From: Xanthomonas sp. DAR 35659
GTDB lineage: Bacteria > Pseudomonadota > Gammaproteobacteria > Xanthomonadales > Xanthomonadaceae
Length of the DNA: 64,000 nt
Reading direction: 5' to 3'
Assembly: GCF_041242975.1 (NCBI RefSeq)
Contig: NZ_CP162488.1
Coordinates: forward strand, 2,036,001 to 2,100,000
The position numbers and the translations under genes are program-made. Shown here piece by piece: positions 1 through 64,000 of the stretch; the stretch's first letter is position 1; the number at the start of each line of letters is the position of its first letter. Below the pieces are notes generated by a model. The model did not search any database and was not told the origin of the DNA. It saw nothing but the letters and a program-made list of their open reading frames with translations.

Positions 1-87
1 GATGTAGTTCCGGTAGGTCGTCTCGTCGGCCGCAGACGCGGCCGCGTCGCGGCGGCGGTCTGCGAGGGAAACGCCATCTGGCTCCAT
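1..87 (-). CDS. 5' end of an unidentified gene (cut by window edge)
   Basis: An open frame starts at an ATG at 85-87 and runs off the left edge of the window; 29 codons are visible. A GAGG ribosome-binding motif lies 8 bases before the ATG, which supports this start. The visible N-terminus begins MEPDGVSLADRRRD and ends in TTYRNYI; it is polar, with no signal peptide or membrane segment. It is co-directional with, and downstream of, the beta-helix gene at 224-1267. I do not recognise the product from this short stretch. Confidence 0.45.
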   Translation of the reverse strand, partial: MEPDGVSLADRRRDAAASAADETTYRNYI

Positions 88-223
88 GGATGCGCCTCGG
101 CTGCCCTGATCGCCCGGTCGCTAGCGCCGCGGCCCGTTGCCGCCCGCGCGCACGGCGTGGGTCGGCGCACGCGCCGCAGCCGGCGGCGGCGCGCCCGCGC
201 GCGCCCGTGCGTGGCGCGGCGGC

Positions 224-1267
224 CTATTCAAAGCGCATGCAGCGCCCGTAGCGCTCGGGTTGGATGTCCACGCCGGAGGCGTCGGCCCGGTTGTTCTTGC
301 GCCACAGGTTCTGGCGGAACTCCGCGCCGCTGCAGTTGGCCGCGCGGTCCACGCCGATCGTGTAGGTATAGGGATTGCTCTGGAAGGTGTTGTTCTCGAA
401 GGTGTTGTCCTGGCTCATGCTGTTGTCCCAGCACAGGATCTCCGGGGTGCGCTGGCGGATCGAGCAGGCCAGGTAGATGCCGGCGCCCTTGTTGCCGATG
501 AACTGGTTGCCGACGAACAGGTTGCGCCGCGCATCGGCCAGGTACACGCCCTGGCTGCCGTTGCGCTCCAGACGGTTGTTGCGGATCTCGCTGTCTTCCA
601 GGTGCTCGGTGGTGATGCCGGCGGCGACGTTGTCGTGGATGTAGTTGTCGACCAGCTTGACCTTGGCGGTGCGGTTGAACGAGACCCCGTCCCAGATCGC
701 GCCGGAGACGTCGTTGCGCTCGATCAGCAGGTCGCGGCTGTCGTATTCGCTGAGCAGGCAGGCGCTGCGGCACTTGCTCACGCGCAGCCCGGACAGGCGG
801 ATGTTCTGGCCGGCGCGCACCACCACCAGGCTGTTGCTCAGGTAGGGGCGCTCGGGCATGAACTCCTTCTCGGCGCTGCCGCCGACGATCTGCAGCTGTT
901 CGATGCTGACGTCCCGGATCGGCCGTTGCGGGCGCTCGTTCTGGTAGTCGCCGAGCACGATGACCGGCTGCTGCACGCCATCCTGCATGCGCAGCACGGT
1001 GGCGTCGCCCTGGCCGCGCAGGCGCAGGCCGTCGCGCTGGATCGACAGCAGCTTGGTGACGTGGAAGTCGCCGGCGGTCAGGCAGACCGTGGCCGGCTTG
1101 CCGTCGTTGGGCACGCGGTCGACCGCGGCCTGCAGGTCGTCGCCGGGTTCGGCGCGCACGTTGCACGCGGTGGCCGCGGTGGCCGCGGGCGCCGCCGCGC
1201 CGGCGTCGCCGCCGTACAGGCCGGCGGCGAGTGGCAACAACAGGGCGAGCAGGGGGCGTAGCGTCAT
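224..1267 (-). CDS. Secreted right-handed parallel beta-helix protein
   Basis: The 347-residue product has a signal peptide (residues 1 to about 25, hydrophobic LLALLLPLAAGL core, AGA-type cleavage site). A long mature part follows, rich in Asn and short hydrophobic repeats such as NNRLERN, NTFENNTF and NLFVGNQFIGN, spaced as in parallel beta-helix (NosD/PbH1-like) coils. Such folds occur in polysaccharide lyases, epimerases and surface glycan-binding proteins. No catalytic motif is identifiable, so the substrate is open. Several Cys residues in the mature part (for example CRSAC) suggest disulfides and an extracytoplasmic location. The penicillin-acylase-like gene lies just upstream on the same strand. 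Confidence 0.75.
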   Translation of the reverse strand: MTLRPLLALLLPLAAGLYGGDAGAAAPAATAATACNVRAEPGDDLQAAVDRVPNDGKPATVCLTAGDFHVTKLLSIQRDGLRLRGQGDATVLRMQDGVQQPVIVLGDYQNERPQRPIRDVSIEQLQIVGGSAEKEFMPERPYLSNSLVVVRAGQNIRLSGLRVSKCRSACLLSEYDSRDLLIERNDVSGAIWDGVSFNRTAKVKLVDNYIHDNVAAGITTEHLEDSEIRNNRLERNGSQGVYLADARRNLFVGNQFIGNKGAGIYLACSIRQRTPEILCWDNSMSQDNTFENNTFQSNPYTYTIGVDRAANCSGAEFRQNLWRKNNRADASGVDIQPERYGRCMRFE

Positions 1268-1364
1268 CGGATACGGGCTCGGCTGGGGAGGGAAGGGCGC
1301 AACGCGGTCGCGCGGCCGCCGTGGCGGGCCGCGCGGCGCCGGCAGGCAGCGGCTGTGCGCGATG

Positions 1365-3743
1365 TCATTGTCGCGCAGGCGGTCGTAACGTCAGCGTAAA
1401 GCGCGGCGGACCCGGCAGGAACGGCACGGCACGGCCCTGCACCCAGTCGGCGTGTCCGGCGCCCCAGAACGGCGACAGCGGGTGTTCGCTCTGCCCGCCG
1501 GGCATGTGCGCCAGGCCGTCGGCCTCGTGGCCGGGCGCCACCACCATGCGCTCGGAAGCGCCGAAGTCCGGACGTTGTACCCGCGGCATGTCGTTGTCGC
1601 CGGGCAGCGCTTGCGCCGGCATGCACAGCGGGCGCTTCAATGGGCCCGGCAGCGCGCCGGCCAGCGGATGGCAGATCGCGGCGATGTTCGCCTCGCCCCA
1701 GCGGCGCTGCGGCAGCGGCGTGTCCACGCCCGGCTGGTCGCGCACCTCGGCGGCGGCATCCTCCAGCAGCGCCTGCCAACTGCGGTAGCGGCGCGGCAGC
1801 AGGTGCGGCGGCTGCTGTTGCAGCAGCGGCCAGGCCACGCCCTCCAACTGCGGCAGCGGTGGCATCGCGTAGTCGGCGCCCAGGTTGGCGCGCGCCGGCG
1901 CGATCAGACCGTCGCGGATCCGGGTCAGCAGCGCCAGACGCCAGGCGCGCACCAGCCGGTAGCTCACCGACTCGGTGCTGGCACGCCCTTCCCAGTGCTT
2001 GCTGGCCTGGGCAAGCGCGTGCAGCGCGGGCGTGGCATCGCCGCCGTCGCGTTGCTGCAGCAGCGTCCACCAGCGCTGCAGCAGCAGCGCACGGTCGTCG
2101 AGCTGGATCGCCAGCAGCTGGCGCTCGTCCAACCGCGGATGCAGGCGCAGGTCGTCGCGGATCTGCTGCGCGCGCGCGCCCAGCACGTAGCCGCCATCGC
2201 CGAGGCGGTCCAGTTCCTCGCCACCGACCACGCGCGCATTGGCGGTCCACAACTGGCCGTCGGCCGGATCGAGGCGCTGCGGCGACTGCGCGGTAGAGAC
2301 CGGCCAGGGCGCACAACGTTGCGCCGCCGGCACCGCCGCGCTGACGTCGTGGACCAGCGTCGCGCTGGAGCACCCGGGGCCACGCACCGGCAGCGCGCCC
2401 AGCACGCGCCAGCCGATGCGCCCGCCGCTGTCGGCCAGCACCATGTTCTGCGCCGGGGTGGCGATGGACCGCGCGCTGGCGAAGGCGCTGTCCAGGGAGT
2501 CGGCGCGCGCCAGGTCGGCCAGGCCCAGGTTCAGCGCGCCGGGCAACTGCGCCACCCAGCGCTGCGCCAGCGCGGTGCCGTCCGGCTCGTGCTGCAGGAT
2601 CGGGCCGTAGACCGTGTCCTCCACGTCCAGCGCGATATCGGGCGCGCCGTCCACCGCGATTCGTTCGCGGTGGTGGACCACGGCGGTGCAGCCGGGTTGC
2701 GGGGTGGCCGCGCAGGGCGTCAGCCGGTACCAGTCGCTGGTGTCGGCATAGCTGTTGGTGAAGCCCCAGGCGACGTGGCCGTTGCTGCCGACGATCACCG
2801 CCGGCAGGCCCGGCAGCGAAAACCCGCTGACGTCCACGCGGCCGCCCGGCGCCCGCGCGTCGGCGTAGCGCAGGCGCACCCGGAACCAGAGGCTGGGCGC
2901 GCCCAGTTGCAGGTGCATGTCGTTGGCGACGATGGCGCGGCCGTCGGCGCTGCGGCTGCCGGCGATGGCCCAGTTGTTGCTGCCGGACGCGGCGTGGTCG
3001 GCCGTGCCGCCGTCGGCCGTCGCATCGGGCAGGGTGCGCAGATCGACCTGGCCGGCGCCGGGCAGCGAGGCGTCGCCGCGCGCCGGCGCATCCAGGGCGG
3101 CGTCCCAGCTGCTGCCGTCGTGGCGCAGCAGCGCGAACAGCGGTGCCGGCAGATGTTGTTGCAACCGGTACAGCGACAGTTCGCGGTCGCCCTGGCGGCC
3201 CTGCAGGTCGAAGTACATCGCATCGCCGGCCAGCAGCGAGTCCACCGGCTGCCAGTCGCGCGGTGCCTTGAACAGCAGCAGGTAGGGCCACGGCCGCACC
3301 CGCAGCGCGTGCAGGCCATCGTTGACGCCGGCGCTGTAGGCGTCCAGCGCCGCGGCGTGGCTGCCGCCGAAGCCGGCCAGTTGCGCGCCGGCGCGCGCGC
3401 GCAGGCGGTGCGGGCGACGGCCCTTGTCCACGCCCAGCGCGGCGCGGCCGACCAGTTCGGCCAGTTCGCCGGCGGCGGCGCGACGCATCAGGTCCATCTG
3501 GAAGTAGCGTTCCTGCGCGTGCACGTAGCCGAGCGCGCGCATCGCGTCGGCCTCGCTGCCGGCGTCGATGGTGACCACGCCCAGGGCGTCGCGCTCGACG
3601 CGCACCGGGCCGGCCAGCCCCTCCAGGTCGGCCTGGCCGTCGAGCGTGGCCAGGCTGCCGCGCAACAGCAGCCACCCCAGCAGCAACGCACCGAGCGCCA
3701 GCACCGTCAGCCACAGCATTCCCTGTTTCCACTTGCTCCGCAT
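1365..3743 (-). CDS. Penicillin acylase family Ntn-hydrolase (penicillin amidase / acyl-homoserine-lactone acylase-like)
   Basis: The product has 792 residues, the usual precursor length for this family. Start 3743 was chosen over the longer frame beginning at 3845 because an AGGAG sits about 8 bases before it and it places one hydrophobic anchor (about residues 9-28) at the N-terminus. The family is self-processed into alpha and beta chains. The motif GSNNW supplies the expected beta-chain N-terminal nucleophile, Ser255, after a Gly. Upstream, residues about 46-110 hold the alpha-chain motif VRVERDALGVVTI followed by ALGYVHAQERYFQMDLMRR, typical of the family. Members cleave amide bonds of penicillins, acyl-homoserine lactones or acyl peptides in the periplasm; the specificity here cannot be told from sequence. 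Confidence 0.88.
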   Translation of the reverse strand: MRSKWKQGMLWLTVLALGALLLGWLLLRGSLATLDGQADLEGLAGPVRVERDALGVVTIDAGSEADAMRALGYVHAQERYFQMDLMRRAAAGELAELVGRAALGVDKGRRPHRLRARAGAQLAGFGGSHAAALDAYSAGVNDGLHALRVRPWPYLLLFKAPRDWQPVDSLLAGDAMYFDLQGRQGDRELSLYRLQQHLPAPLFALLRHDGSSWDAALDAPARGDASLPGAGQVDLRTLPDATADGGTADHAASGSNNWAIAGSRSADGRAIVANDMHLQLGAPSLWFRVRLRYADARAPGGRVDVSGFSLPGLPAVIVGSNGHVAWGFTNSYADTSDWYRLTPCAATPQPGCTAVVHHRERIAVDGAPDIALDVEDTVYGPILQHEPDGTALAQRWVAQLPGALNLGLADLARADSLDSAFASARSIATPAQNMVLADSGGRIGWRVLGALPVRGPGCSSATLVHDVSAAVPAAQRCAPWPVSTAQSPQRLDPADGQLWTANARVVGGEELDRLGDGGYVLGARAQQIRDDLRLHPRLDERQLLAIQLDDRALLLQRWWTLLQQRDGGDATPALHALAQASKHWEGRASTESVSYRLVRAWRLALLTRIRDGLIAPARANLGADYAMPPLPQLEGVAWPLLQQQPPHLLPRRYRSWQALLEDAAAEVRDQPGVDTPLPQRRWGEANIAAICHPLAGALPGPLKRPLCMPAQALPGDNDMPRVQRPDFGASERMVVAPGHEADGLAHMPGGQSEHPLSPFWGAGHADWVQGRAVPFLPGPPRFTLTLRPPARQ

Positions 3744-3871
3744 GCGTACATCTCCTGGCCGATGCCCAATTCTAGACAAGGCCGCATGTCGTTTCGGTGC
3801 AACCCCCGCTGGCGCGCCTCCGAATCGCGCGCGATGCAGTCGCACGCGGACACGCAGTGCGGATATCGGCT

Positions 3872-3894
3872 GGAATCGGGATGGTAATGATTCC
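3872..3894. promoter_or_regulatory. Inverted repeat upstream of the ferritin gene (possible operator)
   Basis: GGAATC (3872-3877) and GATTCC (3889-3894) form a perfect 6-bp inverted repeat. Between them lies an AT-richer core (GGTAATGATT) in the 215-bp divergent intergenic region before the bfr-like gene. The TAATGATT core resembles half of a Fur box, so iron control is plausible, but the match is partial. Confidence 0.3.
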
Positions 3895-3958
3895 GATTGG
3901 AACGTCGTGCGCGCGGCTCGGGCACTATGGCGGCCTCAGATGCCACGGAGCCCGCCCC

Positions 3959-4450
3959 ATGAAGGGACATCCTGAAGTTGTGCAATGCCTCAAGGAACTG
4001 CTGCGCGGCGAACTCGCCGCGCGCGACCAGTATTTCATCCACTCGCGGCGCTACGAGGACCAGGGCCTGCAGGCGCTGTACGCGCGCATCAACCACGAGA
4101 TGGAAGAGGAGACCGAGCACGCCGATGCGCTGCTGCGACGCATCCTGTTCCTGGAGGGCGATCCGGACATGCGCCCGCATGCGTTCGAGCCGGGGCGCAC
4201 GGTCGAGGAGATGCTGGAGAAGGACCTGAAGGTCGAATACGAAGTGCGCGCCAATCTGGCCGCGGGCATGAAGCTGTGCGAGCAGCACGGCGACTACGTC
4301 AGCCGCGACGTGCTGCTCAAGCAGTTGCAGGACACCGAAGAAGACCATGCCTGGTGGCTGGAGCAGCAGTTGGGCCTGATCAAGCGCATCGGCATGGCGC
4401 TGTACCAGACCTCGAAGATCGACGGGCACGTGTCCGGCAAGGACGCCTGA
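3959..4450 (+). CDS. bfr: Bacterioferritin-like ferritin lacking the heme ligand Met52
   Basis: This 163-residue ferritin-superfamily four-helix protein opens [15 protein letters not shown] and matches bacterioferritins over its full length. Start 3959 follows GGAG by about 9 bases. The di-iron ferroxidase ligands are all present: E18, E51, H54, E93, E127 and H130 in this numbering. The position equal to E. coli Bfr Met52, which binds heme between subunits, is Thr52 (EEETEHAD). It therefore resembles the heme-free Bfr-type ferritins of pseudomonads (FtnA / Bfr alpha), which oxidise and store iron alone or in mixed shells with a Met52 subunit. No partner subunit or bfd gene lies nearby. A decayed copy of its last 24 codons is found at 16638-16712. 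Confidence 0.9.
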
Positions 4451-4457
4451 GGCCTGC

Positions 4458-4475
4458 GCCTCCCGTGCGGGAGGC
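4458..4475 (+). terminator. Hairpin after the ferritin gene
   Basis: GCCTCCC and GGGAGGC pair as a perfect 7-bp stem with a 4-base GTGC loop, 7 bases after the bfr stop. No T-run follows, so it is a candidate terminator or 3'-end stabiliser only. Confidence 0.45.
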
Positions 4476-5014
4476 ATGCATCGCGGGGCAGGCATCCCCA
4501 CGATGGTGGCCGCGCCGGCGCCGCTCGCCCGCGACCGGTCGATCTTGCCGGTTGCTGCGGCAACCGCAGGCGTCATGCCTGCGTCCTTCGTCGATATCCG
4601 GCCCTCCACGCGGCGACGTTCGCCGCGTGTGCCCGCCGGGCCATCTACATCACGATGACCTCTTCCTCCCGGCGCGCCCTCGGTCCGAGTCTGCGGGCCG
4701 GGTTGGACGCGAGCGCAGGGCGTCTTCCTGAAGCGCGATCTGCGACATCCCTGAGCGCGTTCGCCTGGGCCCGACGCGGGCCAGGCCTCCTTTCCTGATC
4801 GCGTCTCGATCCGCCCGCGTCGCCGGTGGCTGGCGCTGCCCGCGCGTTGATCTGGATGGATCCGCGTGTCGTCGCGATCGCCGGGCGCTGCTGCGCCGCC
4901 GCAAAACGCGGCCGCCACCGGCCTGAACTCCGTTGCGAAAACCCTTTGATTCCAGGCCCTTGCGCAACGCGCGGCGCGCGCGCCCCGCGCCGTGATGGCA
5001 ATGCTTGCAAAACG
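4476..5014. other. 539-bp gap without a recognised gene
   Basis: Open frames crossing this stretch on both strands have no ribosome-binding sites and no recognisable protein sequence. Base composition is like the surroundings until about 4990, where it becomes AT-richer at the promoter region of the next gene. I see no RNA gene or repeat here. Confidence 0.5.
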
Positions 5015-5046
5015 ATAGTGATCGCTATACGGTAGTTTTCACTACC
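5015..5046 (+). promoter_or_regulatory. Two adjacent palindromes over a candidate promoter
   Basis: ATAGTGATCGCTAT (5015-5028) is a near-perfect 14-bp palindrome. GGTAG-N6-CTACC (5031-5046) is a second inverted repeat directly after it. A weak promoter with TTGCAA at 5005-5010 and TATACG at 5026-5031 overlaps the first. The first palindrome has the size and symmetry of a TetR-family operator. A TetR-type gene closes the downstream cluster (13915-14586) and is the obvious candidate to bind here. This is inference. Confidence 0.45.
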
Positions 5047-5074
5047 TAATTGCACGATGGCGAGGGGGCGTTCG

Positions 5075-5518
5075 ATGCAGGCAAGTGCGGAAATGAAGCG
5101 GTACGGCGCGATCGGCGTGGCCGTCGCGGGGTGGCTGCTGGCGCCGACCATTGCAGGCGCCGCGCCGGCCTCGGCGCAGGGGCTGTGGCTGGCCGCGGCC
5201 AAGGACGCGGTGGTGGAGTTCGCGCCTTGCGCGGAGGCGGCCACCGCCCTGTGCGGACGCATCGTCTGGGACAAGGACGCCGGCACCGCCACCGATACCT
5301 GCGGCGTGCAGATCGCGCGCCTGGGGCGCGAGGACGGCGACACCTGGCGCGATGGCTGGGCCTTCGATCCGCGCAGCGGCAAGCGCTACAAGGCCACGCT
5401 GCGCGCCAGCGGCAAGGCGCTGGACCTGCGCGCCTTCGTCGGCGTGGAGGTGCTCGGCGAGACCGAACGCTTCACCCGCGTGCAGGCGCTGCCCAGCACG
5501 CCGGTCTGCACCAAGTAG
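5075..5518 (+). CDS. DUF2147-type small secreted protein
   Basis: The 147-residue product has an N-terminal signal peptide (MKRYGAIGVAVAGWLLAPTIAGA core). The mature domain begins GLWLAAAKDAVVEFAPC and contains LCGRIVWDKDAG, DPRSGKRYKATL and RAFVGVEVLGETERFTRV. These match the DUF2147 family, small beta-rich periplasmic proteins of unknown function. Four Cys residues in the mature part may form disulfides. Start 5075 is preferred over the upstream ATG at 5057 because a GAGGGGG motif sits 6 bases before it. It opens the metabolic cluster, 100 bp before the porin gene, and carries the palindromic promoter region. Confidence 0.75.
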   Translation: MQASAEMKRYGAIGVAVAGWLLAPTIAGAAPASAQGLWLAAAKDAVVEFAPCAEAATALCGRIVWDKDAGTATDTCGVQIARLGREDGDTWRDGWAFDPRSGKRYKATLRASGKALDLRAFVGVEVLGETERFTRVQALPSTPVCTK

Positions 5519-5618
5519 TCCACCCGCCGCGCGTGCAACGTGCCGGCGCCATCGACGTGCGGGGCCAGCGACGGCCGCCGCACGTCCCACCTTCCTCAGC
5601 GAACCAGGGGAGATTGAG

Positions 5619-6530
5619 ATGACTGCAGTCCGCTTCATGGCGACCCTCGCGGGCGCACTGGCCCTGCACGGCGCGTGCTGTGCCCAGGCCCACGCCCAGC
5701 AGGCCGAACCCGATGGCATGGTCAACTACGAGTTCCAGAACCAGATCAAGCTGATGAGCGAGCAGCGCACGCGCGGCGTGTCCGATTCGCTGATGCGGCC
5801 CTCGCTGAAGTGGACCACCCAGTTCGTGCATGCCAGCGGCTTCGTCGCGCTGCTGGAGGTCGCCAAGGTCAGCAAGAAGCAGTTCCTCGACGGCGACGGA
5901 CTGGGCATCACCGCGGCGGCCGGCTACCGCTTCGGCAATCCCGATGCCTGGCATGCCGGTGTCGGCCTGGCGACCGAGCGCTTCCCCGGCGCCAGCTTCC
6001 TGGCCCCGCACCAGATCGATCTGCAGACCGGCACGCCGGGGGACTTCCGCCGCACCGACTACGACAGCAACTTCGGCGTGCTCGAGCTCGGCTACGGCGC
6101 GGTCGAAGGCCGCGTGCTGTACGTGTTCTCCAAGACCTACCGCGGTGCCGACACCGGCGGCGTGTGCGCGCAGATCCTGCAGTTCGCCGCCGATCCGACG
6201 GTGGCGCTGCGTTGCTTCGCCCGCGGCGAGCACGACTCGCGTGGCACCCTGTTGGGCGATCTCAACTACCAGACCCCGCTGCTGCCGTCGCTGCTGCCGT
6301 CGACCACGCTGCGCCTGCACGCCGGCTACCAGAAGCTGCGCAACTTCAGCGAGGGCAGCTTCGCCGACTACCAGATCGGCGTCACCCACAAGCGTTGGGG
6401 CCTGGACTGGAACCTGGACTGGGTCAGCACCCGGGTCAACGCCCACGAACTGTACTGGGTGCAGGACGGCGCGCGTATCCGCAAGACCGATGGCGACACC
6501 CTGGTGGCCTCGATCGGCTACACGTTCTGA
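5619..6530 (+). CDS. TorF-family putative outer-membrane porin
   Basis: The 303-residue product has a cleavable signal peptide ending AHAQQA. The mature part alternates hydrophobic and polar residues as in a beta-barrel and ends in a terminal aromatic (SIGYTF), the usual BAM recognition signal. The segment GVSDSLMRPSLKWTTQFVHASGF, the conserved N-terminal region, identifies the TorF/gcw_chp family of putative porins. It starts 7 bases after AGGGGAG. Only 3 bases separate its stop from the sugar-kinase start, so the two are almost certainly co-transcribed. The likely role is passage of the pathway substrate across the outer membrane. Confidence 0.82.
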   Translation: MTAVRFMATLAGALALHGACCAQAHAQQAEPDGMVNYEFQNQIKLMSEQRTRGVSDSLMRPSLKWTTQFVHASGFVALLEVAKVSKKQFLDGDGLGITAAAGYRFGNPDAWHAGVGLATERFPGASFLAPHQIDLQTGTPGDFRRTDYDSNFGVLELGYGAVEGRVLYVFSKTYRGADTGGVCAQILQFAADPTVALRCFARGEHDSRGTLLGDLNYQTPLLPSLLPSTTLRLHAGYQKLRNFSEGSFADYQIGVTHKRWGLDWNLDWVSTRVNAHELYWVQDGARIRKTDGDTLVASIGYTF

Positions 6531-6533
6531 CCC

Positions 6534-8177
6534 ATGCGCAGCGAACTGCTCGATGCCGACCGGGGCGGCGACCAGCCGCTGGTGCTGGCGGTGGACCTGG
6601 GAACCTCCGGCTGCAAGTGCGCGCTGGTCACCCTGGACGGCCAGGTGATCGCCTGGGCGTTCGAGCCGGTGCCGCTGCACGTGCACGGCGTGTGCGCCGA
6701 GCAGGATCCGCGCGACTGGTGGAACGCGCTGCTGGTCACCGCCGCGGCGGTGCTGCAGGGGGGCGAGGCGCTGCGCCGGCGGGTGACTGCCGTGTGCTGC
6801 TCGACCCAGGGCGAATGCACGGTGTGCGTGGACCGCGACGGCCGCGCGCTGGGCAACGCCATGCTGTGGCTGGACATGCGCGGGCAGGCCGCGATCGCGC
6901 GACGCCTGCGCGGGCGCTTGCTCAACGTGCGCGGCTACGCGCCGCTGAAGTTGCTGCGCTGGCTGCGCCTGAGCGGCGGCGCGCCGGCCGGCAGCGGCAA
7001 GGACTGCGCCGGCCACATCGCCTATCTGCGCGACCACGAACCGCAGCGCTACCAGCGCACGCACAAGTTCCTCAACGCGCTGGACTATCTCAACCTGCGC
7101 CTGACCGGGCGCTTCTGCGCCACCGCCGATTCGGTGCTCACCACCTGGGTCACCGACAACCGCGACCCGATGCGCATCCGCTACGACGATGGCTTGCTGC
7201 GGCTGCTCGGCATCGAGCGCGACACGCTGCCGGACCTGGTGGCCTCCACCGATGTGCTGGGACCGCTGCTGCCGCAGGTGGCCGCGCAGTTGGGGCTGTC
7301 GCCGCAGACCCGGGTGATCGCCGGCGCCATCGACAACTCGGCGGTGGCGGTGGCCGCGGCGGTCGAGGACTACGCCGCGCATCTGTACCTGGGCACCTCG
7401 TCGTGGCTGGGCGCGCACGTGCCGCGGATGAAGACCGACGTGTTCAGCAACATCGCCGCGGTGCCGTGCGCGGTGCGCGGGCGCTACCTGGCCACCGCGC
7501 TGCAGTCCACCGCCGGCGCCAACCTGTCGTTCCTGCGTGACCGCATCCTGTTCCATCCCGACGAACTGCTGCGCGACGAAGAACGTCCGGACGTGTACGA
7601 GGTGCTCAACGTCATCGCCGCGCGCGTACCGGCCGGCGCCAACGGCCTGGTGTACATGCCGTGGCTGTTCGGCGAGCGCACTCCGGTGGAGGACCACAGC
7701 CTGCGCGCCGGGCTGGTCAACCTGTCGCTGATGCACACCCGCGAGGACATCATCCGCGCCTTCATGGAAGGGGTGGCGTTGAACACGCGCTGGATGATGG
7801 AGCCGTTCGCGCGCCTGCTCGGCCGCGATCCCGGCGTGATCGCCGCGGTCGGCGGCGGCGCGCAGTCGGACCTGTGGTGCCAGATCATCGCCGACGTCGG
7901 CGGTCAGCCGATCCGGCAACTGCACAACCCGATCCAGGCCAATGCGATCGGCGCCACCTTCATCGCCGCGGTGGGCCTGGGCCGGCTGCGCTTCGCCGAC
8001 CTGCCGGCGCTGCAACGCGCGCGCCGCGTATACGAGCCGTCGCCGCGCAACCGCGCGCTGTACGACGACCGCTATGCGACGTTCCGCGAATTGCAGCGCA
8101 CCCTGGCGCCGATCTACCGGCGCATGAATCCCGCTCCCGATTGCGTGCCGGAGGTTCCTCAGCATGTTTGCCCATGA
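6534..8177 (+). CDS. FGGY-family carbohydrate kinase
   Basis: The product is 547 residues, a normal FGGY length of about 500-550. The N-terminal phosphate-binding loop reads LAVDLGTSGCKCALV (residues about 18-32). The C-terminal ASKHA features include GAIDNSAVAVAA, a TSSWLGAHV segment and AAVGGGAQSDLWCQIIADVGG followed by QANAIGATFIA. It most resembles the xylulokinase side of the family and phosphorylates a sugar or polyol with ATP; the substrate cannot be assigned. It lies 3 bp after the porin and overlaps the aldolase gene by 14 bp, which implies translational coupling. Phosphorylation followed by aldol cleavage is the natural order of reactions. Confidence 0.88.
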   Translation: MRSELLDADRGGDQPLVLAVDLGTSGCKCALVTLDGQVIAWAFEPVPLHVHGVCAEQDPRDWWNALLVTAAAVLQGGEALRRRVTAVCCSTQGECTVCVDRDGRALGNAMLWLDMRGQAAIARRLRGRLLNVRGYAPLKLLRWLRLSGGAPAGSGKDCAGHIAYLRDHEPQRYQRTHKFLNALDYLNLRLTGRFCATADSVLTTWVTDNRDPMRIRYDDGLLRLLGIERDTLPDLVASTDVLGPLLPQVAAQLGLSPQTRVIAGAIDNSAVAVAAAVEDYAAHLYLGTSSWLGAHVPRMKTDVFSNIAAVPCAVRGRYLATALQSTAGANLSFLRDRILFHPDELLRDEERPDVYEVLNVIAARVPAGANGLVYMPWLFGERTPVEDHSLRAGLVNLSLMHTREDIIRAFMEGVALNTRWMMEPFARLLGRDPGVIAAVGGGAQSDLWCQIIADVGGQPIRQLHNPIQANAIGATFIAAVGLGRLRFADLPALQRARRVYEPSPRNRALYDDRYATFRELQRTLAPIYRRMNPAPDCVPEVPQHVCP

Positions 8178-8805
8178 ACAACGCACGCGCGTGGTCGCGC
8201 TGTGCGTCGAGCTGTCGCGGCGCGGTTACCTGGCCGGCACCGGCGGCAACGTCGCGCTGCGCCTGGACGCCGAACGCTTCGCGGTGACGCCGTCGGCCAC
8301 CGACTATCTGGCGATGCGCGCCGAGGACATCTGCGTGGTGCGCCTGGCCGACCTGCGGCAACTGGACGGCGCCGCCACGCCATCGGTGGAGACCGGCCTG
8401 CATGCGCAGGTGCTGCGCCGCCGGCCCGACGTGGCCTGCAGCATCCACACCCATCAGCCGGTGGCCAGCGCCTGCGCGCTGCTTGGCGCGGCGCTGCCGG
8501 TGGAGGACACCGCGTTGCAGGCGGTAATCGGCGCGCGAGTGCCGATGGTCGGCTACTTCCCGTCCGGCACCGGGCTGCTGGCCTGGCTGCTGGCGCGGCA
8601 ACTGCGCCCGTCGAGCAACGCCTATCTGATGCGCAACCATGGCGTGCTGTGCTGCGGCCGCAGCCTGGAACAGGCGGTGGCGGCGGTCGACGCGCTGGAG
8701 CAGGTCGCGCGCACGCACCTGGCGCGCCGCATCGAACGCCGCGCGCTGCACGACACCGGCCTGGCCGCGCCGTTGCGCGCCGTCCTCACCGCACTGGAGG
8801 CCTGA
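8164..8805 (+). CDS. Class II (FucA-like) sugar-phosphate aldolase
   Basis: This 213-residue class II aldolase/adducin domain protein retains the GTGGNVALRL phosphate-binding loop. The zinc and catalytic residues align with E. coli L-fuculose-1-phosphate aldolase (E73, H92, H94, H155) as E76, H95 and H97 (HTH motif) and H159 (MRNHGVL). The enzyme should split a ketose or aldose phosphate to dihydroxyacetone phosphate plus an aldehyde. It overlaps the kinase gene by 14 bp and is followed 4 bp later by the aminotransferase. An aldehyde dehydrogenase further down the cluster could oxidise the released aldehyde. Confidence 0.88.
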   Translation: MFAHEQRTRVVALCVELSRRGYLAGTGGNVALRLDAERFAVTPSATDYLAMRAEDICVVRLADLRQLDGAATPSVETGLHAQVLRRRPDVACSIHTHQPVASACALLGAALPVEDTALQAVIGARVPMVGYFPSGTGLLAWLLARQLRPSSNAYLMRNHGVLCCGRSLEQAVAAVDALEQVARTHLARRIERRALHDTGLAAPLRAVLTALEA

Positions 8806-8809
8806 CCCC

Positions 8810-10303
8810 ATGCACGCCCTTTCCGTTCCCGTTCCCCCGAACCCGGCACCGACCATGAGCCAGACCCCCGCCATTTCGCAATGGCCCGATGTGGACCAGC
8901 TGTACGCGCGTTTCCATGCACTGGTGAACCAGCCGATGCGGCCGATCGGCGCCGCCGGCATGGCCAAGGTGATGCGCTATTTCGACGAGCGCTGCCAGGG
9001 CTCCAAACGCCTGGGCGAGGCGGCCAAGCAGGTGATCCCCGGCGGCGTGCAGCACAACCTGGCGTTCAACCATCCGTTCCAGCTGGCGATGCATGGCGCC
9101 GAGGGCGCGTACCTGACCGACGTGGACGGCAACCGCTACATCGACTTCCTGCAGGCCGGCGGCCCGACCCTGCTCGGGTCCAATCCGCCGGAACTGCGCG
9201 AGCACGTGCAGGCGGTGCTGGACCAGTGCGGCCCGGTGACCGGCCTGCTGCACGAGTACGAGGTCAAGCTGGCCGAACTGGTCTGCGCCAGCATGCCGGC
9301 GGTGGAGATGCTGCGCCTGCTCGGCTCCGGCACCGAGGCGGTGATGGGCGCGGTGCGCCTGGCGCGGACCCACACCCGCAAGAAATGGATCATCAAGATC
9401 GGCGGCGCCTACCACGGCTGGAGCGACCAGTTGGTGTACGGCATGCGCCTGCCGGGCACCGGGCGCATGGAGGCGATCGGCATCCCGCGCGGCGCCACCG
9501 CCTACACCCAGGAATGCCATCCCAACGATCTGGACGCGTTGCGGCGCAAGCTGCAGTTCAATCGCCTGCGCGGCGGCACCGCGGCGGTGCTGCTGGAACC
9601 GCTGGGGCCGGAGAGTGGCACGCGGCCGGTGCACCAGGACTACAACCGGCAGGTGCGCAAGCTCTGCGACGAGTTCGGCGCGCTGCTGATCTTCGACGAA
9701 GTGGTCACGGGCTTCCGGCTCGGCCCGGGCGGCGCGCAGGGTTACTTCGGGGTCCTGCCGGACATCACCGTGCTCGGCAAATGCCTGGCCGGCGGCTACC
9801 CGATGGCCGGGGCGATCGGCGGCCGCCGCGAGGTGATGATGAGCCTGGTCGGCGGCATCGGTACCACGGCGCGACGCGCCTTCGTCGGCGGCACGCTGTC
9901 GGCCAATCCGCTGTCCTGCGTGGCCGGCTACCACGCCTTGCTGGAGGCGCAGCGCAGCGACGCCGCCGGCCAGGCCGGCCGTGCCGGCGATCGCCTGCGC
10001 CAGGGCCTGGAGGCGATCATCCGCCGTCTCGGCCTGCCGTACGTGGTCTACAACATGGGCTCGATCGTGCACCTGCAGACCTCAGGCGTGTTGCTGTTGG
10101 ACACCGGCAACCTGTACAAGCTGTGGCGCGTGCGCAACGAGGCCAAGGAGCGCAAGCACATGATGGAGGAGATGGGCGCGGCGTATTCGGCGCATGGGCT
10201 GATCACCCTGGCCGGCAGCCGCATCTACACCAGCCGCGCCGATACCGACGCGGTGGTCGACGAGGCGCTGAATCGCTTCGACGACGTGTTCAAGCTGGTG
10301 TAG
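8810..10303 (+). CDS. Class III PLP aminotransferase, glutamate-1-semialdehyde aminomutase-like
   Basis: The 497-residue class III (fold type I) aminotransferase starts 9 bases after GGAGG. It shows YLTDVDGNRYIDFLQAGG, GSGTEAVMGAVRLAR, GAYHGWSDQ, the PLP-ring aspartate in LLIFDEVVTGFR, and the PLP lysine K324 in VLGKCLAGGYPMAGAIGG. The nearest family is glutamate-1-semialdehyde 2,1-aminomutase. It is, however, about 70 residues longer than HemL, with a different C-terminal region (LYKLWRVRNEAKERKHMMEEM). Its setting with a sugar kinase and aldolase argues for transamination or amino shift on a sugar-derived carbonyl rather than tetrapyrrole synthesis. The downstream gene starts 3 bp later. 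Confidence 0.85.
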   Translation: MHALSVPVPPNPAPTMSQTPAISQWPDVDQLYARFHALVNQPMRPIGAAGMAKVMRYFDERCQGSKRLGEAAKQVIPGGVQHNLAFNHPFQLAMHGAEGAYLTDVDGNRYIDFLQAGGPTLLGSNPPELREHVQAVLDQCGPVTGLLHEYEVKLAELVCASMPAVEMLRLLGSGTEAVMGAVRLARTHTRKKWIIKIGGAYHGWSDQLVYGMRLPGTGRMEAIGIPRGATAYTQECHPNDLDALRRKLQFNRLRGGTAAVLLEPLGPESGTRPVHQDYNRQVRKLCDEFGALLIFDEVVTGFRLGPGGAQGYFGVLPDITVLGKCLAGGYPMAGAIGGRREVMMSLVGGIGTTARRAFVGGTLSANPLSCVAGYHALLEAQRSDAAGQAGRAGDRLRQGLEAIIRRLGLPYVVYNMGSIVHLQTSGVLLLDTGNLYKLWRVRNEAKERKHMMEEMGAAYSAHGLITLAGSRIYTSRADTDAVVDEALNRFDDVFKLV

Positions 10304-10306
10304 CGC

Positions 10307-10945
10307 ATGCCGACCTTCCAGCAGATCGAAGCGCTCTGGCTGCACACCCGCGAGCGGCTGGTGGCCAAGCGCCTGCTCGGCGACGACGCGGCAGCGTTGG
10401 CGTTGCGCTGCCCGGGCAGCACGGCAATGTACTGCGGTGCGCTCGACGCCGAGCGGCCGCAATGGCTGGACTGGCGCGACCCGGCGCTGCCGGCGTCGGC
10501 GCAGGTGCACGCGCAGGCCTACCTGCGGCGTCCCGACGTCGGCGCCAGCGCCTGGTCGGCCGGCCTGTTCGGCCTGCGCCTGGCCGACGTCGGCGGGGTG
10601 TTGCCGCAGGTGTTCGACGAGCAGGCCCGGCATATCGGGCCGATGCCGGCGCCACTGGCGGCCGCGGACGCCTTGGCCGGTGCACCGCCGCAGATCGGCA
10701 ACGCCCTGCTGCTGGGCGGGCGCCCGCTGTGCCTGGGGACCAGTGCGCAACGGCTGGCGCTGAACGTGGAACTGTTCGAGAAATGCGCCAAGGCCTATGT
10801 GCTTGCCGCGGCCACCGGCGGGCAGGTGCGGGAACTGCCATGGTGGGTGCGGCGCATCGCCAACGGGCGCTTGCGCAAGGACCAGACGCGTGCCGCCGCG
10901 GCGTTTGCCGCCGGCGAACTGCCGGCCGAAACCACCGGGTATTGA
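10307..10945 (+). CDS. Degenerate class II aldolase-like protein (no zinc histidines)
   Basis: The 212-residue protein aligns with the aldolase encoded at 8164-8805. VHAQAYLRRPDVGASAWSAG matches LHAQVLRRRPDVACSIHTHQ, and NALLLGGRPLCLG matches NAYLMRNHGVLCCG, followed by a similar C-terminal helix with an ELFEKCAKAYV segment. All three zinc histidines are lost: HTH reads WSA and the C-terminal NHG reads GRP. The catalytic Glu region is also altered. It cannot be a conventional class II aldolase. A structural or regulatory subunit, or a binding protein for the pathway intermediate, is possible. It sits 3 bp after the aminotransferase and 12 bp before the transporter, so it is kept as an intact operon member. 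Confidence 0.7.
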   Translation: MPTFQQIEALWLHTRERLVAKRLLGDDAAALALRCPGSTAMYCGALDAERPQWLDWRDPALPASAQVHAQAYLRRPDVGASAWSAGLFGLRLADVGGVLPQVFDEQARHIGPMPAPLAAADALAGAPPQIGNALLLGGRPLCLGTSAQRLALNVELFEKCAKAYVLAAATGGQVRELPWWVRRIANGRLRKDQTRAAAAFAAGELPAETTGY

Positions 10946-10957
10946 GGAATCGCCGCG

Positions 10958-12184
10958 ATGACCGCCACGCCCTCTCCAACGTCCATCCCGCCCGCGGCCG
11001 CGCAGGCGGCGCGGCCGCTCGCCGCGGCCTTGTCGATCGGCGCCATCGCCCTGCTGATCCTCGGCGTGCAGCCGATCGTGCTCGGTGCGCTGGTCGAACA
11101 GCACCTGATCACCCTGCCCGGGGTGGGCGTGGTGGCGATGGGCGAGATCATCGCGCTGGGCATCGGGGTGGCGCTGGGCGATGCGCTGCTGCCGGTGTCC
11201 TGGCAGCGCAACACGGCCATCGTGGCGGCGCTGCTGGCGGCGCTGCTGAACCTGGCCACGGTGCAGGCGCAGGGCGATGCGGCCTTCGTCGCGCTGCGCG
11301 CGGCCGCCGGCCTGGCCGAGGGCCTGCTGGTGTGGGTGGCCACCGTCAGCATCGTGCGCGCGGCCACGCCGGACCGGATCACCGCGGTGTTCATGGTGCT
11401 GCAGGCGCTGGCGCAGATCGCGCTGGCGTCGGCGCTGGCGTTGTGGGTGTTGCCGGCGGCCGGCTGGAAGGGCGGTTTCGTCGCCATGGCCGCGGCCTGC
11501 CTGCTGGTGCTGCCGCTGGCGGCGGCGCTGCCGGCACCGGCGCGCCTGGCTCCCGCAGCCAATGCCCCCCACTGCGCGGCGACCGCCACCGCCAGATTGC
11601 GCTGGTCGCCGGCGACGCTGGCGCCGCTGCTGGTCGCCTTCCTGCAAATGTCGGCGATCGGCGCGCTGTGGGCCTACCTGGAGCCGCTGGCGCTGCGCGC
11701 CGGGCTGGACGCGCATGCGGCGCAACTGCAGACCTCGTGGGTGCTGGGCATGCAGATCGTCGGCGGGCTGGCGGCGATCTACTGGGTGCGCCGGCTGTCG
11801 GTGACGGCGACCCTGACCCTGGGCAGCGTGGCGCTGTGCCTGGTGGCCGCGGCGATGTACCGGGTTCCTGGTAATGCCGCGTTGGGTTTCGCCGCGGTGT
11901 GCGTGGCGTTCGGCTTCGCCTGGATGTTCCTGATGCCGTTCCATGTCGGCCTGGCGTTGCGCGCCGATGCGCAGGGGCGGGTGGCGGTGCTGGTGCCGGC
12001 CGCGCAGTTGATCGGATCGGCCTGCGGGCCATTGCTGGCCTCGCTGCTGCTGCACGCCGACGATCCGGCGCCGGTGCCGCTGGTCGGCCTGGGCTTCGCG
12101 CTGGCCGCGGCGCTGCTGGCGCTGTGGATCGGCCGGCGGCAACGTCGTCCGGTCGTCGTGCAGGCCGGCTCGCATGCGCGGTGA
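10958..12184 (+). CDS. MFS transporter
   Basis: This 408-residue, very hydrophobic product has about 12 predicted membrane helices from residue 24 onward, in two halves separated by a loop around residues 185-205 rich in Ala, Pro and Arg. Length and pattern fit the Major Facilitator Superfamily, of the sugar/arabinose-efflux-like type (DHA1-like). Classical signature motifs are weak. It lies in the same operon as the kinase and aldolases and is expected to carry the pathway substrate or product across the inner membrane. Substrate and direction are unknown. Confidence 0.78.
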   Translation: MTATPSPTSIPPAAAQAARPLAAALSIGAIALLILGVQPIVLGALVEQHLITLPGVGVVAMGEIIALGIGVALGDALLPVSWQRNTAIVAALLAALLNLATVQAQGDAAFVALRAAAGLAEGLLVWVATVSIVRAATPDRITAVFMVLQALAQIALASALALWVLPAAGWKGGFVAMAAACLLVLPLAAALPAPARLAPAANAPHCAATATARLRWSPATLAPLLVAFLQMSAIGALWAYLEPLALRAGLDAHAAQLQTSWVLGMQIVGGLAAIYWVRRLSVTATLTLGSVALCLVAAAMYRVPGNAALGFAAVCVAFGFAWMFLMPFHVGLALRADAQGRVAVLVPAAQLIGSACGPLLASLLLHADDPAPVPLVGLGFALAAALLALWIGRRQRRPVVVQAGSHAR

Positions 12185-12306
12185 TGGCGGCCGCTCGCAT
12201 GCGCCGGCCGCCGCCGCGATGCGTGTCCGTGGGCCGCGCGTGGCGCAGGGCAGGGGGATGCCATGTGCAGGGCATTGGCCGACGTCCCACACGCAGGAGA
12301 GCGGCG

Positions 12307-13749
12307 ATGGCGCCTGAGCCCGTGCAGGACACCGCGCCGGAAACCATCGCGGCGCTGTTCGCCGCGCAGCAGGCCACCGCGCTGGCCTGGCGCGGCTCCT
12401 CGGCGAACGCGCGGCGCGCACGCCTACGTGCGCTGCGCACTGCGCTGCTGGCGCGGCGGCAGGCATTGATCGCCGCCTTCGCCGCCGATTTCGCCAAGCC
12501 CGCGCTGGAAGTGGAACTGACCGAGCTGATGCCGGTGGTGGACGAGATCGCCACCGCCATCGCGCAGTTGCCGCGCTGGATGCGTCCGCGCAAGGTCGCG
12601 CCGACGTTGCTTGCGTTGGGCACGCGCGCGCGCATCGCGTTCCAGCCCAAGGGCCGCTGCCTGATCATCGGGCCGTGGAACTATCCGGTGGCCACCGTGC
12701 TGGGGCCGCTGGTGTCGGCGCTGGCCGCCGGCAACACGGCGTTGATCAAGCCCTCCGAGTTCACCCCGCGGGTCAATGCGGTGCTGCAGGCGGTGCTGGA
12801 GGATGCGTTCGCGCCGGAGGAGGTGGCCCTGGTGCAGGGCGGCGCGGCGACCGCGCAGGCCTTGCTGGCGTGTCCGTTCGACCATGTGTTCTTCACCGGC
12901 TCGGCGTCGGTGGGGCGGCAGGTGATGGCCGCGGCAGCACGGCAGTTGAGCCCGGTGACCCTTGAACTGGGCGGCAAGTCGCCGGTGATCGTCGACCGCA
13001 GCGCCGACCTGCGCCGTGCCGCCGAGGTGATCGTCTGGGCCAAGCTGGTCAACGCCGGGCAGACCTGCATCGCGCCGGACACCTTGTTCGTGCATCGCGA
13101 CGTCAGCGCGCGCCTGCTCGACCACTGCCGCGCCCTGCTGGCGCAGCGCTACGGCGCCGATGCGCAGGCGGTCGCCGCCAGTCCGCACCTGGCGCGCATG
13201 ATCCACCCGGCGCATGCGGCGCGCGTGGCCGCACTGATCGACGAGGCGCGCGCCGGCGGCGCGCAACTGCTGGCCGGTGGCGAGCACGACGCGGGGCGGC
13301 GCTACGTGGCGCCGACGCTGCTGGCGCAGGTGCCAGCGCAGGCACGGATCGCGCAGGAAGAGATCTTCGGTCCGGTGCTGCCGGTGATCGAGTTCGAACG
13401 TCTCGACGACGTGCTCGACCGCCTCGACGCCGAGCCCAAACCGCTGGCGCTGTATCTGTGGAGCCGCGACCGCGCCGGCATCGCGCGGGTGCTGGCGCGC
13501 ACCAGTTCCGGCAGCGCGGTGGTCAATCACTGCCTGCAGCAGTTCGTGCACAGCGGTTTGCCGTTCGGCGGCGTTGGCGCCTCGGGCTTCGGCAGCGCGC
13601 ACGGCGTGCACGGGTTCCGCGCGTTCTCGCACGAACGCGCGGTGCTGCATGGCGGGCGCCTGCCGATCGTCAAGGCGTTCTTTCCTCCGTACACCGCCTT
13701 GCAGCAACGGTTGGCGGCAGGACTCAGCCGTTGGTTGGCACGGCGCTGA
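12307..13749 (+). CDS. Aldehyde dehydrogenase (class 3 / coniferyl-aldehyde type)
   Basis: The 480-residue NAD(P)-dependent aldehyde dehydrogenase shows the cofactor motif IGPWNYPVATVLGPLVSALAAGN, FTGSASVGR, the general base E220 (LELGGKSP) and the nucleophile C254 (NAGQTCIAPD). The length and the C-terminal hydrophobic tail (FFPPYTALQQRLAAGLSRWLA) are typical of class 3 fatty- or coniferyl-aldehyde enzymes. Start 12307 follows AGGAGA. It lies 122 bp after the transporter gene on the same strand and precedes the TetR gene. It may oxidise the aldehyde released by the aldolase, though the family is broad. Confidence 0.9.
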   Translation: MAPEPVQDTAPETIAALFAAQQATALAWRGSSANARRARLRALRTALLARRQALIAAFAADFAKPALEVELTELMPVVDEIATAIAQLPRWMRPRKVAPTLLALGTRARIAFQPKGRCLIIGPWNYPVATVLGPLVSALAAGNTALIKPSEFTPRVNAVLQAVLEDAFAPEEVALVQGGAATAQALLACPFDHVFFTGSASVGRQVMAAAARQLSPVTLELGGKSPVIVDRSADLRRAAEVIVWAKLVNAGQTCIAPDTLFVHRDVSARLLDHCRALLAQRYGADAQAVAASPHLARMIHPAHAARVAALIDEARAGGAQLLAGGEHDAGRRYVAPTLLAQVPAQARIAQEEIFGPVLPVIEFERLDDVLDRLDAEPKPLALYLWSRDRAGIARVLARTSSGSAVVNHCLQQFVHSGLPFGGVGASGFGSAHGVHGFRAFSHERAVLHGGRLPIVKAFFPPYTALQQRLAAGLSRWLARR

Positions 13750-13914
13750 GTGCTGCTGCCGATGCGCCAGGTGCGGGCGCGGTAAGATGCGAGGTCGGCG
13801 CGTGTGGCGACGCTGCGGCGTAGTCTGCGCCCCGATTGCCGCGGCGATGCGCGCCGTCGGGCCGGCGTAGTGCCGCCACCGCGGCGCCTGCCGCTTCACC
13901 ACCATCGAGATCCC

Positions 13915-14586
13915 ATGCCCGCCGACACGTCGCGTCCCACCGCACCGCACCGCCCGCGCCTGACCGGGAACAAGGTGCCGGCCCAGCATCGCGCGACCGA
14001 GACCTACGAACAGATCCTCTCGGTCACCGCGCAACTGCTCGGCGACGTCGGCGTGGAGCGGCTGTCCACCAACCTGGTGTGCGCGCGTGCCGGGCTGACG
14101 CCGCCGGCGCTGTACCGCTACTTCCCCAACAAGTACGCGCTGCTGTCGGAACTGGGCCGGCGGCTGATGCAGCGGCAGAACGCGCTCATCCCCAAGTGGA
14201 TCACCCTGTCGGCGATGAGCGGCACGCGCGAGGAGTTGCAGCGCGCGCTGGCCGGGCTGGTGCTGGATACCTACCGCGTCACCAAGGCGACCGAGGGTGG
14301 GGTGTGGGTGTTGCGCGCGCTGCGCGCGGTGCCGGCGCTGCAGCAGGTGCGCCTGGACTCGCATGCGCAGGTCACCAAGGGCCAGGTGCGCTTCCTCAGC
14401 GAGGCCTTCCCCGACGCCGACCCGCGCCAACTGCGGCTGGTCAGCCGCATCGTGGTCGACCTGATCTACGCGACCGTGGAGTTGCTGTTCGACACCCGCC
14501 TGAGCGCCCGCGCGGTAGCCGACACGGTGGCGGCGATGATCGCCAGCCACATCGAGCAACTGCGCGATGGAGCGTCGACTGGATGA
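13915..14586 (+). CDS. TetR-family transcriptional regulator
   Basis: The 223-residue protein has an N-terminal helix-turn-helix at residues about 30-70 (ETYEQILSVTAQLLGDVGVERLSTNLVCARAGLTPPALYRYFPNKYALLSEL), the standard TetR signature. A helical ligand-binding C-terminal part follows. Start 13915 is preferred over the upstream in-frame codon at 13804, whose N-terminal extension is Arg/Pro-rich and unlike the family. It is the last gene of the co-directional metabolic cluster. The palindrome at 5015-5028 before the first cluster gene is a candidate operator. Confidence 0.85.
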   Translation: MPADTSRPTAPHRPRLTGNKVPAQHRATETYEQILSVTAQLLGDVGVERLSTNLVCARAGLTPPALYRYFPNKYALLSELGRRLMQRQNALIPKWITLSAMSGTREELQRALAGLVLDTYRVTKATEGGVWVLRALRAVPALQQVRLDSHAQVTKGQVRFLSEAFPDADPRQLRLVSRIVVDLIYATVELLFDTRLSARAVADTVAAMIASHIEQLRDGASTG

Positions 14587-14780
14587 GGCCGGATTGCGGC
14601 TTCGGATGTGGAGTGCCTGCGTAGCGCACGCGCACCTGCAACGGCACCGCGAGGCGCGGCGGCCGATGACATCGCCAACCAGGCGTCGCCAAACGACCGC
14701 TTGAGGCCGGCAGCAAGCGAGGCGTCCGCGCACGAGGCGCGACGCGCGCAACGCGATGCACTTGCCGTCCGCGACCGCGA

Positions 14781-15677
14781 TCAGAGCTCGGTGACGAACC
14801 TGCCCTCGTCGAGATCGGCGATCAGCGTGGGGCCGGTCGGCGTCCAGCCGAGCCTGGCTTGCGTCAGCGCGCTCGAGGCGGGCATGTCGAATTGCACGAA
14901 CATCGCCATCCAGCCGAAATGCGCGGCCGCCTCGCCCGGCGCGATCGACAGCACCGGCAGCTTCAGCCCGCGCCCGAGCGCCTCGGCGATCGCGCGGCTG
15001 CGCACGCCTTCCTCGCCGACCGCGTGATAGCGCGCGCCCGGTTGCGCTTTCTCGATCGCATGGCGATAGAGCCGCACCGCATCGGACAGATGGCCGGCGG
15101 CCCAGCGGTTGCCGCCGTCGCCGACATAGGCCACCACGCCCTTGTCGCGCGCGATCGCCGCCAGCGGCGTGATCAGCCCTTGCCGAAACGGGTTATGGAT
15201 CTGCGGCAGCCGCATCACCGAGACATTGACGCCGGCCTCGAGCAAGGCGTTGCCGGCCTGTTCGGAGCCGATGCGCGGACTGGCGTGCTTGGCGTTGAAG
15301 ATGTCCTCGCTGGCCAGCCCGCCGTGCTCGCCGATGCCCACCGCGGTGCCGGAGGTGATCAGCAGCGGACGATCGGAGCCCTTCAGCGCCGCGCCGAGCG
15401 CCGCGATCGCGCGCTTGTCCTTCTCGCAGTTGGCGGCGAAGTTGCTGAAATCGTGGTCGAACGCCGCATGGATCACGGCATCGGCCTGGGCCGCACCCCG
15501 CGCCAGGCTGTCCGGATCCTCCAGCGTCCCGTGGTGGACCTCGGCGCCGGCCGCGCGCAGCGCCTGCGCGCCGGTCTCCGATCGCGTCATGCCGAGCACG
15601 CGATGGCCGGCCTGCAGCAGTTCGGGAACCAGGGCCGAGCCGATGAAGCCGGTCGCGCCCGTCAGAAAGATACGCAT
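14781..15677 (-). CDS. Extended SDR-family NAD(P)-dependent oxidoreductase
   Basis: The 298-residue product has a Rossmann fold at the N-terminus (MRIFLTGATGFIGSALVPELL, GxxGxxG) and a second-strand basic residue (TRSE), consistent with NADP preference. It matches atypical extended SDRs (NAD-dependent epimerase/dehydratase-like). The usual YxxxK catalytic pair is not obvious: the corresponding region reads SPRIGSEQAGNALLEAGVNVSVMRLPQIHNP. It is transcribed divergently from the MmyB-type regulator, 97 bp apart, so that regulator probably controls it. Confidence 0.85.
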   Translation of the reverse strand: MRIFLTGATGFIGSALVPELLQAGHRVLGMTRSETGAQALRAAGAEVHHGTLEDPDSLARGAAQADAVIHAAFDHDFSNFAANCEKDKRAIAALGAALKGSDRPLLITSGTAVGIGEHGGLASEDIFNAKHASPRIGSEQAGNALLEAGVNVSVMRLPQIHNPFRQGLITPLAAIARDKGVVAYVGDGGNRWAAGHLSDAVRLYRHAIEKAQPGARYHAVGEEGVRSRAIAEALGRGLKLPVLSIAPGEAAAHFGWMAMFVQFDMPASSALTQARLGWTPTGPTLIADLDEGRFVTEL

Positions 15678-15774
15678 CGTGAACTCCCTTGGGTCGGTGC
15701 GAGCGACTCTCCGGCATCCGCGTATCCCGTTAAAGTAGTGATGTCATCCTAGTAAAGCGGCTAACAGGTTCGCC

Positions 15775-16641
15775 ATGCATCCCGATCCGGCCCATTCCCT
15801 GGGCGACTTTCTGCGCAGCCGGCGCGCGCGGCTCGACCCCGCCAGCTTCGGCTTCGCCGGCCGCCGGCGCACGCCGGGCTTGCGCCGCGAGGAAGTCGCG
15901 CAGCGCGCCAACATCAGCCCGACCTGGTACACCTGGCTCGAACAGGGGCGCGGCGGCGCGCCGTCGGCGCAGGTACTGGAGCGGATCGCAGGCGCGCTGC
16001 TGCTGACCGACGCCGAACGCGAGCACCTGTTCATGGTCGCGCTGGGGCGGCGGCCGGAGCTGCGCTATCGCGCGGTGGCGGGCGTCAATCCGCGCCTGCA
16101 GCGCGTCCTCGATGCGCTGGAAACCAGCCCGGCCATCGTCAAGACGCCGACCTGGGACGTGGTGGCCTGGAACCGCGCGGCGGCGGTGGTGCTGACCGAC
16201 TACGCACAGTTGCCCATCGGCGAGCGCAACATCCTGCGCTTCCTGTTCGGCAATCCCGCCGCGCGCGCCAAGCAGCACGACTGGGGGGCGGTGGCCCGCT
16301 TCGTGGTGGGCGCGTTTCGTGCCGACGTGGTCCGCGCGGGGCTCGCGTCGGAGGCGGCGGACCTGGTGACCGAACTGTGCGCACTCAGCACCGAGTTCGA
16401 GGCGCTATGGCACGACAACGAGGTGTTGAGTCACAGCGAGGGCGGTGGCGTGAAGCGTCTCAAGCATCCGCTGCTCGGCGCGATCGCGCTCGAGTACTCG
16501 GCCTTCGCCGTGGATGGGCGGCCGGATCTGGGCATGATCGTCTACACGCCCGTCGATGCCGGCGTGGCCGCGCGCATTCGCGCGCTCGCGTTCGCCCATG
16601 GCACGGCCCAGGCCGAGCGCCAGGACCTGCCGATGGTCTGA
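15775..16641 (+). CDS. XRE-type regulator with MmyB-like PAS ligand domain
   Basis: The 288-residue regulator has an N-terminal Cro/C1-type helix-turn-helix (residues about 10-80: RRTPGLRREEVAQRANISPTWYTWLEQGR). A MmyB-like C-terminal domain follows (VVAWNRAAAVVLTDY, FRADVVRAG, FEALWHDNEV, KRLKHPLLGAIALEYSAFAVD), which in Streptomyces MmyB binds fatty-acid-like ligands. It is divergent from the SDR gene, the common arrangement for this family. The intergenic region holds GTTA and TAAC half-sites around 15729 and 15761. Its stop codon lies inside a decayed bfr fragment (16638-16712), suggesting a recombination junction at the gene's 3' end. Confidence 0.88.
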   Translation: MHPDPAHSLGDFLRSRRARLDPASFGFAGRRRTPGLRREEVAQRANISPTWYTWLEQGRGGAPSAQVLERIAGALLLTDAEREHLFMVALGRRPELRYRAVAGVNPRLQRVLDALETSPAIVKTPTWDVVAWNRAAAVVLTDYAQLPIGERNILRFLFGNPAARAKQHDWGAVARFVVGAFRADVVRAGLASEAADLVTELCALSTEFEALWHDNEVLSHSEGGGVKRLKHPLLGAIALEYSAFAVDGRPDLGMIVYTPVDAGVAARIRALAFAHGTAQAERQDLPMV

Positions 16642-16712
16642 CCAAGCGCCTGGGCATGGCGCAGTCCCCGCGCTCGAAGATCGGCGACGGCGGCGTATCC
16701 GGCAAGGACGCC
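16638..16712 (+). pseudogene. Remnant of a second bacterioferritin-like gene (3' end)
   Basis: Read in frame from 16638, this stretch gives LTKRLGMAQSPRSKIG then DGGVSGKDA. It aligns with the C-terminus of the ferritin encoded at 3959-4450 ([16 protein letters not shown] then GHVSGKDA) with one extra codon, and with runs of identical bases such as CTCGAAGATCG and TCCGGCAAGGACGCC. The stop codon is lost and nothing upstream is ferritin-like. It is therefore a truncated fragment that fuses directly to the 3' end of the MmyB-type gene. Confidence 0.75.
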
Positions 16713-16795
16713 CGCCGCACTGGCGCCGCTCGCGCCGCGCTGCGGCGCGGCGATTCCCGTTTCCGATCGGCATGCGCGCCGGGCTTTCCAAGCAA

Positions 16796-16823
16796 GCAAA
16801 CCGGCGCGAAACAGCCGGTTTGC
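16796..16823. terminator. Hairpin between the MmyB-type gene and parC (convergent)
   Basis: GCAAACCGGC (16796-16805) and GCCGGTTTGC (16814-16823) form a perfect 10-bp stem with an 8-base loop. On the plus strand a T-rich stretch (CTCTTTCTAG) follows at a short distance. It sits between convergent genes and probably ends transcripts from either side. Confidence 0.55.
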
Positions 16824-16865
16824 CGTTCGCTCTTTCTAGTCCCGATTCCCGATTCCCGCCTCGAA

Positions 16866-19109
16866 TCACTCCACCGCCAGATCGTCGACCTTCTGCCAGC
16901 CGCGCGGCAGCAGCCCGCCGCGGCTGGCGCGGGCGCCGAGGTAGGCGTCCAGGTCCTTGAACGACAGCGACATGGTGCGCTGGCCGCTCTTCACCAGCAG
17001 CGTGTTGCCCGGCGCCACCGCGGCGATCGCCACCACCCGCTCGGTGCTGAGCTTGGCCTTGGGGATGTCGATGATCTTGTTGCCCTTGCCCTTGTCCAGC
17101 TCGGGCAGGTCGGCGACCGGGAACGCCAGCAGGTGGCCGGCGCTGGTGACCGCGACGATGCGGTCGCTGCCGGCGCCGCTCACCGGTGCCGGCGGCAGCA
17201 CCTTGGCGTTCGGGGTCAGGTTGAGCATGGCCTTGCCGGCCTTGTTGCGGCTGGTCAGGTTCTCGAAGCGGGTGACGAAGCCGTAGCCGTGCGAGGACGC
17301 CAGCACCAGGCGGCTGTCGTTCTCGCCGCTGGCGATGGCCTGGAACGACGCGCCGGCCGCGGGCGAGAAGCGCCCGGTCAGCGGCTCGCCGTTGCCGCGC
17401 GCCGAGGGCAGGGTATGCACCAGGGTCGAATAGGCGCGGCCTTCCGAATCCAGGAATGCCACCTGTTGCGTGCTGCGCGCGCGCACCGCCGCCAGCAGGC
17501 CGTCGCCGTCGCGGTAGGACAGCGCCGCCGGGTCCACGTCGTGGCCCTTGGCCGCGCGGATCCAGCCCTTCTCCGACATCACCACGGTCATCGGCTCGCT
17601 CGGCACCAGCTCGGTCTCGTCGATGGCCTGGGCCGCGCCGCGCTGCACCAGCGGCGAACGCCGCGCATCGCCGAACTTCTTGGCGTCGGCCACCAGTTCG
17701 TCCTTGATCAGCTTCTTCAGCTTGGTCTTGCTGGCCAGCACCGCCTGCAGCTGCTCGCGTTCCTTGGCCAGCGCGTCCTGCTCGCCGCGGATCTTCATTT
17801 CTTCCAGCCGCGCCAGCTGGCGCAGGCGGGTTTCCAGGATGTAGTCGGCCTGTTCCTCGCTGAGCGCGAAGCGCGCGATCAGCGCCGGCTTCGGCTCGTC
17901 CTCGCTGCGGATGATGCGGATCACTTCGTCCAGGTTGAGGAACGCGACCAGCAGGCCTTCCAACAGGTGCAGGCGGCGCTCGACCTTCTCCAGCCGATGG
18001 TTGAGGCGGCGCACCACGGTGTCGCTGCGGAAGCGCAGCCATTCCTCCAGCAGGGTCTTGAGGTTCTTGACCTGCGGGCGGCCGTCCAGGCCGATCACGT
18101 TGAGGTTGACCCGGTAGCTGCGCTCCAGGTCGGTGGTGGCGAACAGGTGGCCCATCAGCTGCTCGGCGTCGACCCGGTTGGAGCGCGGCACCAGCACCAC
18201 CCGCACCGGGTTGGCATGGTCGGACTCGTCGCGGATGTCTTCCAGCCACGGCAGCTTCTTGGCGCGCATCTGCTGCGCGATCTGCTCGATCACCTTCGAC
18301 GGCGACACCTGGTAGGGCAGCGCCGTGACCACGATGTTGGCGTTTTCCTTCTGGTAGGTGGCGCGGGCGCGCACGCTGCCATGGCCGGTTTCGTAAATGG
18401 TGCGCAGGTCGGCGGCCGGGGTGATGATCTCGGCGGTGGTCGGGTAGTCCGGGCCGCGCACGTGCTCGCACAGGTCGGCGACGCTGGCGTCGGGGTCGTC
18501 GAGCAGGCGGATCAGCGCGCTGACGATCTCGTTGAGGTTGTGCGGCGGCACGTCGGTGGCCATGCCCACGGCGATGCCGGTGGTGCCGTTGAGCAGCAGG
18601 TGCGGCAGCCGCGCCGGCATCCAGGTCGGCTCGTCCAGGGTGCCGTCGAAGTTCGGCGACCAGTCCACCGTGCCCTGGCCGAGTTCGCCCAGCAGCACTT
18701 CGGCGATCGGGGTCAGCTTGGACTCGGTGTAGCGCATCGCCGCGAACGACTTGGGGTCGTCGGTGGAGCCGAAGTTGCCCTGGCCCTCGATCAGCGGGTA
18801 GCGGTAGGAGAACGGCTGCGCCATCAGCACCAGGGCTTCGTAGCAGGCGCTGTCGCCATGCGGGTGGTACTTGCCGATCACGTCGCCGACGGTGCGCGCG
18901 GACTTCTTCGGCTTGGCCGTCGCGTTCAGGCCCAACTCGCTCATCGCATAGATGATGCGCCGCTGCACCGGCTTGAGCCCGTCGCCGAGGAAGGGCAGGG
19001 CGCGGTCCAGCACCACGTACATGGAGTAGTCGAGGTAGGCGCGTTCGGCGTACTCGCGCAGCGGCAGCTGTTCGAAGCCATGGAAGGCGGGGCGGGTGAG
19101 ATCGGTCAT
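16866..19109 (-). CDS. parC: DNA topoisomerase IV subunit A
   Basis: This 747-residue type IIA topoisomerase A subunit, the length of ParC, breaks and rejoins DNA to decatenate chromosomes with ParE. The catalytic tyrosine is Y127 ([11 protein letters not shown]). The quinolone-resistance region reads [12 protein letters not shown]87 and E91 equal E. coli S80 and E84, so both are the susceptible-type residues. The C-terminal third (from about residue 500) shows the beta-pinwheel repeats, as in [16 protein letters not shown] and [18 protein letters not shown]. ParC lacks the GyrA box found in gyrase and none is seen. It is transcribed alone and ends near the hairpin at 16796-16823. Confidence 0.97.
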
Positions 19110-19167
19110 GCGCGGGGAATACCTGTAGGGGGAACGCGGCGGCGGGCGCCGCAGGTCAGCCGGTCGA

Positions 19168-20052
19168 TTATCCGGATGCGGCCGGCGATGCCAAGCCGCG
19201 CGTGCCGCCGGCGCTGGCCAGGTAGCGGGCGGGCGGATGGCCGAAGCGGCCGCGGAAAGCGGTGACGAAGGCGCTGGGGCTGCTGTAGCCCAGCCGGAAG
19301 GCGGTGTCGGCGACGCTGGCGCCGTCGCTGAGCCGGCGCAGCGCCTCGGCCAGCCGCGCCTGCTGGCGCCAGCCGGCGAAGCCGAAGCCGGTCTCGTCGC
19401 GGAAATGCCGGCTCAGGCTGCGCGGCGACAGCCCGGCCCAGTGCGCCCATTGCGCCAGCGTGCGGTCGTCGGCGGGGGTCTCCAGCAACTGGGTGGCGAT
19501 GCGCAGCAGGCGTCGGTCGCGCGGCATCGGCAGGTGCAGATGCTCGACCGGCGCGTTGCGCACCTCGTCCAGCAGCACCGCGCACAGGCGCTGCTGCTCG
19601 GCATCCAGCGCCGGCGGCACGCCCCATTGGGTCATCCGCCGCAGTACCTCCCGGAACAGGCCGTTCATGCCGATCACGCAGGTCCGCGGCGGCAGGTCGG
19701 CGCAGACGTCGGGGCGGATCAGCGCCAGGTAGCTGCGCACCCGCCCGGACACCTGCACCGTATGCAGCTCCTGCGGCGGCATCCAACCCGCGCAGCCGGG
19801 CGGCAGCGACCACTGGCCATGCTCGGTGCGGGTGCCCAGCACGCCTTCCTCGACATAGATCAACTGGCCGCGCACGTGGCGGTGCCAGTCCACCTCGCGC
19901 CGCAGCGACACCGGCGAATGCGCCATGAACGCCAGCGCGGGCGGGCCGTCGGCGCGTTCGAACCAGTCCATGGCGCGCGGGTCCAGGGCGCTGCCGGAGG
20001 CGAGCGCGGACGAGGCGAGGGTGGAGACGGTTGGCTCGATTTCGATATCCAT
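19168..20052 (-). CDS. AraC-family transcriptional regulator
   Basis: The 294-residue protein has an N-terminal cupin-like sensor domain ([43 protein letters not shown]) and a C-terminal AraC double helix-turn-helix (residues about 195-280: [28 protein letters not shown] and [32 protein letters not shown]). It is divergent from the MarR/efflux operon across a 141-bp region and may also act there. No partner gene follows; parC is next downstream on the same strand, with 58 bp between. Confidence 0.9.
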
Positions 20053-20150
20053 TGTCCGGATTGTAATACCGAGCCAGGTCCGCCCGCCGCTACAGTGCGC
20101 TCGCCGTCAGCGTTCTTCTGGTGCAACGCAGCATCTACTTTCTTTGGAGA

Positions 20151-20192
20151 TATTTTCTTGACATATATTTCTAAATGAAAATAATTGGCGCC
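20151..20192 (+). promoter_or_regulatory. marR-emrAB promoter with spanning inverted repeat
   Basis: TTGACA (20158-20163), 16 bases, then AATAAT (20180-20185) make a near-consensus sigma-70 promoter in an AT-rich island unlike the surrounding DNA. A perfect inverted repeat, TATTTTC (20151-20157) and GAAAATA (20177-20183), brackets it and overlaps both elements, as expected for a MarR autoregulatory operator. The predicted transcript start near 20192 is 2 bases before the ATG. Confidence 0.65.
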
Positions 20193-20193
20193 C

Positions 20194-20643
20194 ATGAACT
20201 TCGCTCCCTCCCTCCCGGGCCCGCCCTCGTTCGGCCTGCTGCTGCGCCAGGTGCGTGACGGCCTGATGCGCCATCTCGACCAGGCCATGGCCGGGCTGGA
20301 GCCGGATCTGGGCTTCACCCACTACATCGGGATGAAGGCGCTGTCCTACATGGCGCCGTGCACCGCCAACGAACTGGCCCAGGCCATCGACCAGAACCCC
20401 AGCGCGGTGACCCGCCTGCTGGACAGGCTGCAGGACCTGGGCTGGGTGCGTCGCGAGGCGCATGCGCAGGACCGCCGCGCCTTGCAGATCGTGCTCACCG
20501 ACGAAGGCCGCGCGCTGTGGCAACAGCTCAAGCGCCGCGGCGACGAGACCATCGCCAACGCGCTGCGCGACCTCTCCGCCGACGAACGCGAGCAACTCAC
20601 TTCGCTGTTGATCCGCGTCCGCGATTCCCTCAATTCGCCATGA
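20194..20643 (+). CDS. MarR-family regulator of the efflux operon
   Basis: The 149-residue winged-helix MarR protein has LGFTHYIGMKALSYMAPCTANELAQAIDQNPSAVTRLLDRLQDLGWVRREAHAQDRRALQIVLTDEGR as its DNA-binding core (residues about 35-105), including the DxR wing motif. ATG 20194 has no Shine-Dalgarno sequence and lies next to the predicted transcript start, so translation is probably leaderless; a TTG at 20185 would fall inside the -10 box. Its stop overlaps the next start (ATGA). It should repress its own operon (outer-membrane factor, EmrA, EmrB) until a drug-like ligand binds. Confidence 0.88.
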   Translation: MNFAPSLPGPPSFGLLLRQVRDGLMRHLDQAMAGLEPDLGFTHYIGMKALSYMAPCTANELAQAIDQNPSAVTRLLDRLQDLGWVRREAHAQDRRALQIVLTDEGRALWQQLKRRGDETIANALRDLSADEREQLTSLLIRVRDSLNSP

Positions 20644-22136
20644 ACCCGCTTATGAACCTCTCCGCATCGTCCCATCGCCTGCGCCCGTTCGCGGTCGCGG
20701 CCCTCACCCTGGCGCTGGCCGCCTGCGCCAGCAGCCGCGGCCTGGAACCGCAAGGCCGCCGGCTCGACGCCGATCAGCAGTTGCAGGCCGGCAAGACCCT
20801 GGCCGCCGCGCATCTGGCGCCGGCCGCCTGGCCGCGGCAGGACTGGTGGACGGCGCTGGGCGACCCGCAACTGGACGCGCTGATTGCCGAAGCGCTGCAG
20901 GGCACGCCGAGCCTGGAGGCGGCCGACGCGCGGCTGCGCCTGGCGCAGGCCCAGGCCGGCGCGGCCAACGCCGACCGCGGCGCCAAACTGTCGCTGTCCG
21001 CCGGCTATACCGGCCTGCAACTGCCCAAGGGACTGGCCGGCGACGAGATCGGCGGCAAGTACATCCACAACGAGCAGGCGCTGCTGGATTTCAGCTACGG
21101 CTTCGACCTGTGGGGCGGCAAGCGCGCCGCCTGGGAAGCGGCGGTGGACCAGGCGCATGCGGCGCAGGTCGATGCGCAGGCCGCGCGGCTGGACCTGTCG
21201 GCGGCGGTGGCCAATGCCTACGCGCAGCTCGGTTACGCCTGGCGGCTGTACGACCTGGCCGGCGAGGAGCTGGCGCGCGCCGACACCAGCCTGAAGCTGG
21301 TGCGGCAGCGCGTCGGCGCCGGCATCGACAGCAACCTGCAACTGCGCCAGGCCGAGGCGCGGGTACCGGCGGCGCGTCAGCAGCAGCAGGCCGCGCAGCA
21401 ACAGATCGACGAGGCGCGCACCGCGCTGGCGGCGCTGCTCGGGCGCGGCCCGGATCGTGGCCTGCAGATCGAGCGGCCGCGGCCGCTGGATCCGATGGCG
21501 GTGCAGTTGCCGTCGGTGCTGCCCAGCGACCTGCTCGGGCGCCGTCCCGACGTGGTCGCGGCGCGCTGGCGGGTCGAGGCGTCCTCGCAGAGCATCGGCG
21601 CGGCCAAGGCGCAGTTCTATCCCAGCATCAATCTCACCCTGCTCGGCGGCGTCGCCGCGAAGAACCCCGGCGACCTGTTCAAGGGCGACGCGGTGCTCGG
21701 CTACCTGGCGCCGAGCCTGAGCCTGCCGCTGTTCGACAGCGGCCGCCTGCGCAGCCAACTGGCCGAGCGCGACGCGCAGTACGACCTGGCCGTGGCCAAC
21801 TACAACCAGGCGCTGGTGACGGCGTTGCGCGAGGTCGCCGACCAGGTCAGCGCCGCGCGTTCGCTGCAACAGCAGGCGCAGCAGCAAGCGCAGGCGGTGG
21901 ACACCGCGCGCGCCGCCTTCGACCTGGCGCAGCAGCGCTACCGCGCCGGCATCGGCAACTACCTCGACGTGCTGAGCGTGCAGCAGCAGCTGCTGGAGGC
22001 GCAGCAGCGCCTGGCCTCGCTGCAGTCCAACCAGATCCTGGTGTCGGTGCGCCTGAACCAGGCGCTGGGCGGTGGCTACGAAGCCACCTCCGCGGCCGAC
22101 GCGCCGTCGACCCCTTCCGCTTCCACGCATTCCTGA
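20640..22136 (+). CDS. NodT-family outer-membrane efflux lipoprotein (OMF)
   Basis: The 498-residue TolC/OprM-type channel has a lipoprotein signal peptide with lipobox LALAAC and acylated Cys29. It contains two outer-membrane-efflux repeats (residues about 75-270 and 290-480), with PDVVAARWRVEASSQSIGAAKAQFYPSINL typical of NodT proteins. A trimer would form the exit duct for the EmrAB pump. The start overlaps the marR stop as ATGA (20640-20643), implying coupling. Low-complexity Gln/Ala stretches around residue 410-425 are normal coiled-coil composition for the family. Confidence 0.92.
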   Translation: MNPLMNLSASSHRLRPFAVAALTLALAACASSRGLEPQGRRLDADQQLQAGKTLAAAHLAPAAWPRQDWWTALGDPQLDALIAEALQGTPSLEAADARLRLAQAQAGAANADRGAKLSLSAGYTGLQLPKGLAGDEIGGKYIHNEQALLDFSYGFDLWGGKRAAWEAAVDQAHAAQVDAQAARLDLSAAVANAYAQLGYAWRLYDLAGEELARADTSLKLVRQRVGAGIDSNLQLRQAEARVPAARQQQQAAQQQIDEARTALAALLGRGPDRGLQIERPRPLDPMAVQLPSVLPSDLLGRRPDVVAARWRVEASSQSIGAAKAQFYPSINLTLLGGVAAKNPGDLFKGDAVLGYLAPSLSLPLFDSGRLRSQLAERDAQYDLAVANYNQALVTALREVADQVSAARSLQQQAQQQAQAVDTARAAFDLAQQRYRAGIGNYLDVLSVQQQLLEAQQRLASLQSNQILVSVRLNQALGGGYEATSAADAPSTPSASTHS

Positions 22137-22146
22137 GACCGCCGCA

Positions 22147-23328
22147 ATGAATCAGACAACGACCCCCGATTCCTCCGCTCCCGCTCCCAGCCGGCGCGGC
22201 AAGCTGCTGCGCGGCCTGGCCGTGGTGGTGGTGCTGGTGCTGATCGCGCTGGCGATCTGGTACTTCGTCTCCGGCCGCTGGCACGAGGACACCGACGACG
22301 CCTACGTGCAGGGCAACCTGGTGCAGATCACGCCGATGGTCGCCGGCACCGTGGTCAGCATCGGCGCCGACGACGGCATGCGCGTGGAGCGCGGCCAGTT
22401 GCTGGTCAAGCTCGACCCGGCCGACACTGAGGTCGCGCTGCAGCAGGCCGAAGCCAATCTGGCGCGCACGGTGCGCCAGGTGCGCGGCCTGTACCGCACC
22501 GTGGAAGGCGCGCAGGCCGAACTGTCGGCGCAGCAGGTGACCCTGCAGCGCGCCCGCGCCGACGTCGCCCGCCGCACCAGCCTGGTCGCCAGCGGCGCGA
22601 TCTCCGCCGAAGAGCTGGCGCATGCGCGCGACCAACTGGCCGCCGCCGAGGCCGCGGTCAGCGGTTCGCGCGAGACGGTGGAGCGCAACCGCGCGCTGAT
22701 CGACGACAACGGCGTGGCCCACCAGCCCGACGTGCAGGCCGCCGCCGCGCAGGTGCGCCAGGCGTTCCTCAACAACGCCCGCAGCGCCATCGTCGCGCCG
22801 GTCACCGGCTACGTCGCGCGGCGTTCGGTGCAGGTCGGGCAGCGCGTGCAGCCGGGCGCCGCGCTGATGGCGGTGGTGCCGCTGGAGCAGGTGTGGGTGG
22901 AAGCCAACTTCAAGGAAACCCAGCTCAAGCACATGCGCCTGGGCCAGCCGGTGGAACTGGAGTCGGATCTGTACGGCGGCGCGGTGCGCTACCAGGGCAC
23001 GGTGCAGAGCCTGGGCCTGGGCACCGGCAGCGCGTTCTCGCTGCTGCCGGCGCAGAACGCCAGCGGCAACTGGATCAAGATCGTGCAGCGCGTGCCGGTG
23101 CGCATCGCCATCGATCCCAAGCAACTGGCGCAGAACCCGCTGCGCATCGGCCTGTCGATGAAGGTGGACGTGAACCTGCACCAGCAGCACGGCGGCGTGC
23201 TGCCGACCAAGTTCGCCAGCGGTACGCTGCTTGACACCGACGTCTACGCGCAGCAGCTGAGCCAGGCCGATGAGGCCATCGCCCAGATCATCCACGCCAA
23301 CCTGCCCGACGCCGCCAAGGCGAACTGA
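22147..23328 (+). CDS. emrA: EmrA-like membrane fusion (periplasmic adaptor) protein
   Basis: The 393-residue adaptor has one N-terminal membrane helix (residues about 20-42, LLRGLAVVVVLVLIALAIWYFV) followed by the HlyD/EmrA motif DTDDAYVQGNLVQITPMVAGTV. Next come a biotinyl-lipoyl-like segment (GQLLVKLDPADTEVALQQAEANL), a coiled-coil hairpin (about 95-210) and a beta-barrel region ending IVAPVTGYVARRSVQVGQRVQPG. It connects EmrB in the inner membrane to the outer-membrane factor encoded just upstream. It starts 10 bp after the OMF gene and ends 8 bp before emrB. Confidence 0.93.
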   Translation: MNQTTTPDSSAPAPSRRGKLLRGLAVVVVLVLIALAIWYFVSGRWHEDTDDAYVQGNLVQITPMVAGTVVSIGADDGMRVERGQLLVKLDPADTEVALQQAEANLARTVRQVRGLYRTVEGAQAELSAQQVTLQRARADVARRTSLVASGAISAEELAHARDQLAAAEAAVSGSRETVERNRALIDDNGVAHQPDVQAAAAQVRQAFLNNARSAIVAPVTGYVARRSVQVGQRVQPGAALMAVVPLEQVWVEANFKETQLKHMRLGQPVELESDLYGGAVRYQGTVQSLGLGTGSAFSLLPAQNASGNWIKIVQRVPVRIAIDPKQLAQNPLRIGLSMKVDVNLHQQHGGVLPTKFASGTLLDTDVYAQQLSQADEAIAQIIHANLPDAAKAN

Positions 23329-23336
23329 GCCCGGCC

Positions 23337-24914
23337 ATGTCCAACCAAGCAGCCACTCCCGCCGCGCCCGGGGCACCGGGCGCCCCGGCCGCCGCGTTCC
23401 GCCCGCCGAGCGTGGCGCTGTGCACCGTGGGCCTGGCGATGGCCTCGTTCATGCAGGTGCTCGACACCACCATCGCCAACGTCTCGCTGCCGACCATCGC
23501 CGGCAACCTCGGCGCCAGCTCGCAGCAGGCGACCTGGGTCATCACCTCGTTCGCGGTCAGCAACGCGATCGCGCTGCCGTTGACCGGCTTCCTCAGCCGG
23601 CGTTTCGGCGAGACCAAATTGTTCGTGTGGGCCACGCTGTCCTTCACCATCGCCTCGCTGCTGTGCGGCCTGGCGCAGAGCATGGGCATGCTGGTGGTGT
23701 CGCGCGCGATCCAGGGCTTCGTGTGCGGGCCGATGTACCCGATCACGCAGAGCTTGCTGGTGTCGATCTACCCGCGCGAGAAACGCGGGCAAGCCTTGGC
23801 GCTGCTGGCGATGATCACCGTGGTCGCGCCGATCGCCGGCCCGATCCTGGGCGGCTGGATCACCGACAACTACAGCTGGGAATGGATCTTCCTGATCAAC
23901 GTGCCGCTGGGCATCATCGCCGCGGTCGTGGTCGGCGCGCAGTTGCGCGACCGCCCCGAGCCGACCGAGCGCCCGCGCATGGATTATGTCGGCCTGATCA
24001 CCCTGATCATCGGCGTCGGCTGCCTGCAGCTGGTGCTGGACCTGGGCAACGACGAGGACTGGTTCAGTTCGGACAAGATCGTGATATTGGCCGCGATCTC
24101 GGCGGTGGCGCTGGCGGTGTTCCTGATCTGGGAGCTCACCGACAAGGATCCGATCGTCAACCTGCGCCTGTTCCGCCACCGTAACTTCCGCGCCGGCACC
24201 ATGGCGCTGATCGTGGCCTATGCCGCGTTCTTCAGCGTGTCGCTGCTGATCCCGCAGTGGCTGCAGCGCGACATGGGCTACACCGCGATCTGGGCCGGCC
24301 TGGCCACCGCGCCGATCGGCATCCTGCCGGTGCTGATGACCCCGTTCGTCGGCAAGTACGCCTCGCGCTTCGACCTGCGCATGCTGGCCAGCATCGCCTT
24401 CATCTTCATGGCGGCGACCAGCTTCATGCGCTCGGACTTCAACCTGCAGGTCGACTTCGCCCACGTGGCCGGGGTGCAGCTGCTGATGGGCGTGGGCGTG
24501 GCGCTGTTCTTCATGCCGGTGCTGCAGATCCTGCTGTCGGACCTGGATGGGCGCGAGATCGCGGCCGGCTCGGGCCTGGCCACCTTCCTGCGCACGCTTG
24601 GCGGCAGCTTCGCCGCCTCGCTGACCACCTACCTGTGGTCCAAGCGCACGCAGATGCACCACGCCCAGCTCACCGAGCACATCTCCGCCTACACGCCGGG
24701 GATGCAGGAGCAGGTGCGGGCGATGGGGCAGGGCGACCTGCAGACCGGTGCAGCCTTCCTCAACAACACCATCAACCACCAGGCCTCGCAGATGGGCTTC
24801 AACGACATCTTCTACCTGCTGGGCTGGACGTTCCTGGGCATCATCTTCTTCCTGTGGCTGGCCAAGCCGCCGTTCGCGGGCGGTGGCGGGGCCGCCGCCG
24901 CGGGCGGTCACTGA
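23337..24914 (+). CDS. emrB: EmrB/QacA-family (DHA2) drug:proton antiporter
   Basis: The 525-residue MFS protein has 14 predicted membrane helices. It shows the DHA2 signature LDTTIANVSLPTIAGNLG at residues about 42-60, motif A-like GFLSRRFGETKLFVWATL, and motif C-like APIAGPILGGWITDNYSWEWIFLINVP. It drives export of hydrophobic drugs using the proton gradient, with EmrA and the OMF encoded upstream as the tripartite partners. It is the last gene of the operon: a strong hairpin terminator begins 21 bp after its stop. Confidence 0.95.
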   Translation: MSNQAATPAAPGAPGAPAAAFRPPSVALCTVGLAMASFMQVLDTTIANVSLPTIAGNLGASSQQATWVITSFAVSNAIALPLTGFLSRRFGETKLFVWATLSFTIASLLCGLAQSMGMLVVSRAIQGFVCGPMYPITQSLLVSIYPREKRGQALALLAMITVVAPIAGPILGGWITDNYSWEWIFLINVPLGIIAAVVVGAQLRDRPEPTERPRMDYVGLITLIIGVGCLQLVLDLGNDEDWFSSDKIVILAAISAVALAVFLIWELTDKDPIVNLRLFRHRNFRAGTMALIVAYAAFFSVSLLIPQWLQRDMGYTAIWAGLATAPIGILPVLMTPFVGKYASRFDLRMLASIAFIFMAATSFMRSDFNLQVDFAHVAGVQLLMGVGVALFFMPVLQILLSDLDGREIAAGSGLATFLRTLGGSFAASLTTYLWSKRTQMHHAQLTEHISAYTPGMQEQVRAMGQGDLQTGAAFLNNTINHQASQMGFNDIFYLLGWTFLGIIFFLWLAKPPFAGGGGAAAAGGH

Positions 24915-24934
24915 GTCCGGCGCGCCGGCAACGA

Positions 24935-24964
24935 CGAAACCCCGCCGCGCGCGGGGTTTCGTTT
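24935..24964 (+). terminator. Rho-independent terminator of the emr operon
   Basis: CGAAACCCC (24935-24943) and GGGGTTTCG (24953-24961) form a 9-bp stem with a 9-base GC loop, followed by TTT. It lies directly after emrB. Confidence 0.8.
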
Positions 24965-25065
24965 GTGCGCCGGCTGCGCGCGTGGCCCGCGCTGTCGCGC
25001 GCTTGCCGTTGCGGTGGCCGGCGGACCAGAATGCCGCTCCCTCGCACCTAGCGGCAGGTTCGGAC

Positions 25066-26613
25066 ATGCAGCGTTTTCTGCGCGCCTTGTGGTTTCGCCC
25101 GGAGTCCCCGCGGTCGCGTCGCGGCGCTGCACGCGCCCGGTGGTGCGCGGCGCTGCTGCTGTGCCTTGGCGCCCTCGCCAGCGGCGGCGCCAGCGCGCAT
25201 GCCGAGCCGAACATGGCGGCGATCACGCCGACCGACCGCCTGCACGAAGCCTGGTGGGCGCAGCGCCACCAGCAGGTGCTGGAGCAGGTGCGCGCGCACC
25301 CGGACGCGCCGCTGCTGCTGATCGGCGACTCGATCACCCACAACTACGACAAGGCGAAGGCGCCGGACGAGGATTTCCAGCCGACCTGGCAGACCTTCTA
25401 CGGCAGCCGCGGCGCGCTCAACCTCGGCTTCAGCGGCGACGCCACCGAGCATGTGCTGTGGCGGCTGCAGCACGGCGAAGTGGATGGGCTGCAGCCCAAG
25501 GTCGCGATGCTGTTGATCGGCACTAACAACACCGGGTACGAGCGGCACAGCGCGGCGGACACGGTGCGCGGCATCGACGCGGTGGTGGCGACCCTGGAGC
25601 AGCGCCTGCCGAAGACGCGCATCCTGCTGCTCGGCCTGCTGCCCAGCGCCGGATCGGCGCAGAAGAGTGCGCGCGACGCCGAGGTCAACCGCGCCCTGGC
25701 GGTGCGCTACGGCGACAACCCGCGCGTGGCGTATCTCGACATCGGCGCGGTGTTCCGCAAGGACGGCATGCTCGACGAGAGCCTGTTCTACGACCCGCGG
25801 CTGCATCCGCCGGGTGCCGCCCTGCATCCGGACACGCGCGGCCAGCGGCGCATGGCCGAGGCGATCGAGCCGACCCTGGCGCGCCTGCTCGGCGAGCCGC
25901 CGCGGGTGCCGCTGGCGGCGATGACCCAGGCCAATACCGCGCTGATCCCGGTGCCGTGGCTGGAACAGGATTCCTACGACTGGTACGCGCGCCACCATGC
26001 CGCGCTGGACGTCGCGCGCCAGCTGCAGCCGGAGGTGGTGATGCTCGGCGACTCGATCACCCACTTCTGGGGCGGACCGCCGCAGGCGACGCGGGTCGGC
26101 GGCGCGCAGGCCTGGCAGCGCACCTTCGGCGCGCGCAAGGTGCTGAACCTGGGCTTCGGCTGGGATCGCACCCAGAACGTGCTGTGGCGGCTGCGCCAGG
26201 GCGAGGTGGACGGGTTGGCGCCGCGCTGGGTGGTGATCAACATCGGCACCAACAACCTCACCGGCACCGACAACGCGCGCGCCAGCACGCCGCAGGAAAC
26301 CGCCGAGGGCGTGGCCGCGGTGGTCGCCGAGGTGCGGCAGCGGCTGCCGCGCAGCAGGATCGTGCTGATGGGCATCCTGCCGCGCGGTTTTGAAGCCGAT
26401 TCGCCACGGCGCGAACCGATCGCGCAGACCAACCGCCTGCTGGCCGCGCGTTTCGGCCACGACCCGGCGGTGCGCTGGCTGGACATCGGCGCGCGCTTCC
26501 TGCAACCCGACGGCAGCCTGCCGCAGGCGCTGATGCCCGACAGCACGCATCCCAGCGAAGACGGCTACCGGATCTGGGGCGATGCGCTGCGCGAGATCGG
26601 CGTGGGCGGCTGA
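25066..26613 (+). CDS. Exported double-domain SGNH/GDSL hydrolase
   Basis: The 515-residue product has an N-terminal signal peptide (hydrophobic CAALLLCLGALASGGASAHA, residues about 27-46). Two SGNH hydrolase domains follow in tandem, offset by 241 residues: the nucleophile motifs are S89 (LIGDSITHNYD) and S330 (MLGDSITHFWG). Each copy repeats NLGF, VLWRL(Q/R)(H/Q)GEVDGL and IGTNN. The second domain keeps a clean Asp-x-x-His (DSTHP). The first has DPRLHPPGAALHP, where an insertion separates the usual Asp from the best-aligned His, so its catalytic pair may be altered. Such domains are found in platelet-activating-factor acetylhydrolase-like esterases and glycan deacetylases. Location is periplasmic or secreted; substrate unknown. 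Confidence 0.82.
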   Translation: MQRFLRALWFRPESPRSRRGAARARWCAALLLCLGALASGGASAHAEPNMAAITPTDRLHEAWWAQRHQQVLEQVRAHPDAPLLLIGDSITHNYDKAKAPDEDFQPTWQTFYGSRGALNLGFSGDATEHVLWRLQHGEVDGLQPKVAMLLIGTNNTGYERHSAADTVRGIDAVVATLEQRLPKTRILLLGLLPSAGSAQKSARDAEVNRALAVRYGDNPRVAYLDIGAVFRKDGMLDESLFYDPRLHPPGAALHPDTRGQRRMAEAIEPTLARLLGEPPRVPLAAMTQANTALIPVPWLEQDSYDWYARHHAALDVARQLQPEVVMLGDSITHFWGGPPQATRVGGAQAWQRTFGARKVLNLGFGWDRTQNVLWRLRQGEVDGLAPRWVVINIGTNNLTGTDNARASTPQETAEGVAAVVAEVRQRLPRSRIVLMGILPRGFEADSPRREPIAQTNRLLAARFGHDPAVRWLDIGARFLQPDGSLPQALMPDSTHPSEDGYRIWGDALREIGVGG

Positions 26614-26635
26614 AACGCCGCAGCCGCCGGCTGTT

Positions 26636-26707
26636 CCTGTAGGAGCGGCTTCAGCCGCGACAGGTCTTGTCGATGGAGTCCGTCGCGGCTAAAGCCGCTC
26701 CTACAGG
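26636..26707. repeat. REP-like palindromic element
   Basis: CCTGTAGGAGCGGCTTCAGC at the left and its near-complement ending AAGCCGCTCCTACAGG at the right form a long imperfect palindrome after the SGNH gene. Both arms carry the 13-base sequence AAGCCGCTCCTAC on one strand or the other, the predicted target of the IS110 element at 52862-54010. Confidence 0.85.
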
Positions 26708-26745
26708 GGGTACAGGGGCTATCGGTTCGCGGATGCGGCGCGCGC

Positions 26746-27096
26746 TCAGCCCTTGTCCGGCTTGAGCAGCTCCAGCACCGCTTCGCGGCGCCGCGCCGGC
26801 AGGTTGCGATAGCGGGTCAGCAGCGCCTGCTCGTGCGTATCGTGCGCCTGCAGCGCGTAATCGGCCGGGCTGTCCTGCAGGCGCGCGCCGCTGTGGCCCT
26901 GGCCGCAGATCAACTCGTCCAGCGAACGCTTGAGCACGCCGCGCAGATTGGGCAGCAGGCGGAAGCTCGGCGTTTCGCGATCGTTTTCCCATGCCGACAC
27001 CGACGACTTGGTCACGCCCAGCGCGAAGCCCAACTGTTCCTGGGTCAGGCCGGCGGCTTTCCTGGCTTCGCGCAAACGGTCGCCGAAGCTTTTCAT
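26746..27096 (-). CDS. XRE-family (Cro/C1-type) HTH regulator
   Basis: The 116-residue protein has an N-terminal Cro/C1 helix-turn-helix (residues about 3-60: FGDRLREARKAAGLTQEQLGFALGVTKSSVSAWENDRETPS). A short C-terminal helical part (HEQALLTRYRNLPARRREAVLELLKP) resembles that of single-domain phage- or stress-type repressors. Start 27096 is preferred over the longer frame from 27141 because the domain begins immediately and an AAGG lies about 8 bases upstream. No adjacent toxin or partner gene is recognised. It is divergent from the small gene at 27378. Confidence 0.8.
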   Translation of the reverse strand: MKSFGDRLREARKAAGLTQEQLGFALGVTKSSVSAWENDRETPSFRLLPNLRGVLKRSLDELICGQGHSGARLQDSPADYALQAHDTHEQALLTRYRNLPARRREAVLELLKPDKG

Positions 27097-27166
27097 CGCG
27101 GTGGCCTTGCGGAGACGGGGGTTTACCAAGATATGGAGCATCCGTCACCTTGTCGTACAGGCATGC

Positions 27167-27196
27167 TTGACTCTAGATGTTCGGAAATTCGATACT
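27167..27196 (+). promoter_or_regulatory. Candidate sigma-70 promoter
   Basis: TTGACT (27167-27172), 18 bases, GATACT (27191-27196), in an AT-richer stretch between divergent genes. It would transcribe the small gene at 27378 with a leader of roughly 175 bases. Confidence 0.45.
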
Positions 27197-27377
27197 TTGG
27201 CGGTGCGGGACGCGCCGACGCGTGAGGACGCGCACGCCGGACAAGGACGACCGAGGAGTGCATGGTGTTTGGCCCGATCTCCATTGCCGTTGCAACGACG
27301 GTGCAGGGCGGCGCTGCGGCGTGGCGCGTCGTTGCCGCGATCGGCCATGGCCGCGACGCCGCGGCGGGAAACGGCAC

Positions 27378-27575
27378 ATGGCGACTTACGAAGTGAAACT
27401 CAGGCGCGTGGCGCAGCTGGAGCCGGCCCTGTACGTGCTGGTCCATGCCGCCAACGCCTACATCGCCGCGCGCGCCGCCGAGCGGCACAACCCGGGCTAC
27501 CGTGCGTACATGGTCGCGGTGTGGGTGGATGGCGTGCGTGTGGACATCGGCGCGTTCCGGCCACCGGATCGCTGA
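27378..27575 (+). CDS. Small uncharacterised protein (65 aa)
   Basis: The product opens MATYEVKLRRVAQLEPALYV and ends DGVRVDIGAFRPPDR. It looks like a compact alpha/beta domain with no signal peptide, membrane helix or Cys. The codon pattern is typical of genes in this window, with a candidate promoter at 27167-27196. I do not recognise a family. Confidence 0.45.
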   Translation: MATYEVKLRRVAQLEPALYVLVHAANAYIAARAAERHNPGYRAYMVAVWVDGVRVDIGAFRPPDR

Positions 27576-27713
27576 GTGCGCGCTGCGGCGAAGCGGGCCG
27601 ATGGCGGCGGGGTGGCGGCCGACTCTCGGCGCTGCCGCGATGCTTGCGCATCGCAACTTGCGCAGGCGATGCCGGGCGTCGCGCCGTGCGCGGCGCGGCG
27701 CGGCGCGGGCAAC

Positions 27714-27737
27714 AAAAAACCCGCCGCAGCGGGTTTT
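27714..27737 (-). terminator. Terminator of the first tRNA-Leu
   Basis: Read on the minus strand, AAAACCCGC-TGCG-GCGGGTTTT forms a 9-bp stem followed by further T residues, 26 bases after the tRNA 3' end. It is a textbook Rho-independent terminator. Confidence 0.85.
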
Positions 27738-27762
27738 CTCAACTCTGCCGACCTGTCGGTCG

Positions 27763-27847
<85 letters not shown>

Positions 27848-27861
27848 AACTCAGGCGCGGA

Positions 27862-27890
27862 ATTCTGCTGGCGGCAACGGGGGCTGTCAA
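27862..27890 (-). promoter_or_regulatory. Promoter of the first tRNA-Leu
   Basis: On the minus strand TTGACA (27890-27885), 17 bases, CAGAAT (27867-27862), 14 bp before the tRNA. The perfect -35 and 17-base spacing match a stable-RNA promoter. Confidence 0.75.
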
Positions 27891-28047
27891 GCGCTTCTTG
27901 CCGTCCGTCGCCGGCGTGGCAGCAGCGGGCGGGGGACGGAGAGCGCCATGTCGTGCATGGGGTCGGCTCGCGTCGCCGCAGCGGTGTCATGCACGGTGCG
28001 AGCTGATGGCATGCTGTGCGCTACCTGCATGGTCAAGGAGCATCGGG

Positions 28048-28560
28048 ATGGCCAGGACATCGAAGAAGCGCTGGCGGGCGATATTGGGCATGCTCGGACT
28101 TGCGGTGACGCAGTTCGCTGCTGCCCGTCCTCCTGCCACGCTGGACGACGTTGCGTTTCTCGCCGGATGCTGGGAGGGAAGTACCGGCGACGGCGGCTCG
28201 ATGCGTGAGACCTATACGTCGCCTCGCGCCGGCATGATGCTCGGCAACAGCCAGACGGTCCGTGGCGACCGGACGGAATTCTTCGAATTCATCCAGCTTG
28301 TTCAGACCGCCGACGGCGTCGTGTACCGGCCGATGCCCAATGCCAGTAGCGCGGCGAGCTTTTCGCTGGTTGCGGCGTCCGACCAGGACGCGGTCTTCGA
28401 GAACGCCGCCAATGACTTTCCTCAGCGCATCGCGTACCGCTACGACGGCGAGCGAACGCTGCTCGCCCGTATCGAGATGCTCAACGGGGACAAGCGGCAG
28501 TCGTTCGCGATGAAGGCCGTGCCTTGCGGCGGCGAGGCCCAGCGAAAGGCGCTGCGCTGA
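28048..28560 (+). CDS. DUF6265-type exported protein
   Basis: The 170-residue product has an N-terminal signal peptide (MARTSKKRWRAILGMLGLAVTQFAAA). The mature domain begins TLDDVAFLAGCWEGSTGDGGSMRETYTSPRAGMMLGNSQTVRG and ends in QRIAYRYDGERTLLARIEMLNG. The FLAGCWEG opening and lipocalin-like strand pattern match the DUF6265 family, function unknown. Start 28048 follows AAGGAG by 7 bases. It sits between two tRNA-Leu genes on the opposite strand. Confidence 0.75.
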   Translation: MARTSKKRWRAILGMLGLAVTQFAAARPPATLDDVAFLAGCWEGSTGDGGSMRETYTSPRAGMMLGNSQTVRGDRTEFFEFIQLVQTADGVVYRPMPNASSAASFSLVAASDQDAVFENAANDFPQRIAYRYDGERTLLARIEMLNGDKRQSFAMKAVPCGGEAQRKALR

Positions 28561-28726
28561 GCGTTGCTGCGTGGCCGAGTGGCCGAGTGGCAGACGCGCT
28601 GACGCCAGGGTGCGCGCTTGTGCTGTCGCGGCGGCCGATCGGCGGCGCTGGAAGCACTGTCGACCAGGCCTGCGACAGTGGCATGGAGTGGATGTTCGGC
28701 ATCCGCGTGGCCGGCGTCGCCAAATC

Positions 28727-28753
28727 AAAAAAAAACCCGCCGGAGCGGGATTT
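28727..28753 (-). terminator. Terminator of the second tRNA-Leu
   Basis: On the minus strand CCCGC-TCCG-GCGGG is followed by a run of nine T residues, 25 bases after the tRNA 3' end. It is a strong Rho-independent terminator. Confidence 0.85.
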
Positions 28754-28777
28754 CTTTCGAGCGTGTCGCTGTATCGA

Positions 28778-28864
28778 TGGTGCCCAGGAGAGGACTCGAA
28801 CCTCCACGAAGTTGCCCCCGCTAGCACCTGAAGCTAGTGCGTCTACCAATTCCGCCACCTGGGC
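28778..28864 (-). tRNA. tRNA-Leu (anticodon CAG)
   Basis: This 87-nt class II tRNA has encoded CCA, acceptor stem GCCCAGG/CCTGGGC, and anticodon stem CTAGC/GCTAG with loop TTCAGGT (CAG). The variable arm carries CGGGGGCAACTTCGTGG. Apart from one acceptor pair it is identical to the plus-strand copy at 29284-29370. Confidence 0.95.
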
Positions 28865-28878
28865 GATACAGGCCGAGG

Positions 28879-28907
28879 ATTGTGTAGGGCGGGTGTGAAT
28901 CTGTCAA
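28879..28907 (-). promoter_or_regulatory. Promoter of the second tRNA-Leu
   Basis: On the minus strand TTGACA (28907-28902), 17 bases, CACAAT (28884-28879), 14 bp before the tRNA. The arrangement is the same as for the first tRNA-Leu. Confidence 0.75.
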
Positions 28908-29240
28908 GCAACACGCAACGTGCCGGCCCGCGGCGCGGTGGTGAATCAGGTGCCAACACAATCGTATGGCGGTCGCAGCCGTGCGGTCGGCCGGGCAGGG
29001 CGAGCAACGCCGTGCTCAGATGCTGCTCCTGCCCGGATGCACTGCGTGGCGCCATCGGTGCGCCGTCGCGGCGGGCCAGAAAGTGGCGTTGCGATGTTCG
29101 CCGAGTGCGCCGCAGCCCGTTGGGAGGCGATGCGGGCGGACGCGTGGCCGAACTGGGTGTGGGTGCGCAGCGGTTGGCGCGCATGCAACGGCGCGCAGGG
29201 GCCGCGTCTCGACTGCCGGCGGGCACCCGCGCGCGCCGCG
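28908..29240. other. Gap between divergent tRNA-Leu genes
   Basis: Apart from the tRNA promoters at its two ends, I see no gene, RNA or repeat in these 333 bases. Open frames here lack ribosome-binding sites and recognisable sequence. Confidence 0.5.
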
Positions 29241-29269
29241 TTGACAAGCGGGTACGTAGCCTGGAGAAT
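29241..29269 (+). promoter_or_regulatory. Promoter of the third tRNA-Leu
   Basis: TTGACA (29241-29246), 17 bases, GAGAAT (29264-29269), ending 14 bp before the tRNA. A GC-rich discriminator (GGCGGCGCCC) follows the -10 box, as in stringently controlled promoters. Confidence 0.7.
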
Positions 29270-29283
29270 AGGCGGCGCCCATC

Positions 29284-29370
29284 GCCCAGATGGCGGAATT
29301 GGTAGACGCACTAGCTTCAGGTGCTAGCGGGGGCAACTTCGTGGAGGTTCGAGTCCTCTTCTGGGCACCA
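29284..29370 (+). tRNA. tRNA-Leu (anticodon CAG)
   Basis: This 87-nt class II tRNA has encoded CCA. The acceptor stem is GCCCAGA/TCTGGGC, with a compensated A-T pair where the minus-strand copies have G-C. The anticodon stem CTAGC/GCTAG has loop TTCAGGT (CAG). It lies 140 bp before rnr. Confidence 0.95.
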
Positions 29371-29509
29371 AATGCAACACTGCGGAAGCGCTGGGCTTCC
29401 GCAACGACCGGCCCGCTGACGCGGGCTTCGTCGTTTCTGGGGCCGCGGTCGGCGCGCGCGCGGCCTCCGCTTCGCTTGGCGGCAACCTGCATGGGAGTAC
29501 CATGCGCGG

Positions 29510-31972
29510 ATGACAACTCGCAAAAGCAAGTCCGGCAAGTCCGGCAAATCCGCATCCCACGACACACCCACCAGCAAGGCCGCCACCCCGGCGGCGCCCG
29601 CGCCGAAGAAATCCAGGCTGCCGGCGTGGATGCCGAGCCTGCCCAGTTTCCTGCGGCGCACCCCCAAGCCGCCGCTGCAACCGCTGCATCCGCCCGAACC
29701 CGCCGCGCCGGCACGCAAGTCGGCGGCCGCGGCGCCGGCTGCCGTGGTCGACCCGTTCGCCGCGCGCGAGGCCCAGCGCTATGCCGAGCCCATCGCCAGC
29801 CGCGAGGCGATCCTGCAGTTGCTCGACCGCTGCGACGGCCCGCAGACCCTGGAAGAACTGGCGGCGCAACTCGGCCTGACCGAGCCCTCGCGCATGGAGG
29901 CGTTGAGCAAGCGCCTGGGCGCGATGCTGCGCGAGGCGCAACTGGTGCAGAACCGCCGCGGCGGCTACGCGCCGGTGCAGCAGACCAATTTGATCCCCGG
30001 CGTGGTGATCGCCAACCCCGACGGCTTCGGCTTCCTGCGCCCGGACGAGGGCGGCGACGACCTGTTCCTGCCGCCCTACGAGATGCGCAAGGTGCTGCAC
30101 GGCGATCGCGCCCTGGCCAACGTCACCGGCATCGACCGCCGCGGCCGCCGCGAAGGCAGCATCGCGCGCGTGCTGGAGCGCGGCCTGACTCGGCTGATCG
30201 GCCGGTTCAGCCTGGAAGGCGGTATCGCCTACGTGGTGCCCGACGACAAGCGCATCCAGCGCAACGTGCAGATCCCCATCGACGCCACCGGCGAGGCCCG
30301 CGACGGCCAGTTGGTGGTGTGCGAACTCACCTCGACCCCGGACGGGCGGCGCCCGCCGATCGGCAAGATCATCGCGGTGCTCGGCGACAAGCTGACCCCA
30401 TCGCTGCTGGTGGAGGCGGCGATCCACGGCCACGAGCTGCCGTACGAATTCCCGCAGGAGGTGCTGGACGAAGCCGCGGCGGTGCCGCTGACGGTGGAGC
30501 CGGCCGCGGTCAAGGGTCGCGTGGACCTGCGACAGACGCCGCTGGTGACCATCGACGGCGCCGACGCCAAGGACTTCGACGACGCGGTGTTCTGCGAAGC
30601 CAACGCCGACGGCTTCCGCCTGGTGGTGGCGATCGCCGACGTGTCGCACTACGTGCGCCCCGGCACGCCGTTGGACACCGAGGCGGTGCGGCGCGCGACC
30701 TCCGTGTACTTCCCCGGTTTCGTGGTGCCGATGCTGCCGGAGACGCTGTCCAACGGCATCTGTTCGCTCAATCCCAAGGTCGACCGCATGTGCTTCGTCT
30801 GCGACATGCAGATCGATCGCCAGGGCGAGGTGGCCGGAGCGCGCTTCTACGAGGCGGTGATGAACTCGCACGCGCGGCTCACCTACGACCAGGTGTGGCA
30901 GGCGGTGGGCGAGAAGGACGAGCAGGTGCGCAAGGACGTGGCCGCGGTGCTGCCGCACCTGGAGCGCCTGCACCAGCTGTACCAGGTGCTGGCCAAGGCG
31001 CGTTCGCGCCGCGGCGCGATCGAGTTCGAGACCTCCGAAGTGCGTTTCGTGCTCGACAACACCGGCGAGGTGACCCAGGCCGGCATGCTGGTGCGCAACG
31101 ACGCGCACAAGCTGATCGAGGAGTGCATGATCGCCGCCAATGTGGCTGCGGCGCGGCATCTGCTGGAGGCGCGCATCCCGGCCCCGTACCGCGTGCACGA
31201 GCGGCCGCCGGAGTCCAAGTACGCCGACCTGCTGGAGTTCCTCAAGGAATTCAAGCTGAGCCTGCCGCCGTGGAACAAGGTGGTGCCGGGCGACTACACC
31301 AAGCTGCTGAAGAAGGTGCGCGAGCGCCCCGACGCGGCGCTGCTGGAGTCGGTGTTGCTGCGCAGCCAGAGCATGGCGGTGTACTCGCCGGACAACGCCG
31401 GCCACTTCGGCCTGGCGCTGGAGGCCTACGCGCACTTCACCTCGCCGATCCGCCGCTATCCGGACCTGCTGGTGCACCGCGCGATCAAGTACGCGCTGAC
31501 CCGCGGCGCGCCGGACAAGTATCTGTATTCGCCGCGCGAGATGGCGGCGCTGGCGCTGCAGTGCTCCGAGCGCGAGCGCCGCGCCGACGAGGCCGAGCGC
31601 GAGGTCGACGAGCGCTACCGCGCGGCATGGATGGAGAAGCATGTCGGCGGCCAGTTCGACGGCGTGGTCAGCGGCGTCACCAGCTTCGGCCTGTTCGTGG
31701 AGCTGGACCAGTCCAAGGTCAATGGCCTGATCCACGTGACCCAGTTGCCGCAGGACTATTACCAGTTCGACGCGGTACGCAAGACATTGACGGGCGAGCG
31801 CCGCGGGATGCAGTTCCGGCTCGGCGACCGGGTCCGTATCCTGGTGCTCAAGGCCAGCATGGAAGAGCGCAAGATCGACTTCCGCCTGGTCGTGGAAGGC
31901 GAGCCGTTGACCGACATGGCGCCGCCGCCCGAACGCGGGCAGCCGGCCAAGCGCAAGAAAAAGAAGTACTGA
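29510..31972 (+). CDS. rnr: Ribonuclease R (3'-5' exoribonuclease)
   Basis: The 820-residue RNase II/R family enzyme degrades structured RNA. Residues 1-85 are a basic, Ala/Pro/Lys-rich extension. A winged-helix (about 95-150) and cold-shock RNA-binding domains follow, then the RNB catalytic core with the Asp cluster TIDGADAKDFDDAV at 347-360. SFTSPIRRYPDLLVHR-type residues appear as AHFTSPIRRYPDLLVHR. An S1 domain spans about 711-795 (GVVSGVTSFGLFVELDQSKVNGLIHV), and the tail is Lys-rich (KRKKKKY) as in RNase R. The gene is usually followed by rlmB; here a GFA-type gene intervenes. Confidence 0.96.
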   Translation: MTTRKSKSGKSGKSASHDTPTSKAATPAAPAPKKSRLPAWMPSLPSFLRRTPKPPLQPLHPPEPAAPARKSAAAAPAAVVDPFAAREAQRYAEPIASREAILQLLDRCDGPQTLEELAAQLGLTEPSRMEALSKRLGAMLREAQLVQNRRGGYAPVQQTNLIPGVVIANPDGFGFLRPDEGGDDLFLPPYEMRKVLHGDRALANVTGIDRRGRREGSIARVLERGLTRLIGRFSLEGGIAYVVPDDKRIQRNVQIPIDATGEARDGQLVVCELTSTPDGRRPPIGKIIAVLGDKLTPSLLVEAAIHGHELPYEFPQEVLDEAAAVPLTVEPAAVKGRVDLRQTPLVTIDGADAKDFDDAVFCEANADGFRLVVAIADVSHYVRPGTPLDTEAVRRATSVYFPGFVVPMLPETLSNGICSLNPKVDRMCFVCDMQIDRQGEVAGARFYEAVMNSHARLTYDQVWQAVGEKDEQVRKDVAAVLPHLERLHQLYQVLAKARSRRGAIEFETSEVRFVLDNTGEVTQAGMLVRNDAHKLIEECMIAANVAAARHLLEARIPAPYRVHERPPESKYADLLEFLKEFKLSLPPWNKVVPGDYTKLLKKVRERPDAALLESVLLRSQSMAVYSPDNAGHFGLALEAYAHFTSPIRRYPDLLVHRAIKYALTRGAPDKYLYSPREMAALALQCSERERRADEAEREVDERYRAAWMEKHVGGQFDGVVSGVTSFGLFVELDQSKVNGLIHVTQLPQDYYQFDAVRKTLTGERRGMQFRLGDRVRILVLKASMEERKIDFRLVVEGEPLTDMAPPPERGQPAKRKKKKY

Positions 31973-32244
31973 CGGCGCGGTGCCGCGGCGGGTCGCCGCG
32001 CGCGCACCGCGATCGCGCCATCGGCGCGGCCGAGGCCGCGCCGGGGCAGGCGTGCGCCGAACCGGCCACGCTCGGCCGATCGGCGCTGTCCACGGCGGCC
32101 CTCGGTCCGGCGTCGTCGCCGGCCGCGGACGTACCGCATCTGCACGAGGATCTGCAGCCGCGGACGTGGCCTGCCGCAGTCGTCACTCGCAACTCTGGTA
32201 AAAGGTCGGTGTCACGCAGTGCGCAACCGCATCCGGGAGCAGAC

Positions 32245-32715
32245 ATGGAGTACGACCAATACAGCGGCGGTTGCCAGTGCGGCGCGGTGCGCTTCCGGGT
32301 GCGTGGCCGGCTCGACGACGCCTCGATCTGCCATTGCCGGATGTGCCAGAAGGCGTTCGGCGCGTACTACGCGCCGCTGGTGTCCACGCGCGGCGCGGAG
32401 TTGGAGTGGACGCGGGGGACGCCGAAGCGCTTCCAGTCCTCCAACCTGGTGCGGCGCGGCTTTTGCGCCGACTGCGGCACGCCGCTGACCTACGAGGCGC
32501 CGGACGGCGTCGCCGTGGCCGCCGGTGCGTTCGACGATCCGGCCGCGCTGCCGCCGCGCATCCAGTACGGTCTGGAAGGCAAGCTGCCGTTCGTGGACGC
32601 ACTGCACCGGCTGACCGCGATCCGCACCGACGCCGACCTGGATGCGGCGCCGTTCCTGGCGGAGCTGGTGTCGTACCAGCATCCCGACCACGACACCGAG
32701 CGCTGGCCGGACTGA
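32245..32715 (+). CDS. GFA-family (CENP-V/GFA domain) zinc protein
   Basis: The 156-residue single-domain protein has the GFA zinc signature: C10-x-C12 (GGCQCGAVRF), C29-x-C31-x2-C34 (CHCRMC) and a later C-x2-C (FCADCGTPL). The family takes its name from glutathione-dependent formaldehyde-activating enzyme, but most members have unknown reactions. Start 32245 follows GGGAG. It stands between rnr and rlmB and appears to be an insertion in that usually adjacent pair. Confidence 0.88.
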   Translation: MEYDQYSGGCQCGAVRFRVRGRLDDASICHCRMCQKAFGAYYAPLVSTRGAELEWTRGTPKRFQSSNLVRRGFCADCGTPLTYEAPDGVAVAAGAFDDPAALPPRIQYGLEGKLPFVDALHRLTAIRTDADLDAAPFLAELVSYQHPDHDTERWPD

Positions 32716-33150
32716 GTCAGGGCGCTGGCCGACCGAGCCACTGCAGCCTCGCTCGCCGCGTTAGCCTGCAAGACGGTCTGTCGCCGCTCGACTACGCCAT
32801 CGCCGCCCCGGGCCACACGCTGCGCGATGACGTGATGCGGACGATGCCGCTGGCTGCCTGCCGATCCTCCGCCGCACGATGGCGCAGGCGTTCCGATGCG
32901 GTTCCGCAGCCGCTGGCCACCCCGAGCCGACGCCTCGTGTAGGAGCGGCTTCAGCCGCGACGCGCGCGGCCCGAGCGCCGCGCCGACGGCCGAGGCGCGG
33001 CCGCGTCCTTGCGCGCAGGAATCAACAGGCCACAGACGCCGCACTTCCGATTCCCCATTCCCGATTCCCCATTCCCAGCCCCCCACCCATGTGACGCGAG
33101 CAGCCGCAACGCCTACCATGCCCGCTTTCCTTCCTCGCAGTCCCCGCCTC
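32716..33150. other. Gap before rlmB with half a REP element and short repeats
   Basis: GTAGGAGCGGCTT at 32939-32951, continued by CAGCCGCGAC, is one arm of the window's REP-like palindrome without its partner arm. At about 33048-33077 the sequence CGATTCCCCATTCC occurs twice in tandem. A related GATTCCC doublet occurs at 16843-16857 beside parC. No gene is seen. Confidence 0.6.
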
Positions 33151-33897
33151 ATGAGCAAGCAGAACCAGTGGATCGTCGGCGTCAACGCCGTGGCTTCGTC
33201 GATCGAGAACGATGCCGACAACGTGCGCGAGGTGCTGGTCGAGGCGGGCAGCAAGAACCCGCGGCTGGTGGAGATCGAGGAGAACGCGCGGCGCAAGGGC
33301 ATCGAGGTGCGGCGGGTCAACACCCAGGCGCTGGACGGCGTCGGCGGCGCGGTACGCCACCAGGGCGTGGCGGCGCGCTATGCCGCGGCGCGCACCTGGG
33401 GCGAGAACGAGCTGGAAGGCCTGGTCGCCGCCGCCGAGGGCCGCGCGTTGCTGCTGGTGCTCGACGGTGTGCAGGATCCGCACAATCTCGGCGCCTGCCT
33501 GCGCAGCGCGGCGGCGGCCGGCGCCACCGCGGTGGTGATCCCCAAGGACAAGTCGGCGCCGGTCAACGCCACCGTGCGCAAGACCTCGGCCGGCGCCGCC
33601 GACCGCATTCCGATCGTGGCGGTGACCAACCTGGCGCGCTGCCTGCGCGACCTGCAGAAGCAGGGCGTGTGGATCTACGGCCTGGTCGGCGAGGCCGAGA
33701 CCTCGCTGTACTCGCAGGATCTGCGCGGCAACGTGGCGCTGGTGCTGGGCGGCGAGTCCGACGGCCTGCGCCGGCTGACCCGCGAACATTGCGACGGCCT
33801 GGTCAAGATCCCGATGCCGGGCGACATCGAAAGCCTCAACGTGTCGGTGGCGACCGGCGTGACCCTGTTCGAGGCGGTACGGCAACGCATGGGCTGA
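33151..33897 (+). CDS. rlmB: 23S rRNA (guanosine-2251-2'-O)-methyltransferase
   Basis: The 248-residue SpoU-class (SPOUT, trefoil-knot) methyltransferase methylates the ribose of G2251 in the 23S rRNA P-loop with SAM. The N-terminal substrate-binding domain (GVNAVASSIENDADNVREVLVE) is followed by the three knot motifs: LVLDGVQDPHNLGACLRSA, ALVLGGESDGLRRL and IPMPGDIESLNVSVATGVTLFE. ATG 33151 places GVNAV at the usual distance from the N-terminus; upstream in-frame codons give non-conserved sequence. Confidence 0.95.
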   Translation: MSKQNQWIVGVNAVASSIENDADNVREVLVEAGSKNPRLVEIEENARRKGIEVRRVNTQALDGVGGAVRHQGVAARYAAARTWGENELEGLVAAAEGRALLLVLDGVQDPHNLGACLRSAAAAGATAVVIPKDKSAPVNATVRKTSAGAADRIPIVAVTNLARCLRDLQKQGVWIYGLVGEAETSLYSQDLRGNVALVLGGESDGLRRLTREHCDGLVKIPMPGDIESLNVSVATGVTLFEAVRQRMG

Positions 33898-34372
33898 GCG
33901 CCGCGTCGCCGCCACGGTCGCGCTGCTTCGGTGAGCGGCGACAAGGCAGGCCCCTCTCCCACAGGGAGAGGGGGTGGGGTGAGGGTGGGGCGAAGCCCCT
34001 CGCGGAGTGATGGCGACGCTAGGCTTCGCCGGTACCCTGATCCGCTCCGCGGCGGTGGCTTTTTTCATGAGGCTTCGCACGTACCCTCATCCGCCCCCTT
34101 CGGGGGCACCTTCTCCCGGGGGAGAAGGGGGGGCGCATGCGGTTCGGCTCGACTGGCGTGAAGTCTTCACGCGACGCTTGCTTCGGTTTTGCTACGGCCC
34201 CGCCCGCAACGCCGGTTTTTTGCCTACCATTGGCGATTGCCCCGCGTTCCGTTCGGTAAATGATTCCGCGTCACCCCCTTTTCGTCGATGCCGACCTCTC
34301 GTGCCAGAGGCCTGTCGTGCCGCGCCTGCGCCGGATCGGGTCGGGACGGTGAACGCCATCGGGGGGAGGGGG
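33898..34372. other. 475-bp gap with inverted repeats
   Basis: Two hairpin-forming C/G-rich repeats lie here: CCCTCTCCC-ACA-GGGAGAGGG at 33952-33972, and CCTTCTCC-CGGG-GGAGAAGG at 34109-34128, the latter preceded by GCCCCC-TTC-GGGGGC. They resemble the dispersed intergenic 'CTCTCCC' repeats common in xanthomonads. GTACCCT(G/C)ATCCG also occurs twice (about 34031 and 34081). I see no gene; a frame that extends the diguanylate-cyclase gene upstream runs through these repeats and is rejected. Confidence 0.55.
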
Positions 34373-37369
34373 ATGATCGGGCGCGCATGCGGGCGCGGGC
34401 GCGCGTGGGCGTTCGCCCCGCCGTTGCTGCTGGTCCTGCTGCTGGCGCTGGGCGTGGCCTGGCGCGCCGTCGCCGCCGACGCCAGCGGCCCGCCGCCGCT
34501 GCGCGACTACGCGGTGGATGCCTGGACCTCGCGTAACGGCCTGCCGCACAACTCGCTGCGCGACCTGGCGCAGACCGCCGATGGGCGCCTGTGGTTCGCG
34601 ACCTGGGAAGGGCTGGTGCGCTACAACGGCCTGGAGTTCGCGGTGATCGACCGCAGCACCCGCCCGGCCCTGCCCGACAACGGCGTCGGCTCGCTGTACG
34701 TCGGCCGCGACGGCGCGCTGTGGCTCAGCGACTCGCGCGGCAATCTCGGCCGCTACGATCGCGCCGGTGCGTGGCGCTTCTGGGTGCAGCCGCCGGGCTG
34801 GCCGCGGGCCTTGATCCACGCCATGACCCAGGACCGGCACGGGCGGCTGTGGCTGCTGTTCGAGGGCAACGGCCTGGGCTGCCTGTGGCCGGACGGCCGC
34901 TTCGATTACCAGCCGGCGCCGCCGGACCTGCCGCTGGCGGCGAGCTTTCCGCATCTGGCCGTCGACGACCAGGATCGGGTCTGGATCGGCAGCCTCGATG
35001 GGCTGTTGTACCGCGACGCGCAAGGCACGCTGCGGCGCGCGCCGGCGGCGTTCGGGCTGCCGCCGGGCCTGGCCTGGCCGTACCGCGACGCCGACGGCAC
35101 GCTGTGGCTGGTGGCCGGCGAGAACGTGTACCGGCTTGAGGGCGAGCGCGCGGTGCTGGTGCATCGCCTGCCGGGCTACGGCCATTTCACCGCGATGCTG
35201 CGCGACCGCAACGGCGACCTGTGGCTGGGCACCGAGAACCAGGGCCTGCTGCGCATCGGCCCTTACGGGGTCGAGCACATGGCGCCGGGCGACGTGCTGC
35301 CCAACGGCCGTGTGGTGAGCCTGCTGGAGGATGCCGAGGGCAGCCTCTGGATCGGCGCCAACGGCGGCCTGTTCCGGCTGCGCGAAACCCTGTTCACCAG
35401 CTACACCCGCCGCGATGGGCTCAGTGGCGACTACGTGCGTGCCGTGCTGGAAGCGCCGGACGGTGCGCTGTGGATCGGCAGCGCCGCCGGCCTCGATCGC
35501 ATGGCGGCCGACGGCCGCGTCGCGCCGAGCGGATTGCGCAACGCCAACGGCAGCGCGCCGTCGGTGCTGAGCCTGGCGCGCGGCGCGGACGGCGACCTGT
35601 GGGTCGGCACCTATGCCGACGGCGTCTACCGGATGCGCGACGGCCGCGTGCGCCGCCACTACGGCCAGCAAGACGGGCTGCCCAGCGGCCACGTGCGCGC
35701 GATCAGCGTGGACGACGCCGGCACGGTGTGGATCGGCACCCAGCGCGGGCTGGTACGCATCGACGGCGAGCAGGCGCGCGCCGCCGACGTGCCGGGCCTG
35801 CCGCAGGGCCTGATCACCGCGCTGGCCAGCATCGAGGGCGCGCTGTGGATCGGCTCGGTCGACGGCGCCGCGGTGCTGCGCGAGGGCCGCGTGCGGCGCT
35901 TGCCGTTGGAGCCGCTGGGCGGCGCGCGCAGCGTGTTCGGTTTCCAGGCGCTGGGCCGCGACGTGTGGATCTCCACCGATCGCGGCCTGCACCGCGTGCG
36001 CGACGGCCAGTTGGCGCGGGTCGGGCTGGAGCAGGGCATGCCCGTGGATACCGTGTTCCAGCTGGTTCGCGACCGCCTCGGCAACGTCTGGATCAGCAGC
36101 AACCGCGGCGTGCTGCGCACCAGCGCCGAGGCGCTCGACGCGGTGGCCGATGGGCGCGCGGGCCGGGTGCAGGTGGCCCGCTACAACGAGATCGACGGCA
36201 TGGCCAATGCCCAGGGCAACGGCAGTTCCGGGCCGGCGATGATCCTGCGCGCCGACGGCAGCGTGTGGCTGGTCACCGCCGGCGGCGTCAGCAGCGTCGA
36301 TCCGCAACGTCTGCAACGCTTCCGCACGCGTCTGCCGCCGCCGGCGGCGATCGAGAACGTGCTGCTGGATGGCCGCCCGTTCGCATGGCGGCGGCAGTCG
36401 CGGTTGCCCGGCGCCACGCGCATCGCGGTGTCCTATGTGGGGCTCAGCTATCTGCTGCCTGAGCGTATCCGCTACCGCACCCGACTCGATGGCCTGGACA
36501 AGGAGTGGGTGGAGCGCGGCCAGCAGCGCAGCGTCGAGTTCGTCGGCCTGCCGCCGGGCGACTACACCCTGCGAGTGGCCGCGGCGCACCCGGACGGCGC
36601 CTGGGGGACGCGCGAGGCGGTCTGGCGGTTCAGCGTCGCCCCGCTGTGGTGGCAGCGGCACAGCGTGCAGGCGGCCGCCGCGCTGGCGCTGCTGTGCGCG
36701 CTGGTGGGGCTGTACCGCTACCTGATCGCGCGCTACCAGCGGCGCAATCTGCGCCTGGAGCGGCTGGTCGAGCAGCGTACCGGCGCGCTGCAACTGCAGA
36801 CCGAGCGGCTGTTGCGCGCCGACGCCGACAAGAGCCAGTTGCTGGCGGACCTGCAGCACCAGGCCGACGCGTTCGAGCGCCAGGCGCACGAGGACGCGTT
36901 GACCGCGCTGCCGAACCGGCGCCATTTCGACGAGGTGCTGCAGCGCGAAGTGCAGCGCGCGCAGCGCACCGGCAACCCGCTGTGCCTGTTGGTCATCGAC
37001 ATCGACCGCTTCAAGCAGATCAACGATGGCTACTCGCACGCCACCGGCGACGCGGTGCTGCGCGAAGTCGGGCGCCTGCTGGCCGAGGCCTGCCGCGGCT
37101 CCGACCTGCCGGCGCGGCTGGGCGGCGAGGAATTCGCGGTGCTGCTCGGCGACACGCCGCTGGCCGACGCCGAGCGCATGGCCGCGCGCCTGCGCGACCT
37201 GTTCCATATGCGCGCGCAATGGGCCGACGCGCCGGCGCTGCGGGTCACCTTCAGCGGCGGGCTGGTCGCGCTGCGTGCGGACGAGACCCCGAGCCAATGG
37301 CTGGAGCGCGCCGACGAAGCCTTGTATCGGGCCAAGGGGCTGGGTCGCGATCGGGTGTGCGTGGGTTGA
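34373..37369 (+). CDS. Two-component-regulator-propeller sensor diguanylate cyclase (GGDEF)
   Basis: The 998-residue membrane sensor has an N-terminal signal/anchor (AFAPPLLLVLLLALGVAWRAVAA). About 14 short propeller repeats of the type DGRLWFAT, DGALWLSD, GTVWIGTQ (Reg_prop) cover residues about 45-640. A Y_Y_Y-type beta-sandwich follows (about 650-745, YRTRLDGLDKEW ... LPPGDYTLRVAA), then one membrane helix (about 765-785), a short coiled coil and a GGDEF domain. The active site reads GGEEF (917-921) and the inhibitory I-site RGSD (908-911) is intact. It should make c-di-GMP, with product inhibition, in response to a periplasmic ligand. Start 34373 follows GGGGGAGGGG. Confidence 0.93.
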   Translation: MIGRACGRGRAWAFAPPLLLVLLLALGVAWRAVAADASGPPPLRDYAVDAWTSRNGLPHNSLRDLAQTADGRLWFATWEGLVRYNGLEFAVIDRSTRPALPDNGVGSLYVGRDGALWLSDSRGNLGRYDRAGAWRFWVQPPGWPRALIHAMTQDRHGRLWLLFEGNGLGCLWPDGRFDYQPAPPDLPLAASFPHLAVDDQDRVWIGSLDGLLYRDAQGTLRRAPAAFGLPPGLAWPYRDADGTLWLVAGENVYRLEGERAVLVHRLPGYGHFTAMLRDRNGDLWLGTENQGLLRIGPYGVEHMAPGDVLPNGRVVSLLEDAEGSLWIGANGGLFRLRETLFTSYTRRDGLSGDYVRAVLEAPDGALWIGSAAGLDRMAADGRVAPSGLRNANGSAPSVLSLARGADGDLWVGTYADGVYRMRDGRVRRHYGQQDGLPSGHVRAISVDDAGTVWIGTQRGLVRIDGEQARAADVPGLPQGLITALASIEGALWIGSVDGAAVLREGRVRRLPLEPLGGARSVFGFQALGRDVWISTDRGLHRVRDGQLARVGLEQGMPVDTVFQLVRDRLGNVWISSNRGVLRTSAEALDAVADGRAGRVQVARYNEIDGMANAQGNGSSGPAMILRADGSVWLVTAGGVSSVDPQRLQRFRTRLPPPAAIENVLLDGRPFAWRRQSRLPGATRIAVSYVGLSYLLPERIRYRTRLDGLDKEWVERGQQRSVEFVGLPPGDYTLRVAAAHPDGAWGTREAVWRFSVAPLWWQRHSVQAAAALALLCALVGLYRYLIARYQRRNLRLERLVEQRTGALQLQTERLLRADADKSQLLADLQHQADAFERQAHEDALTALPNRRHFDEVLQREVQRAQRTGNPLCLLVIDIDRFKQINDGYSHATGDAVLREVGRLLAEACRGSDLPARLGGEEFAVLLGDTPLADAERMAARLRDLFHMRAQWADAPALRVTFSGGLVALRADETPSQWLERADEALYRAKGLGRDRVCVG

Positions 37370-37416
37370 GGACCGTGTGCGGCGCGTGCATCGGCGGCGC
37401 TTGCGATCTAGTTGTG

Positions 37417-37435
37417 CGCCTCCTGCGCGGAGGCG
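37417..37435 (+). terminator. Hairpin between convergent genes
   Basis: CGCCTCC-TGCGC-GGAGGCG forms a 7-bp stem after the diguanylate cyclase gene and before the end of the convergent gene at 37458. No clear T-run follows. Confidence 0.4.
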
Positions 37436-37457
37436 ATCGCGTGGCGGGGCGGCGGTG

Positions 37458-37886
37458 TCAGCGCGGGCCGTGGCCGTCCAGCAGTTCCAGGCACAGCTGC
37501 GCGGCCTCGCGAATGTCCCGATGCGCCGATCCGGCCGACAGCGCGAGGCCGTTGCGCAAGCTGGGATCCGCGAACGCCGCGGCGACCTGCGTGACCCAGT
37601 ATCGGCTGCCTTCCGGCAGCGATGGATCTTCCAGGACCTCCCGGATCGCGGCGACGACGTCCGCGCGGTCGCAGGCATGGAACACGTCCTCGACCAGGGG
37701 ATAGACGCCCCATCCGTCGCCATCGCCATAGGAGCGTAGGAACAACGGCAGCGCTTCGCGATCGGGGGCGGCGACGAACAGGCGTCTCGCCGCGTCGTAG
37801 GCGTCGATCAGGCCCTGGCTGAGCTGGGCGTCCGCGGGCAACGGCTGATGGGCGCGCAGGAACGCGAGGGCGTCGGTTTTGTTCAT
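37458..37886 (-). CDS. Uncharacterised HEAT-like helical protein (142 aa)
   Basis: The 142-residue acidic, helical product begins MNKTDALAFLRAHQPLPADAQ and ends REAAQLCLELLDGHG. It contains ALPLFLRSYGDGDGWGVYPLVEDVF and VVAAIREVLEDPSLPEGSRYWVTQVAAAF, which look like paired helices of a HEAT-type repeat. No signal peptide is present. Small HEAT-like proteins of this form are often immunity or adaptor proteins, but no toxin gene is adjacent, so no function is assigned. The start is not backed by a strong ribosome-binding site. Confidence 0.55.
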   Translation of the reverse strand: MNKTDALAFLRAHQPLPADAQLSQGLIDAYDAARRLFVAAPDREALPLFLRSYGDGDGWGVYPLVEDVFHACDRADVVAAIREVLEDPSLPEGSRYWVTQVAAAFADPSLRNGLALSAGSAHRDIREAAQLCLELLDGHGPR

Positions 37887-38183
37887 GGCGGTGGTGATCG
37901 GTCTCGGCCGGCGTGCGCGTGATCGCAGCGCGATGGAGGTTGGCAGGACCCGCACCGGGCGCCGCGATCCATGTCGCTCGCGGCCGGATCGAGTCCCTCG
38001 CGCGCATTTCCGCGCCAGACCGTTGTGCTCACCCTTGTCGGCGGTCGGCGATGGCGCTGAGGCGCAATAGCGACGTTGCAGCGCGCGCCGTGCGGAAGAT
38101 CCATTGGAAACCGGCAAGCCGACGCGGCATCTGAGGGCGCGGACGGCGCGTCCGCGCCTTCCGCGCACCGCGCGTTTCGTGGA

Positions 38184-38645
38184 TCAGGCGTCGTCGGCCG
38201 ACAGCGACCCCAGGCTGAAGCCGGAGACGGCGTTGATCTTGCCACGCCACAGCACGCCGCGGTTGTTCGGCAGCGGCTGGCCGCCGGGCGAGAAGTGGCG
38301 CGAATCGATCAGGTGGATGAACTGCGGCGGAGAGCTGCTTTGCTCGTCGCTGCCCGCGTCGTAGATCGACGCATGGCTGGCAAAGGCCTGGCGGATGCTT
38401 TCCTTGCCGTCCGCGTCGCCGGGATAGGCGGCGGAGAACTCCTGCGCGAAGGCCTCGAAGTAGGTCTTGCCGCTGACCAGCACGCCCGACACGATCGCGC
38501 CTTCGACGAACAGGGTGACGCCGAATTGCACGTTGGTGGTGTTGACCACCGTGACCAGCTTCTGCAGGTACCAGTCGACGCTCTGGCCGTCGAACGACAG
38601 CTTGATCTGTTCCGGATTGGTGTGGATGTCGCCTTGCGCGGTCAT
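38184..38645 (-). CDS. GvpU-like accessory protein (tentative)
   Basis: The 153-residue product starts 8 bases after GAGGAGA. The core VDWYLQKLVTVVNTTNVQFGVTLFVEGAIVSGVLVSGKTYFEAFAQEF resembles the GvpU family of gas-vesicle accessory proteins (short beta strands, V-SG-L-SGK-YF pattern). No gvpA, gvpF or other gas-vesicle genes occur in the window. GvpU-like proteins without gas vesicles are known from many proteobacteria, and their role there is unclear. The family assignment rests on pattern recognition only. Confidence 0.5.
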   Translation of the reverse strand: MTAQGDIHTNPEQIKLSFDGQSVDWYLQKLVTVVNTTNVQFGVTLFVEGAIVSGVLVSGKTYFEAFAQEFSAAYPGDADGKESIRQAFASHASIYDAGSDEQSSSPPQFIHLIDSRHFSPGGQPLPNNRGVLWRGKINAVSGFSLGSLSADDA

Positions 38646-38971
38646 GCGGTTCTCCTCGTGGAGCGGTTGTAGATGGGCCCGGCGCTGGCGGCAGCCGCGC
38701 CGCGAGGGCCTGGCTTGCGCGAGGCGCTCGACGGCGGCGATCGCGTTGCCGCGAACCGCGCTCCGGCGTGCGCACGAGTGTGCCACAGCCGCGCGTGAGC
38801 GGCGTGCGCCAGCATGCGCCTGGGCCGGAATGACTCCGCGGAGCGGTGCGGCCTTGCCGCTGTCGTCGAAATGCGGGATCCGTCGCCGTTGCCTGGTGGC
38901 CGGCGCAACCGCGATCCGTGCGCGACGCGGCGCCGGCGGTTCGGTCGGGCTCCGCGGCGCGCGCGCCGCGC
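38646..38971. other. 326-bp gap
   Basis: Only the ribosome-binding region of the GvpU-like gene (about 38650-38660) can be named. I see no gene, repeat or RNA in the remainder. Confidence 0.5.
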
Positions 38972-39616
38972 TCAGCCGAGTTGCGGTGCCGGCCAGGCGT
39001 TGGCGATCTTGCAGAACAACCGCGCGGTCTGCTCGGTATCGTAGACCGCGCTGTGCGCGTCGGCGGCGTTCCAGTCGAAGCCGGCCGCCTGCACCGCGCG
39101 CGCCAGCACGGTCTGGCCGTAGGCGACGCCGGCCAGGGTCACGGTGTCGAACACGCTGAACGGATGGAACGGATTGCGCTTGTGCCCGCAGCGCGCGACG
39201 CTGGCGTTGAGGAAGTTCAGATCGAAGTGCGCGTTGTGCCCGACCAGGATCGCGCGCTGGCAGCCGTACTTCTTCACCGCCGCGCGTACCGGCGCGAATA
39301 TGTGGTCCAGCGCCTCGCGCTCGGGCTTGGCGAAGCGGAACGGATGGTCGAGGATGATGCCGGTGACTTCCAGCGATTTGGGGTCGATGGCGGTGCCCGG
39401 CGCGGGCACGACATGCGCGCTGGCGGTCGCGCCGGGGTAGAGCTGGCCGAAATCGTCCATCTCGATCGGCACCGCGGCGATCTCCAGCAGCGCGTGCCGG
39501 TTCCAGTCGAAGCCGCCGGTCTCCACGTCCACGACCACCGGCAGATAGCCGCGGAAACGCCGCGACATGGGCGTGATGGCGAGGGGCTGGGAAGGGGCGT
39601 CGACGTGCTGGTTCAT
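38972..39616 (-). CDS. rnt: Ribonuclease T (DEDD exonuclease)
   Basis: The 214-residue DnaQ-like 3'-5' exoribonuclease trims the 3' ends of tRNA, 5S and 23S rRNA. The DEDDh motifs are Exo[13 protein letters not shown], Exo[15 protein letters not shown] and Exo[16 protein letters not shown]. The segment [22 protein letters not shown] is typical of RNase T. Start 39616 is preferred over the longer frame from 39745 because the extra N-terminus is Arg/Pro-rich and not family-like. Confidence 0.95.
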
Positions 39617-39771
39617 GTGCGCAGGGTAGCAGAGCGCGGCCGACTGCCGCCCGCGCAGGCCCCGTTCGCGTGCGACGACCGCGCCGGAAACGGCGCCAGC
39701 AGGCAACAACGCGGGCCGTCGCAATTCACGTCGCGGCCAAGGCAAAGCCGCGCGCCGGCGTCGTGCCTGCC

Positions 39772-40518
39772 TCAGCCGGGCACGCGGGTGCCGAGCACGC
39801 TGCCTTGTTCGCGCAGGCGCTCAAGCAGGGCGGCGCCTTCGTCCAGCAGGGCCGCAGGGTCCTGCGCGTGGTCGGCCGCCAACTGCAGCAAGGTCGCGCG
39901 CCCGCTGCCCGCGCCGTCGTGCAGGCGCTGCAGCAGTGCGTGGACCAGGGGCGCCAGCTCGGCGAAGCGGACCTGGCCGTCGCGATCGCGCCGCGCCAGC
40001 AGGCAGGTCGGCTGCGCTGGTGTCGCGTCCGGCTGCCAGGACGGGCCGATGCGGTGCACCGGCCAGTCGTAGCGCAGCAGGCGCAGCCAGGGCGAGAGTT
40101 GCGCAATGCCGTCGAGCAGGTCGCCGTGCGGATCGTGCGGCGGCAGCGGCGCATCGTCGATCTGCACTTCCAGTTCGACGCATTCGTAGTGCGCCAGCTC
40201 CGCGAGCCACGGCCGCCGCGGGTCGGGCGCGCGCTGCTGCAGGAAGCGCACGAGTTCGCCGCCCACGCGCGGGAACAGCGGCGTCTGCGCCCGGTGTTCG
40301 GCGCAGAACGCGCGCAGCAGCGCCTGCCATGCGTCTTCGCCGAGCGTGGCGTGCAGCACCGGAAACTGCGGCGTCAACAACTGTGCGATGTTGTCGAAGA
40401 ACAGCGTGCGGTACACCTCCAGGCGCCGCGCGTCGATGCCCGGCGGCGGCGCGTGCCGCTGCGGATCGCGCAGGTGCCGGGCCAGCGCCCACTGTTGCGC
40501 CTGCAGCGTGTCAGCCAT
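39772..40518 (-). CDS. bufC: BufC/HvfC-type partner protein of the MNIO enzyme (DUF2063)
   Basis: The 248-residue protein has the N-terminal DUF2063 domain: [77 protein letters not shown], then [14 protein letters not shown]. In described systems such proteins (BufC, HvfC) pair with a DUF692 iron enzyme and help present the precursor peptide. The gene overlaps the MNIO gene by 8 bp and is the last of the three-gene operon. No signal peptide is present, so it acts in the cytoplasm. Confidence 0.85.
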
Positions 40519-41368
40519 GCGCGGCCTGTGCCTGTGCCTGTGCGGCGCGGATGCGCTGTACCTCGTCCAGCAGCTCCGGCAGCGGCGGGAACTGGCCGTC
40601 GCGTTCCAGCAGGGTCGGGCGGACGCCATGCAGGCGGTAGGCGGTGTCGAGCAACTGCCAGACGTCGGCGGCGACCGCGGCAGCGTGGGTATCGATCTTC
40701 AACGCGCTGGCGACATCGTCGCGGTGGCCGGCGATGTGATACGAGGCGATGCGCGCGCTCGGCATCGCGGCCAGGAAGGCGAGGGCATCCTCGCCATGGT
40801 TGGCGGCATTGACGTGGACGTTGTTGACGTCGAGCAGCAGGTCGCAATCGGCCTCGGCCAGTACCGCCGCCACGAAGTCGGCTTCGCTCAAAGCGCGTAC
40901 GGGCGCGGCGTAGTAGGACACGTTCTCCATCGCGATGCGCCGGCCCAGCGCGTCCTGCGCCTGCGCGATGCGCGCGCCGACGTGGCGCACCGCCTCGTCG
41001 GTGAACGGCAGCGGCAAGAGTTCGTACAAATGGCCGTCGTCGGCGCTGTAGCTCAGGTGTTCGCTGTACAGCGCGACCTGGTGCCGGTCCAGGAATTGGC
41101 GGGTCTGCCGCAACAGCGCGGTATCCAGCGGCGCGGTGCCGCCGAGCGACAGCGACAAGCCGTGGCAGCTCAGCGGAAAGCGCGCGGACAGTGCGTCCAG
41201 CATCGCGCCGGGACGGCCGCCGACGCCGATCCAGTTGTCCGGCGCGCATTCGAGGAAATCCAGCGCCGCCGGCGGCGCCTGCAGCAGGTCCGGCAGCAGG
41301 GCGCGGCGCAGGCCCAGTCCGGCGCTGGCGGCGGCCAGCGCGCGCGGGGGTGGGTCAGTTGCCGCCAC
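40511..41368 (-). CDS. bufB: MNIO-family iron oxidase for precursor modification (DUF692, BufB-like)
   Basis: The 285-residue TIM-barrel protein is of the DUF692 / multinuclear non-heme iron-dependent oxidase family. Landmarks are [49 protein letters not shown] with conserved Glu and His, [23 protein letters not shown] and IASYHIAGH. These supply the His/Glu/Asp/Asn metal ligands. Enzymes of this group oxidise Cys residues of precursor peptides to 5-thiooxazole or related rings. It overlaps the precursor gene by 14 bp and the bufC-type gene by 8 bp, so the three are translated together. Confidence 0.9.
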
Positions 41369-41717
41369 CGCACTTGCCTTCGCCGCACTTGCCTTCGGTC
41401 ATGGCCTTGTCGTCGTGCGTGGCCGCCGGGGCGGCGGCGGGCGTGGCCGGCTGCTGGGCGGGCGTGGCCGCTTGCGCGTGCGCGCCGCAGCTGCCCTCGG
41501 CGGCCTTGGCCTCGCGCTGGGTTCTATCGGCCTTGGGCGCGGCTTGTGCCGGCGCGGCGGTGGTGGTCGCGGCTGCGCCGGGCGGGGATGCGGCCTGCGC
41601 GCCGAGCGCATAGCCCTGGGCCAGGTCGGTCATGGCCAGCGCGGACGCGGACAGTCCCAGGCCGCCAAGCAGGACGGCGCCGACGAGGATGGGGGACGGA
41701 CGCGACGGAATCGACAT
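41355..41717 (-). CDS. bufA: Bufferin-type exported RiPP precursor (BufA-like)
   Basis: The 120-residue precursor has a Sec signal-like N-terminus ([19 protein letters not shown], residues about 10-28), a low-complexity Ala/Pro/Thr middle and a C-terminal Cys motif: C77 in EGSCGAH, then C111 and C116 in [16 protein letters not shown] motifs are the sites modified by MNIO enzymes in the described copper-binding bufferins. A GGAGAG lies before the ATG. The modified peptide would be exported to the periplasm and bind copper. A DoxX-type bufD gene, often the fourth member, is absent downstream. Confidence 0.83.
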
Positions 41718-41893
41718 GCGGACTCTCCAGGCAGCGGGCGCGGTGCCGGCGTGGCGACGCCGGCGGTGGTGCGCAAGCCTATCCGTTGCCGCCGCCGCGC
41801 GCATGTGGCGGTGCGGCGCGCAGACAACGCGATGCCGGCCAGGGGACGTGGCGCGCACCGCATGCGGCCGCTTGCCACGCCACCCCACCGGGA

Positions 41894-42601
41894 TCACATG
41901 CCGGGCGTGCTGGTCTCGTCGCGCTTGTCGCGCGGCGGCAGCGGCTGGTCGCCGTGCACCAGGAACCACACGTTCTCGGCGATGTTGGTGGCGTGGTCGC
42001 CGATCCGCTCCAGGTTCTTGGCCATGAACAGCAGGTGCGTGCACGGGGTGATGTTGCGCGGATCTTCCATCATGTAGGTGAGCAGTTCGCGAAACAGCGC
42101 GGTGTACTGCGCGTCCAGCGCCGCATCGCCCTGGCGGACCCGCAGCGCGGCGTCGGCATCGCCGCCCTGGTAGGCGGCCAGCGCCTCGCGCACCTGTTGC
42201 GCGGCCAGCGTGCCGAGCTGGCGCAGGCCCAGCGTCTGCGGCATCGGCGGCGAGGTGTTCAGCGCGATCGAGCGCTTGGCCACGTTCGCCGCGTAGTCGC
42301 CGATGCGCTCGATGTCGGCCGGAATGCGCAGCCCGGCGAGGATCTCGCGCAGGTCGCGCGCCATCGGCCCGCGCAGCGCCAGGCGCATCACGTCGTGGCT
42401 GATCGCCTGTTCGAGCGCGTCGATCGCTTCGTCGTTGACCACGATGCGCAGCGCGGCGTTGTCGTCGCGACGCTCGACCACGTCCAGCGCCGCTTCCAGC
42501 TGCGCCACCGCGGTCTCGCCCATGCGCACGATCTCGGCAACGAGGCGGTGCTGTTCTTCGTCGTAGCTCTTCACGATGTGCTCGTTCGGCTGGGTATTCA
42601 T
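41894..42601 (-). CDS. phoU: Phosphate-signalling regulator PhoU
   Basis: The 235-residue protein has two PhoU three-helix repeats. Both copies of the metal-binding helix signature are visible: RIPADIERIGDYAANVAKRS (about 95-115) and LLFMAKNLERIGDHATNIAENV (about 190-215). It links the Pst transporter to PhoR and represses the Pho response when phosphate is plentiful. It is the last gene of the pst operon, 140 bp after pstB, the common order. Confidence 0.95.
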   Translation of the reverse strand: MNTQPNEHIVKSYDEEQHRLVAEIVRMGETAVAQLEAALDVVERRDDNAALRIVVNDEAIDALEQAISHDVMRLALRGPMARDLREILAGLRIPADIERIGDYAANVAKRSIALNTSPPMPQTLGLRQLGTLAAQQVREALAAYQGGDADAALRVRQGDAALDAQYTALFRELLTYMMEDPRNITPCTHLLFMAKNLERIGDHATNIAENVWFLVHGDQPLPPRDKRDETSTPGM

Positions 42602-42741
42602 GTCGTAGGTCCGTTGAATGCGTGAGTGTCGCCGCGGCCATGCCTGGCCGCGCGGGGCTGGCCCCGGCGCGTGCGCCGCGGCCGTCCCTGGCCGGGCGCC
42701 GGCGTCCGCCGGTGCCGATCGGGCAGTGCCCGAGCGGCCGC

Positions 42742-43569
42742 CTAGCCGAAGCGGCCGGTGATGTAGTCTTCGGTCTGCTGCTTGCTGGGCTGCGAGAAGA
42801 TGATCTCGGTGCGGTCGTGCTCGATCAGGTCGCCCAGGTACATGAAGGCGGTGTAGTCGGACACGCGCGCGGCCTGCTGCATGTTGTGGGTGACGATGAC
42901 GATGGTGTAGTCGGTCTTCAGCTCTTCCACCAGTTGCTCGATGCGGCTGGTGGAGATCGGGTCCAGCGCCGAGGTCGGCTCGTCGAGCAGCAGCACGTCC
43001 GGGCGCAGCGCCACCGCGCGGGCGATGCACAGGCGCTGCTGCTGGCCGCCGGACAGGCCCAGCGCGCTCTGCCCGAGCTTGTCCTTGACCTCGTCCCACA
43101 ACGCGCCCTGGCGCAGCGCGTGCTCGACGCGGTCGGCCATGTCGGCCTTGGACAGCTTCTCGTGGTGGCGAATGCCGTAGGCGACGTTCTCGAAGATGGT
43201 CATCGGGAACGGCACCGGCTTCTGGAACACCATGCCGACCTTGCTGCGCAGGCGGTTCATCGGGTACTTGGGCGAGAGGATGTTCTCGCCGTCCAGAATC
43301 ACCTCGCCACGCGCTTCCAGCTTCGGGTACAGCGCGTAGATGCGATTGAAGATGCGCAGCAGGGTGGACTTGCCGCAGCCGGACGGGCCGATCAGCGCGG
43401 TGACGCGCTTTTCCGGCACCTCCAGGTTGATGCCCTTCAGGGCGTGGTACTTGTCGTAGTAGAAGTCCAGGCCGCGCGCGGCGACCTTGACCGGCGACGG
43501 CGCCAGCGCGGTGTGCCCGGTGGGCATGGCGATGCGGTGCATCGGGGCGGCGTTGTGGTGATCGTTCAT
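42742..43569 (-). CDS. pstB: Phosphate ABC transporter ATP-binding protein PstB
   Basis: The 275-residue ABC ATPase has Walker [11 protein letters not shown]-loop [12 protein letters not shown], signature [14 protein letters not shown], Walker [13 protein letters not shown] and H-loop IVTHNMQQA. The [16 protein letters not shown] segment is specific for PstB. An in-frame ATG at 43581 is an alternative start; neither has a strong ribosome-binding site, and 43569 follows GGAA. The gene starts 19 bp after the pstA stop. Confidence 0.96.
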
Positions 43570-43588
43570 GGCCGGTTCCATAGGGGAC

Positions 43589-44455
43589 TCAATCGTTGGA
43601 TGTCTTGTAGCGGCGCAGGATGGCGCGCGCGCCGAGGCTGACCAGCAGCACGAACACGGTCAGCACCAGGGCGCCCGACCAGGCCAATTGCTGCCAGGTG
43701 GGGTAGGGGCTGCCGGCGAAGGAGTTCATCACCACCGGGACGCTGGCCATCGGCTGCATGATGTTGTTGTTCCAGTACTGGTTGCCGAACGCGGTGAACA
43801 GCAACGGCGCGGTCTCGCCGCTGATCCGCGCCAGCGCCAGCAGCACGCCGGTGACGATGCCGGCCGAGGCGCTGCGGTACAGCACCTGGATCGTCACCTT
43901 CCACTGCGGAATGCCCAGCGACAGCGCCGCCTCGCGCATCTGCGCCGGCACCAGGCGCAGCATCTCGTCGGTGGTGCGCACCACCACCGGCAGCACGATG
44001 AAGGCCAGCGACAGCGCGCCGGCCATGGCCGAGAAGCGTCCGCCGGTCTGCATCACGTACAGGGTGTAGACGAACAGGCCGAGCACGATCGACGGCGCCG
44101 ACAGCAGGATGTCGTTGACGAAGCGCACCACCTGGCCGGTCTTGCGCGCGTTGCCGAACTCGGCCAGCCAGGTGCCGGCGGCCACGCCCAGCGGGGTGCC
44201 GATCAGCAGCGCCAGGCCGCACATCACCGCGCTGCCGAAGAACGCGTTGGCCAGGCCGCCTTCCTCGCCGGGCGGCGGGGTCATGCGGGTGAACAGGTCC
44301 ACGTCGATGCCGGAGATGCCCTTGGCCACCAGGGTCCACAGGATCCAGCCCAGGAACACCAGTCCGAACAGCGCGGTGAGACAGGACAGCAGTAGCGCGA
44401 ACACGTTGACCACGCGGCGGCGGTTGTACAGGCGATCGGCGATGTCGGCGGCCAT
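43589..44455 (-). CDS. pstA: Phosphate ABC transporter permease PstA
   Basis: The 288-residue inner-membrane permease has about six helices and the cytoplasmic EAA loop ([31 protein letters not shown]). The segments [25 protein letters not shown] and [18 protein letters not shown] are diagnostic for PstA. With PstC it forms the phosphate channel energised by PstB. The start overlaps the pstC stop by one base (TGATG). Confidence 0.95.
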
Positions 44456-45429
44456 CAGTTGCCCTCCCTGCGCGCCAGTTGCGCCAGCATCAGGCGGGCG
44501 ATCGCCAGCACGATGAAGGTGACGATGAACAGGACGAAGCCGAGCAGCAGCAGCGCCGAGCGGTAGGTCTCGGTGGCTTCGCCGAAGTCGTTGGCGATCA
44601 GGGCGGCGATGGTGGTGCCCGGCTCCAGCAGCGACGGCGACAGCCGCACCGTGTTGCCGACCACGAAGGCCACCGCCATGGTCTCGCCGAGCGCACGGCC
44701 CAGACCCAGGAAGATGCCGCCGATCACCGCCGAGCGGGTGTAGGGCAGCACGATGTCCCAGCTCACTTCCCAGCGCGTGGAGCCCAGCGCGTAGGCCGAC
44801 TCCTTGAGCCTGGTCGGCACGGTTAGGAACACCTCGCGCATCACCGAGGAGATGAACGGGATCACCATGATCGCCAGCACGAAGCCGGCGGTGAGCAGGC
44901 CGATGCCCAGCGGCGGGCCCTGGAACATCGGGCCGATCAGCGGCAGCGTGCCGAGATGGTCGTTGAGCCACGGCGTGCCGTATTCGGTCATCACCGGCAC
45001 CAGCACGAACAGGCCCCACATGCCGTAGATGATCGAGGGAATGCCGGCCAGCAGCTCGATCGCGGTCCCGACCGGGCCGCGCAGCCAGCGCGGCGACACC
45101 TCGGTGAGGAAGAAGGCGATGCCGTAACTCACCGGCACCGCGATCAGCATCGCGATCAGCGCGGTGACCAGGGTGCCGTAGATCGGCGCCAGCGCGCCGT
45201 ACTTGTTCTCGACCGGATTCCATTCGCTGGAGTAGAAGAAGCTCAGGCCCTGCATCTGCAGGGCGTGGCGGCCGCCCCACAGCATCGACAGCGCCGCGCT
45301 GGCCAGGGCGACGAGGACGAACACGACGGTGGCGGTGAGCAGCCAGCGGAACAGACGGTCGGCACGGGCGTCGCGCAGATCGCGTCCGCGGGGCGCGGTG
45401 ATCGCTTCGGGAATGACGGTGGCGTTCAT
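44455..45429 (-). CDS. pstC: Phosphate ABC transporter permease PstC
   Basis: The 324-residue permease has an N-terminal cytoplasmic arm, then a helix at about 28-50. The periplasmic loop WNPVENKYGALAPIYGTLVTALIAMLIAVPVSYGIAFFL and the EAA loop LKESAYALGSTRWEVSWDIVLPYTRSAVIGGIFLGLGRALGETMAVAFVVGN are diagnostic of PstC. It forms the channel with PstA. It begins 239 bp after the lipoprotein pstS; no terminator hairpin is evident in that gap, so read-through from pstS is likely. Confidence 0.95.
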   Translation of the reverse strand: MNATVIPEAITAPRGRDLRDARADRLFRWLLTATVVFVLVALASAALSMLWGGRHALQMQGLSFFYSSEWNPVENKYGALAPIYGTLVTALIAMLIAVPVSYGIAFFLTEVSPRWLRGPVGTAIELLAGIPSIIYGMWGLFVLVPVMTEYGTPWLNDHLGTLPLIGPMFQGPPLGIGLLTAGFVLAIMVIPFISSVMREVFLTVPTRLKESAYALGSTRWEVSWDIVLPYTRSAVIGGIFLGLGRALGETMAVAFVVGNTVRLSPSLLEPGTTIAALIANDFGEATETYRSALLLLGFVLFIVTFIVLAIARLMLAQLARREGN

Positions 45430-45668
45430 GGGCTCGGTGTGTGCCGGAGCGCGCGGCGGCGCGATCCGATCGTGGCCGCGGCGGGGGTGGCCGCGCGCGG
45501 TGGGTGGGGCTGCGTCGCTCCCGCGCAGGCGGGAACCCGAAAGTCCGGATTACGTGAGTCCGATGCGGCACCGGCGCTGCGTGGCGCGCGCCGGTGCCGA
45601 TGCGCGCGCGACGCCTCCCGCGTGCGCGCGCGTGCTTCCGCCGGGGGAGGGCGGAAGCGGTGTCGCGC

Positions 45669-46769
45669 TTACTTGAATTCCTTGGCCCAGTACGCCTCGA
45701 TCTGCTGCACCAGTTCCGGCGGCAGCGGCACGTAGTGCAGGTCGTTGGCCTGCGCCTGGCCCTTCTCGAACGCCCACTTGAAGAACTCCAGGGTCGCCTT
45801 GCTGCGCGCCGGGTCCTTGGCCTGCTTGTGCATCAGCATGAAGTTGGTCGCGGTGATCGGCCACGCCTGCGCGCCGGCGGCGTTGGTGATGACCAGGTTG
45901 AAGTCCTTGGCGTTGGCCCAGTCGGCCGACGCGGCGGCCGCGGCGAAGCTCTCGGCGTTGGGCTGCACCCAGTTGCCGGCGGCGTTCTGCATCGAGGCGT
46001 AGGGCATTTTGTTCTGCAGCGCGTAGGCCAGCTCGACGTAGCCGATCGAGCCCTTGATCTGCTGCACGTACGAGGCCACGCCTTCGTTGCCCTTGCCGCC
46101 GACGCCGCCCGGCCACTGCACCGAGGTGCCTTCGCCGACCTTGTTCTTCCACTCCGGGCTGACCTTGGACAGGTAGTTGGTGAAGTTGAAGCTGGTGCCC
46201 GAGCCGTCGGAACGGTGCACCAGGTTGATCTTGGTGCTGGGGAGCGTGGTGCCGGGGTTGAGCGCGACGATCGCCGGATCGTTCCAGGTGGTGACCTTGC
46301 CGAGGAAGATGTCGGCCAGCACCGTGCCGGTCAGCTTCAGCTTGCCCGCATCCATGCCTTCCAGGTTGACCACCGGCACCACCCCCCCAATCGCCGAGGG
46401 GAACTGGCCGAGGCCGGCGGCGGCCAGCTCGGCGCTGTCCAGCGGCTTGTCGGAGGAGCCGAAATCGACCGTGCCGGCCTTGATCTGGGCGATGCCGCCG
46501 CCGGAGCCGATCGACTGGTAGTTGATCTTGTTGCCGGTGGCCGTGTGGTAGTCGGCCGACCACTTGGAGATCAGCGGGTAGATGAAGGACGCGCCGGCGC
46601 CGGAGATCTCCGCGGCGGTCTTGGCGCCGTCGGCCGGGGCGGCCGCGGGTGCGCCGTTGGCTGCGTCGGCGCCTCCCTGCGGCTTGTCGCCATTGCCCGG
46701 CTGGCAGGCGGTGACGGCGAAGGCGAGGGCCAGGGACAGGACGGCAAAGCGCGCCGGCTGCAGTTTCAT
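45669..46769 (-). CDS. pstS: Phosphate-binding protein PstS, lipoprotein form
   Basis: The 366-residue binding protein has a lipoprotein signal (lipobox AVTAC, Cys22) and a 30-residue Ala/Pro/Gly linker before the mature domain GAGASFIYPLISKWSADYHTATGNKINYQSIGSGGGIAQI. Phosphate-binding loops GAGASF, GSGGG, DFGSSDKPL and HRSDGSGTSFNFTNYL are present. It is anchored to a membrane, unlike the paralogue encoded at 47185-48204. A Pho-box-like repeat lies 66-83 bp upstream of the ATG. It heads the pstS-pstCAB-phoU operon. Confidence 0.94.
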   Translation of the reverse strand: MKLQPARFAVLSLALAFAVTACQPGNGDKPQGGADAANGAPAAAPADGAKTAAEISGAGASFIYPLISKWSADYHTATGNKINYQSIGSGGGIAQIKAGTVDFGSSDKPLDSAELAAAGLGQFPSAIGGVVPVVNLEGMDAGKLKLTGTVLADIFLGKVTTWNDPAIVALNPGTTLPSTKINLVHRSDGSGTSFNFTNYLSKVSPEWKNKVGEGTSVQWPGGVGGKGNEGVASYVQQIKGSIGYVELAYALQNKMPYASMQNAAGNWVQPNAESFAAAAASADWANAKDFNLVITNAAGAQAWPITATNFMLMHKQAKDPARSKATLEFFKWAFEKGQAQANDLHYVPLPPELVQQIEAYWAKEFK

Positions 46770-46834
46770 GGGGTCACTCCGTAGCGAAGAGGGCCGGATG
46801 GTCCGGCGGATGCAGGCTATGAAATGATGTTTTT

Positions 46835-46852
46835 GTTACAGCCTCATGACGG
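46835..46852 (-). promoter_or_regulatory. Pho box before the lipoprotein pstS
   Basis: On the minus strand CCGTCAT-GAGG-CTGTAAC: two 7-base repeats close to the PhoB consensus CTGTCAT, spaced by 4 bases as in E. coli Pho boxes. An AT-rich stretch (CAAAAACATCATTTCATAG) follows on the gene side. Confidence 0.75.
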
Positions 46853-47126
46853 GGCTGCCCGTGCGTGAATTTGATCAAGAAAAACAAGCGCTTCGCTTAG
46901 AAAGCAGAGGCGAGTGCGGGAGCGAGGGGATGCATGCGTCGATGGGCGAAATCGCCGCGCTCGTGCTCGCCCCCCGTGGCTACGCGGCGACGCCACGCTG
47001 GACTGCGGCGCGTCCTCGCCAGGCACGCCACGCGTCCTGCATCGACCCTTGGTCCGCCCGAAACACGCAGGGTTCCTCCGGATGGAGGAGGGCAATGGTG
47101 CCCGGGCCGAGCCCGTGGAGAAGGAC

Positions 47127-47157
47127 AAAAAACGCGGGCCCCGTGAGGGGCCCGCGT
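47127..47157 (-). terminator. Strong terminator after the second pstS
   Basis: On the minus strand ACGCGGGCCCC-TCAC-GGGGCCCGCGT is a perfect 11-bp stem with a 4-base loop followed by a T-run. It separates this pstS from the downstream pstS-pstCAB-phoU unit. Confidence 0.92.
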
Positions 47158-47184
47158 CCGGGTAGCGATCGGGGAGAGGGCCGA

Positions 47185-48204
47185 TCAGTACTTCAGGTTG
47201 GCGCTCCAGTAGGCGTCGATCTGCTTGACCAGCGCGTCCGGCAGCGGCACGTAGTCCAGCTGCTTGGCCTGCGCGTCGCCATTGGCGTACACCCACTTGA
47301 AGAAGTCCTTGGTGGCCTTGGCGCTGACCGGGTTCTTCGGCTGCTTGTGGACCAGGATGAAGTTGGTCGCGGTGATCGGCCAGGAGGCCTCGCCCGGGGC
47401 GTTGGTCATCACCAGGTAGAAATCCTTGGCGCTGGCCCAGTCGGCGCTGGCGGCCGCGGCGGCGAAGCTCTCGTCGCTGGGCTGCACGAACTTGCCGGCC
47501 GCGTTCTTCATCGCGGTGTAGGACATCTTGTTCTGCAGCGCGTAGGACAGTTCGACGTAGCCGATGCCGCCCTTGATCTGCTTGACGTAGGCGGCCACGC
47601 CTTCGTTGCCCTTGCCGCCGATGCCGACCGGCCACTGCACCGCGGTGCCTTCGCCGACCTTGCTCTTCCACTCCGGATTGACCTTGGACAGGTAGTTGGT
47701 GAAGTTGAAGCTGGTGCCCGAACCGTCGGAACGGTGCACCACGGTGATCTTGCCGTCGGGCAGCTTCACGCCCGGGTTGAGGGCGACGATCGCCGGATCG
47801 TTCCAGGTCTTGACCTTGCCCAGGAAGATGTCGGCCAGGGTCTTGCCGTCCAGCTTCAGCGCGCCCGGGGCGACGCCCTGCACATTGACCACCGGCACCA
47901 CGCCGCCGATCACCGACGGGAACTGGGCCAGGCCGGAGGCGGCCAGATCGTCGGGCTTGAGCGGGGCGTCGGACGAACCGAAGTCGACCGTGGCCGCCTT
48001 GATCTGGGCGATGCCGCCGCCCGAGCCGATCGACTGGTAGTTCACCTTCTTGCCGGTGGCGGCGTTGTAGTCGGCCGACCACTTGGACATGACCGGGTAG
48101 ATGAAGGACGCGCCGGCGCCGGTGACATCGGCGGCGTTGGCGGCGAACACGAACGACGCGGCGACGGCGGCGGCCGCGACGCGGGATTTGAGCGAGAGGA
48201 TCAC
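47185..48204 (-). CDS. pstS: Phosphate-binding protein PstS, periplasmic-type
   Basis: The 339-residue paralogue of the lipoprotein PstS, about 70% identical by eye over the mature domain (GAGASFIYPVMSKWSADYNAATGKKVNYQSIGSGGG), has an ordinary signal peptide (LKSRVAAAAVAASFVFAANA) and no lipobox Cys. The start is GTG at 48204, preceded by AGGAG at 8 bases; upstream in-frame ATG codons lie in the Pho-box region. Two Pho-box-like repeats precede it and a strong terminator follows, so it is a separately transcribed, presumably highly expressed unit. Confidence 0.94.
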   Translation of the reverse strand: MILSLKSRVAAAAVAASFVFAANAADVTGAGASFIYPVMSKWSADYNAATGKKVNYQSIGSGGGIAQIKAATVDFGSSDAPLKPDDLAASGLAQFPSVIGGVVPVVNVQGVAPGALKLDGKTLADIFLGKVKTWNDPAIVALNPGVKLPDGKITVVHRSDGSGTSFNFTNYLSKVNPEWKSKVGEGTAVQWPVGIGGKGNEGVAAYVKQIKGGIGYVELSYALQNKMSYTAMKNAAGKFVQPSDESFAAAAASADWASAKDFYLVMTNAPGEASWPITATNFILVHKQPKNPVSAKATKDFFKWVYANGDAQAKQLDYVPLPDALVKQIDAYWSANLKY

Positions 48205-48254
48205 GGAGAGAGCTCCTGGAGGGTGGTAGGCGGGGCGCCGCAGACGGTCATTAC

Positions 48255-48272
48255 ATAACCGTTCCATGACGG
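48255..48272 (-). promoter_or_regulatory. Pho-box-like repeat before the second pstS (proximal)
   Basis: On the minus strand CCGTCAT-GGAA-CGGTTAT: two 7-base half-sites with a 4-base spacer. It is a weaker match than the distal copy at 48288-48305, and the two lie one and a half helical turns apart. Confidence 0.55.
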
Positions 48273-48287
48273 TGCCGGGGCTGCTAC

Positions 48288-48305
48288 ATGACGGAAACAT
48301 GACGC
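48288..48305 (-). promoter_or_regulatory. Pho box before the second pstS (distal)
   Basis: On the minus strand GCGTCAT-GTTT-CCGTCAT: each repeat differs from CTGTCAT by only two bases, with the canonical 4-base spacer. Together with the proximal copy this would allow tandem PhoB binding. Confidence 0.75.
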
Positions 48306-48366
48306 GATGGCGCGTGGCGCCGGTGCAGGCGCGGCCTGCGCCGCGCGCTGCGCCGGGCCGCGGCGA

Positions 48367-49617
48367 TTACCAGTAGAACTGCGCGCGCGCTTCGAGGATG
48401 TTCGGCTTGTCGCTGACGTTGCCGCGCACCGCGCTGCTGTACTTGCTGCTGTCGACCATGACGTAGTTCAGCGCCAGCTTGAAGTTCGAACGCCAGTACC
48501 AGTTGGCGCCGACCGTCCAGGTGCTCATCTTGCCGCCGAGCACGCCATCGACCAGCGGCGCGCCGACCGGACGCGCGACCAGGCTGCCGTCGTTGAGGTC
48601 GATGCTGTCGTAGCGCACGCCCAGCTGCCACATGCCGCTGGCCGGCTCGTTCGGCAGCGGGGTGGTCGGCACGCCGGCCTTGTAGCCCCATGTCTCGCCG
48701 GTGACGTTCCACACGCCGCTCACGTACCAGCCGTCGTTGCTGTAGTTGTCGCTGGCGCCGTAGCGCTCGACCTTGGCGCTGTAGTACTCGCCCTGCGCCT
48801 TGAACGGGCCGGTGACCCACATCGCCTCGCCGCCGATCACGCCGATGCGGTCGGTGTTGGTCAGGTTGCCGCTGTCGACCAGGCGCACCGAGGCCAGGTC
48901 GGCGTCCGGACGCGCGCGCAGGCGCAGCGTGTCGGCGTCGGTGTCGTAGTTCACGTAGCTCAGGCCGAAGTGCAGGATGTTGCCGGACTCGTTGATCGGC
49001 GCGAAGGTGCCGCGCACGCCGTAGCCGCTGCCATGCGCCAGGTTGCGGGTCAGCTCGCGGCCGAACACGCTGCCGACCACGCTCCAGTTGTTGTCGCCGT
49101 AGCCGAGCGCGGCGCCGAGCCGACGCGACACCGCGTAGGTGTTGGTGACCGAGGCCTTGGAAATGAAGTCGTTGTTCTTGGTGCTGGACAGCTCTTCCAG
49201 ACTGTTGGGCTGCTTGTACTGGCCGATCTGCAGGAAGTTGTTGGCGTTGCCGCCGAACTTGTACTTGATGTTGGTGTCCAGGAACTTGCCGGTGCTGCGC
49301 ACGGTGGTGCCGTTGTTGGACGCCTCGCGCAGGGTGCTGGCGTCGTAGCCCAGGACCCACTCGAAGTTGCCCGGGCCCTTGCCCTTGGCGACCAGCTCGG
49401 CGCGGCGGATGCCGAACTCGGAGTTCTTGCCGTTGTTGCCGGTGCCGCCGTTCAGATCCTGGACGTCGTTGTCGTACCAGTTGCCGTCGGCCTGGACCAG
49501 GCCTTCGAAGGAGATTTCCGAACCGCCGATCACGTCGATGGCGATCTCGGCGTGGGCGGCGGGCGCGATCATCGCGGTGAGCACGGCTGCCGAGAGGAGG
49601 GTGCGGGACAGTTTCAT
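48367..49617 (-). CDS. oprP: OprP/OprO-type phosphate or polyphosphate porin
   Basis: The 416-residue outer-membrane porin has a signal peptide (MKLSRTLLSAAVLTAMIAPAAHA), the family start DVIGGSEISFEGLVQADGNWYDND and a 16-strand-like alternation. NSEFGIRRAELVAKGKGPGNFEWVLGYD and QIGQYKQPNSLEELSSTKNNDFISKA are typical of phosphate-selective OprO/OprP porins. It ends in a terminal aromatic (ARAQFYW) for BAM insertion. Its position at the head of the pst locus, with a Pho-box-like repeat upstream, supports phosphate as the substrate. Choice between phosphate and polyphosphate selectivity is not possible from sequence. Confidence 0.88.
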   Translation of the reverse strand: MKLSRTLLSAAVLTAMIAPAAHAEIAIDVIGGSEISFEGLVQADGNWYDNDVQDLNGGTGNNGKNSEFGIRRAELVAKGKGPGNFEWVLGYDASTLREASNNGTTVRSTGKFLDTNIKYKFGGNANNFLQIGQYKQPNSLEELSSTKNNDFISKASVTNTYAVSRRLGAALGYGDNNWSVVGSVFGRELTRNLAHGSGYGVRGTFAPINESGNILHFGLSYVNYDTDADTLRLRARPDADLASVRLVDSGNLTNTDRIGVIGGEAMWVTGPFKAQGEYYSAKVERYGASDNYSNDGWYVSGVWNVTGETWGYKAGVPTTPLPNEPASGMWQLGVRYDSIDLNDGSLVARPVGAPLVDGVLGGKMSTWTVGANWYWRSNFKLALNYVMVDSSKYSSAVRGNVSDKPNILEARAQFYW

Positions 49618-49662
49618 GGGTTGCCTGGGCGGTGAAAGATGCGCGCAGGCTAAGGTGTGAAG

Positions 49663-49680
49663 ATTGCGTAAATATGACAC
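49663..49680 (-). promoter_or_regulatory. Pho-box-like repeat before the porin gene
   Basis: On the minus strand GTGTCAT-ATTT-ACGCAAT: the first half-site is close to the PhoB consensus, the second weaker, with correct 4-base spacing, about 46-63 bp upstream of the porin ATG. Confidence 0.5.
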
Positions 49681-49904
49681 TTGGCGGACATGCCCGACGC
49701 GGGCGATCGCCCGACACCGTGGCGTCTGCGCCATTGGACGCGCGGCATGTTGCGGTCCGATGGCGCGCAGATGAAACGCGGCATGCGCAATAGCGCACGA
49801 CGCGGATCACAAAGCGCGGCATCGTCTCGCCATCGCGCCGCCGATTGGCTCTTTTGTGCGCTGCAACACTTGTCGCTGCCGCACACGCTGGGTAGCGTGG
49901 AGTC

Positions 49905-50240
49905 ATGAACTCGCATGCCCGCAAACGGATGTCGATGCTCGCCGCGCTGTCGTTGCTCGCGTCGCTGCTGCTGCTCGCGACGTTGCGTTCGACAGAAGCG
50001 GCGGTGGGGTTGCCGCCGGCGCTGTCCGAAAGCAGCGCGGCGGCTGCGGCGGCGGATCCGCAGGCGGCTAATACGCATGCCGACTCGCGCAGCCTCGCCG
50101 ATCAGGCCTACGACGACACGCCGGTGCTGCCGGCCGTGCCCTGGTGGCCGGCGCGCGTTGCACCGGCCTGGCCGCAGCCGACGCCGCGGCATGGTCACGG
50201 CACCCGCCCGCAGCCGCGCTTGCGACCTCCCAGCGCCTGA
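49905..50240 (+). CDS. Uncharacterised small exported protein
   Basis: The 111-residue product has a hydrophobic N-terminal segment (MSMLAALSLLASLLLLATLRS) that could be a signal peptide or anchor. A low-complexity mature part rich in Ala, Pro, His and Arg (for example PRHGHGTRPQPRLRPP) follows. No family is recognised. A GGAG lies very close to the ATG. It stands alone between the porin and carbonic anhydrase genes; expression is plausible but unproven. Confidence 0.45.
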   Translation: MNSHARKRMSMLAALSLLASLLLLATLRSTEAAVGLPPALSESSAAAAAADPQAANTHADSRSLADQAYDDTPVLPAVPWWPARVAPAWPQPTPRHGHGTRPQPRLRPPSA

Positions 50241-50423
50241 GTCGCTGATCCGAGCGCGCCCGGCCCACGACCGCGTCGCGTTCGATCCCGTGCCCTCAGT
50301 GTCCGCACCCGGCGCGGATGCGATGGCGCGCCGCCGCCAGTGCGGCCTCCACGTTGCGTCTTTCCTTCTCGTTCTGCGGCATCCGCCGCGGCGACGCCTT
50401 TCCCTTGTCCCGAGGTTTCCCCC

Positions 50424-51113
50424 ATGCAAAGTCTGCTCGATGGCTTCCGCCATTTCCGCAAAGAGGTCTTCCCGCGCCAGCGCGGCCTGTTCCGGCAACT
50501 GGCCGGCGGCCAGACCCCGCATACCCTGTTCATCACCTGCGCCGATTCGCGGGTGATGCCGGAGTTGATGTTCGCCGCGCAGCCGGGCGAATTGTTCGTG
50601 TACCGCAACATCGGCAACGTGGTGCCGCCGTACTCGCAGCACGTCAGCGGCGTGGTCGCGGCGATCGAATACGCGGTGGCGGTGCTGCAGGTGAAGCACA
50701 TCGTGGTGTGCGGGCATACCGACTGTGGCGCGATGAAGGCGGTGCTCAACCCGGATGCGCTGCAGGACGTGCCCAACGTGGCCGCCTGGCTCAAGCACAC
50801 CGACAGCGCACGCCAGGTCGCCGCGCAACACGATCGCGCCGGGCATCCGGAGGACGCGCTGCATTGCCTGACCGAGGAGAACGTGGTGGCGCAACTGGAC
50901 CACCTGCGTACCCAGCCGGTGGTGGCGGCGCGGTTGGCGCGCGGCGCGCTGCGTCTGCATGGCTGGATCTACGACATCGCCCACGGCGAGATCCGCGCCT
51001 TCGACGCCGAGCACGGGCGCTTCGCGCCGCTGTTGCCGGAAGACGGCCGGCGTCCTCCCGAAGCCACCCCGCGACCGCGGCTGGCGCCGCCGCTGCGCAA
51101 CGTCGCGGTCTGA
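50424..51113 (+). CDS. Beta-class carbonic anhydrase
   Basis: The 229-residue enzyme interconverts CO2 and bicarbonate. The zinc ligands are C39, H98 and C101, with the Asp41-Arg43 dyad in ITCADSRVMPE, and the motif VVCGHTDCGAMKA. LFVYRNIGNVVPPYS and GVVAAIEYAVAVLQVKHIVV are typical beta-CA sequences. It precedes a SulP transporter gene by 11 bp, a pairing widely seen and expected to couple bicarbonate uptake with hydration. GAGG lies 9 bases before the ATG. Confidence 0.93.
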   Translation: MQSLLDGFRHFRKEVFPRQRGLFRQLAGGQTPHTLFITCADSRVMPELMFAAQPGELFVYRNIGNVVPPYSQHVSGVVAAIEYAVAVLQVKHIVVCGHTDCGAMKAVLNPDALQDVPNVAAWLKHTDSARQVAAQHDRAGHPEDALHCLTEENVVAQLDHLRTQPVVAARLARGALRLHGWIYDIAHGEIRAFDAEHGRFAPLLPEDGRRPPEATPRPRLAPPLRNVAV

Positions 51114-51124
51114 AGGAGACGAGC

Positions 51125-52696
51125 ATGCGAACCATGACGGACCCCGCGTTCGCCGGCGCTTCCGCGCTCGCCGGCTACCTGCGCAACGGCGCGTTCGGCC
51201 GCGACCTGCTGGCCTCGGTGGTGGTGTTCCTGGTCGCGCTGCCGCTGTGCATGGGCATCGCCATCGCCTCGGGCATGCCGCCGGCCGCCGGGCTGATCAC
51301 CGGCATCGTCGGCGGCCTGGTGGTCGGGCTGATCGCCGGCTCGCCGCTGCAGGTCAGCGGCCCGGCCGCCGGCTTGGCGGTGCTGGTGTTCGAACTGGTG
51401 CGCCAGCACGGCGCGGCCGCGCTGGGCCCGGTGATCCTGCTGGCCGGCGCGATCCAACTGGTCGCCGGGCTGTGCCGGGCCGGGGTGTGGTTCCGCATGA
51501 CCTCGCCGGCGGTGGTCGCCGGCATGCTGTCGGGCATCGGCATCCTGATCGTCGCCTCGCAGGCGCACGTGCTGATGGATGCGGTGCCGAAGGCGCGCGG
51601 GCTGGAGAACTTCGCCGCGTTGCCGGCGACGCTGTGGCGCGCGCTGGACGACGGCATCGGCCGCGCCGCGCTGCTGGTCGGGCTGGGCACCATCGCGATC
51701 ATGCTGGCCTGGGAGCGGCTGCGCCCGCAGCGGCTGCGCTTCGTGCCCGGCGCGCTGCTGGCGGTGGTGGCGATGACCGCGCTGGTGCAGTGGCAGGAGT
51801 TGGACGTGCGCAAGGTCGACGTGCCGGCCAACCTGCTCTCCGCGATCCAGATCCCGACCCTGGCGCAGATGCTCGGCGTGTTCGACGCGACGCTGCTGCT
51901 GTCGGCCTTCACCTTCGCCTTCATCGCCAGCGCCGAGACCTTGCTGTCGGCCGCGGCGGTGGACCGCATGCACACCGGCCCGCGCACCCGCTACGACCGC
52001 GAACTCGCCGCGCAGGGCGTGGGCAACATGCTGTGCGGCTTCCTCGGCGCCTTGCCGATGACCGGGGTGATCGTGCGCAGCGCGGCCAACGTGCAGGCCG
52101 GCGCCGCCACCCGCGCCTCGACCATCCTGCACGGCGGCTGGCTGCTGGTGTTCGCGCTGCTGCTGCCGTGGCTGCTGCGGATGACCCCGGTGGCGTGCCT
52201 GGCCGGCATCCTGGTCCATACCGGGTTGAAGATGGTCAAGCTGGGGCAGGTGCGCGACCTGGCCGCCTACGGCCGCGGCACCGCGGCGATCTACCTGGCC
52301 ACCACCTTCGCCATTGTCGCCACCGACCTGCTGACCGGCGTGCTGATCGGCTTTGCGCTGTCGCTGCTGCGGCTGGCGCTGCAGCAGTCGCGGCTGAAAG
52401 TGGGTGTGCATGCGCACGAGGACGCGGCCGGCGCCGCCGCGGCAGGGGCGGGCAAGCTGCGCCTGTCGCTGGAGGGGTCGGCCACCTTCCTGCGCGTGCC
52501 GACCATGGCGCGGACCCTGGAACGCTTGCCGCCCAACACCGAACTGCACCTGGACGTGGCGCGGCTGCATCATCTCGACCATGCCTGCCTGGAACTGCTG
52601 CGCGACTGGAGCCGCAACGCCGCCGCCCGCGGTTGCGCGCTGGTGGTGGATTGGAAGGAACTGGACCGGCGCGTGGAGGGGCAGCGCGCGGCGTAG
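51125..52696 (+). CDS. SulP-family anion (probably bicarbonate) transporter with STAS domain
   Basis: The 523-residue inner-membrane protein has about 12 helices of the SulP type (ASVVVFLVALPLCMGIAIASGMPPAAGLITGIVGGLVVGLIAGSPLQVSGPAAGLAVLVFELV; later ETLLSAAAVDRMHTGPRTRYDRELAAQGVGNMLCGFLGALPMTGVIVRSAANVQAGA). A C-terminal cytoplasmic STAS-like domain spans residues about 430-515. The ATG follows AAGGAG. Genetic linkage to a carbonic anhydrase points to bicarbonate rather than sulfate. The REP array begins 47 bp after its stop. Confidence 0.9.
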   Translation: MRTMTDPAFAGASALAGYLRNGAFGRDLLASVVVFLVALPLCMGIAIASGMPPAAGLITGIVGGLVVGLIAGSPLQVSGPAAGLAVLVFELVRQHGAAALGPVILLAGAIQLVAGLCRAGVWFRMTSPAVVAGMLSGIGILIVASQAHVLMDAVPKARGLENFAALPATLWRALDDGIGRAALLVGLGTIAIMLAWERLRPQRLRFVPGALLAVVAMTALVQWQELDVRKVDVPANLLSAIQIPTLAQMLGVFDATLLLSAFTFAFIASAETLLSAAAVDRMHTGPRTRYDRELAAQGVGNMLCGFLGALPMTGVIVRSAANVQAGAATRASTILHGGWLLVFALLLPWLLRMTPVACLAGILVHTGLKMVKLGQVRDLAAYGRGTAAIYLATTFAIVATDLLTGVLIGFALSLLRLALQQSRLKVGVHAHEDAAGAAAAGAGKLRLSLEGSATFLRVPTMARTLERLPPNTELHLDVARLHHLDHACLELLRDWSRNAAARGCALVVDWKELDRRVEGQRAA

Positions 52697-52868
52697 GCTG
52701 GTCGCGTTGTCTGCAAGCGGCCACCCGGGCGTGTCCGCAGTCGCTGTGGGAGCGACTTCAGTCGCGACGAACGCAGCGGTGGGAATCCAGGCTTCGGAAG
52801 CTGTCGGGGCTGAAGTCCCTCCCACAGTGCAACCGGCCGGCGACCCGAATTTTTGTAGGAGTCAACTG

Positions 52869-53792
52869 TCATGCAGCAGCGATGGCGGGAGGCGTGTAAG
52901 GGCCCTGATCGCGGGCAATGGCGTTGAGCCAGCGCAGGTACTTGTGCATGCAGGCGACGATGGCGACCTTGGCCGGTTTGCCGGCCGCTTGCAGGCGCGC
53001 ATAGGTTTGGGCCAAGGGGGATTTGGCGCGGATGCTGGCCCAGGTGGCCATGTACAGCGCGCGGCGCACGTCGCTGCGCCCGCCTTTGATGCGGCGCTGG
53101 CCTTGCCAGCGGCCGCTGTCGTGATTGAACGGTGCCAGCCTGACCAGGGCAGCCAGCTTGCGCGGCGGCAGCGTTCCCAGTTCCGGCAGACGTGCGGCCA
53201 GGGTGGCGCGCAGGATGGGCCCCAGCCCCGGCACTTTGGGCAGGGTCGAACATGCGTCGGCCCGCTGCTGGAGGTCTCGCTTCAGCGCATCGCTCTGCCG
53301 CTTCAGCAGGTCGATCGCTTCCTGGCAGTGGCGCCGCACCTCCGGGCTGGTGATGTGCTCCAAACGCCGCCGGAGGGCGTCGTGCTGGCCGACCAGGGCG
53401 TTGCGCAGATCCAGCAGTTCGCGCAGGTGCTGCAGGTGCTCGGGCAACACGTCCGTCGGGGTGGCCGCAATGGCTTGGGCGGCAACAGCCAACAGGCGCG
53501 CGTCCAGGGCATCGGTCTTGGCCTTGATGCCCAGCGCCTTGGCCAGCGCACGCGGGCGCTGCGCGCACATCCGCACCGCCGGCAAGTCGGCCTGGCGCAA
53601 CGTCCGCAGCACCTCATGTTCGTAGCCACCGCTGGCTTCCAGCACGATCCGTTCGCACTCCAGCCTCGCCAGACGCTGGACCAGTTCACTCCGCCCTTGT
53701 GCCGTGTTGGGCTGGGTCCAGGCCAGTCCGTCCGGCAGCACATGAATGACCAGTTCGGCCTTGGCAACATCGATCCCGACAAAGCGCCGCAT
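52869..53792 (-). CDS. IS110-family DEDD recombinase (transposase)
   Basis: The 307-residue protein has an N-terminal RuvC-like DEDD domain: MRRFVGIDVAKAELVIHVLP, IVLEASGGYEHEVLRTL and KTDALDARLLAVAAQ carry the acidic residues. A coiled-coil region (about 125-180) follows, then a C-terminal Tnp domain with VPGLGPILRATLAARLPELG and LVRLAPFNHDSGRWQGQRRIKGGRSDVRRALYMA, where the Ser of DSG is the presumed nucleophile. ATG 53792 follows GGAGA. It appears full-length. In this family it acts with an element-encoded bridge RNA that selects both the donor and target sites. Confidence 0.95.
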   Translation of the reverse strand: MRRFVGIDVAKAELVIHVLPDGLAWTQPNTAQGRSELVQRLARLECERIVLEASGGYEHEVLRTLRQADLPAVRMCAQRPRALAKALGIKAKTDALDARLLAVAAQAIAATPTDVLPEHLQHLRELLDLRNALVGQHDALRRRLEHITSPEVRRHCQEAIDLLKRQSDALKRDLQQRADACSTLPKVPGLGPILRATLAARLPELGTLPPRKLAALVRLAPFNHDSGRWQGQRRIKGGRSDVRRALYMATWASIRAKSPLAQTYARLQAAGKPAKVAIVACMHKYLRWLNAIARDQGPYTPPAIAAA

Positions 53793-53819
53793 AGACGTTC
53801 TCCGCAGTAGACTTAGGGT

Positions 53820-53995
53820 CGAGAGCGCTCCTGCCAATGCCCAGGCTTGTGATGTTCGAGCTCCCGGCTCAGGCAACTGTTCGGGCTTGTCAGGCAGGAG
53901 AACCGGGGTGCGGCGGCGCTGACTCCTACTCGTGCTCGCTTGGCACTGCGGCTTAACGGCCTGCCGCACCCCGCTCTCACCTTCAACGATAGACC
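53820..53995 (-). ncRNA. Predicted bridge RNA of the IS110 element
   Basis: Read on the minus strand, the 5' non-coding region folds into two large stem-loops. Loop 1 is closed by CGGGGTGCGGC/GCCGCACCCCG (53973-53963 with 53914-53904). It carries AAGCCGC (within 53956-53948), an inner hairpin GTGC/GCAC, then GTAGGAG (53929-53923). Loop 2 is closed by CTCCTGCC/GGCAGGAG (53900-53893 with 53835-53828). It carries ACAGTTGCCT (53880-53871), an inner hairpin GAGC/GCTC, then CACAAG (53851-53846). Loop 1 guides match the REP target AAGCCG-CT-CCTAC. Loop 2 guides match the element ends ACAGTTGA-CT and CTTGTG. The order target loop then donor loop is that of the IS621 bridge RNA. RNA ends are approximate. 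Confidence 0.75.
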
Positions 53996-54541
53996 CTCTT
54001 TTGACACAAGCGGTTTCAACCGCGACGAGCGCAGCGGTGCAGTTTCCGACTTCGGACAGCGTCGCGGCTGAAGCCGCTCCTACAGTGCACCCGGCAGTCA
54101 TCGCAGTGCCGTTGTGGGAGCGACTTCAGTCGCGACGAGCATCCAGGCTTCGGAAGCTGTCGAGGCTGAAGCCCATTCCACCGTGCATCCGGCCGCCAAC
54201 CCGAATTTTTTGTAGGAGCGGTTTCAACCGCGACGAGCGCAGCTGTGGAGTTCCCGGCTTCGGACAGCGTCGCGGCTGAAGCCGCTCCTACAGTGCACCC
54301 GGCAGTCATCGCAGTGCCGTTGTGGGAGCGACTTCAGTCGCGACGAGCATCCAGGCTTCGGAAGCTGTCGAGGCTGAAGCCCATCCCACCGTGCATCCGG
54401 CTGGCGACCCGAATTTTTTGTAGGAGCGGTTTCAACCGCGACGAGCGCAGCGGTGTAGTTTCCGGCTTCGGACAGCGTCGCGGCTGAAGCCGCTCCTACA
54501 GTGCATTCGGTCGGCGATCCGATGACGCGCTTGGAGCGGTT

Positions 54542-55216
54542 TCAGCCTGGTGTCTTGTCCTTGTACCGGCACAGGTCGCGGATCGCGCACTGCGGGCAGT
54601 CGGGCTTGCGTGCCTTGCACACGTAGCGGCCGTGCAGGATCAGCCAGTGGTGCGCGTCGTGCAGGAACTGCGCGGGCACGCGCCTGAGCAAGGCGTCCTC
54701 GACCGCGCGCACGTCCTTGCCAGGCGCCAGCCCGGTCCGGTTGGCGACACGGAAGATGTGCGTGTCCACCGCCATGGTCGGCTCGCCGAAGGCGGTGTTG
54801 AGCACCACGTTGGCGGTCTTGCGGCCGACCCCGGGCAGCGCCTCCAGCGCTTCGCGCGCACGCGGCACCTCGCTGCCGTGCTGTTCGACCAGGATGCGGC
54901 AGGTGGCGATGACGTTCTTGGCCTTGGCGTTGAACAGGCCGATGGTGGAGATGTAGCGCTTCAGCCGGTCCTCGCCCAGCGCCAGGATCGCCGCCGGCGT
55001 GTTCGCCACCGGGTACAGACGGCGGGTCGCCTTGTTGACCCCGACGTCGGTGGCCTGCGCCGACAGGATCACCGCGATCAGCAGTTCGAACGGGGTGCTG
55101 TATTCGAGCTCGGTGGTCGGATGCGGATTGAGTTCGGACAGGCGCGCGAACAGTTCGTGGATCTCGGCCTTGCTCAGCGTGGGGCCGCGTCGCGGCGCCG
55201 TGGCGCGCGCGCTCAT
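54542..55216 (-). CDS. nth: Endonuclease III (DNA glycosylase/AP lyase)
   Basis: The 224-residue base-excision enzyme removes oxidised pyrimidines. The helix-hairpin-helix is LPGVGRKTANVVLNTAFG with the catalytic Lys, and the catalytic Asp lies in MAVDTHIFRVANR. The 4Fe-4S cluster is bound by C-x6-C-x2-C-x5-C in VCKARKPDCPQCAIRDLC. The start overlaps the stop of the upstream gene (ATGA, 55213-55216), so the two are coupled. It ends 35 bp from the REP array. Confidence 0.96.
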   Translation of the reverse strand: MSARATAPRRGPTLSKAEIHELFARLSELNPHPTTELEYSTPFELLIAVILSAQATDVGVNKATRRLYPVANTPAAILALGEDRLKRYISTIGLFNAKAKNVIATCRILVEQHGSEVPRAREALEALPGVGRKTANVVLNTAFGEPTMAVDTHIFRVANRTGLAPGKDVRAVEDALLRRVPAQFLHDAHHWLILHGRYVCKARKPDCPQCAIRDLCRYKDKTPG

Positions 55217-55578
55217 GGCGCGCCCCGCGCGGCGGCCTTGGCCTTGGCTCGCGCCAGGATCGCCGCCGCCGCGGGCGGCAACGCCGGTGTCGCGGTGGGC
55301 GCGTGCGCGGGCGGCGCGCGGCGCGCGCGCGCGGCGGCCCGGCGCGCCAGGCGCGCGGCGCGCGCGCGGTAGCGTTCGCGCGCGGCCCAGGCCGCGCGCA
55401 AGCGCTGCTGCGTGGCCAGCAACTGCGCGCGCAGGTGCGGATACACCGGATCCAGACGGTCGTCGTCGGCGCTGCCGACGTAGTCCATCAGGCCGCCGTC
55501 GATCGCCGCATCGAGGTCGTCGTCGAGTACCCAGCGCAGCAACTGCAACGGCGAGGCAGGGAGGGGCGGAACAGGCAT
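55213..55578 (-). CDS. Uncharacterised basic protein upstream of nth
   Basis: The 121-residue product has an acidic N-terminal half (LQLLRWVLDDDLDAAIDGGLMDYVGSADDDRLDPVYPHL). Its C-terminal half is strongly basic and Ala/Arg-rich, probably a long helix (RAAWAARERYRARAARLARRAAARARR ... ILARAKAKAAARG). It overlaps nth by 4 bp and starts 13 bp after the enoyl-CoA hydratase gene, so it is probably an operon member. I do not recognise a family; the coupling to nth is the main reason to believe it. Confidence 0.55.
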   Translation of the reverse strand: MPVPPLPASPLQLLRWVLDDDLDAAIDGGLMDYVGSADDDRLDPVYPHLRAQLLATQQRLRAAWAARERYRARAARLARRAAARARRAPPAHAPTATPALPPAAAAILARAKAKAAARGAP

Positions 55579-55591
55579 CGGCGGCGGCGGC

Positions 55592-56374
55592 TCAGCGGTT
55601 GCGGAACTGCGGCGCGCGCCGCTCCAGGAAGGCGCGGGTGCCTTCGCGCATGTCCTCGCTGGAGAACAGCAGGCCGAACTGCGCGGTCTCGTACTCCAGG
55701 CCCTGTTCGATCGCCGATTCGCCGCCGACCTGGATTGCGTCCAGGATCCCGCGCAGCGCCAGGGGCGCGGCGCCGGCCAGTTGCCGCGCCAGTTGCAGCG
55801 TGGCCTCGCGCAGGTCGGCGGCCGCCACCACGCGCGTGACCAGGCCCAGTTGCAGCGCGCGCGCCGCGTCGATCGGTGCGCCGAGCAGGCACAGTTCCAG
55901 CGCCGCGGCGCGGCCGACCAGCCGTGGCAGGCGCTGCGTGCCGCCGAAACCGGGGAGCAGCCCCAGGTTGATTTCCGGCTGGCCGAAGCGGGCGCTGTCG
56001 GCGGCCACGCGCAGGTGGCAGGCCATCGCCAGTTCCAGCCCGCCGCCGAGGGCGAAGCCGTTGACCATCGCCAGCACCGGCTTGGGCATGCGCTCGATCC
56101 GGCGCATCAGCCGCTGCCCGAGCTGGGAGAAGTCGCGGCCCTGGACCGGTGCGAGTTCGTTCATCTCGGCGATGTCGGCCCCGGCCACGAAGGCTTTCTC
56201 GCCGGCGCCGGTCAGCACCACCACGCGGATCGCCGGGTCCGCCTCGGCCTCGGCGAAGGCCGCGTCCAGGTCCTGCAATACCTGCCGATTCAAGGCGTTG
56301 AGCTTGTCGGGGCGGTTCACGGTGACGATGCGGATCGCATCCTGGGTAGCGGTGACGACCTGCGCGGCGGACAT
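55592..56374 (-). CDS. Enoyl-CoA hydratase/isomerase (crotonase family)
   Basis: The 260-residue crotonase-fold protein has both catalytic glutamates: GFALGGGLELAMACHLRVAA and RFGQPEINLGLLPGFGGTQRLPRLVG. The oxyanion-hole segments are KAFVAGADIAEM and ALGGG. It hydrates 2-enoyl-CoA in fatty-acid or amino-acid breakdown; the chain-length preference is not evident. ATG 56374 follows AGGA by 6 bases and is preferred to the overlapping ATG at 56380. A poly-T tract (TTTTTTT on the minus strand, about 56390) lies upstream. Confidence 0.93.
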   Translation of the reverse strand: MSAAQVVTATQDAIRIVTVNRPDKLNALNRQVLQDLDAAFAEAEADPAIRVVVLTGAGEKAFVAGADIAEMNELAPVQGRDFSQLGQRLMRRIERMPKPVLAMVNGFALGGGLELAMACHLRVAADSARFGQPEINLGLLPGFGGTQRLPRLVGRAAALELCLLGAPIDAARALQLGLVTRVVAAADLREATLQLARQLAGAAPLALRGILDAIQVGGESAIEQGLEYETAQFGLLFSSEDMREGTRAFLERRAPQFRNR

Positions 56375-56535
56375 GACCATTCCTGATTGTAAAAAAAGAG
56401 TGAAGGGAACTCCGGGCGCGCCGGCCGGTCAGACCTGCGTCCCGTCGGTAGCGGTCGGGCGCCGCGGCGGCTATCCTAACGCGTCATCTCAGGCGGCACA
56501 GGCCGTCCTGTGCCACCACCCTGGAGAATTGTTTG

Positions 56536-57237
56536 ATGAAGTTGCGTTCTATTGCGGTCGCCGTCGCGGCCCTCGCCCTGAGCGGCAATGCGTTCGCCCA
56601 GGACACCACGTCCGAGAAGGGCAAGCTGAGCTATTACTTCGGTTACGACTACGGCAACAACCTCGCCGAACTGTCCGCCCGCGGCGAGCAGCTCGACATC
56701 AATGCGGTGGTGAAGGGCTTGCAGGACGCCTACGCCAAGAAGCAGCCGGCGGTCGCCGCCGACCAGCTGAAGCCGGCCGTCGAAGCGTTCCAGAAGCGCG
56801 AGCAGGGCCGTGCCCAGCAGGCCAAGGCCGAGTACGAGAAGGCCGCCGCCGAGAACAAGACCAAGAGCGACCAGTTCATCGCCCAGAACAAGGCCAAGGC
56901 CGGCGTGCAGACGCTGCCCAGCGGCGTGCAGTACCGCGTGATCGAAGCCGGCAAGGGCGCCAAGCCGACCCAGGCCAGCACCGTGCAGCTGGAAGTGGCC
57001 GGTCCGTATCCGTTCGGCCAGCGCCCGGCGCAGGCGCGTCCGGCGCAGCAGATTCCGGCGATCAAGGTCAGCGAAGTCGAGATGCAGGCCATGCGCGACA
57101 CGCTGCTGCAGATGCCGGCCGGCTCCAAGTGGGAAGTGACCCTGCCGCCGGACAAGGCCTACGGCGCCGACCCGCGCACGCCGTTCCCGCCGAACGTGGC
57201 GGTGCAGTTCGAGATCAAGCTGGTCAGCGTCAAGTAG
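56536..57237 (+). CDS. Exported FKBP-type PPIase-like protein (degenerate catalytic domain)
   Basis: The 233-residue product has a signal peptide (MKLRSIAVAVAALALSGNAFA). The Mip/FkpA-type N-terminal dimerisation domain (KGKLSYYFGYDYGNNLAELS ... VVKGLQDAYAKKQ) and a long charged helix (about 85-120) follow. The C-terminal FKBP domain keeps LPSGVQYRVIEAGKGAKPTQASTV and the end MPAGSKWEVTLPPDKAYG ... FPPNVAVQFEIKLVSV. The central GxxFDSS strand and the usual active-site Tyr, Phe and Asp are replaced by a Pro/Ala/Gln-rich segment (about 155-180). It may act as a chaperone rather than an isomerase. GGAGA precedes the ATG. Confidence 0.82.
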   Translation: MKLRSIAVAVAALALSGNAFAQDTTSEKGKLSYYFGYDYGNNLAELSARGEQLDINAVVKGLQDAYAKKQPAVAADQLKPAVEAFQKREQGRAQQAKAEYEKAAAENKTKSDQFIAQNKAKAGVQTLPSGVQYRVIEAGKGAKPTQASTVQLEVAGPYPFGQRPAQARPAQQIPAIKVSEVEMQAMRDTLLQMPAGSKWEVTLPPDKAYGADPRTPFPPNVAVQFEIKLVSVK

Positions 57238-57351
57238 GCGCGCCGTCCAGTGCATGACGAATGCGCCGGTGGCAACGCCGGCGCATTTTTTTGTGGCGAA
57301 AAAAGTGCCGCCGCCGGCGATTCGCGCTAGGCTGGCGAGGTGTCGAATCCG

Positions 57352-58152
57352 ATGGATCCCGTCCCCCATGCGTTGCTCACGCCCTGCATCGGCATCTGCG
57401 CGCTCGACGCGCGCGGCTACTGCGCGGGCTGCCTGCGCAGCGGCGACGAGATCGCGCGCTGGCGCGGCATGAGCGACGCCGAGCGCCAGCACTACATGCA
57501 CGACGTGCTGCCGGCGCGCGGTTGGTCGCCGTCGCCGGGCCAGCGCCTGGTCGAGCGTGCACGGCTGTTGCGCGCGCTGCATCCGCTGCAGCGGCCGCCC
57601 GCCGGTCCGAGCTGGAACCATCACGAATTGCACGACCTGCTGCCCGACGGCGCGCTGGCCGAAGCGGCGGTGCTGGTCGGGCTGCTGCCGCGCGCCGACG
57701 GCACCGCCGTGCTGCTGACCCGGCGCACCGACGGCCTGCGCCACCACGGCGGCCAGGTCAGTTTTCCCGGTGGCCGCGTCGAGGCCGACGATGCCGACGC
57801 GGTGGCCGCCGCGCTGCGCGAGAGCGAAGAGGAAATCGCGCTGGCGGCGTCGCAGGCCGAGCCGCTGGGGTATCTGGATCCGTTCGTGACCATCAGCGGG
57901 TTCCGGGTGATGCCGGTGGTGGCGGCGATCGATCCGCGCTTCGTGCCGCAGCCGCATCCGGGCGAGGTGGCGGACGTATTCGAAGTGCCGCTGGCCTATC
58001 TGATGGCGCCGGACAACATGCGCAGCATCGAGACCGACTACCGCGGGCGGCGCCGCACGGTGCTGGAATACGGCTGGCCGGGGCAGCGGATCTGGGGCGC
58101 GACGGCGGCGATCCTGCTCAACCTGCGGCAACGATTGGAGCAAACGGCATGA
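57352..58152 (+). CDS. DUF1289 - Nudix (CoA pyrophosphatase-like) fusion protein
   Basis: The 266-residue product joins two domains. Residues 8-60 are a DUF1289 zinc-binding motif with C12, C16, C24 and C27 (PCIGICALDARGYCAGCLRSGDEIARW). Residues about 90-260 are a Nudix hydrolase of the CoA/YeaB type: VLLTRRTDGLRHHGGQVSFPGGRVEADDADAVAAALRESEEEIAL holds the Nudix box with its metal-binding EE. The Gly near the end of the box is Ala here. It probably hydrolyses CoA or a related pyrophosphate. It overlaps the sulfurtransferase gene by 4 bp (ATGA). Confidence 0.88.
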   Translation: MDPVPHALLTPCIGICALDARGYCAGCLRSGDEIARWRGMSDAERQHYMHDVLPARGWSPSPGQRLVERARLLRALHPLQRPPAGPSWNHHELHDLLPDGALAEAAVLVGLLPRADGTAVLLTRRTDGLRHHGGQVSFPGGRVEADDADAVAAALRESEEEIALAASQAEPLGYLDPFVTISGFRVMPVVAAIDPRFVPQPHPGEVADVFEVPLAYLMAPDNMRSIETDYRGRRRTVLEYGWPGQRIWGATAAILLNLRQRLEQTA

Positions 58153-59036
58153 GCGACAGCAGCGTTCTTCCCGATTGGCCGTGCCTGGTCGATGCGCCGA
58201 CCCTGGCGGCCGCGTTGGACCACCCGGACCTGCGCCTCGTGGATGCGCGGTTCGCCGCCGCCGCGCTCGCCGATCCGCAGGCGGCGCAGGCCGCGCGCCA
58301 GGCCTATGCGCAATCGCACCTGCCCGGCGCGGTGTACGCCGACCTCAATGAGGATCTTTCCGACCTGAGCCGCCCCGGCCTGGGCCGGCATCCCTTGCCC
58401 GACGCCGACGCCTTCGCGCGCACGCTGGGGCGTTGGGGCATCGCGCCGCACACCCAGGTGGTGGTCTACGACGCCGGCGACGGCAGCATGGCCGCGGCGC
58501 GGCTGTGGTGGATGCTGGGCCTGCTGGGGCATCGCCGCGTCGCCGTGCTCGACGGTGGCCTGGCCGAGTGGCGCCGGCTCGGCTTGCCGGAAACCGATGC
58601 CGCGGCCACGCCGTCGCCGCAACCGCCGTACCCGGGCCGGTTCGACGCCGGCCGCATCGCCGCTGCCGAGGACGTCGCCGCGCGCCTGCACGAGGCGCCA
58701 GGCTGGCTGCTGGATGCGCGCGCCGGCGAGCGCTTCCGCGGCGAGGTCGAGCCGATCGATGCGGTGGCCGGGCACGTGCCCGGCGCGCTCAACCGGCCGC
58801 TGGGCCAGAACCTGCGCGATGGCCGCCTGCGTCCGCCGCAGGAACTGCGCGCGGAGCTGGAGCCGCTGCTGCACGGGCGCGATCCGCGCGAGGTGGTGCT
58901 GATGTGCGGGTCGGGCGTCACCGCCTGCCACCTGCTGTTGGCGATGGAGCACGCCGGGCTGCATGGCGCGCGGGTCTATGCCGGATCGTGGAGCGGCTGG
59001 ATCGCCGATCCGTCGCGGCCGCGCGCCCGCGGCTAG
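58149..59036 (+). CDS. sseA: 3-mercaptopyruvate/thiosulfate sulfurtransferase (two rhodanese domains)
   Basis: The 295-residue protein has an inactive N-terminal rhodanese domain (residues about 10-140; LVDAPTLAAALDHPDLRLVDARF, YAQSHLPGAVYADLN) and an active C-terminal one. The active loop CGSGVTAC begins at C253; the CGSGVT form favours 3-mercaptopyruvate. WWMLGLLGHRRVAVLDGGLAEW is typical. It transfers sulfur to cyanide or thiols in the cytoplasm. It is coupled to the DUF1289-Nudix gene by an ATGA overlap. Confidence 0.9.
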   Translation: MSDSSVLPDWPCLVDAPTLAAALDHPDLRLVDARFAAAALADPQAAQAARQAYAQSHLPGAVYADLNEDLSDLSRPGLGRHPLPDADAFARTLGRWGIAPHTQVVVYDAGDGSMAAARLWWMLGLLGHRRVAVLDGGLAEWRRLGLPETDAAATPSPQPPYPGRFDAGRIAAAEDVAARLHEAPGWLLDARAGERFRGEVEPIDAVAGHVPGALNRPLGQNLRDGRLRPPQELRAELEPLLHGRDPREVVLMCGSGVTACHLLLAMEHAGLHGARVYAGSWSGWIADPSRPRARG

Positions 59037-59097
59037 GCCCATGCGGGGGACAGCAGGCGTGCCGGCGTGGCGCGCGCTTCCACGCAGCGTGGCGGGC

Positions 59098-60045
59098 ATG
59101 GCGGTGGCGCCGCTGCGTCGGCGCGGGCTATGGGCGCTGGCGCTGGCGCTGGGCGTGGGGGGCTGCGGCGGGCGCCCGTCCGCGGCGGGCGCCGACGCCT
59201 CGCCGGCGTCGCAATCCGGCGCGCAGTACCGCGCGGCGGTGGAACAGCGGCGCGCGGAACGCGTGGCGCTGTTACGCGCCCCGACCGGCTGGCTCAGCTA
59301 CACCGGCTCCGGCCGCTTGCGCAGCGGCGAGCACCGGGTCGGCAGCGCCGCTGACAACGATGTGCAACTGCCGGCCGGGCCGGCGCACCTGGGCAGCCTG
59401 CGCGTGGACCCGGCGGGCAACGTGTTCTTCGAGGCCGCCGCGGGCGTGGCGCTGCGCGCGCACGGACGGCCGTTCGGCGCCGGCCGCCTCGATACCGATA
59501 CGGCGCATGGCGGCGAAACGCGGCTGGCGTTGGGCGAGCAGGAGTTCTACGTGGTGCGCACCGGCAACCTGTTCGGCTGGCGCTTCCGCGACCCGCACGC
59601 GCCGGCGCGCGGCGACTTCCGCGGCATCGATTACTTCCCGATCGACCCGCGCTGGCGCGTGGTGGCGCAGTGGCATCCGACGCCGATGCCGCGCAAGGTG
59701 GTGCTGCTCACCTCGATCGGCACGCCGCAACCGCTGGCACTGGCGGGCACCGCGGAGTTCACCCTGGATGGCCGCCGCTACCGCTTGCAGGCGATGTACG
59801 ACGACGGCGGCAAGCGCCTGTTCTTCCCCTTCACCGATCGCACCAGCGGGCGCGAGAGCTATGGCGGCGCGCGCTACCTGTTCGTCGCGCCGACGCAGGG
59901 CGAGCGCATCGTGCTGGACTTCAATCTTGCGCAGAACCCGCCGTGCGCGTTCACCGCGCATGTGGTGTGCCCGTTGGCGCCGGTCGGCAACCGGCTGGAA
60001 CTGGCGGTGACCGCGGGCGAGAAGAATTACATCGGTCCGCACTGA
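59098..60045 (+). CDS. DUF1684 lipoprotein
   Basis: The 315-residue product has a lipoprotein signal (RRRGLWALALALGVGGC, lipobox Cys23). A DUF1684 domain follows with RAERVALLRAPTGWLSYTG, DYFPIDPRWRVVAQWHP, LFFPFTDRTSGRESYGGARYLFV and the C-terminal LDFNLAQNPPCAFTAHVVCPLAPVGNRLELAVTAGEKNY. The function is unknown. An in-frame ATG at 59041 would add 19 residues; 59098 is preferred because it gives a normal lipoprotein signal length. It lies 61 bp after the sulfurtransferase gene on the same strand. Confidence 0.8.
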   Translation: MAVAPLRRRGLWALALALGVGGCGGRPSAAGADASPASQSGAQYRAAVEQRRAERVALLRAPTGWLSYTGSGRLRSGEHRVGSAADNDVQLPAGPAHLGSLRVDPAGNVFFEAAAGVALRAHGRPFGAGRLDTDTAHGGETRLALGEQEFYVVRTGNLFGWRFRDPHAPARGDFRGIDYFPIDPRWRVVAQWHPTPMPRKVVLLTSIGTPQPLALAGTAEFTLDGRRYRLQAMYDDGGKRLFFPFTDRTSGRESYGGARYLFVAPTQGERIVLDFNLAQNPPCAFTAHVVCPLAPVGNRLELAVTAGEKNYIGPH

Positions 60046-60091
60046 GCGCCGCACCGTCTCGCGCCGCGATCCGCGATGGCGTGGCGCAGGC

Positions 60092-60186
60092 ATCCTGTAG
60101 GAGCGGCTTCAGCCGCGACCGGTCGACGAAACCACAGAATGGCTTGATGCCAGCAAAATGTCGCGGCTGAAGCCGCTCCTACAGGC
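60092..60186. repeat. REP-like palindromic element
   Basis: CCTGTAGGAGCGGCTTCAGC at the left and a right arm ending AAGCCGCTCCTACAGG form a palindrome between convergent genes. It carries two copies of the predicted IS110 target 13-mer, at 60097-60109 (reverse) and 60170-60182 (forward). Confidence 0.85.
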
Positions 60187-60232
60187 GCGTACGTGCGATC
60201 GCCCTGGCGAGCGGACCGTCGTAGCGCCGGCG

Positions 60233-60826
60233 TCAGCCGTCAGCGCGTGCATCCGCCGGTGGCACATACGGCGCCAGCGGCACCGCCGCCAGCACCTGCG
60301 GCCACGGAAAGCGCGGGCCGGGATCGCGCTTGCGCTGCACCCGCAGCGCCGGATCGTCGCTGGCCGGTTCGTCACTGCGGTCCAGCGCGTCGTGGCCGGC
60401 GATGTGGCGCAACTGCGGCAACTGCGTCTGCAACTCCCGCAGCAGGCCGATCAGCGCCTGGATCTGCGCCGGTGGATAGGGTTCGTCCATCGCCTGGTGG
60501 CGCGAATCCAGCCAGTGCGGATAGCGCCCGCGGTTGACCAGCTCGATGCCCAGCGACTGCGGGTTGTAGCCGCGCACGTGGTGCGCCACCCGCTGCAGCG
60601 GCACGTAGCGGTGCACGCTGCCGTCGCGGTCGATGTAGAAGTGGCCGCTGTTGCCGGTGCCCGACGGATACAGCACGCGTTCGCCGTAGGCGCGCGCGCT
60701 GGCCAGGTCGGGCAGTTCGGTGCAGTGGATCACCGCCAGCGTGATCGCGTCCAGGGAACGCGGCTGCAGCCGTTCGACATAGGGCAGGGGTGCATCGTGG
60801 ATCGGCAACGGCGGGGTCGGCGGCAT
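60233..60826 (-). CDS. N-acetylmuramoyl-L-alanine amidase (AmpD/amidase_2-like)
   Basis: The 197-residue zinc amidase has no signal peptide, so it is cytoplasmic like AmpD. LAVIHCTELPD holds the first zinc His (H34). GTGNSGHFYIDRDGSVHRYVPLQRVAHHVRGYNPQSLGIELVNRG and HIAGHDALD ... RKRDPGPRFPW carry the remaining ligands and the catalytic region. It should cleave the MurNAc-L-Ala bond of recycled muropeptides, which in AmpD systems prevents beta-lactamase induction. It is divergent from the MOSC gene, 22 bp apart. Confidence 0.88.
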   Translation of the reverse strand: MPPTPPLPIHDAPLPYVERLQPRSLDAITLAVIHCTELPDLASARAYGERVLYPSGTGNSGHFYIDRDGSVHRYVPLQRVAHHVRGYNPQSLGIELVNRGRYPHWLDSRHQAMDEPYPPAQIQALIGLLRELQTQLPQLRHIAGHDALDRSDEPASDDPALRVQRKRDPGPRFPWPQVLAAVPLAPYVPPADARADG

Positions 60827-60848
60827 GCGCGGATGCTAGCATTCACCG

Positions 60849-61340
60849 ATGACGCTGAATCCCGAGAGTCCCCTGGCGACGCTGCTCGCCACCTTGCCGC
60901 GCGCCGGTCGCGTGGACTGGATCGGCCTGCGCCCGGCGCGCGACGTGGCGATGCTCGAGGTGGAGCAGGCCGTCGCGCATGCCGGCGGCGGCCTGTTCGG
61001 CGATCGCTATGCCGGCGGCAACGGCAAGCGCGGCGTGACCCTGATCCAGGCCGAACACCTGCCCGCGATCGCGGCGCTGGCCGGGCACGCGACGCTGGCG
61101 CCGGCGCTCCTGCGGCGCAACGTGGTCGTCTCCGGGATCCCGTTGGTCGCGCTGAAGGGGCGCCGCTTCCGCGTCGGCGAGGTCGAACTGGAAGGCCTCG
61201 CGCCCTGCGATCCATGCTCGCGCATGGAGGACGCGCTCGGCCCCGGCGGCTACAACGCGATGCGTGGCCATGGCGGCCTGTGCGCGCGCATCGTGCATGG
61301 CGGCACGCTGCGCCGCGGCGACGCGGTGGTGGCGCTGTGA
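60849..61340 (+). CDS. MOSC-domain protein
   Basis: The 163-residue single MOSC domain has VDWIGLRPARDVAMLEVEQAVAHAGGGLFGDRYAG, KRGVTLIQAEHLPAI, RRNVVVSGIPLVALKGRRFRVGEVELEG and the conserved Cys motif LAPCDPCSRMEDALGPGGYNAMRGHGGLCARIV. MOSC domains bind a molybdenum-sulfur centre or carry sulfur; members like YiiM reduce N-hydroxylated compounds. It overlaps the hydrolase gene by 4 bp (GTGA). Confidence 0.88.
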   Translation: MTLNPESPLATLLATLPRAGRVDWIGLRPARDVAMLEVEQAVAHAGGGLFGDRYAGGNGKRGVTLIQAEHLPAIAALAGHATLAPALLRRNVVVSGIPLVALKGRRFRVGEVELEGLAPCDPCSRMEDALGPGGYNAMRGHGGLCARIVHGGTLRRGDAVVAL

Positions 61341-61864
61341 GCCGCGGCCACTGCATCCTCGCCCACGGCTTCGAGAGCGGCCCGGACGCGATCAAGGTCG
61401 CGGCGCTGGCCGAGGTCGCCCAGCGCCTGGGCTGGAGCCACGAACGCCCGGATTTCACCGACCTGGACGCGCGCCGCGAGGTCAGCCAGCTCGGCGACGT
61501 GCCGGCGCGCCTGCAGCGTCTGCTGGCGTTGGCGCAGGACGCCGCGCAACGCGGGCCGGTGGTGCTGGCCGGTTCCAGCCTGGGCGCCTACATCGCCGCG
61601 CAGGTGTCGCTGCACGTGCCGGTGCGCGGCCTGTTCCTGATGGTGCCGCCGACGCGGATGGGCTGGATGCCGGCGCTGGACGCCGCGCCCGTGCCGATCT
61701 CGGTCGTGCACGCCTGGCACGACGAATTGATTCCCGCCGCGGAGGTCATCGCCTGGGCGCAGGCGCGTGCGGCGCGCTTGCTGCTGGTCGACGACACGCA
61801 CCGGCTCGGCGCCCACGTCGAGACCTCGGCGCGGGCCTTCGCCGACTTGCTGGAGACGCTGTGA
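61337..61864 (+). CDS. Small alpha/beta-hydrolase (YqiA/UPF0227-like)
   Basis: The 175-residue product starts at GTG 61337, overlapping the MOSC stop (GTGA). It opens CILAHGFESGPDAIKVAALAEVAQRLGW. The nucleophile elbow is VVLAGSSLGAYIAAQVSL, then an Asp (HAWHDELIPAAEVIAWAQ) and a terminal His (LVDDTHRLGAHVE) complete the triad. The compact size and HGFESGPDA start suit the esterase-like YqiA/UPF0227 group. Substrate unknown; cytoplasmic. Confidence 0.83.
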   Translation: MSRGHCILAHGFESGPDAIKVAALAEVAQRLGWSHERPDFTDLDARREVSQLGDVPARLQRLLALAQDAAQRGPVVLAGSSLGAYIAAQVSLHVPVRGLFLMVPPTRMGWMPALDAAPVPISVVHAWHDELIPAAEVIAWAQARAARLLLVDDTHRLGAHVETSARAFADLLETL

Positions 61865-61895
61865 GGTGCACGCGCCGCGCGGCGGGGACACGCCG

Positions 61896-62405
61896 ATGGC
61901 AATGAATCTGCGGGCCGAAACCGTGGCCGACCACGCCGCGATCGAAGCGCTGACCCTGGTCGCGTTCTTCCGCGTCGCGCACAGTCGCCACGACGAACAG
62001 CAGATCATCGAACGGCTGCGCGCGGACGGGGCGCTGACCCTGTCGCTGGTGATCGAGCACGACGGCTACGTGGTCGGCCACGTCGCGGTGTCGCCGGTGC
62101 GCCTGTCCGACGGCAGCCGCGGCTGGTATGGCCTGGGGCCGCTGTCGGTGGGCCCGGGCCACCAGCGCCAGGGCCTGGGCGCGCAACTGGTGCGCGAGGC
62201 GTTGGCGCAATTGCAGGCGCTGGGCGCGGCCGGCTGCGTGGTGCTGGGCGAACCGGCGTACTACGCGCGCTTCGGTTTCCGCCAGGAGCCGGGGCTGACC
62301 CTGCCGGGCGCGCCGACGGAAGCCTTCCAGGCGCTGACCTTCGGCGATCGCCTGCCGCCGATGGCCGAGGTGGAGTACCACCCGGCTTTCCTGTCCGCTC
62401 CCTGA
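61896..62405 (+). CDS. GNAT-family N-acetyltransferase (YhbS-like)
   Basis: The 169-residue GCN5-related acetyltransferase has its acetyl-CoA motif A in GLGPLSVGPGHQRQGLGAQLVREALAQLQALGA. VVLGEPAYYARFGFRQEPGL is the typical YhbS continuation. It would transfer acetyl from acetyl-CoA to an unknown amine. It follows the hydrolase gene by 31 bp and is probably in the same transcript as the MOSC and hydrolase genes. Confidence 0.87.
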   Translation: MAMNLRAETVADHAAIEALTLVAFFRVAHSRHDEQQIIERLRADGALTLSLVIEHDGYVVGHVAVSPVRLSDGSRGWYGLGPLSVGPGHQRQGLGAQLVREALAQLQALGAAGCVVLGEPAYYARFGFRQEPGLTLPGAPTEAFQALTFGDRLPPMAEVEYHPAFLSAP

Positions 62406-62570
62406 GCCGCCGCCATGCGGCGCTGCGCGCCATGGGCTTGATGCGCTAGCATCCTTCCGCGTTCCCCTTCGAGGATTCCGCCGATGCGCCATTGATGCCG
62501 CCGTCTTCGCGACGGCCTTCGTCCTCCTGCCGAGCGATCGGCGGGCACGACCGGCATCCATGGAGGTTGT

Positions 62571-64000
62571 ATGACGCATCCGCTGCTTGCACTGGAAGGC
62601 GCGTCCCTTGTCCTGCCCGATGGCAGGGTGTTGTGTTCCGAACTGCAGTTCGCGCTCGACGCGCGGCGCACCGGCCTGGTCGGCCGCAACGGCGTCGGCA
62701 AGAGCGTGCTCGCGCGCGTGCTCGCCGGCGAACTGGCGCCCAGCGCCGGTCGCTGCGTGCGCCACGGCCGCCTGCACTACGTGCCGCAGCAGATCGCGCC
62801 GGCGCCGCACGCGACGGTGGCCGACCTGGCCGGCGTGGGCGCGGCGCTGGCCGCACTGGCGCGGATCGAGGCGGGTAGCGTCGATCCGGCGGATTTCGAT
62901 GCGCTCGGCGAGCGCTGGGACATCGCCCAGCGTCTGCAGGCGCAGTTGCACGCGCACGCTCTCGGCGCGCTGCAGCCGCAGCGGCTGGCGTCCACGCTGA
63001 GCGGTGGCGAGGCCATGCGGGTCGCGCTGATCGGCGCCTGGCTGGCCGAGGCCGATGCGCTGATCCTCGACGAGCCGACCCTGCATCTGGACGCGGCGCA
63101 GCGCCGGCATCTGCGCGAGATGCTGCGGTGCTGGTCGCGCGGCCTGCTGGTGATCAGCCACGATCCGGATCTGTTGCAGGAGATGCAGCGCATCGTGGAA
63201 CTGTCGGCGAGCGGCCTGCGCGATTACGGCGGCGACTACGCGTTCTACACCGAGTGCCGCGCCCGCGAACGCGCCGCCGCGCAGGCCGAACTGGCGCAGC
63301 AGAAGCTGCAGCACGCGCGCGACGACACCGCCTGGCAGGCGCAGCAGGAGCGCCAGCAGCGGCGCAGTGCGCGCGGCCGGCAGCAGGCAGCGGTGGCCAA
63401 CCAGGCGCCGATCCTGCTCGGCCGGCAGCGGCAGCGCAGCCAGGACAGCGCCGGCAAGCGCGTGCGCGAGCATCAGGCCGCGCAGGCGCGCAGCCTGGCG
63501 CGGATCGCCGAGGCCGCGCGTCAGGTGCAGCCGGAGGCGTCGGTGGCGCTGTTCGCGCCGCCGCGAACCGATGCGGCGACGCGGCGCCTGGCCGAGCTGC
63601 ACGCGGTGCGGTTGCCGTTCGCGCCGGCGGCCAGGCGGCCGCTGGATCTGGTGGTGCGGGGCGATGCGCGAATCGGCGTGGTCGGCGCCAACGGCAGCGG
63701 CAAGTCGACCCTGCTGCGCCTGCTCGCCGGGCAGGTGGCCGCGGTGTCCGGCAACTGCCGCGTGCATGCCGCCAGCGCCTACCTGGACCAGTCGCTGGCG
63801 CTGCTGGATCCGGCGGCCACGGCGCTGGCGCAGGTGCAGGCGGCGGCGCCCGGCATCGCGCTCGCCGCATTGCGCACCAGGCTGGCCTTGCTCGGCCTGG
63901 ACGCGCAACGCATCGGCGTGCCCTGCGCCCGGCTCAGCGGCGGCGAACGGCTGAAGACGGCGCTGGCCTGCGCGTTCTACCGCACGCCGCCGGCCGAACT
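62571..64000 (+). CDS. ABC-F family ATPase (3' end beyond the window)
   Basis: The 476 codons visible encode two ABC domains without membrane parts. Domain 1 has Walker A GRNGVGKS, signature LSGGEAMRVAL, Walker B ALILDEPTLHLD and H-loop VISHD. A charged linker (about 220-340, rich in Arg, Gln and Ala) follows, and domain 2 has Walker A GANGSGKSTLL and signature LSGGERLKTALA. This is ABC-F architecture, proteins that act on the ribosome in translation or antibiotic protection; the subfamily cannot be fixed from a partial sequence. GGAGG lies 5 bases before the ATG. Confidence 0.88.
   Translation, partial: MTHPLLALEGASLVLPDGRVLCSELQFALDARRTGLVGRNGVGKSVLARVLAGELAPSAGRCVRHGRLHYVPQQIAPAPHATVADLAGVGAALAALARIEAGSVDPADFDALGERWDIAQRLQAQLHAHALGALQPQRLASTLSGGEAMRVALIGAWLAEADALILDEPTLHLDAAQRRHLREMLRCWSRGLLVISHDPDLLQEMQRIVELSASGLRDYGGDYAFYTECRARERAAAQAELAQQKLQHARDDTAWQAQQERQQRRSARGRQQAAVANQAPILLGRQRQRSQDSAGKRVREHQAAQARSLARIAEAARQVQPEASVALFAPPRTDAATRRLAELHAVRLPFAPAARRPLDLVVRGDARIGVVGANGSGKSTLLRLLAGQVAAVSGNCRVHAASAYLDQSLALLDPAATALAQVQAAAPGIALAALRTRLALLGLDAQRIGVPCARLSGGERLKTALACAFYRTPPAE

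What the first reader, a model, noticed from the sequence alone, without database searches (positions are those of the whole stretch)
53820..54010. IS110 element encodes a readable bridge RNA whose guides match its REP target and its own ends
The 5' non-coding part of the element shows two stem-loops in the order seen for IS621 bridge RNA. Loop 1 carries AAGCCGC and GTAGGAG, complementary to the two sides of the target AAGCCG-CT-CCTAC. Loop 2 carries ACAGTTGCCT (9 of 10 matches to ACAGTTGACT across the right end and core) and CACAAG (reverse complement of the left end CTTGTG). A CT dinucleotide sits at both junctions, as with the IS621 core. Bridge RNAs of IS110 elements are established knowledge; this one and its REP specificity were read directly from the sequence.
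Basis: partly seen in the sequence, partly recalled or inferred. Interest (0 to 1): 0.88.

Follow-up and report, generated by a model that had tools for sequence, protein, structure and literature searches.

The report
Xanthomonas jumping gene with guide RNA
A small bacterial jumping gene carries a readable guide RNA that matches the repeated DNA it jumps into and its own ends; this is a new, well-supported example of a known mechanism, and the same stretch matches an orphan catalogued small RNA read from the opposite strand.

Summary
The finding holds. Window 54010-52862 (minus strand) is a 1,149-bp IS110-group element in a Xanthomonas genome. The genome has 10 copies, all at one position of a REP: AAGCCG|CT|CCTAC in nine, AAACCG|CT|CCTAC in the window copy. 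Its 216-nt 5' non-coding end folds into two guide-bearing stem-loops in IS621 order. Guides fit targets across relatives: 22 distinct combinations match at 270 of 308 positions against a permuted mean of 206.8 (0 of 20,000 permutations reach it). The left guide's third base predicts the target base: U-guides sit at T-targets in 6 of 13 copies, C-guides in 0 of 49. Joining the element's ends creates TTGACT-17-TATCGT, absent when integrated. It is a new member of a known kind, a bridge-RNA IS110 element.

In 20 Xanthomonas genomes, 44 of 44 sX15 matches lie antisense at the 5' end of an IS110 transposase gene. With published antisense RNAs over IS110-family 5'UTRs in two Pseudomonas species, this suggests that bridge RNAs have antisense partners. 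That is a hypothesis; no expression data were examined.

The parts
52862..54010 (-). Whole IS110 element, 1,149 bp counting one CT core
   Evidence: Same ends and length in 10 of 10 genome copies; a matching uninterrupted REP unit at this place in relative G003 (L180)
54009..54010 (-). Left CT core
   Evidence: Multi-copy boundary
52860..52861 (-). Right CT core
   Evidence: Multi-copy boundary
54011..54026 (-). Left REP flank GTCGCGGTTGAAACCG (left target)
   Evidence: Sequence; GTCGCGG..GAAGCCG or close variants in the other nine copies
52853..52859 (-). Right REP flank CCTACAA (right target)
   Evidence: Sequence
53793..54008 (-). 5' non-coding end (LE) holding the bridge RNA
   Evidence: Between core and start codon; 216 nt in all 10 copies
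53905..53972 (-). Stem-loop 1, target-binding loop
   Evidence: Predicted fold, consensus fold of relatives, inverted repeat I6
53948..53954 (-). Left target guide AAGCCGC
   Evidence: Match at a near-constant offset and covariation with target
53923..53929 (-). Right target guide GTAGGAG
   Evidence: Reverse complement of CTCCTAC; in G019 the guide is GTGGGAG and the flank CTCCCAC
53828..53900 (-). Stem-loop 2, donor-binding loop
   Evidence: Predicted fold, consensus fold of relatives
53871..53880 (-). Left donor guide ACAGTTGCCT (right end reads ACAGTTGACT)
   Evidence: 9 of 10 match; reads ACGGTTA where the right end is ACGGTTA (G027a, G090, G069)
53846..53851 (-). Right donor guide CACAAG (left end reads CTTGTG)
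   Evidence: reads GATAAG in 5 of 6 types whose left end is CTTATG (G205 reads GCTAAG)
53973..53978 (-). GAGAGC, 5' arm of the stem that closes both loops
   Evidence: present in all 24 types of the alignment
53821..53826 (-). GCTCTC, 3' arm of the closing stem
   Evidence: (some types read ATCTCTC or ATCTCTG)
53986..53991 (-). -10-like TATCGT used by the circle-junction promoter
   Evidence: 17 nt from TTGACT only when right and left ends are joined; 9 of 12 consensus in the circle, 6 of 12 at best when integrated
52860..52865 (-). -35-like TTGACT of the circle-junction promoter (right end plus core)
52869..53792 (-). Transposase/recombinase, 307 aa; DEDD residues D8, E52, D94, D97 and serine S226
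   Evidence: PF01548 and PF02371 over cut-off; phmmer to IS621 8wt6 E 8e-19 and ISCro4 9t56 E 1.1e-19 with catalytic motifs aligned; residue numbers
53818..53986 (+). Match to Rfam sX15 (RF02234) on the opposite strand, across the bridge RNA
   Evidence: 45.7 bits, E 8.2e-6, below the gathering score of 55; other family members reach 152 bits
53808..53813 (+). Candidate -10 box TAGACT of the antisense RNA (inferred)
   Evidence: TANNNT at this place in 25 of 30 element types, counted by eye; the strict promoter scan finds none

Best explanation
This is an IS110-group insertion sequence whose 5' non-coding end encodes a bridge RNA. The element excises as a circle; joining its right and left ends builds a promoter (TTGACT-17-TATCGT) that drives a transcript of about 160-180 nt starting just 5' of the first stem-loop. 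Loop 1 pairs with the two strands of a REP at AAGCCG-CT-CCTAC. Loop 2 pairs with the element's joined ends, ACAGTTGA-CT-TGTG. The DEDD/serine recombinase exchanges strands at the shared CT. The left guide tolerates wobble, so related elements use overlapping but shifted sets of REPs. Shown here: element limits, target site, guide-target covariation, predicted fold, catalytic motifs, junction promoter sequence. Inferred: transcription and its start and length, RNA-protein binding, the circle and the strand-exchange steps (from IS621). A likely extra layer, inferred: an antisense RNA (sX15) covers the bridge RNA.
For: 10 of 10 copies at one REP position with constant 1,149-bp length. A matching uninterrupted REP unit at the window locus in relative G003. 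Of 62 Xanthomonas copies, U-guides (AAGTCG) sit at T-targets in 6 of 13 and C-guides in 0 of 49 (Fisher 2.8e-5). In G003, 4 of 6 copies sit at AAGTCG although intact AAGTCGCTCCTAC is 8 of 243 such sites there (binomial 1.7e-5). G019 changes right guide and right target together. Relatives in attC-like sites carry TAACGC/TAACAC and AATTCAG/AACTCAG guides that fit those sites. Guide windows at set offsets against own and swapped targets, 28 types in 22 distinct combinations: 270 of 308 strict matches, permuted mean 206.8, 0 of 20,000; left and right guides alone also 0 of 20,000. Junction promoter. Recombinase homology. The same scan on E. coli IS621 ranked CT ends 1,279 bp apart first.
Against: No transcript was seen or sought in reads. 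The one G154 copy has left target GGCGCG against guide CGGTCG. B-type left guides read TAGCCGC against AAGCCGC, losing one pair. G017, G014 and G015 (U-guide) sit at C-targets in 6 of 7, explainable only by wobble. The permutation result is carried mostly by the REP/attC split: within REP types it is weaker (17 of 20,000 strict; right guide alone 1,824 of 20,000) and within attC types absent (3,298 of 20,000). Related types are not independent. G132, G019 and G101 donor guides and G069 and G101 target guides did not beat shuffles at 5%. The junction promoter is not recognisable in the distant types (7 of 12 in G018 and G154, 6 or less in G161, the attC types, G027a, G090, G069, Xarb and G101).
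Confidence: 0.94

Rival explanations
1. The functional product of the region is not a bridge RNA but a leader/antisense pair that controls transposase translation, as proposed for ISPpu9 (Asr9); the REP choice is made by the protein.
For: sX15 lies antisense over the region in 44 of 44 Xanthomonas matches. Asr9 raises transposase translation and transposition in P. putida (PMC8450116, abstract and sections 16 and 24 read).
Against: It does not explain why loop letters track target letters among related elements, nor the donor-guide matches. Both roles can coexist.
Confidence: 0.04
2. The loop motifs are REP fragments trapped in the element by chance and play no part.
For: The host carries 444 intact AAGCCGCTCCTAC sites, so REP-like letters are common in its genome.
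Against: The two guides are split, in opposite sense and at near-constant offsets; the same offsets carry attC letters in elements that sit in attC-like sites; shuffles rarely give them.
Confidence: 0.02

Closest known systems
IS621 of E. coli and its bridge RNA (Durrant 2024, PMC11208160; Hiraizumi 2024, PMC11208158)
   Same: CT core, REP target, 5' non-coding end with target loop before donor loop, guides on both sides of each loop, promoter rebuilt at the circle junction, DEDD plus serine recombinase
   Different: Recombinase only distantly alike (phmmer E 8e-19); 1,149 bp against 1,279 bp; different REP letters; a GAGAGC/GCTCTC stem closes both loops here; Xanthomonas host
ISPpu9 of Pseudomonas putida (PMC8450116)
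   Same: Element in REPs with a dinucleotide repeat (AG, the complement of CT), long structured 5'UTR, RNA antisense to that UTR
   Different: ISPpu9 copies can carry a second sense RNA (Ssr9) after the transposase; the window element has a single bridge region; ISPpu9 letters were not held or compared here
Rfam sX15 (RF02234), Xanthomonadaceae sRNA
   Same: Covers this region end to end (model 1-159), opposite strand; 152.3 bits in L164 and 149.6 in X. arboricola L023
   Different: Catalogued as an sRNA without mention of IS110 in the Rfam line; the window element scores below the family cut-off (45.7 against 55)
Second IS110 lineage of the same genome (L001-L005)
   Same: REP target, CT core, guides that resemble the target; IS621-like ends (GACGGTATCT, CTTGTAT)
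   Different: Inserts 3 bp further into the same REP (AAGCCGCTC|CT|ACA); 30% identical transposase
Nearest relative in a named plasmid record: Xanthomonas sacchari NZ_CP010410.1
   Same: 76% identical transposase, annotated 'IS110 family transposase'
   Different: Only the protein match was seen; its ends and guides were not read

Membership tests
IS110 insertion sequences (IS110 group) | DEDD RuvC-like N-terminal domain (PF01548) and serine-bearing C-terminal domain (PF02371) | tested here: met
   Both Pfam models over cut-off; D8, E52, D94, D97, S226 aligned with IS621 motifs
IS110 insertion sequences (IS110 group) | Longer non-coding region upstream of the transposase gene and no subterminal inverted repeats (the reverse of IS1111; PMC11187229, passages read) | tested here: met
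   216 nt upstream, 7 nt between stop codon and right core; none of 9 inverted repeats of 10 nt or more joins the two ends
IS110 insertion sequences (IS110 group) | Site-specific insertion with a core dinucleotide at both ends | tested here: met
   10 of 10 copies; matching uninterrupted REP unit in L180
IS110 insertion sequences (IS110 group) | Circular intermediate | not testable with these tools
   Only the promoter formed by joining the ends was seen
Bridge RNA | Two loops in order target, donor, with split guides that match target and ends | tested here: met
Bridge RNA | Guides covary with target DNA | tested here: met
Bridge RNA | Guides covary with donor DNA (own ends) | tested here: inconclusive
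   Ends are nearly invariant inside Xanthomonas; ends and guides shift together only in a few distant types; no permutation test was made for donors
Bridge RNA | RNA is transcribed and bound by the recombinase | not testable with these tools
   No reads or binding data
Rfam sX15 | Reaches the family's gathering score | tested here: not met
   45.7 bits against 55 for the window element; met in L164, L023, L133 and L067
Rfam sX15 | RNA made from the strand opposite to the transposase | not testable with these tools
   Strand rests on the Rfam model; the report I recall as its source (10.1093/nar/gkr904) is not held

The most novel reading that the evidence does not exclude
Bridge-RNA elements carry a second, antisense RNA as a standard part. 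sX15 (Xanthomonadaceae), Asr9 (ISPpu9, P. putida) and SPA0004-8/SPA0066 (six IS110-family copies, P. aeruginosa PAO1) would be one class of 'anti-bridge' RNAs that pair with the bridge RNA along both guide loops and set how much usable guide RNA, and how much recombinase, an integrated copy yields. On this view Ssr9 of ISPpu9, which follows a right-end/left-end junction after tnp, is itself a bridge RNA, and orphan ssr9 copies are bridge-RNA-only units.
Probability: 0.4. Interest if true: 0.72.

Novelty: new member of a known kind. Interest (0 to 1): 0.52.

Why it matters
It adds a multi-copy, naturally tested IS110 clade whose guides can be read against dozens of real insertions, including a natural single-base guide change that goes with a shift in target choice. 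It also gives an orphan Rfam family a probable identity, and it makes a specific regulatory idea testable: that bridge RNAs are opposed by antisense RNAs.

Tried and rejected
First permutation test (16 combinations, 211 of 224, permuted mean 143.5, 0 of 100,000; REP only 287, attC only 25,162 of 100,000) is not used as main evidence: there the right guides were picked with a pattern modelled on the targets, and left-guide offsets were set after seeing the alignment. One search repeats it with the same offset ranges (left 52-56, right 74-83) for own and swapped targets, 28 of 30 types (G005 and G027b lack a readable right end).

Free scan (500 shuffles each; the 2000 in its printed header is wrong): target guides beat shuffles at 5% in 26 of 28 types, donor guides in 25 of 28. 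But in nine types (G009b, G017, G014, G015, G154, G161, Xarb, G027a, G101) the best or first-tied left match was not at the guide position, so it is weak support.

Strand test by G-U against A-C cells in helices: inconclusive. In pairs shared by the sense and antisense consensus folds of 24 types there are 46 G-U and 26 A-C cells (16 and 10 distinct states); consensus energies are near equal in the pooled set (-97.7 and -97.0), favour sense in the G018-like set and antisense in the attC set.

Antisense promoter: the strict sigma-70 scan of 53650-54100 found none, and no terminator. TANNNT in 25 of 30 types, by eye, is only suggestive; G019, G027a, G027b, G090 and G069 lack it.

sX15 is not found at every element of this clade: G010 (11 transposase matches) has no sX15 match at E 0.001 and G009 has 1 for 8. 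The 44 of 44 check used transposase rows that I picked.

Solo bridge RNAs: in this genome the 16 bridge regions found by DNA search lie at the 10 + 6 transposase copies already listed. Of 15 fetched sX15 loci in the family (L164-L178), 14 had transposase hits in the stretch; the 15th (L175) shows only a short start-like remnant by eye. Other sX15 rows were not checked one by one.

IS1111 membership: rejected. L143 was dropped (no left end found). The many decayed G019 fragments were not used.

Print check: sX15 appears in one held paper, in a table of Rfam names. Searches for bridge RNA/IS110/REP, Asr9/antisense RNA/IS110, ISPpu9/bridge RNA and Xanthomonas/IS110/REP (listings read, each showing only part of its hits) showed no title or abstract start joining sX15 or Asr9 to bridge RNAs; PMC11208160 mentions the ISPpu9 small RNAs only as regulators of the recombinase. 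Subscription papers and preprints are mostly not held, so this is weak evidence of absence.

Full report
What is there. The minus strand of 54010-52862 is an IS110-group insertion sequence: CT core, 216 nt of non-coding DNA, a 307-aa recombinase gene (53792-52869) and a very short right end. The protein has both IS110 domains and aligns with the IS621 and ISCro4 chains, with the DEDD and serine motifs in register (residue roles from passages of PMC11208158). The host is a Xanthomonas: genome G015 of the same genus set shares contig length and insertion flanks with Xanthomonas sp. AmX2.

Limits and target. The genome has 21 PF01548 hits: 10 copies of this element (A), 6 of a 78-79% identical one (B), and 5 of a distant lineage. 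All 10 A copies are 1,149 bp and sit in GTCGCGG..GAAGCCG|CT|CCTACA or close variants. The window copy has GTTGAAACCG on the left. At the same place between the SulP-like transporter gene and the nth-like gene (named by eye from the translations), relative G003 has a uninterrupted unit GTCGCGGTTGAAACCGCTCCTACAAAAA, printed on the other strand. The array is repetitive, and the window itself keeps intact units of the same form near 54211 and 54420, so strict one-to-one identity of the empty site is likely, not proven. In 14 relatives read there, the gap between the two genes is 274-871 bases by alignment ends, too short for the element. The genome still holds 444 intact AAGCCGCTCCTAC sites; the reversed control pattern has 0.

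Guides. To go beyond one element I read 90 copies of 30 types: 62 in Xanthomonas and 28 elsewhere in the family or in X. arboricola L023. For 28 types with both ends, in 22 distinct combinations, each element's guide windows (left offsets 52-56, right 74-83 from the left core) were scored against its own and against swapped targets. Own targets score 270 of 308 strict (277 with wobble as half), against permuted means of 206.8 and 218.8; 0 of 20,000 permutations reach the observed value, also for the left or the right guide alone. Within REP types 17 of 20,000 (strict) reach it, with the right guide alone not significant (1,824); within attC types 3,298 do, so that subset says nothing. Related types are not independent, so these are not clean probabilities.

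A natural single-base test. The third base left of the core is C in the guides of 49 Xanthomonas copies and U in 13. T-targets occur in 0 of 49 and 6 of 13 (Fisher 2.8e-5). In G003, 4 of 6 insertions are at AAGTCG and one more at GAGTCG, although only 8 of the 243 intact sites of the two forms counted there have AAGTCG. Wobble would explain why U-guides also use C-targets. In G132 (guide U) 4 of 4 targets have T; in G161 (guide G) 2 of 2 have G; in G154 the single copy does not fit. G019 has guide GTGGGAG and flank CTCCCAC; one G003 copy (L105) also has CTCCCAC with an unchanged guide.

Promoter at the junction. Joined, the right and left ends give TTGACT-17-TATCGT (9 of 12 consensus) in 12 of 13 A-like Xanthomonas types and 8 of 12 in the 13th (G015). 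With the REP flank in place of the right end the best score is 5 or 6. In the distant types the junction is weaker or not recognisable, except G132 with 9 of 12. The arrangement is the one reported for IS621 (PMC11208160, section 5 read).

Control. The same scan on IS621 from E. coli (L199) put first the CT pair at 358 and 1637, 1,279 bp apart, with left guide match 6 of 7 and right 6 of 7. I recall 1,279 bp as the IS621 length; it comes from no call. Rfam shows no match up to E = 1 on the IS621 bridge RNA stretch (L199 372-556; coordinates from PMC11806352, passages read), so its models would not have flagged a bridge RNA as such.

sX15. Rfam's sX15 matches 53818-53986 on the plus strand. Across 20 Xanthomonas genomes there are 44 matches in 11 genomes. 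All 44 lie within -3 to 35 nt of the 5' end of an IS110 transposase match on the opposite strand. Not all elements of the clade match it (G010 none, G009 1 of 8). Across 198 family genomes 35 have matches, up to 152 bits. L164 and X. arboricola L023 score 152.3 and 149.6, again antisense. Published antisense RNAs over IS110-family 5'UTRs exist in P. putida (Asr9; PMC8450116, abstract, sections 16 and 24 read) and in P. aeruginosa (SPA0004-8, SPA0066, 899 reads, not checked by Northern; PMC3349714, passages read). I infer that sX15 is an RNA antisense to this clade's bridge RNA. I saw no expression data and could not read the original report. From section 16 of PMC8450116 I also infer that Ssr9, which follows a junction of the 'B' and 'A' end boxes after tnp, is a bridge RNA; this is my reading, not the paper's.

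Verdict. A real and well-supported bridge-RNA IS110 element, REP-specific; a new member of a known kind. The sX15 link is the part a specialist would not expect.

Noticed in passing
L133, L149, L150, L134, L135, L138, L139, L155, L141: IS110 relatives (about 40% identical) sit in integron attC-like sites (TAAC[GA]C|CT|GA[AG]TT, followed by GTTAGGC in several), with guides that fit them. The name attC is my recognition of the motif and comes from no call.
   Followed up: partly
L001-L005, L111-L124: A second, IS621-like IS110 lineage hits the same REP at a CT 3 bp further in (AAG[CT]CGCTC|CT|ACA) in 19 of 19 copies read, with guide-like TCGCTCC and TGTAG. In 16 of those 19 the target match did not beat shuffles at 5%.
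   Followed up: partly
G019: 29 transposase matches, most of them fragments, as if the elements expanded and then eroded there.
   Followed up: no
L177: A copy in which the donor loop runs straight into the last part of the transposase, so most of the gene is deleted.
   Followed up: no
window:54012-54540: REP units in tandem between the element and the nth-like gene; 14 relatives read have REP-like units at this place in gaps of different lengths and without this element.
   Followed up: partly
L137, L151-L154, L142, L158: A clade (about 39% identical) with ends ACGGTTA|CT and CTTGTATG and loose left targets (CTCAG shared on the right), apparently less site-specific.
   Followed up: no
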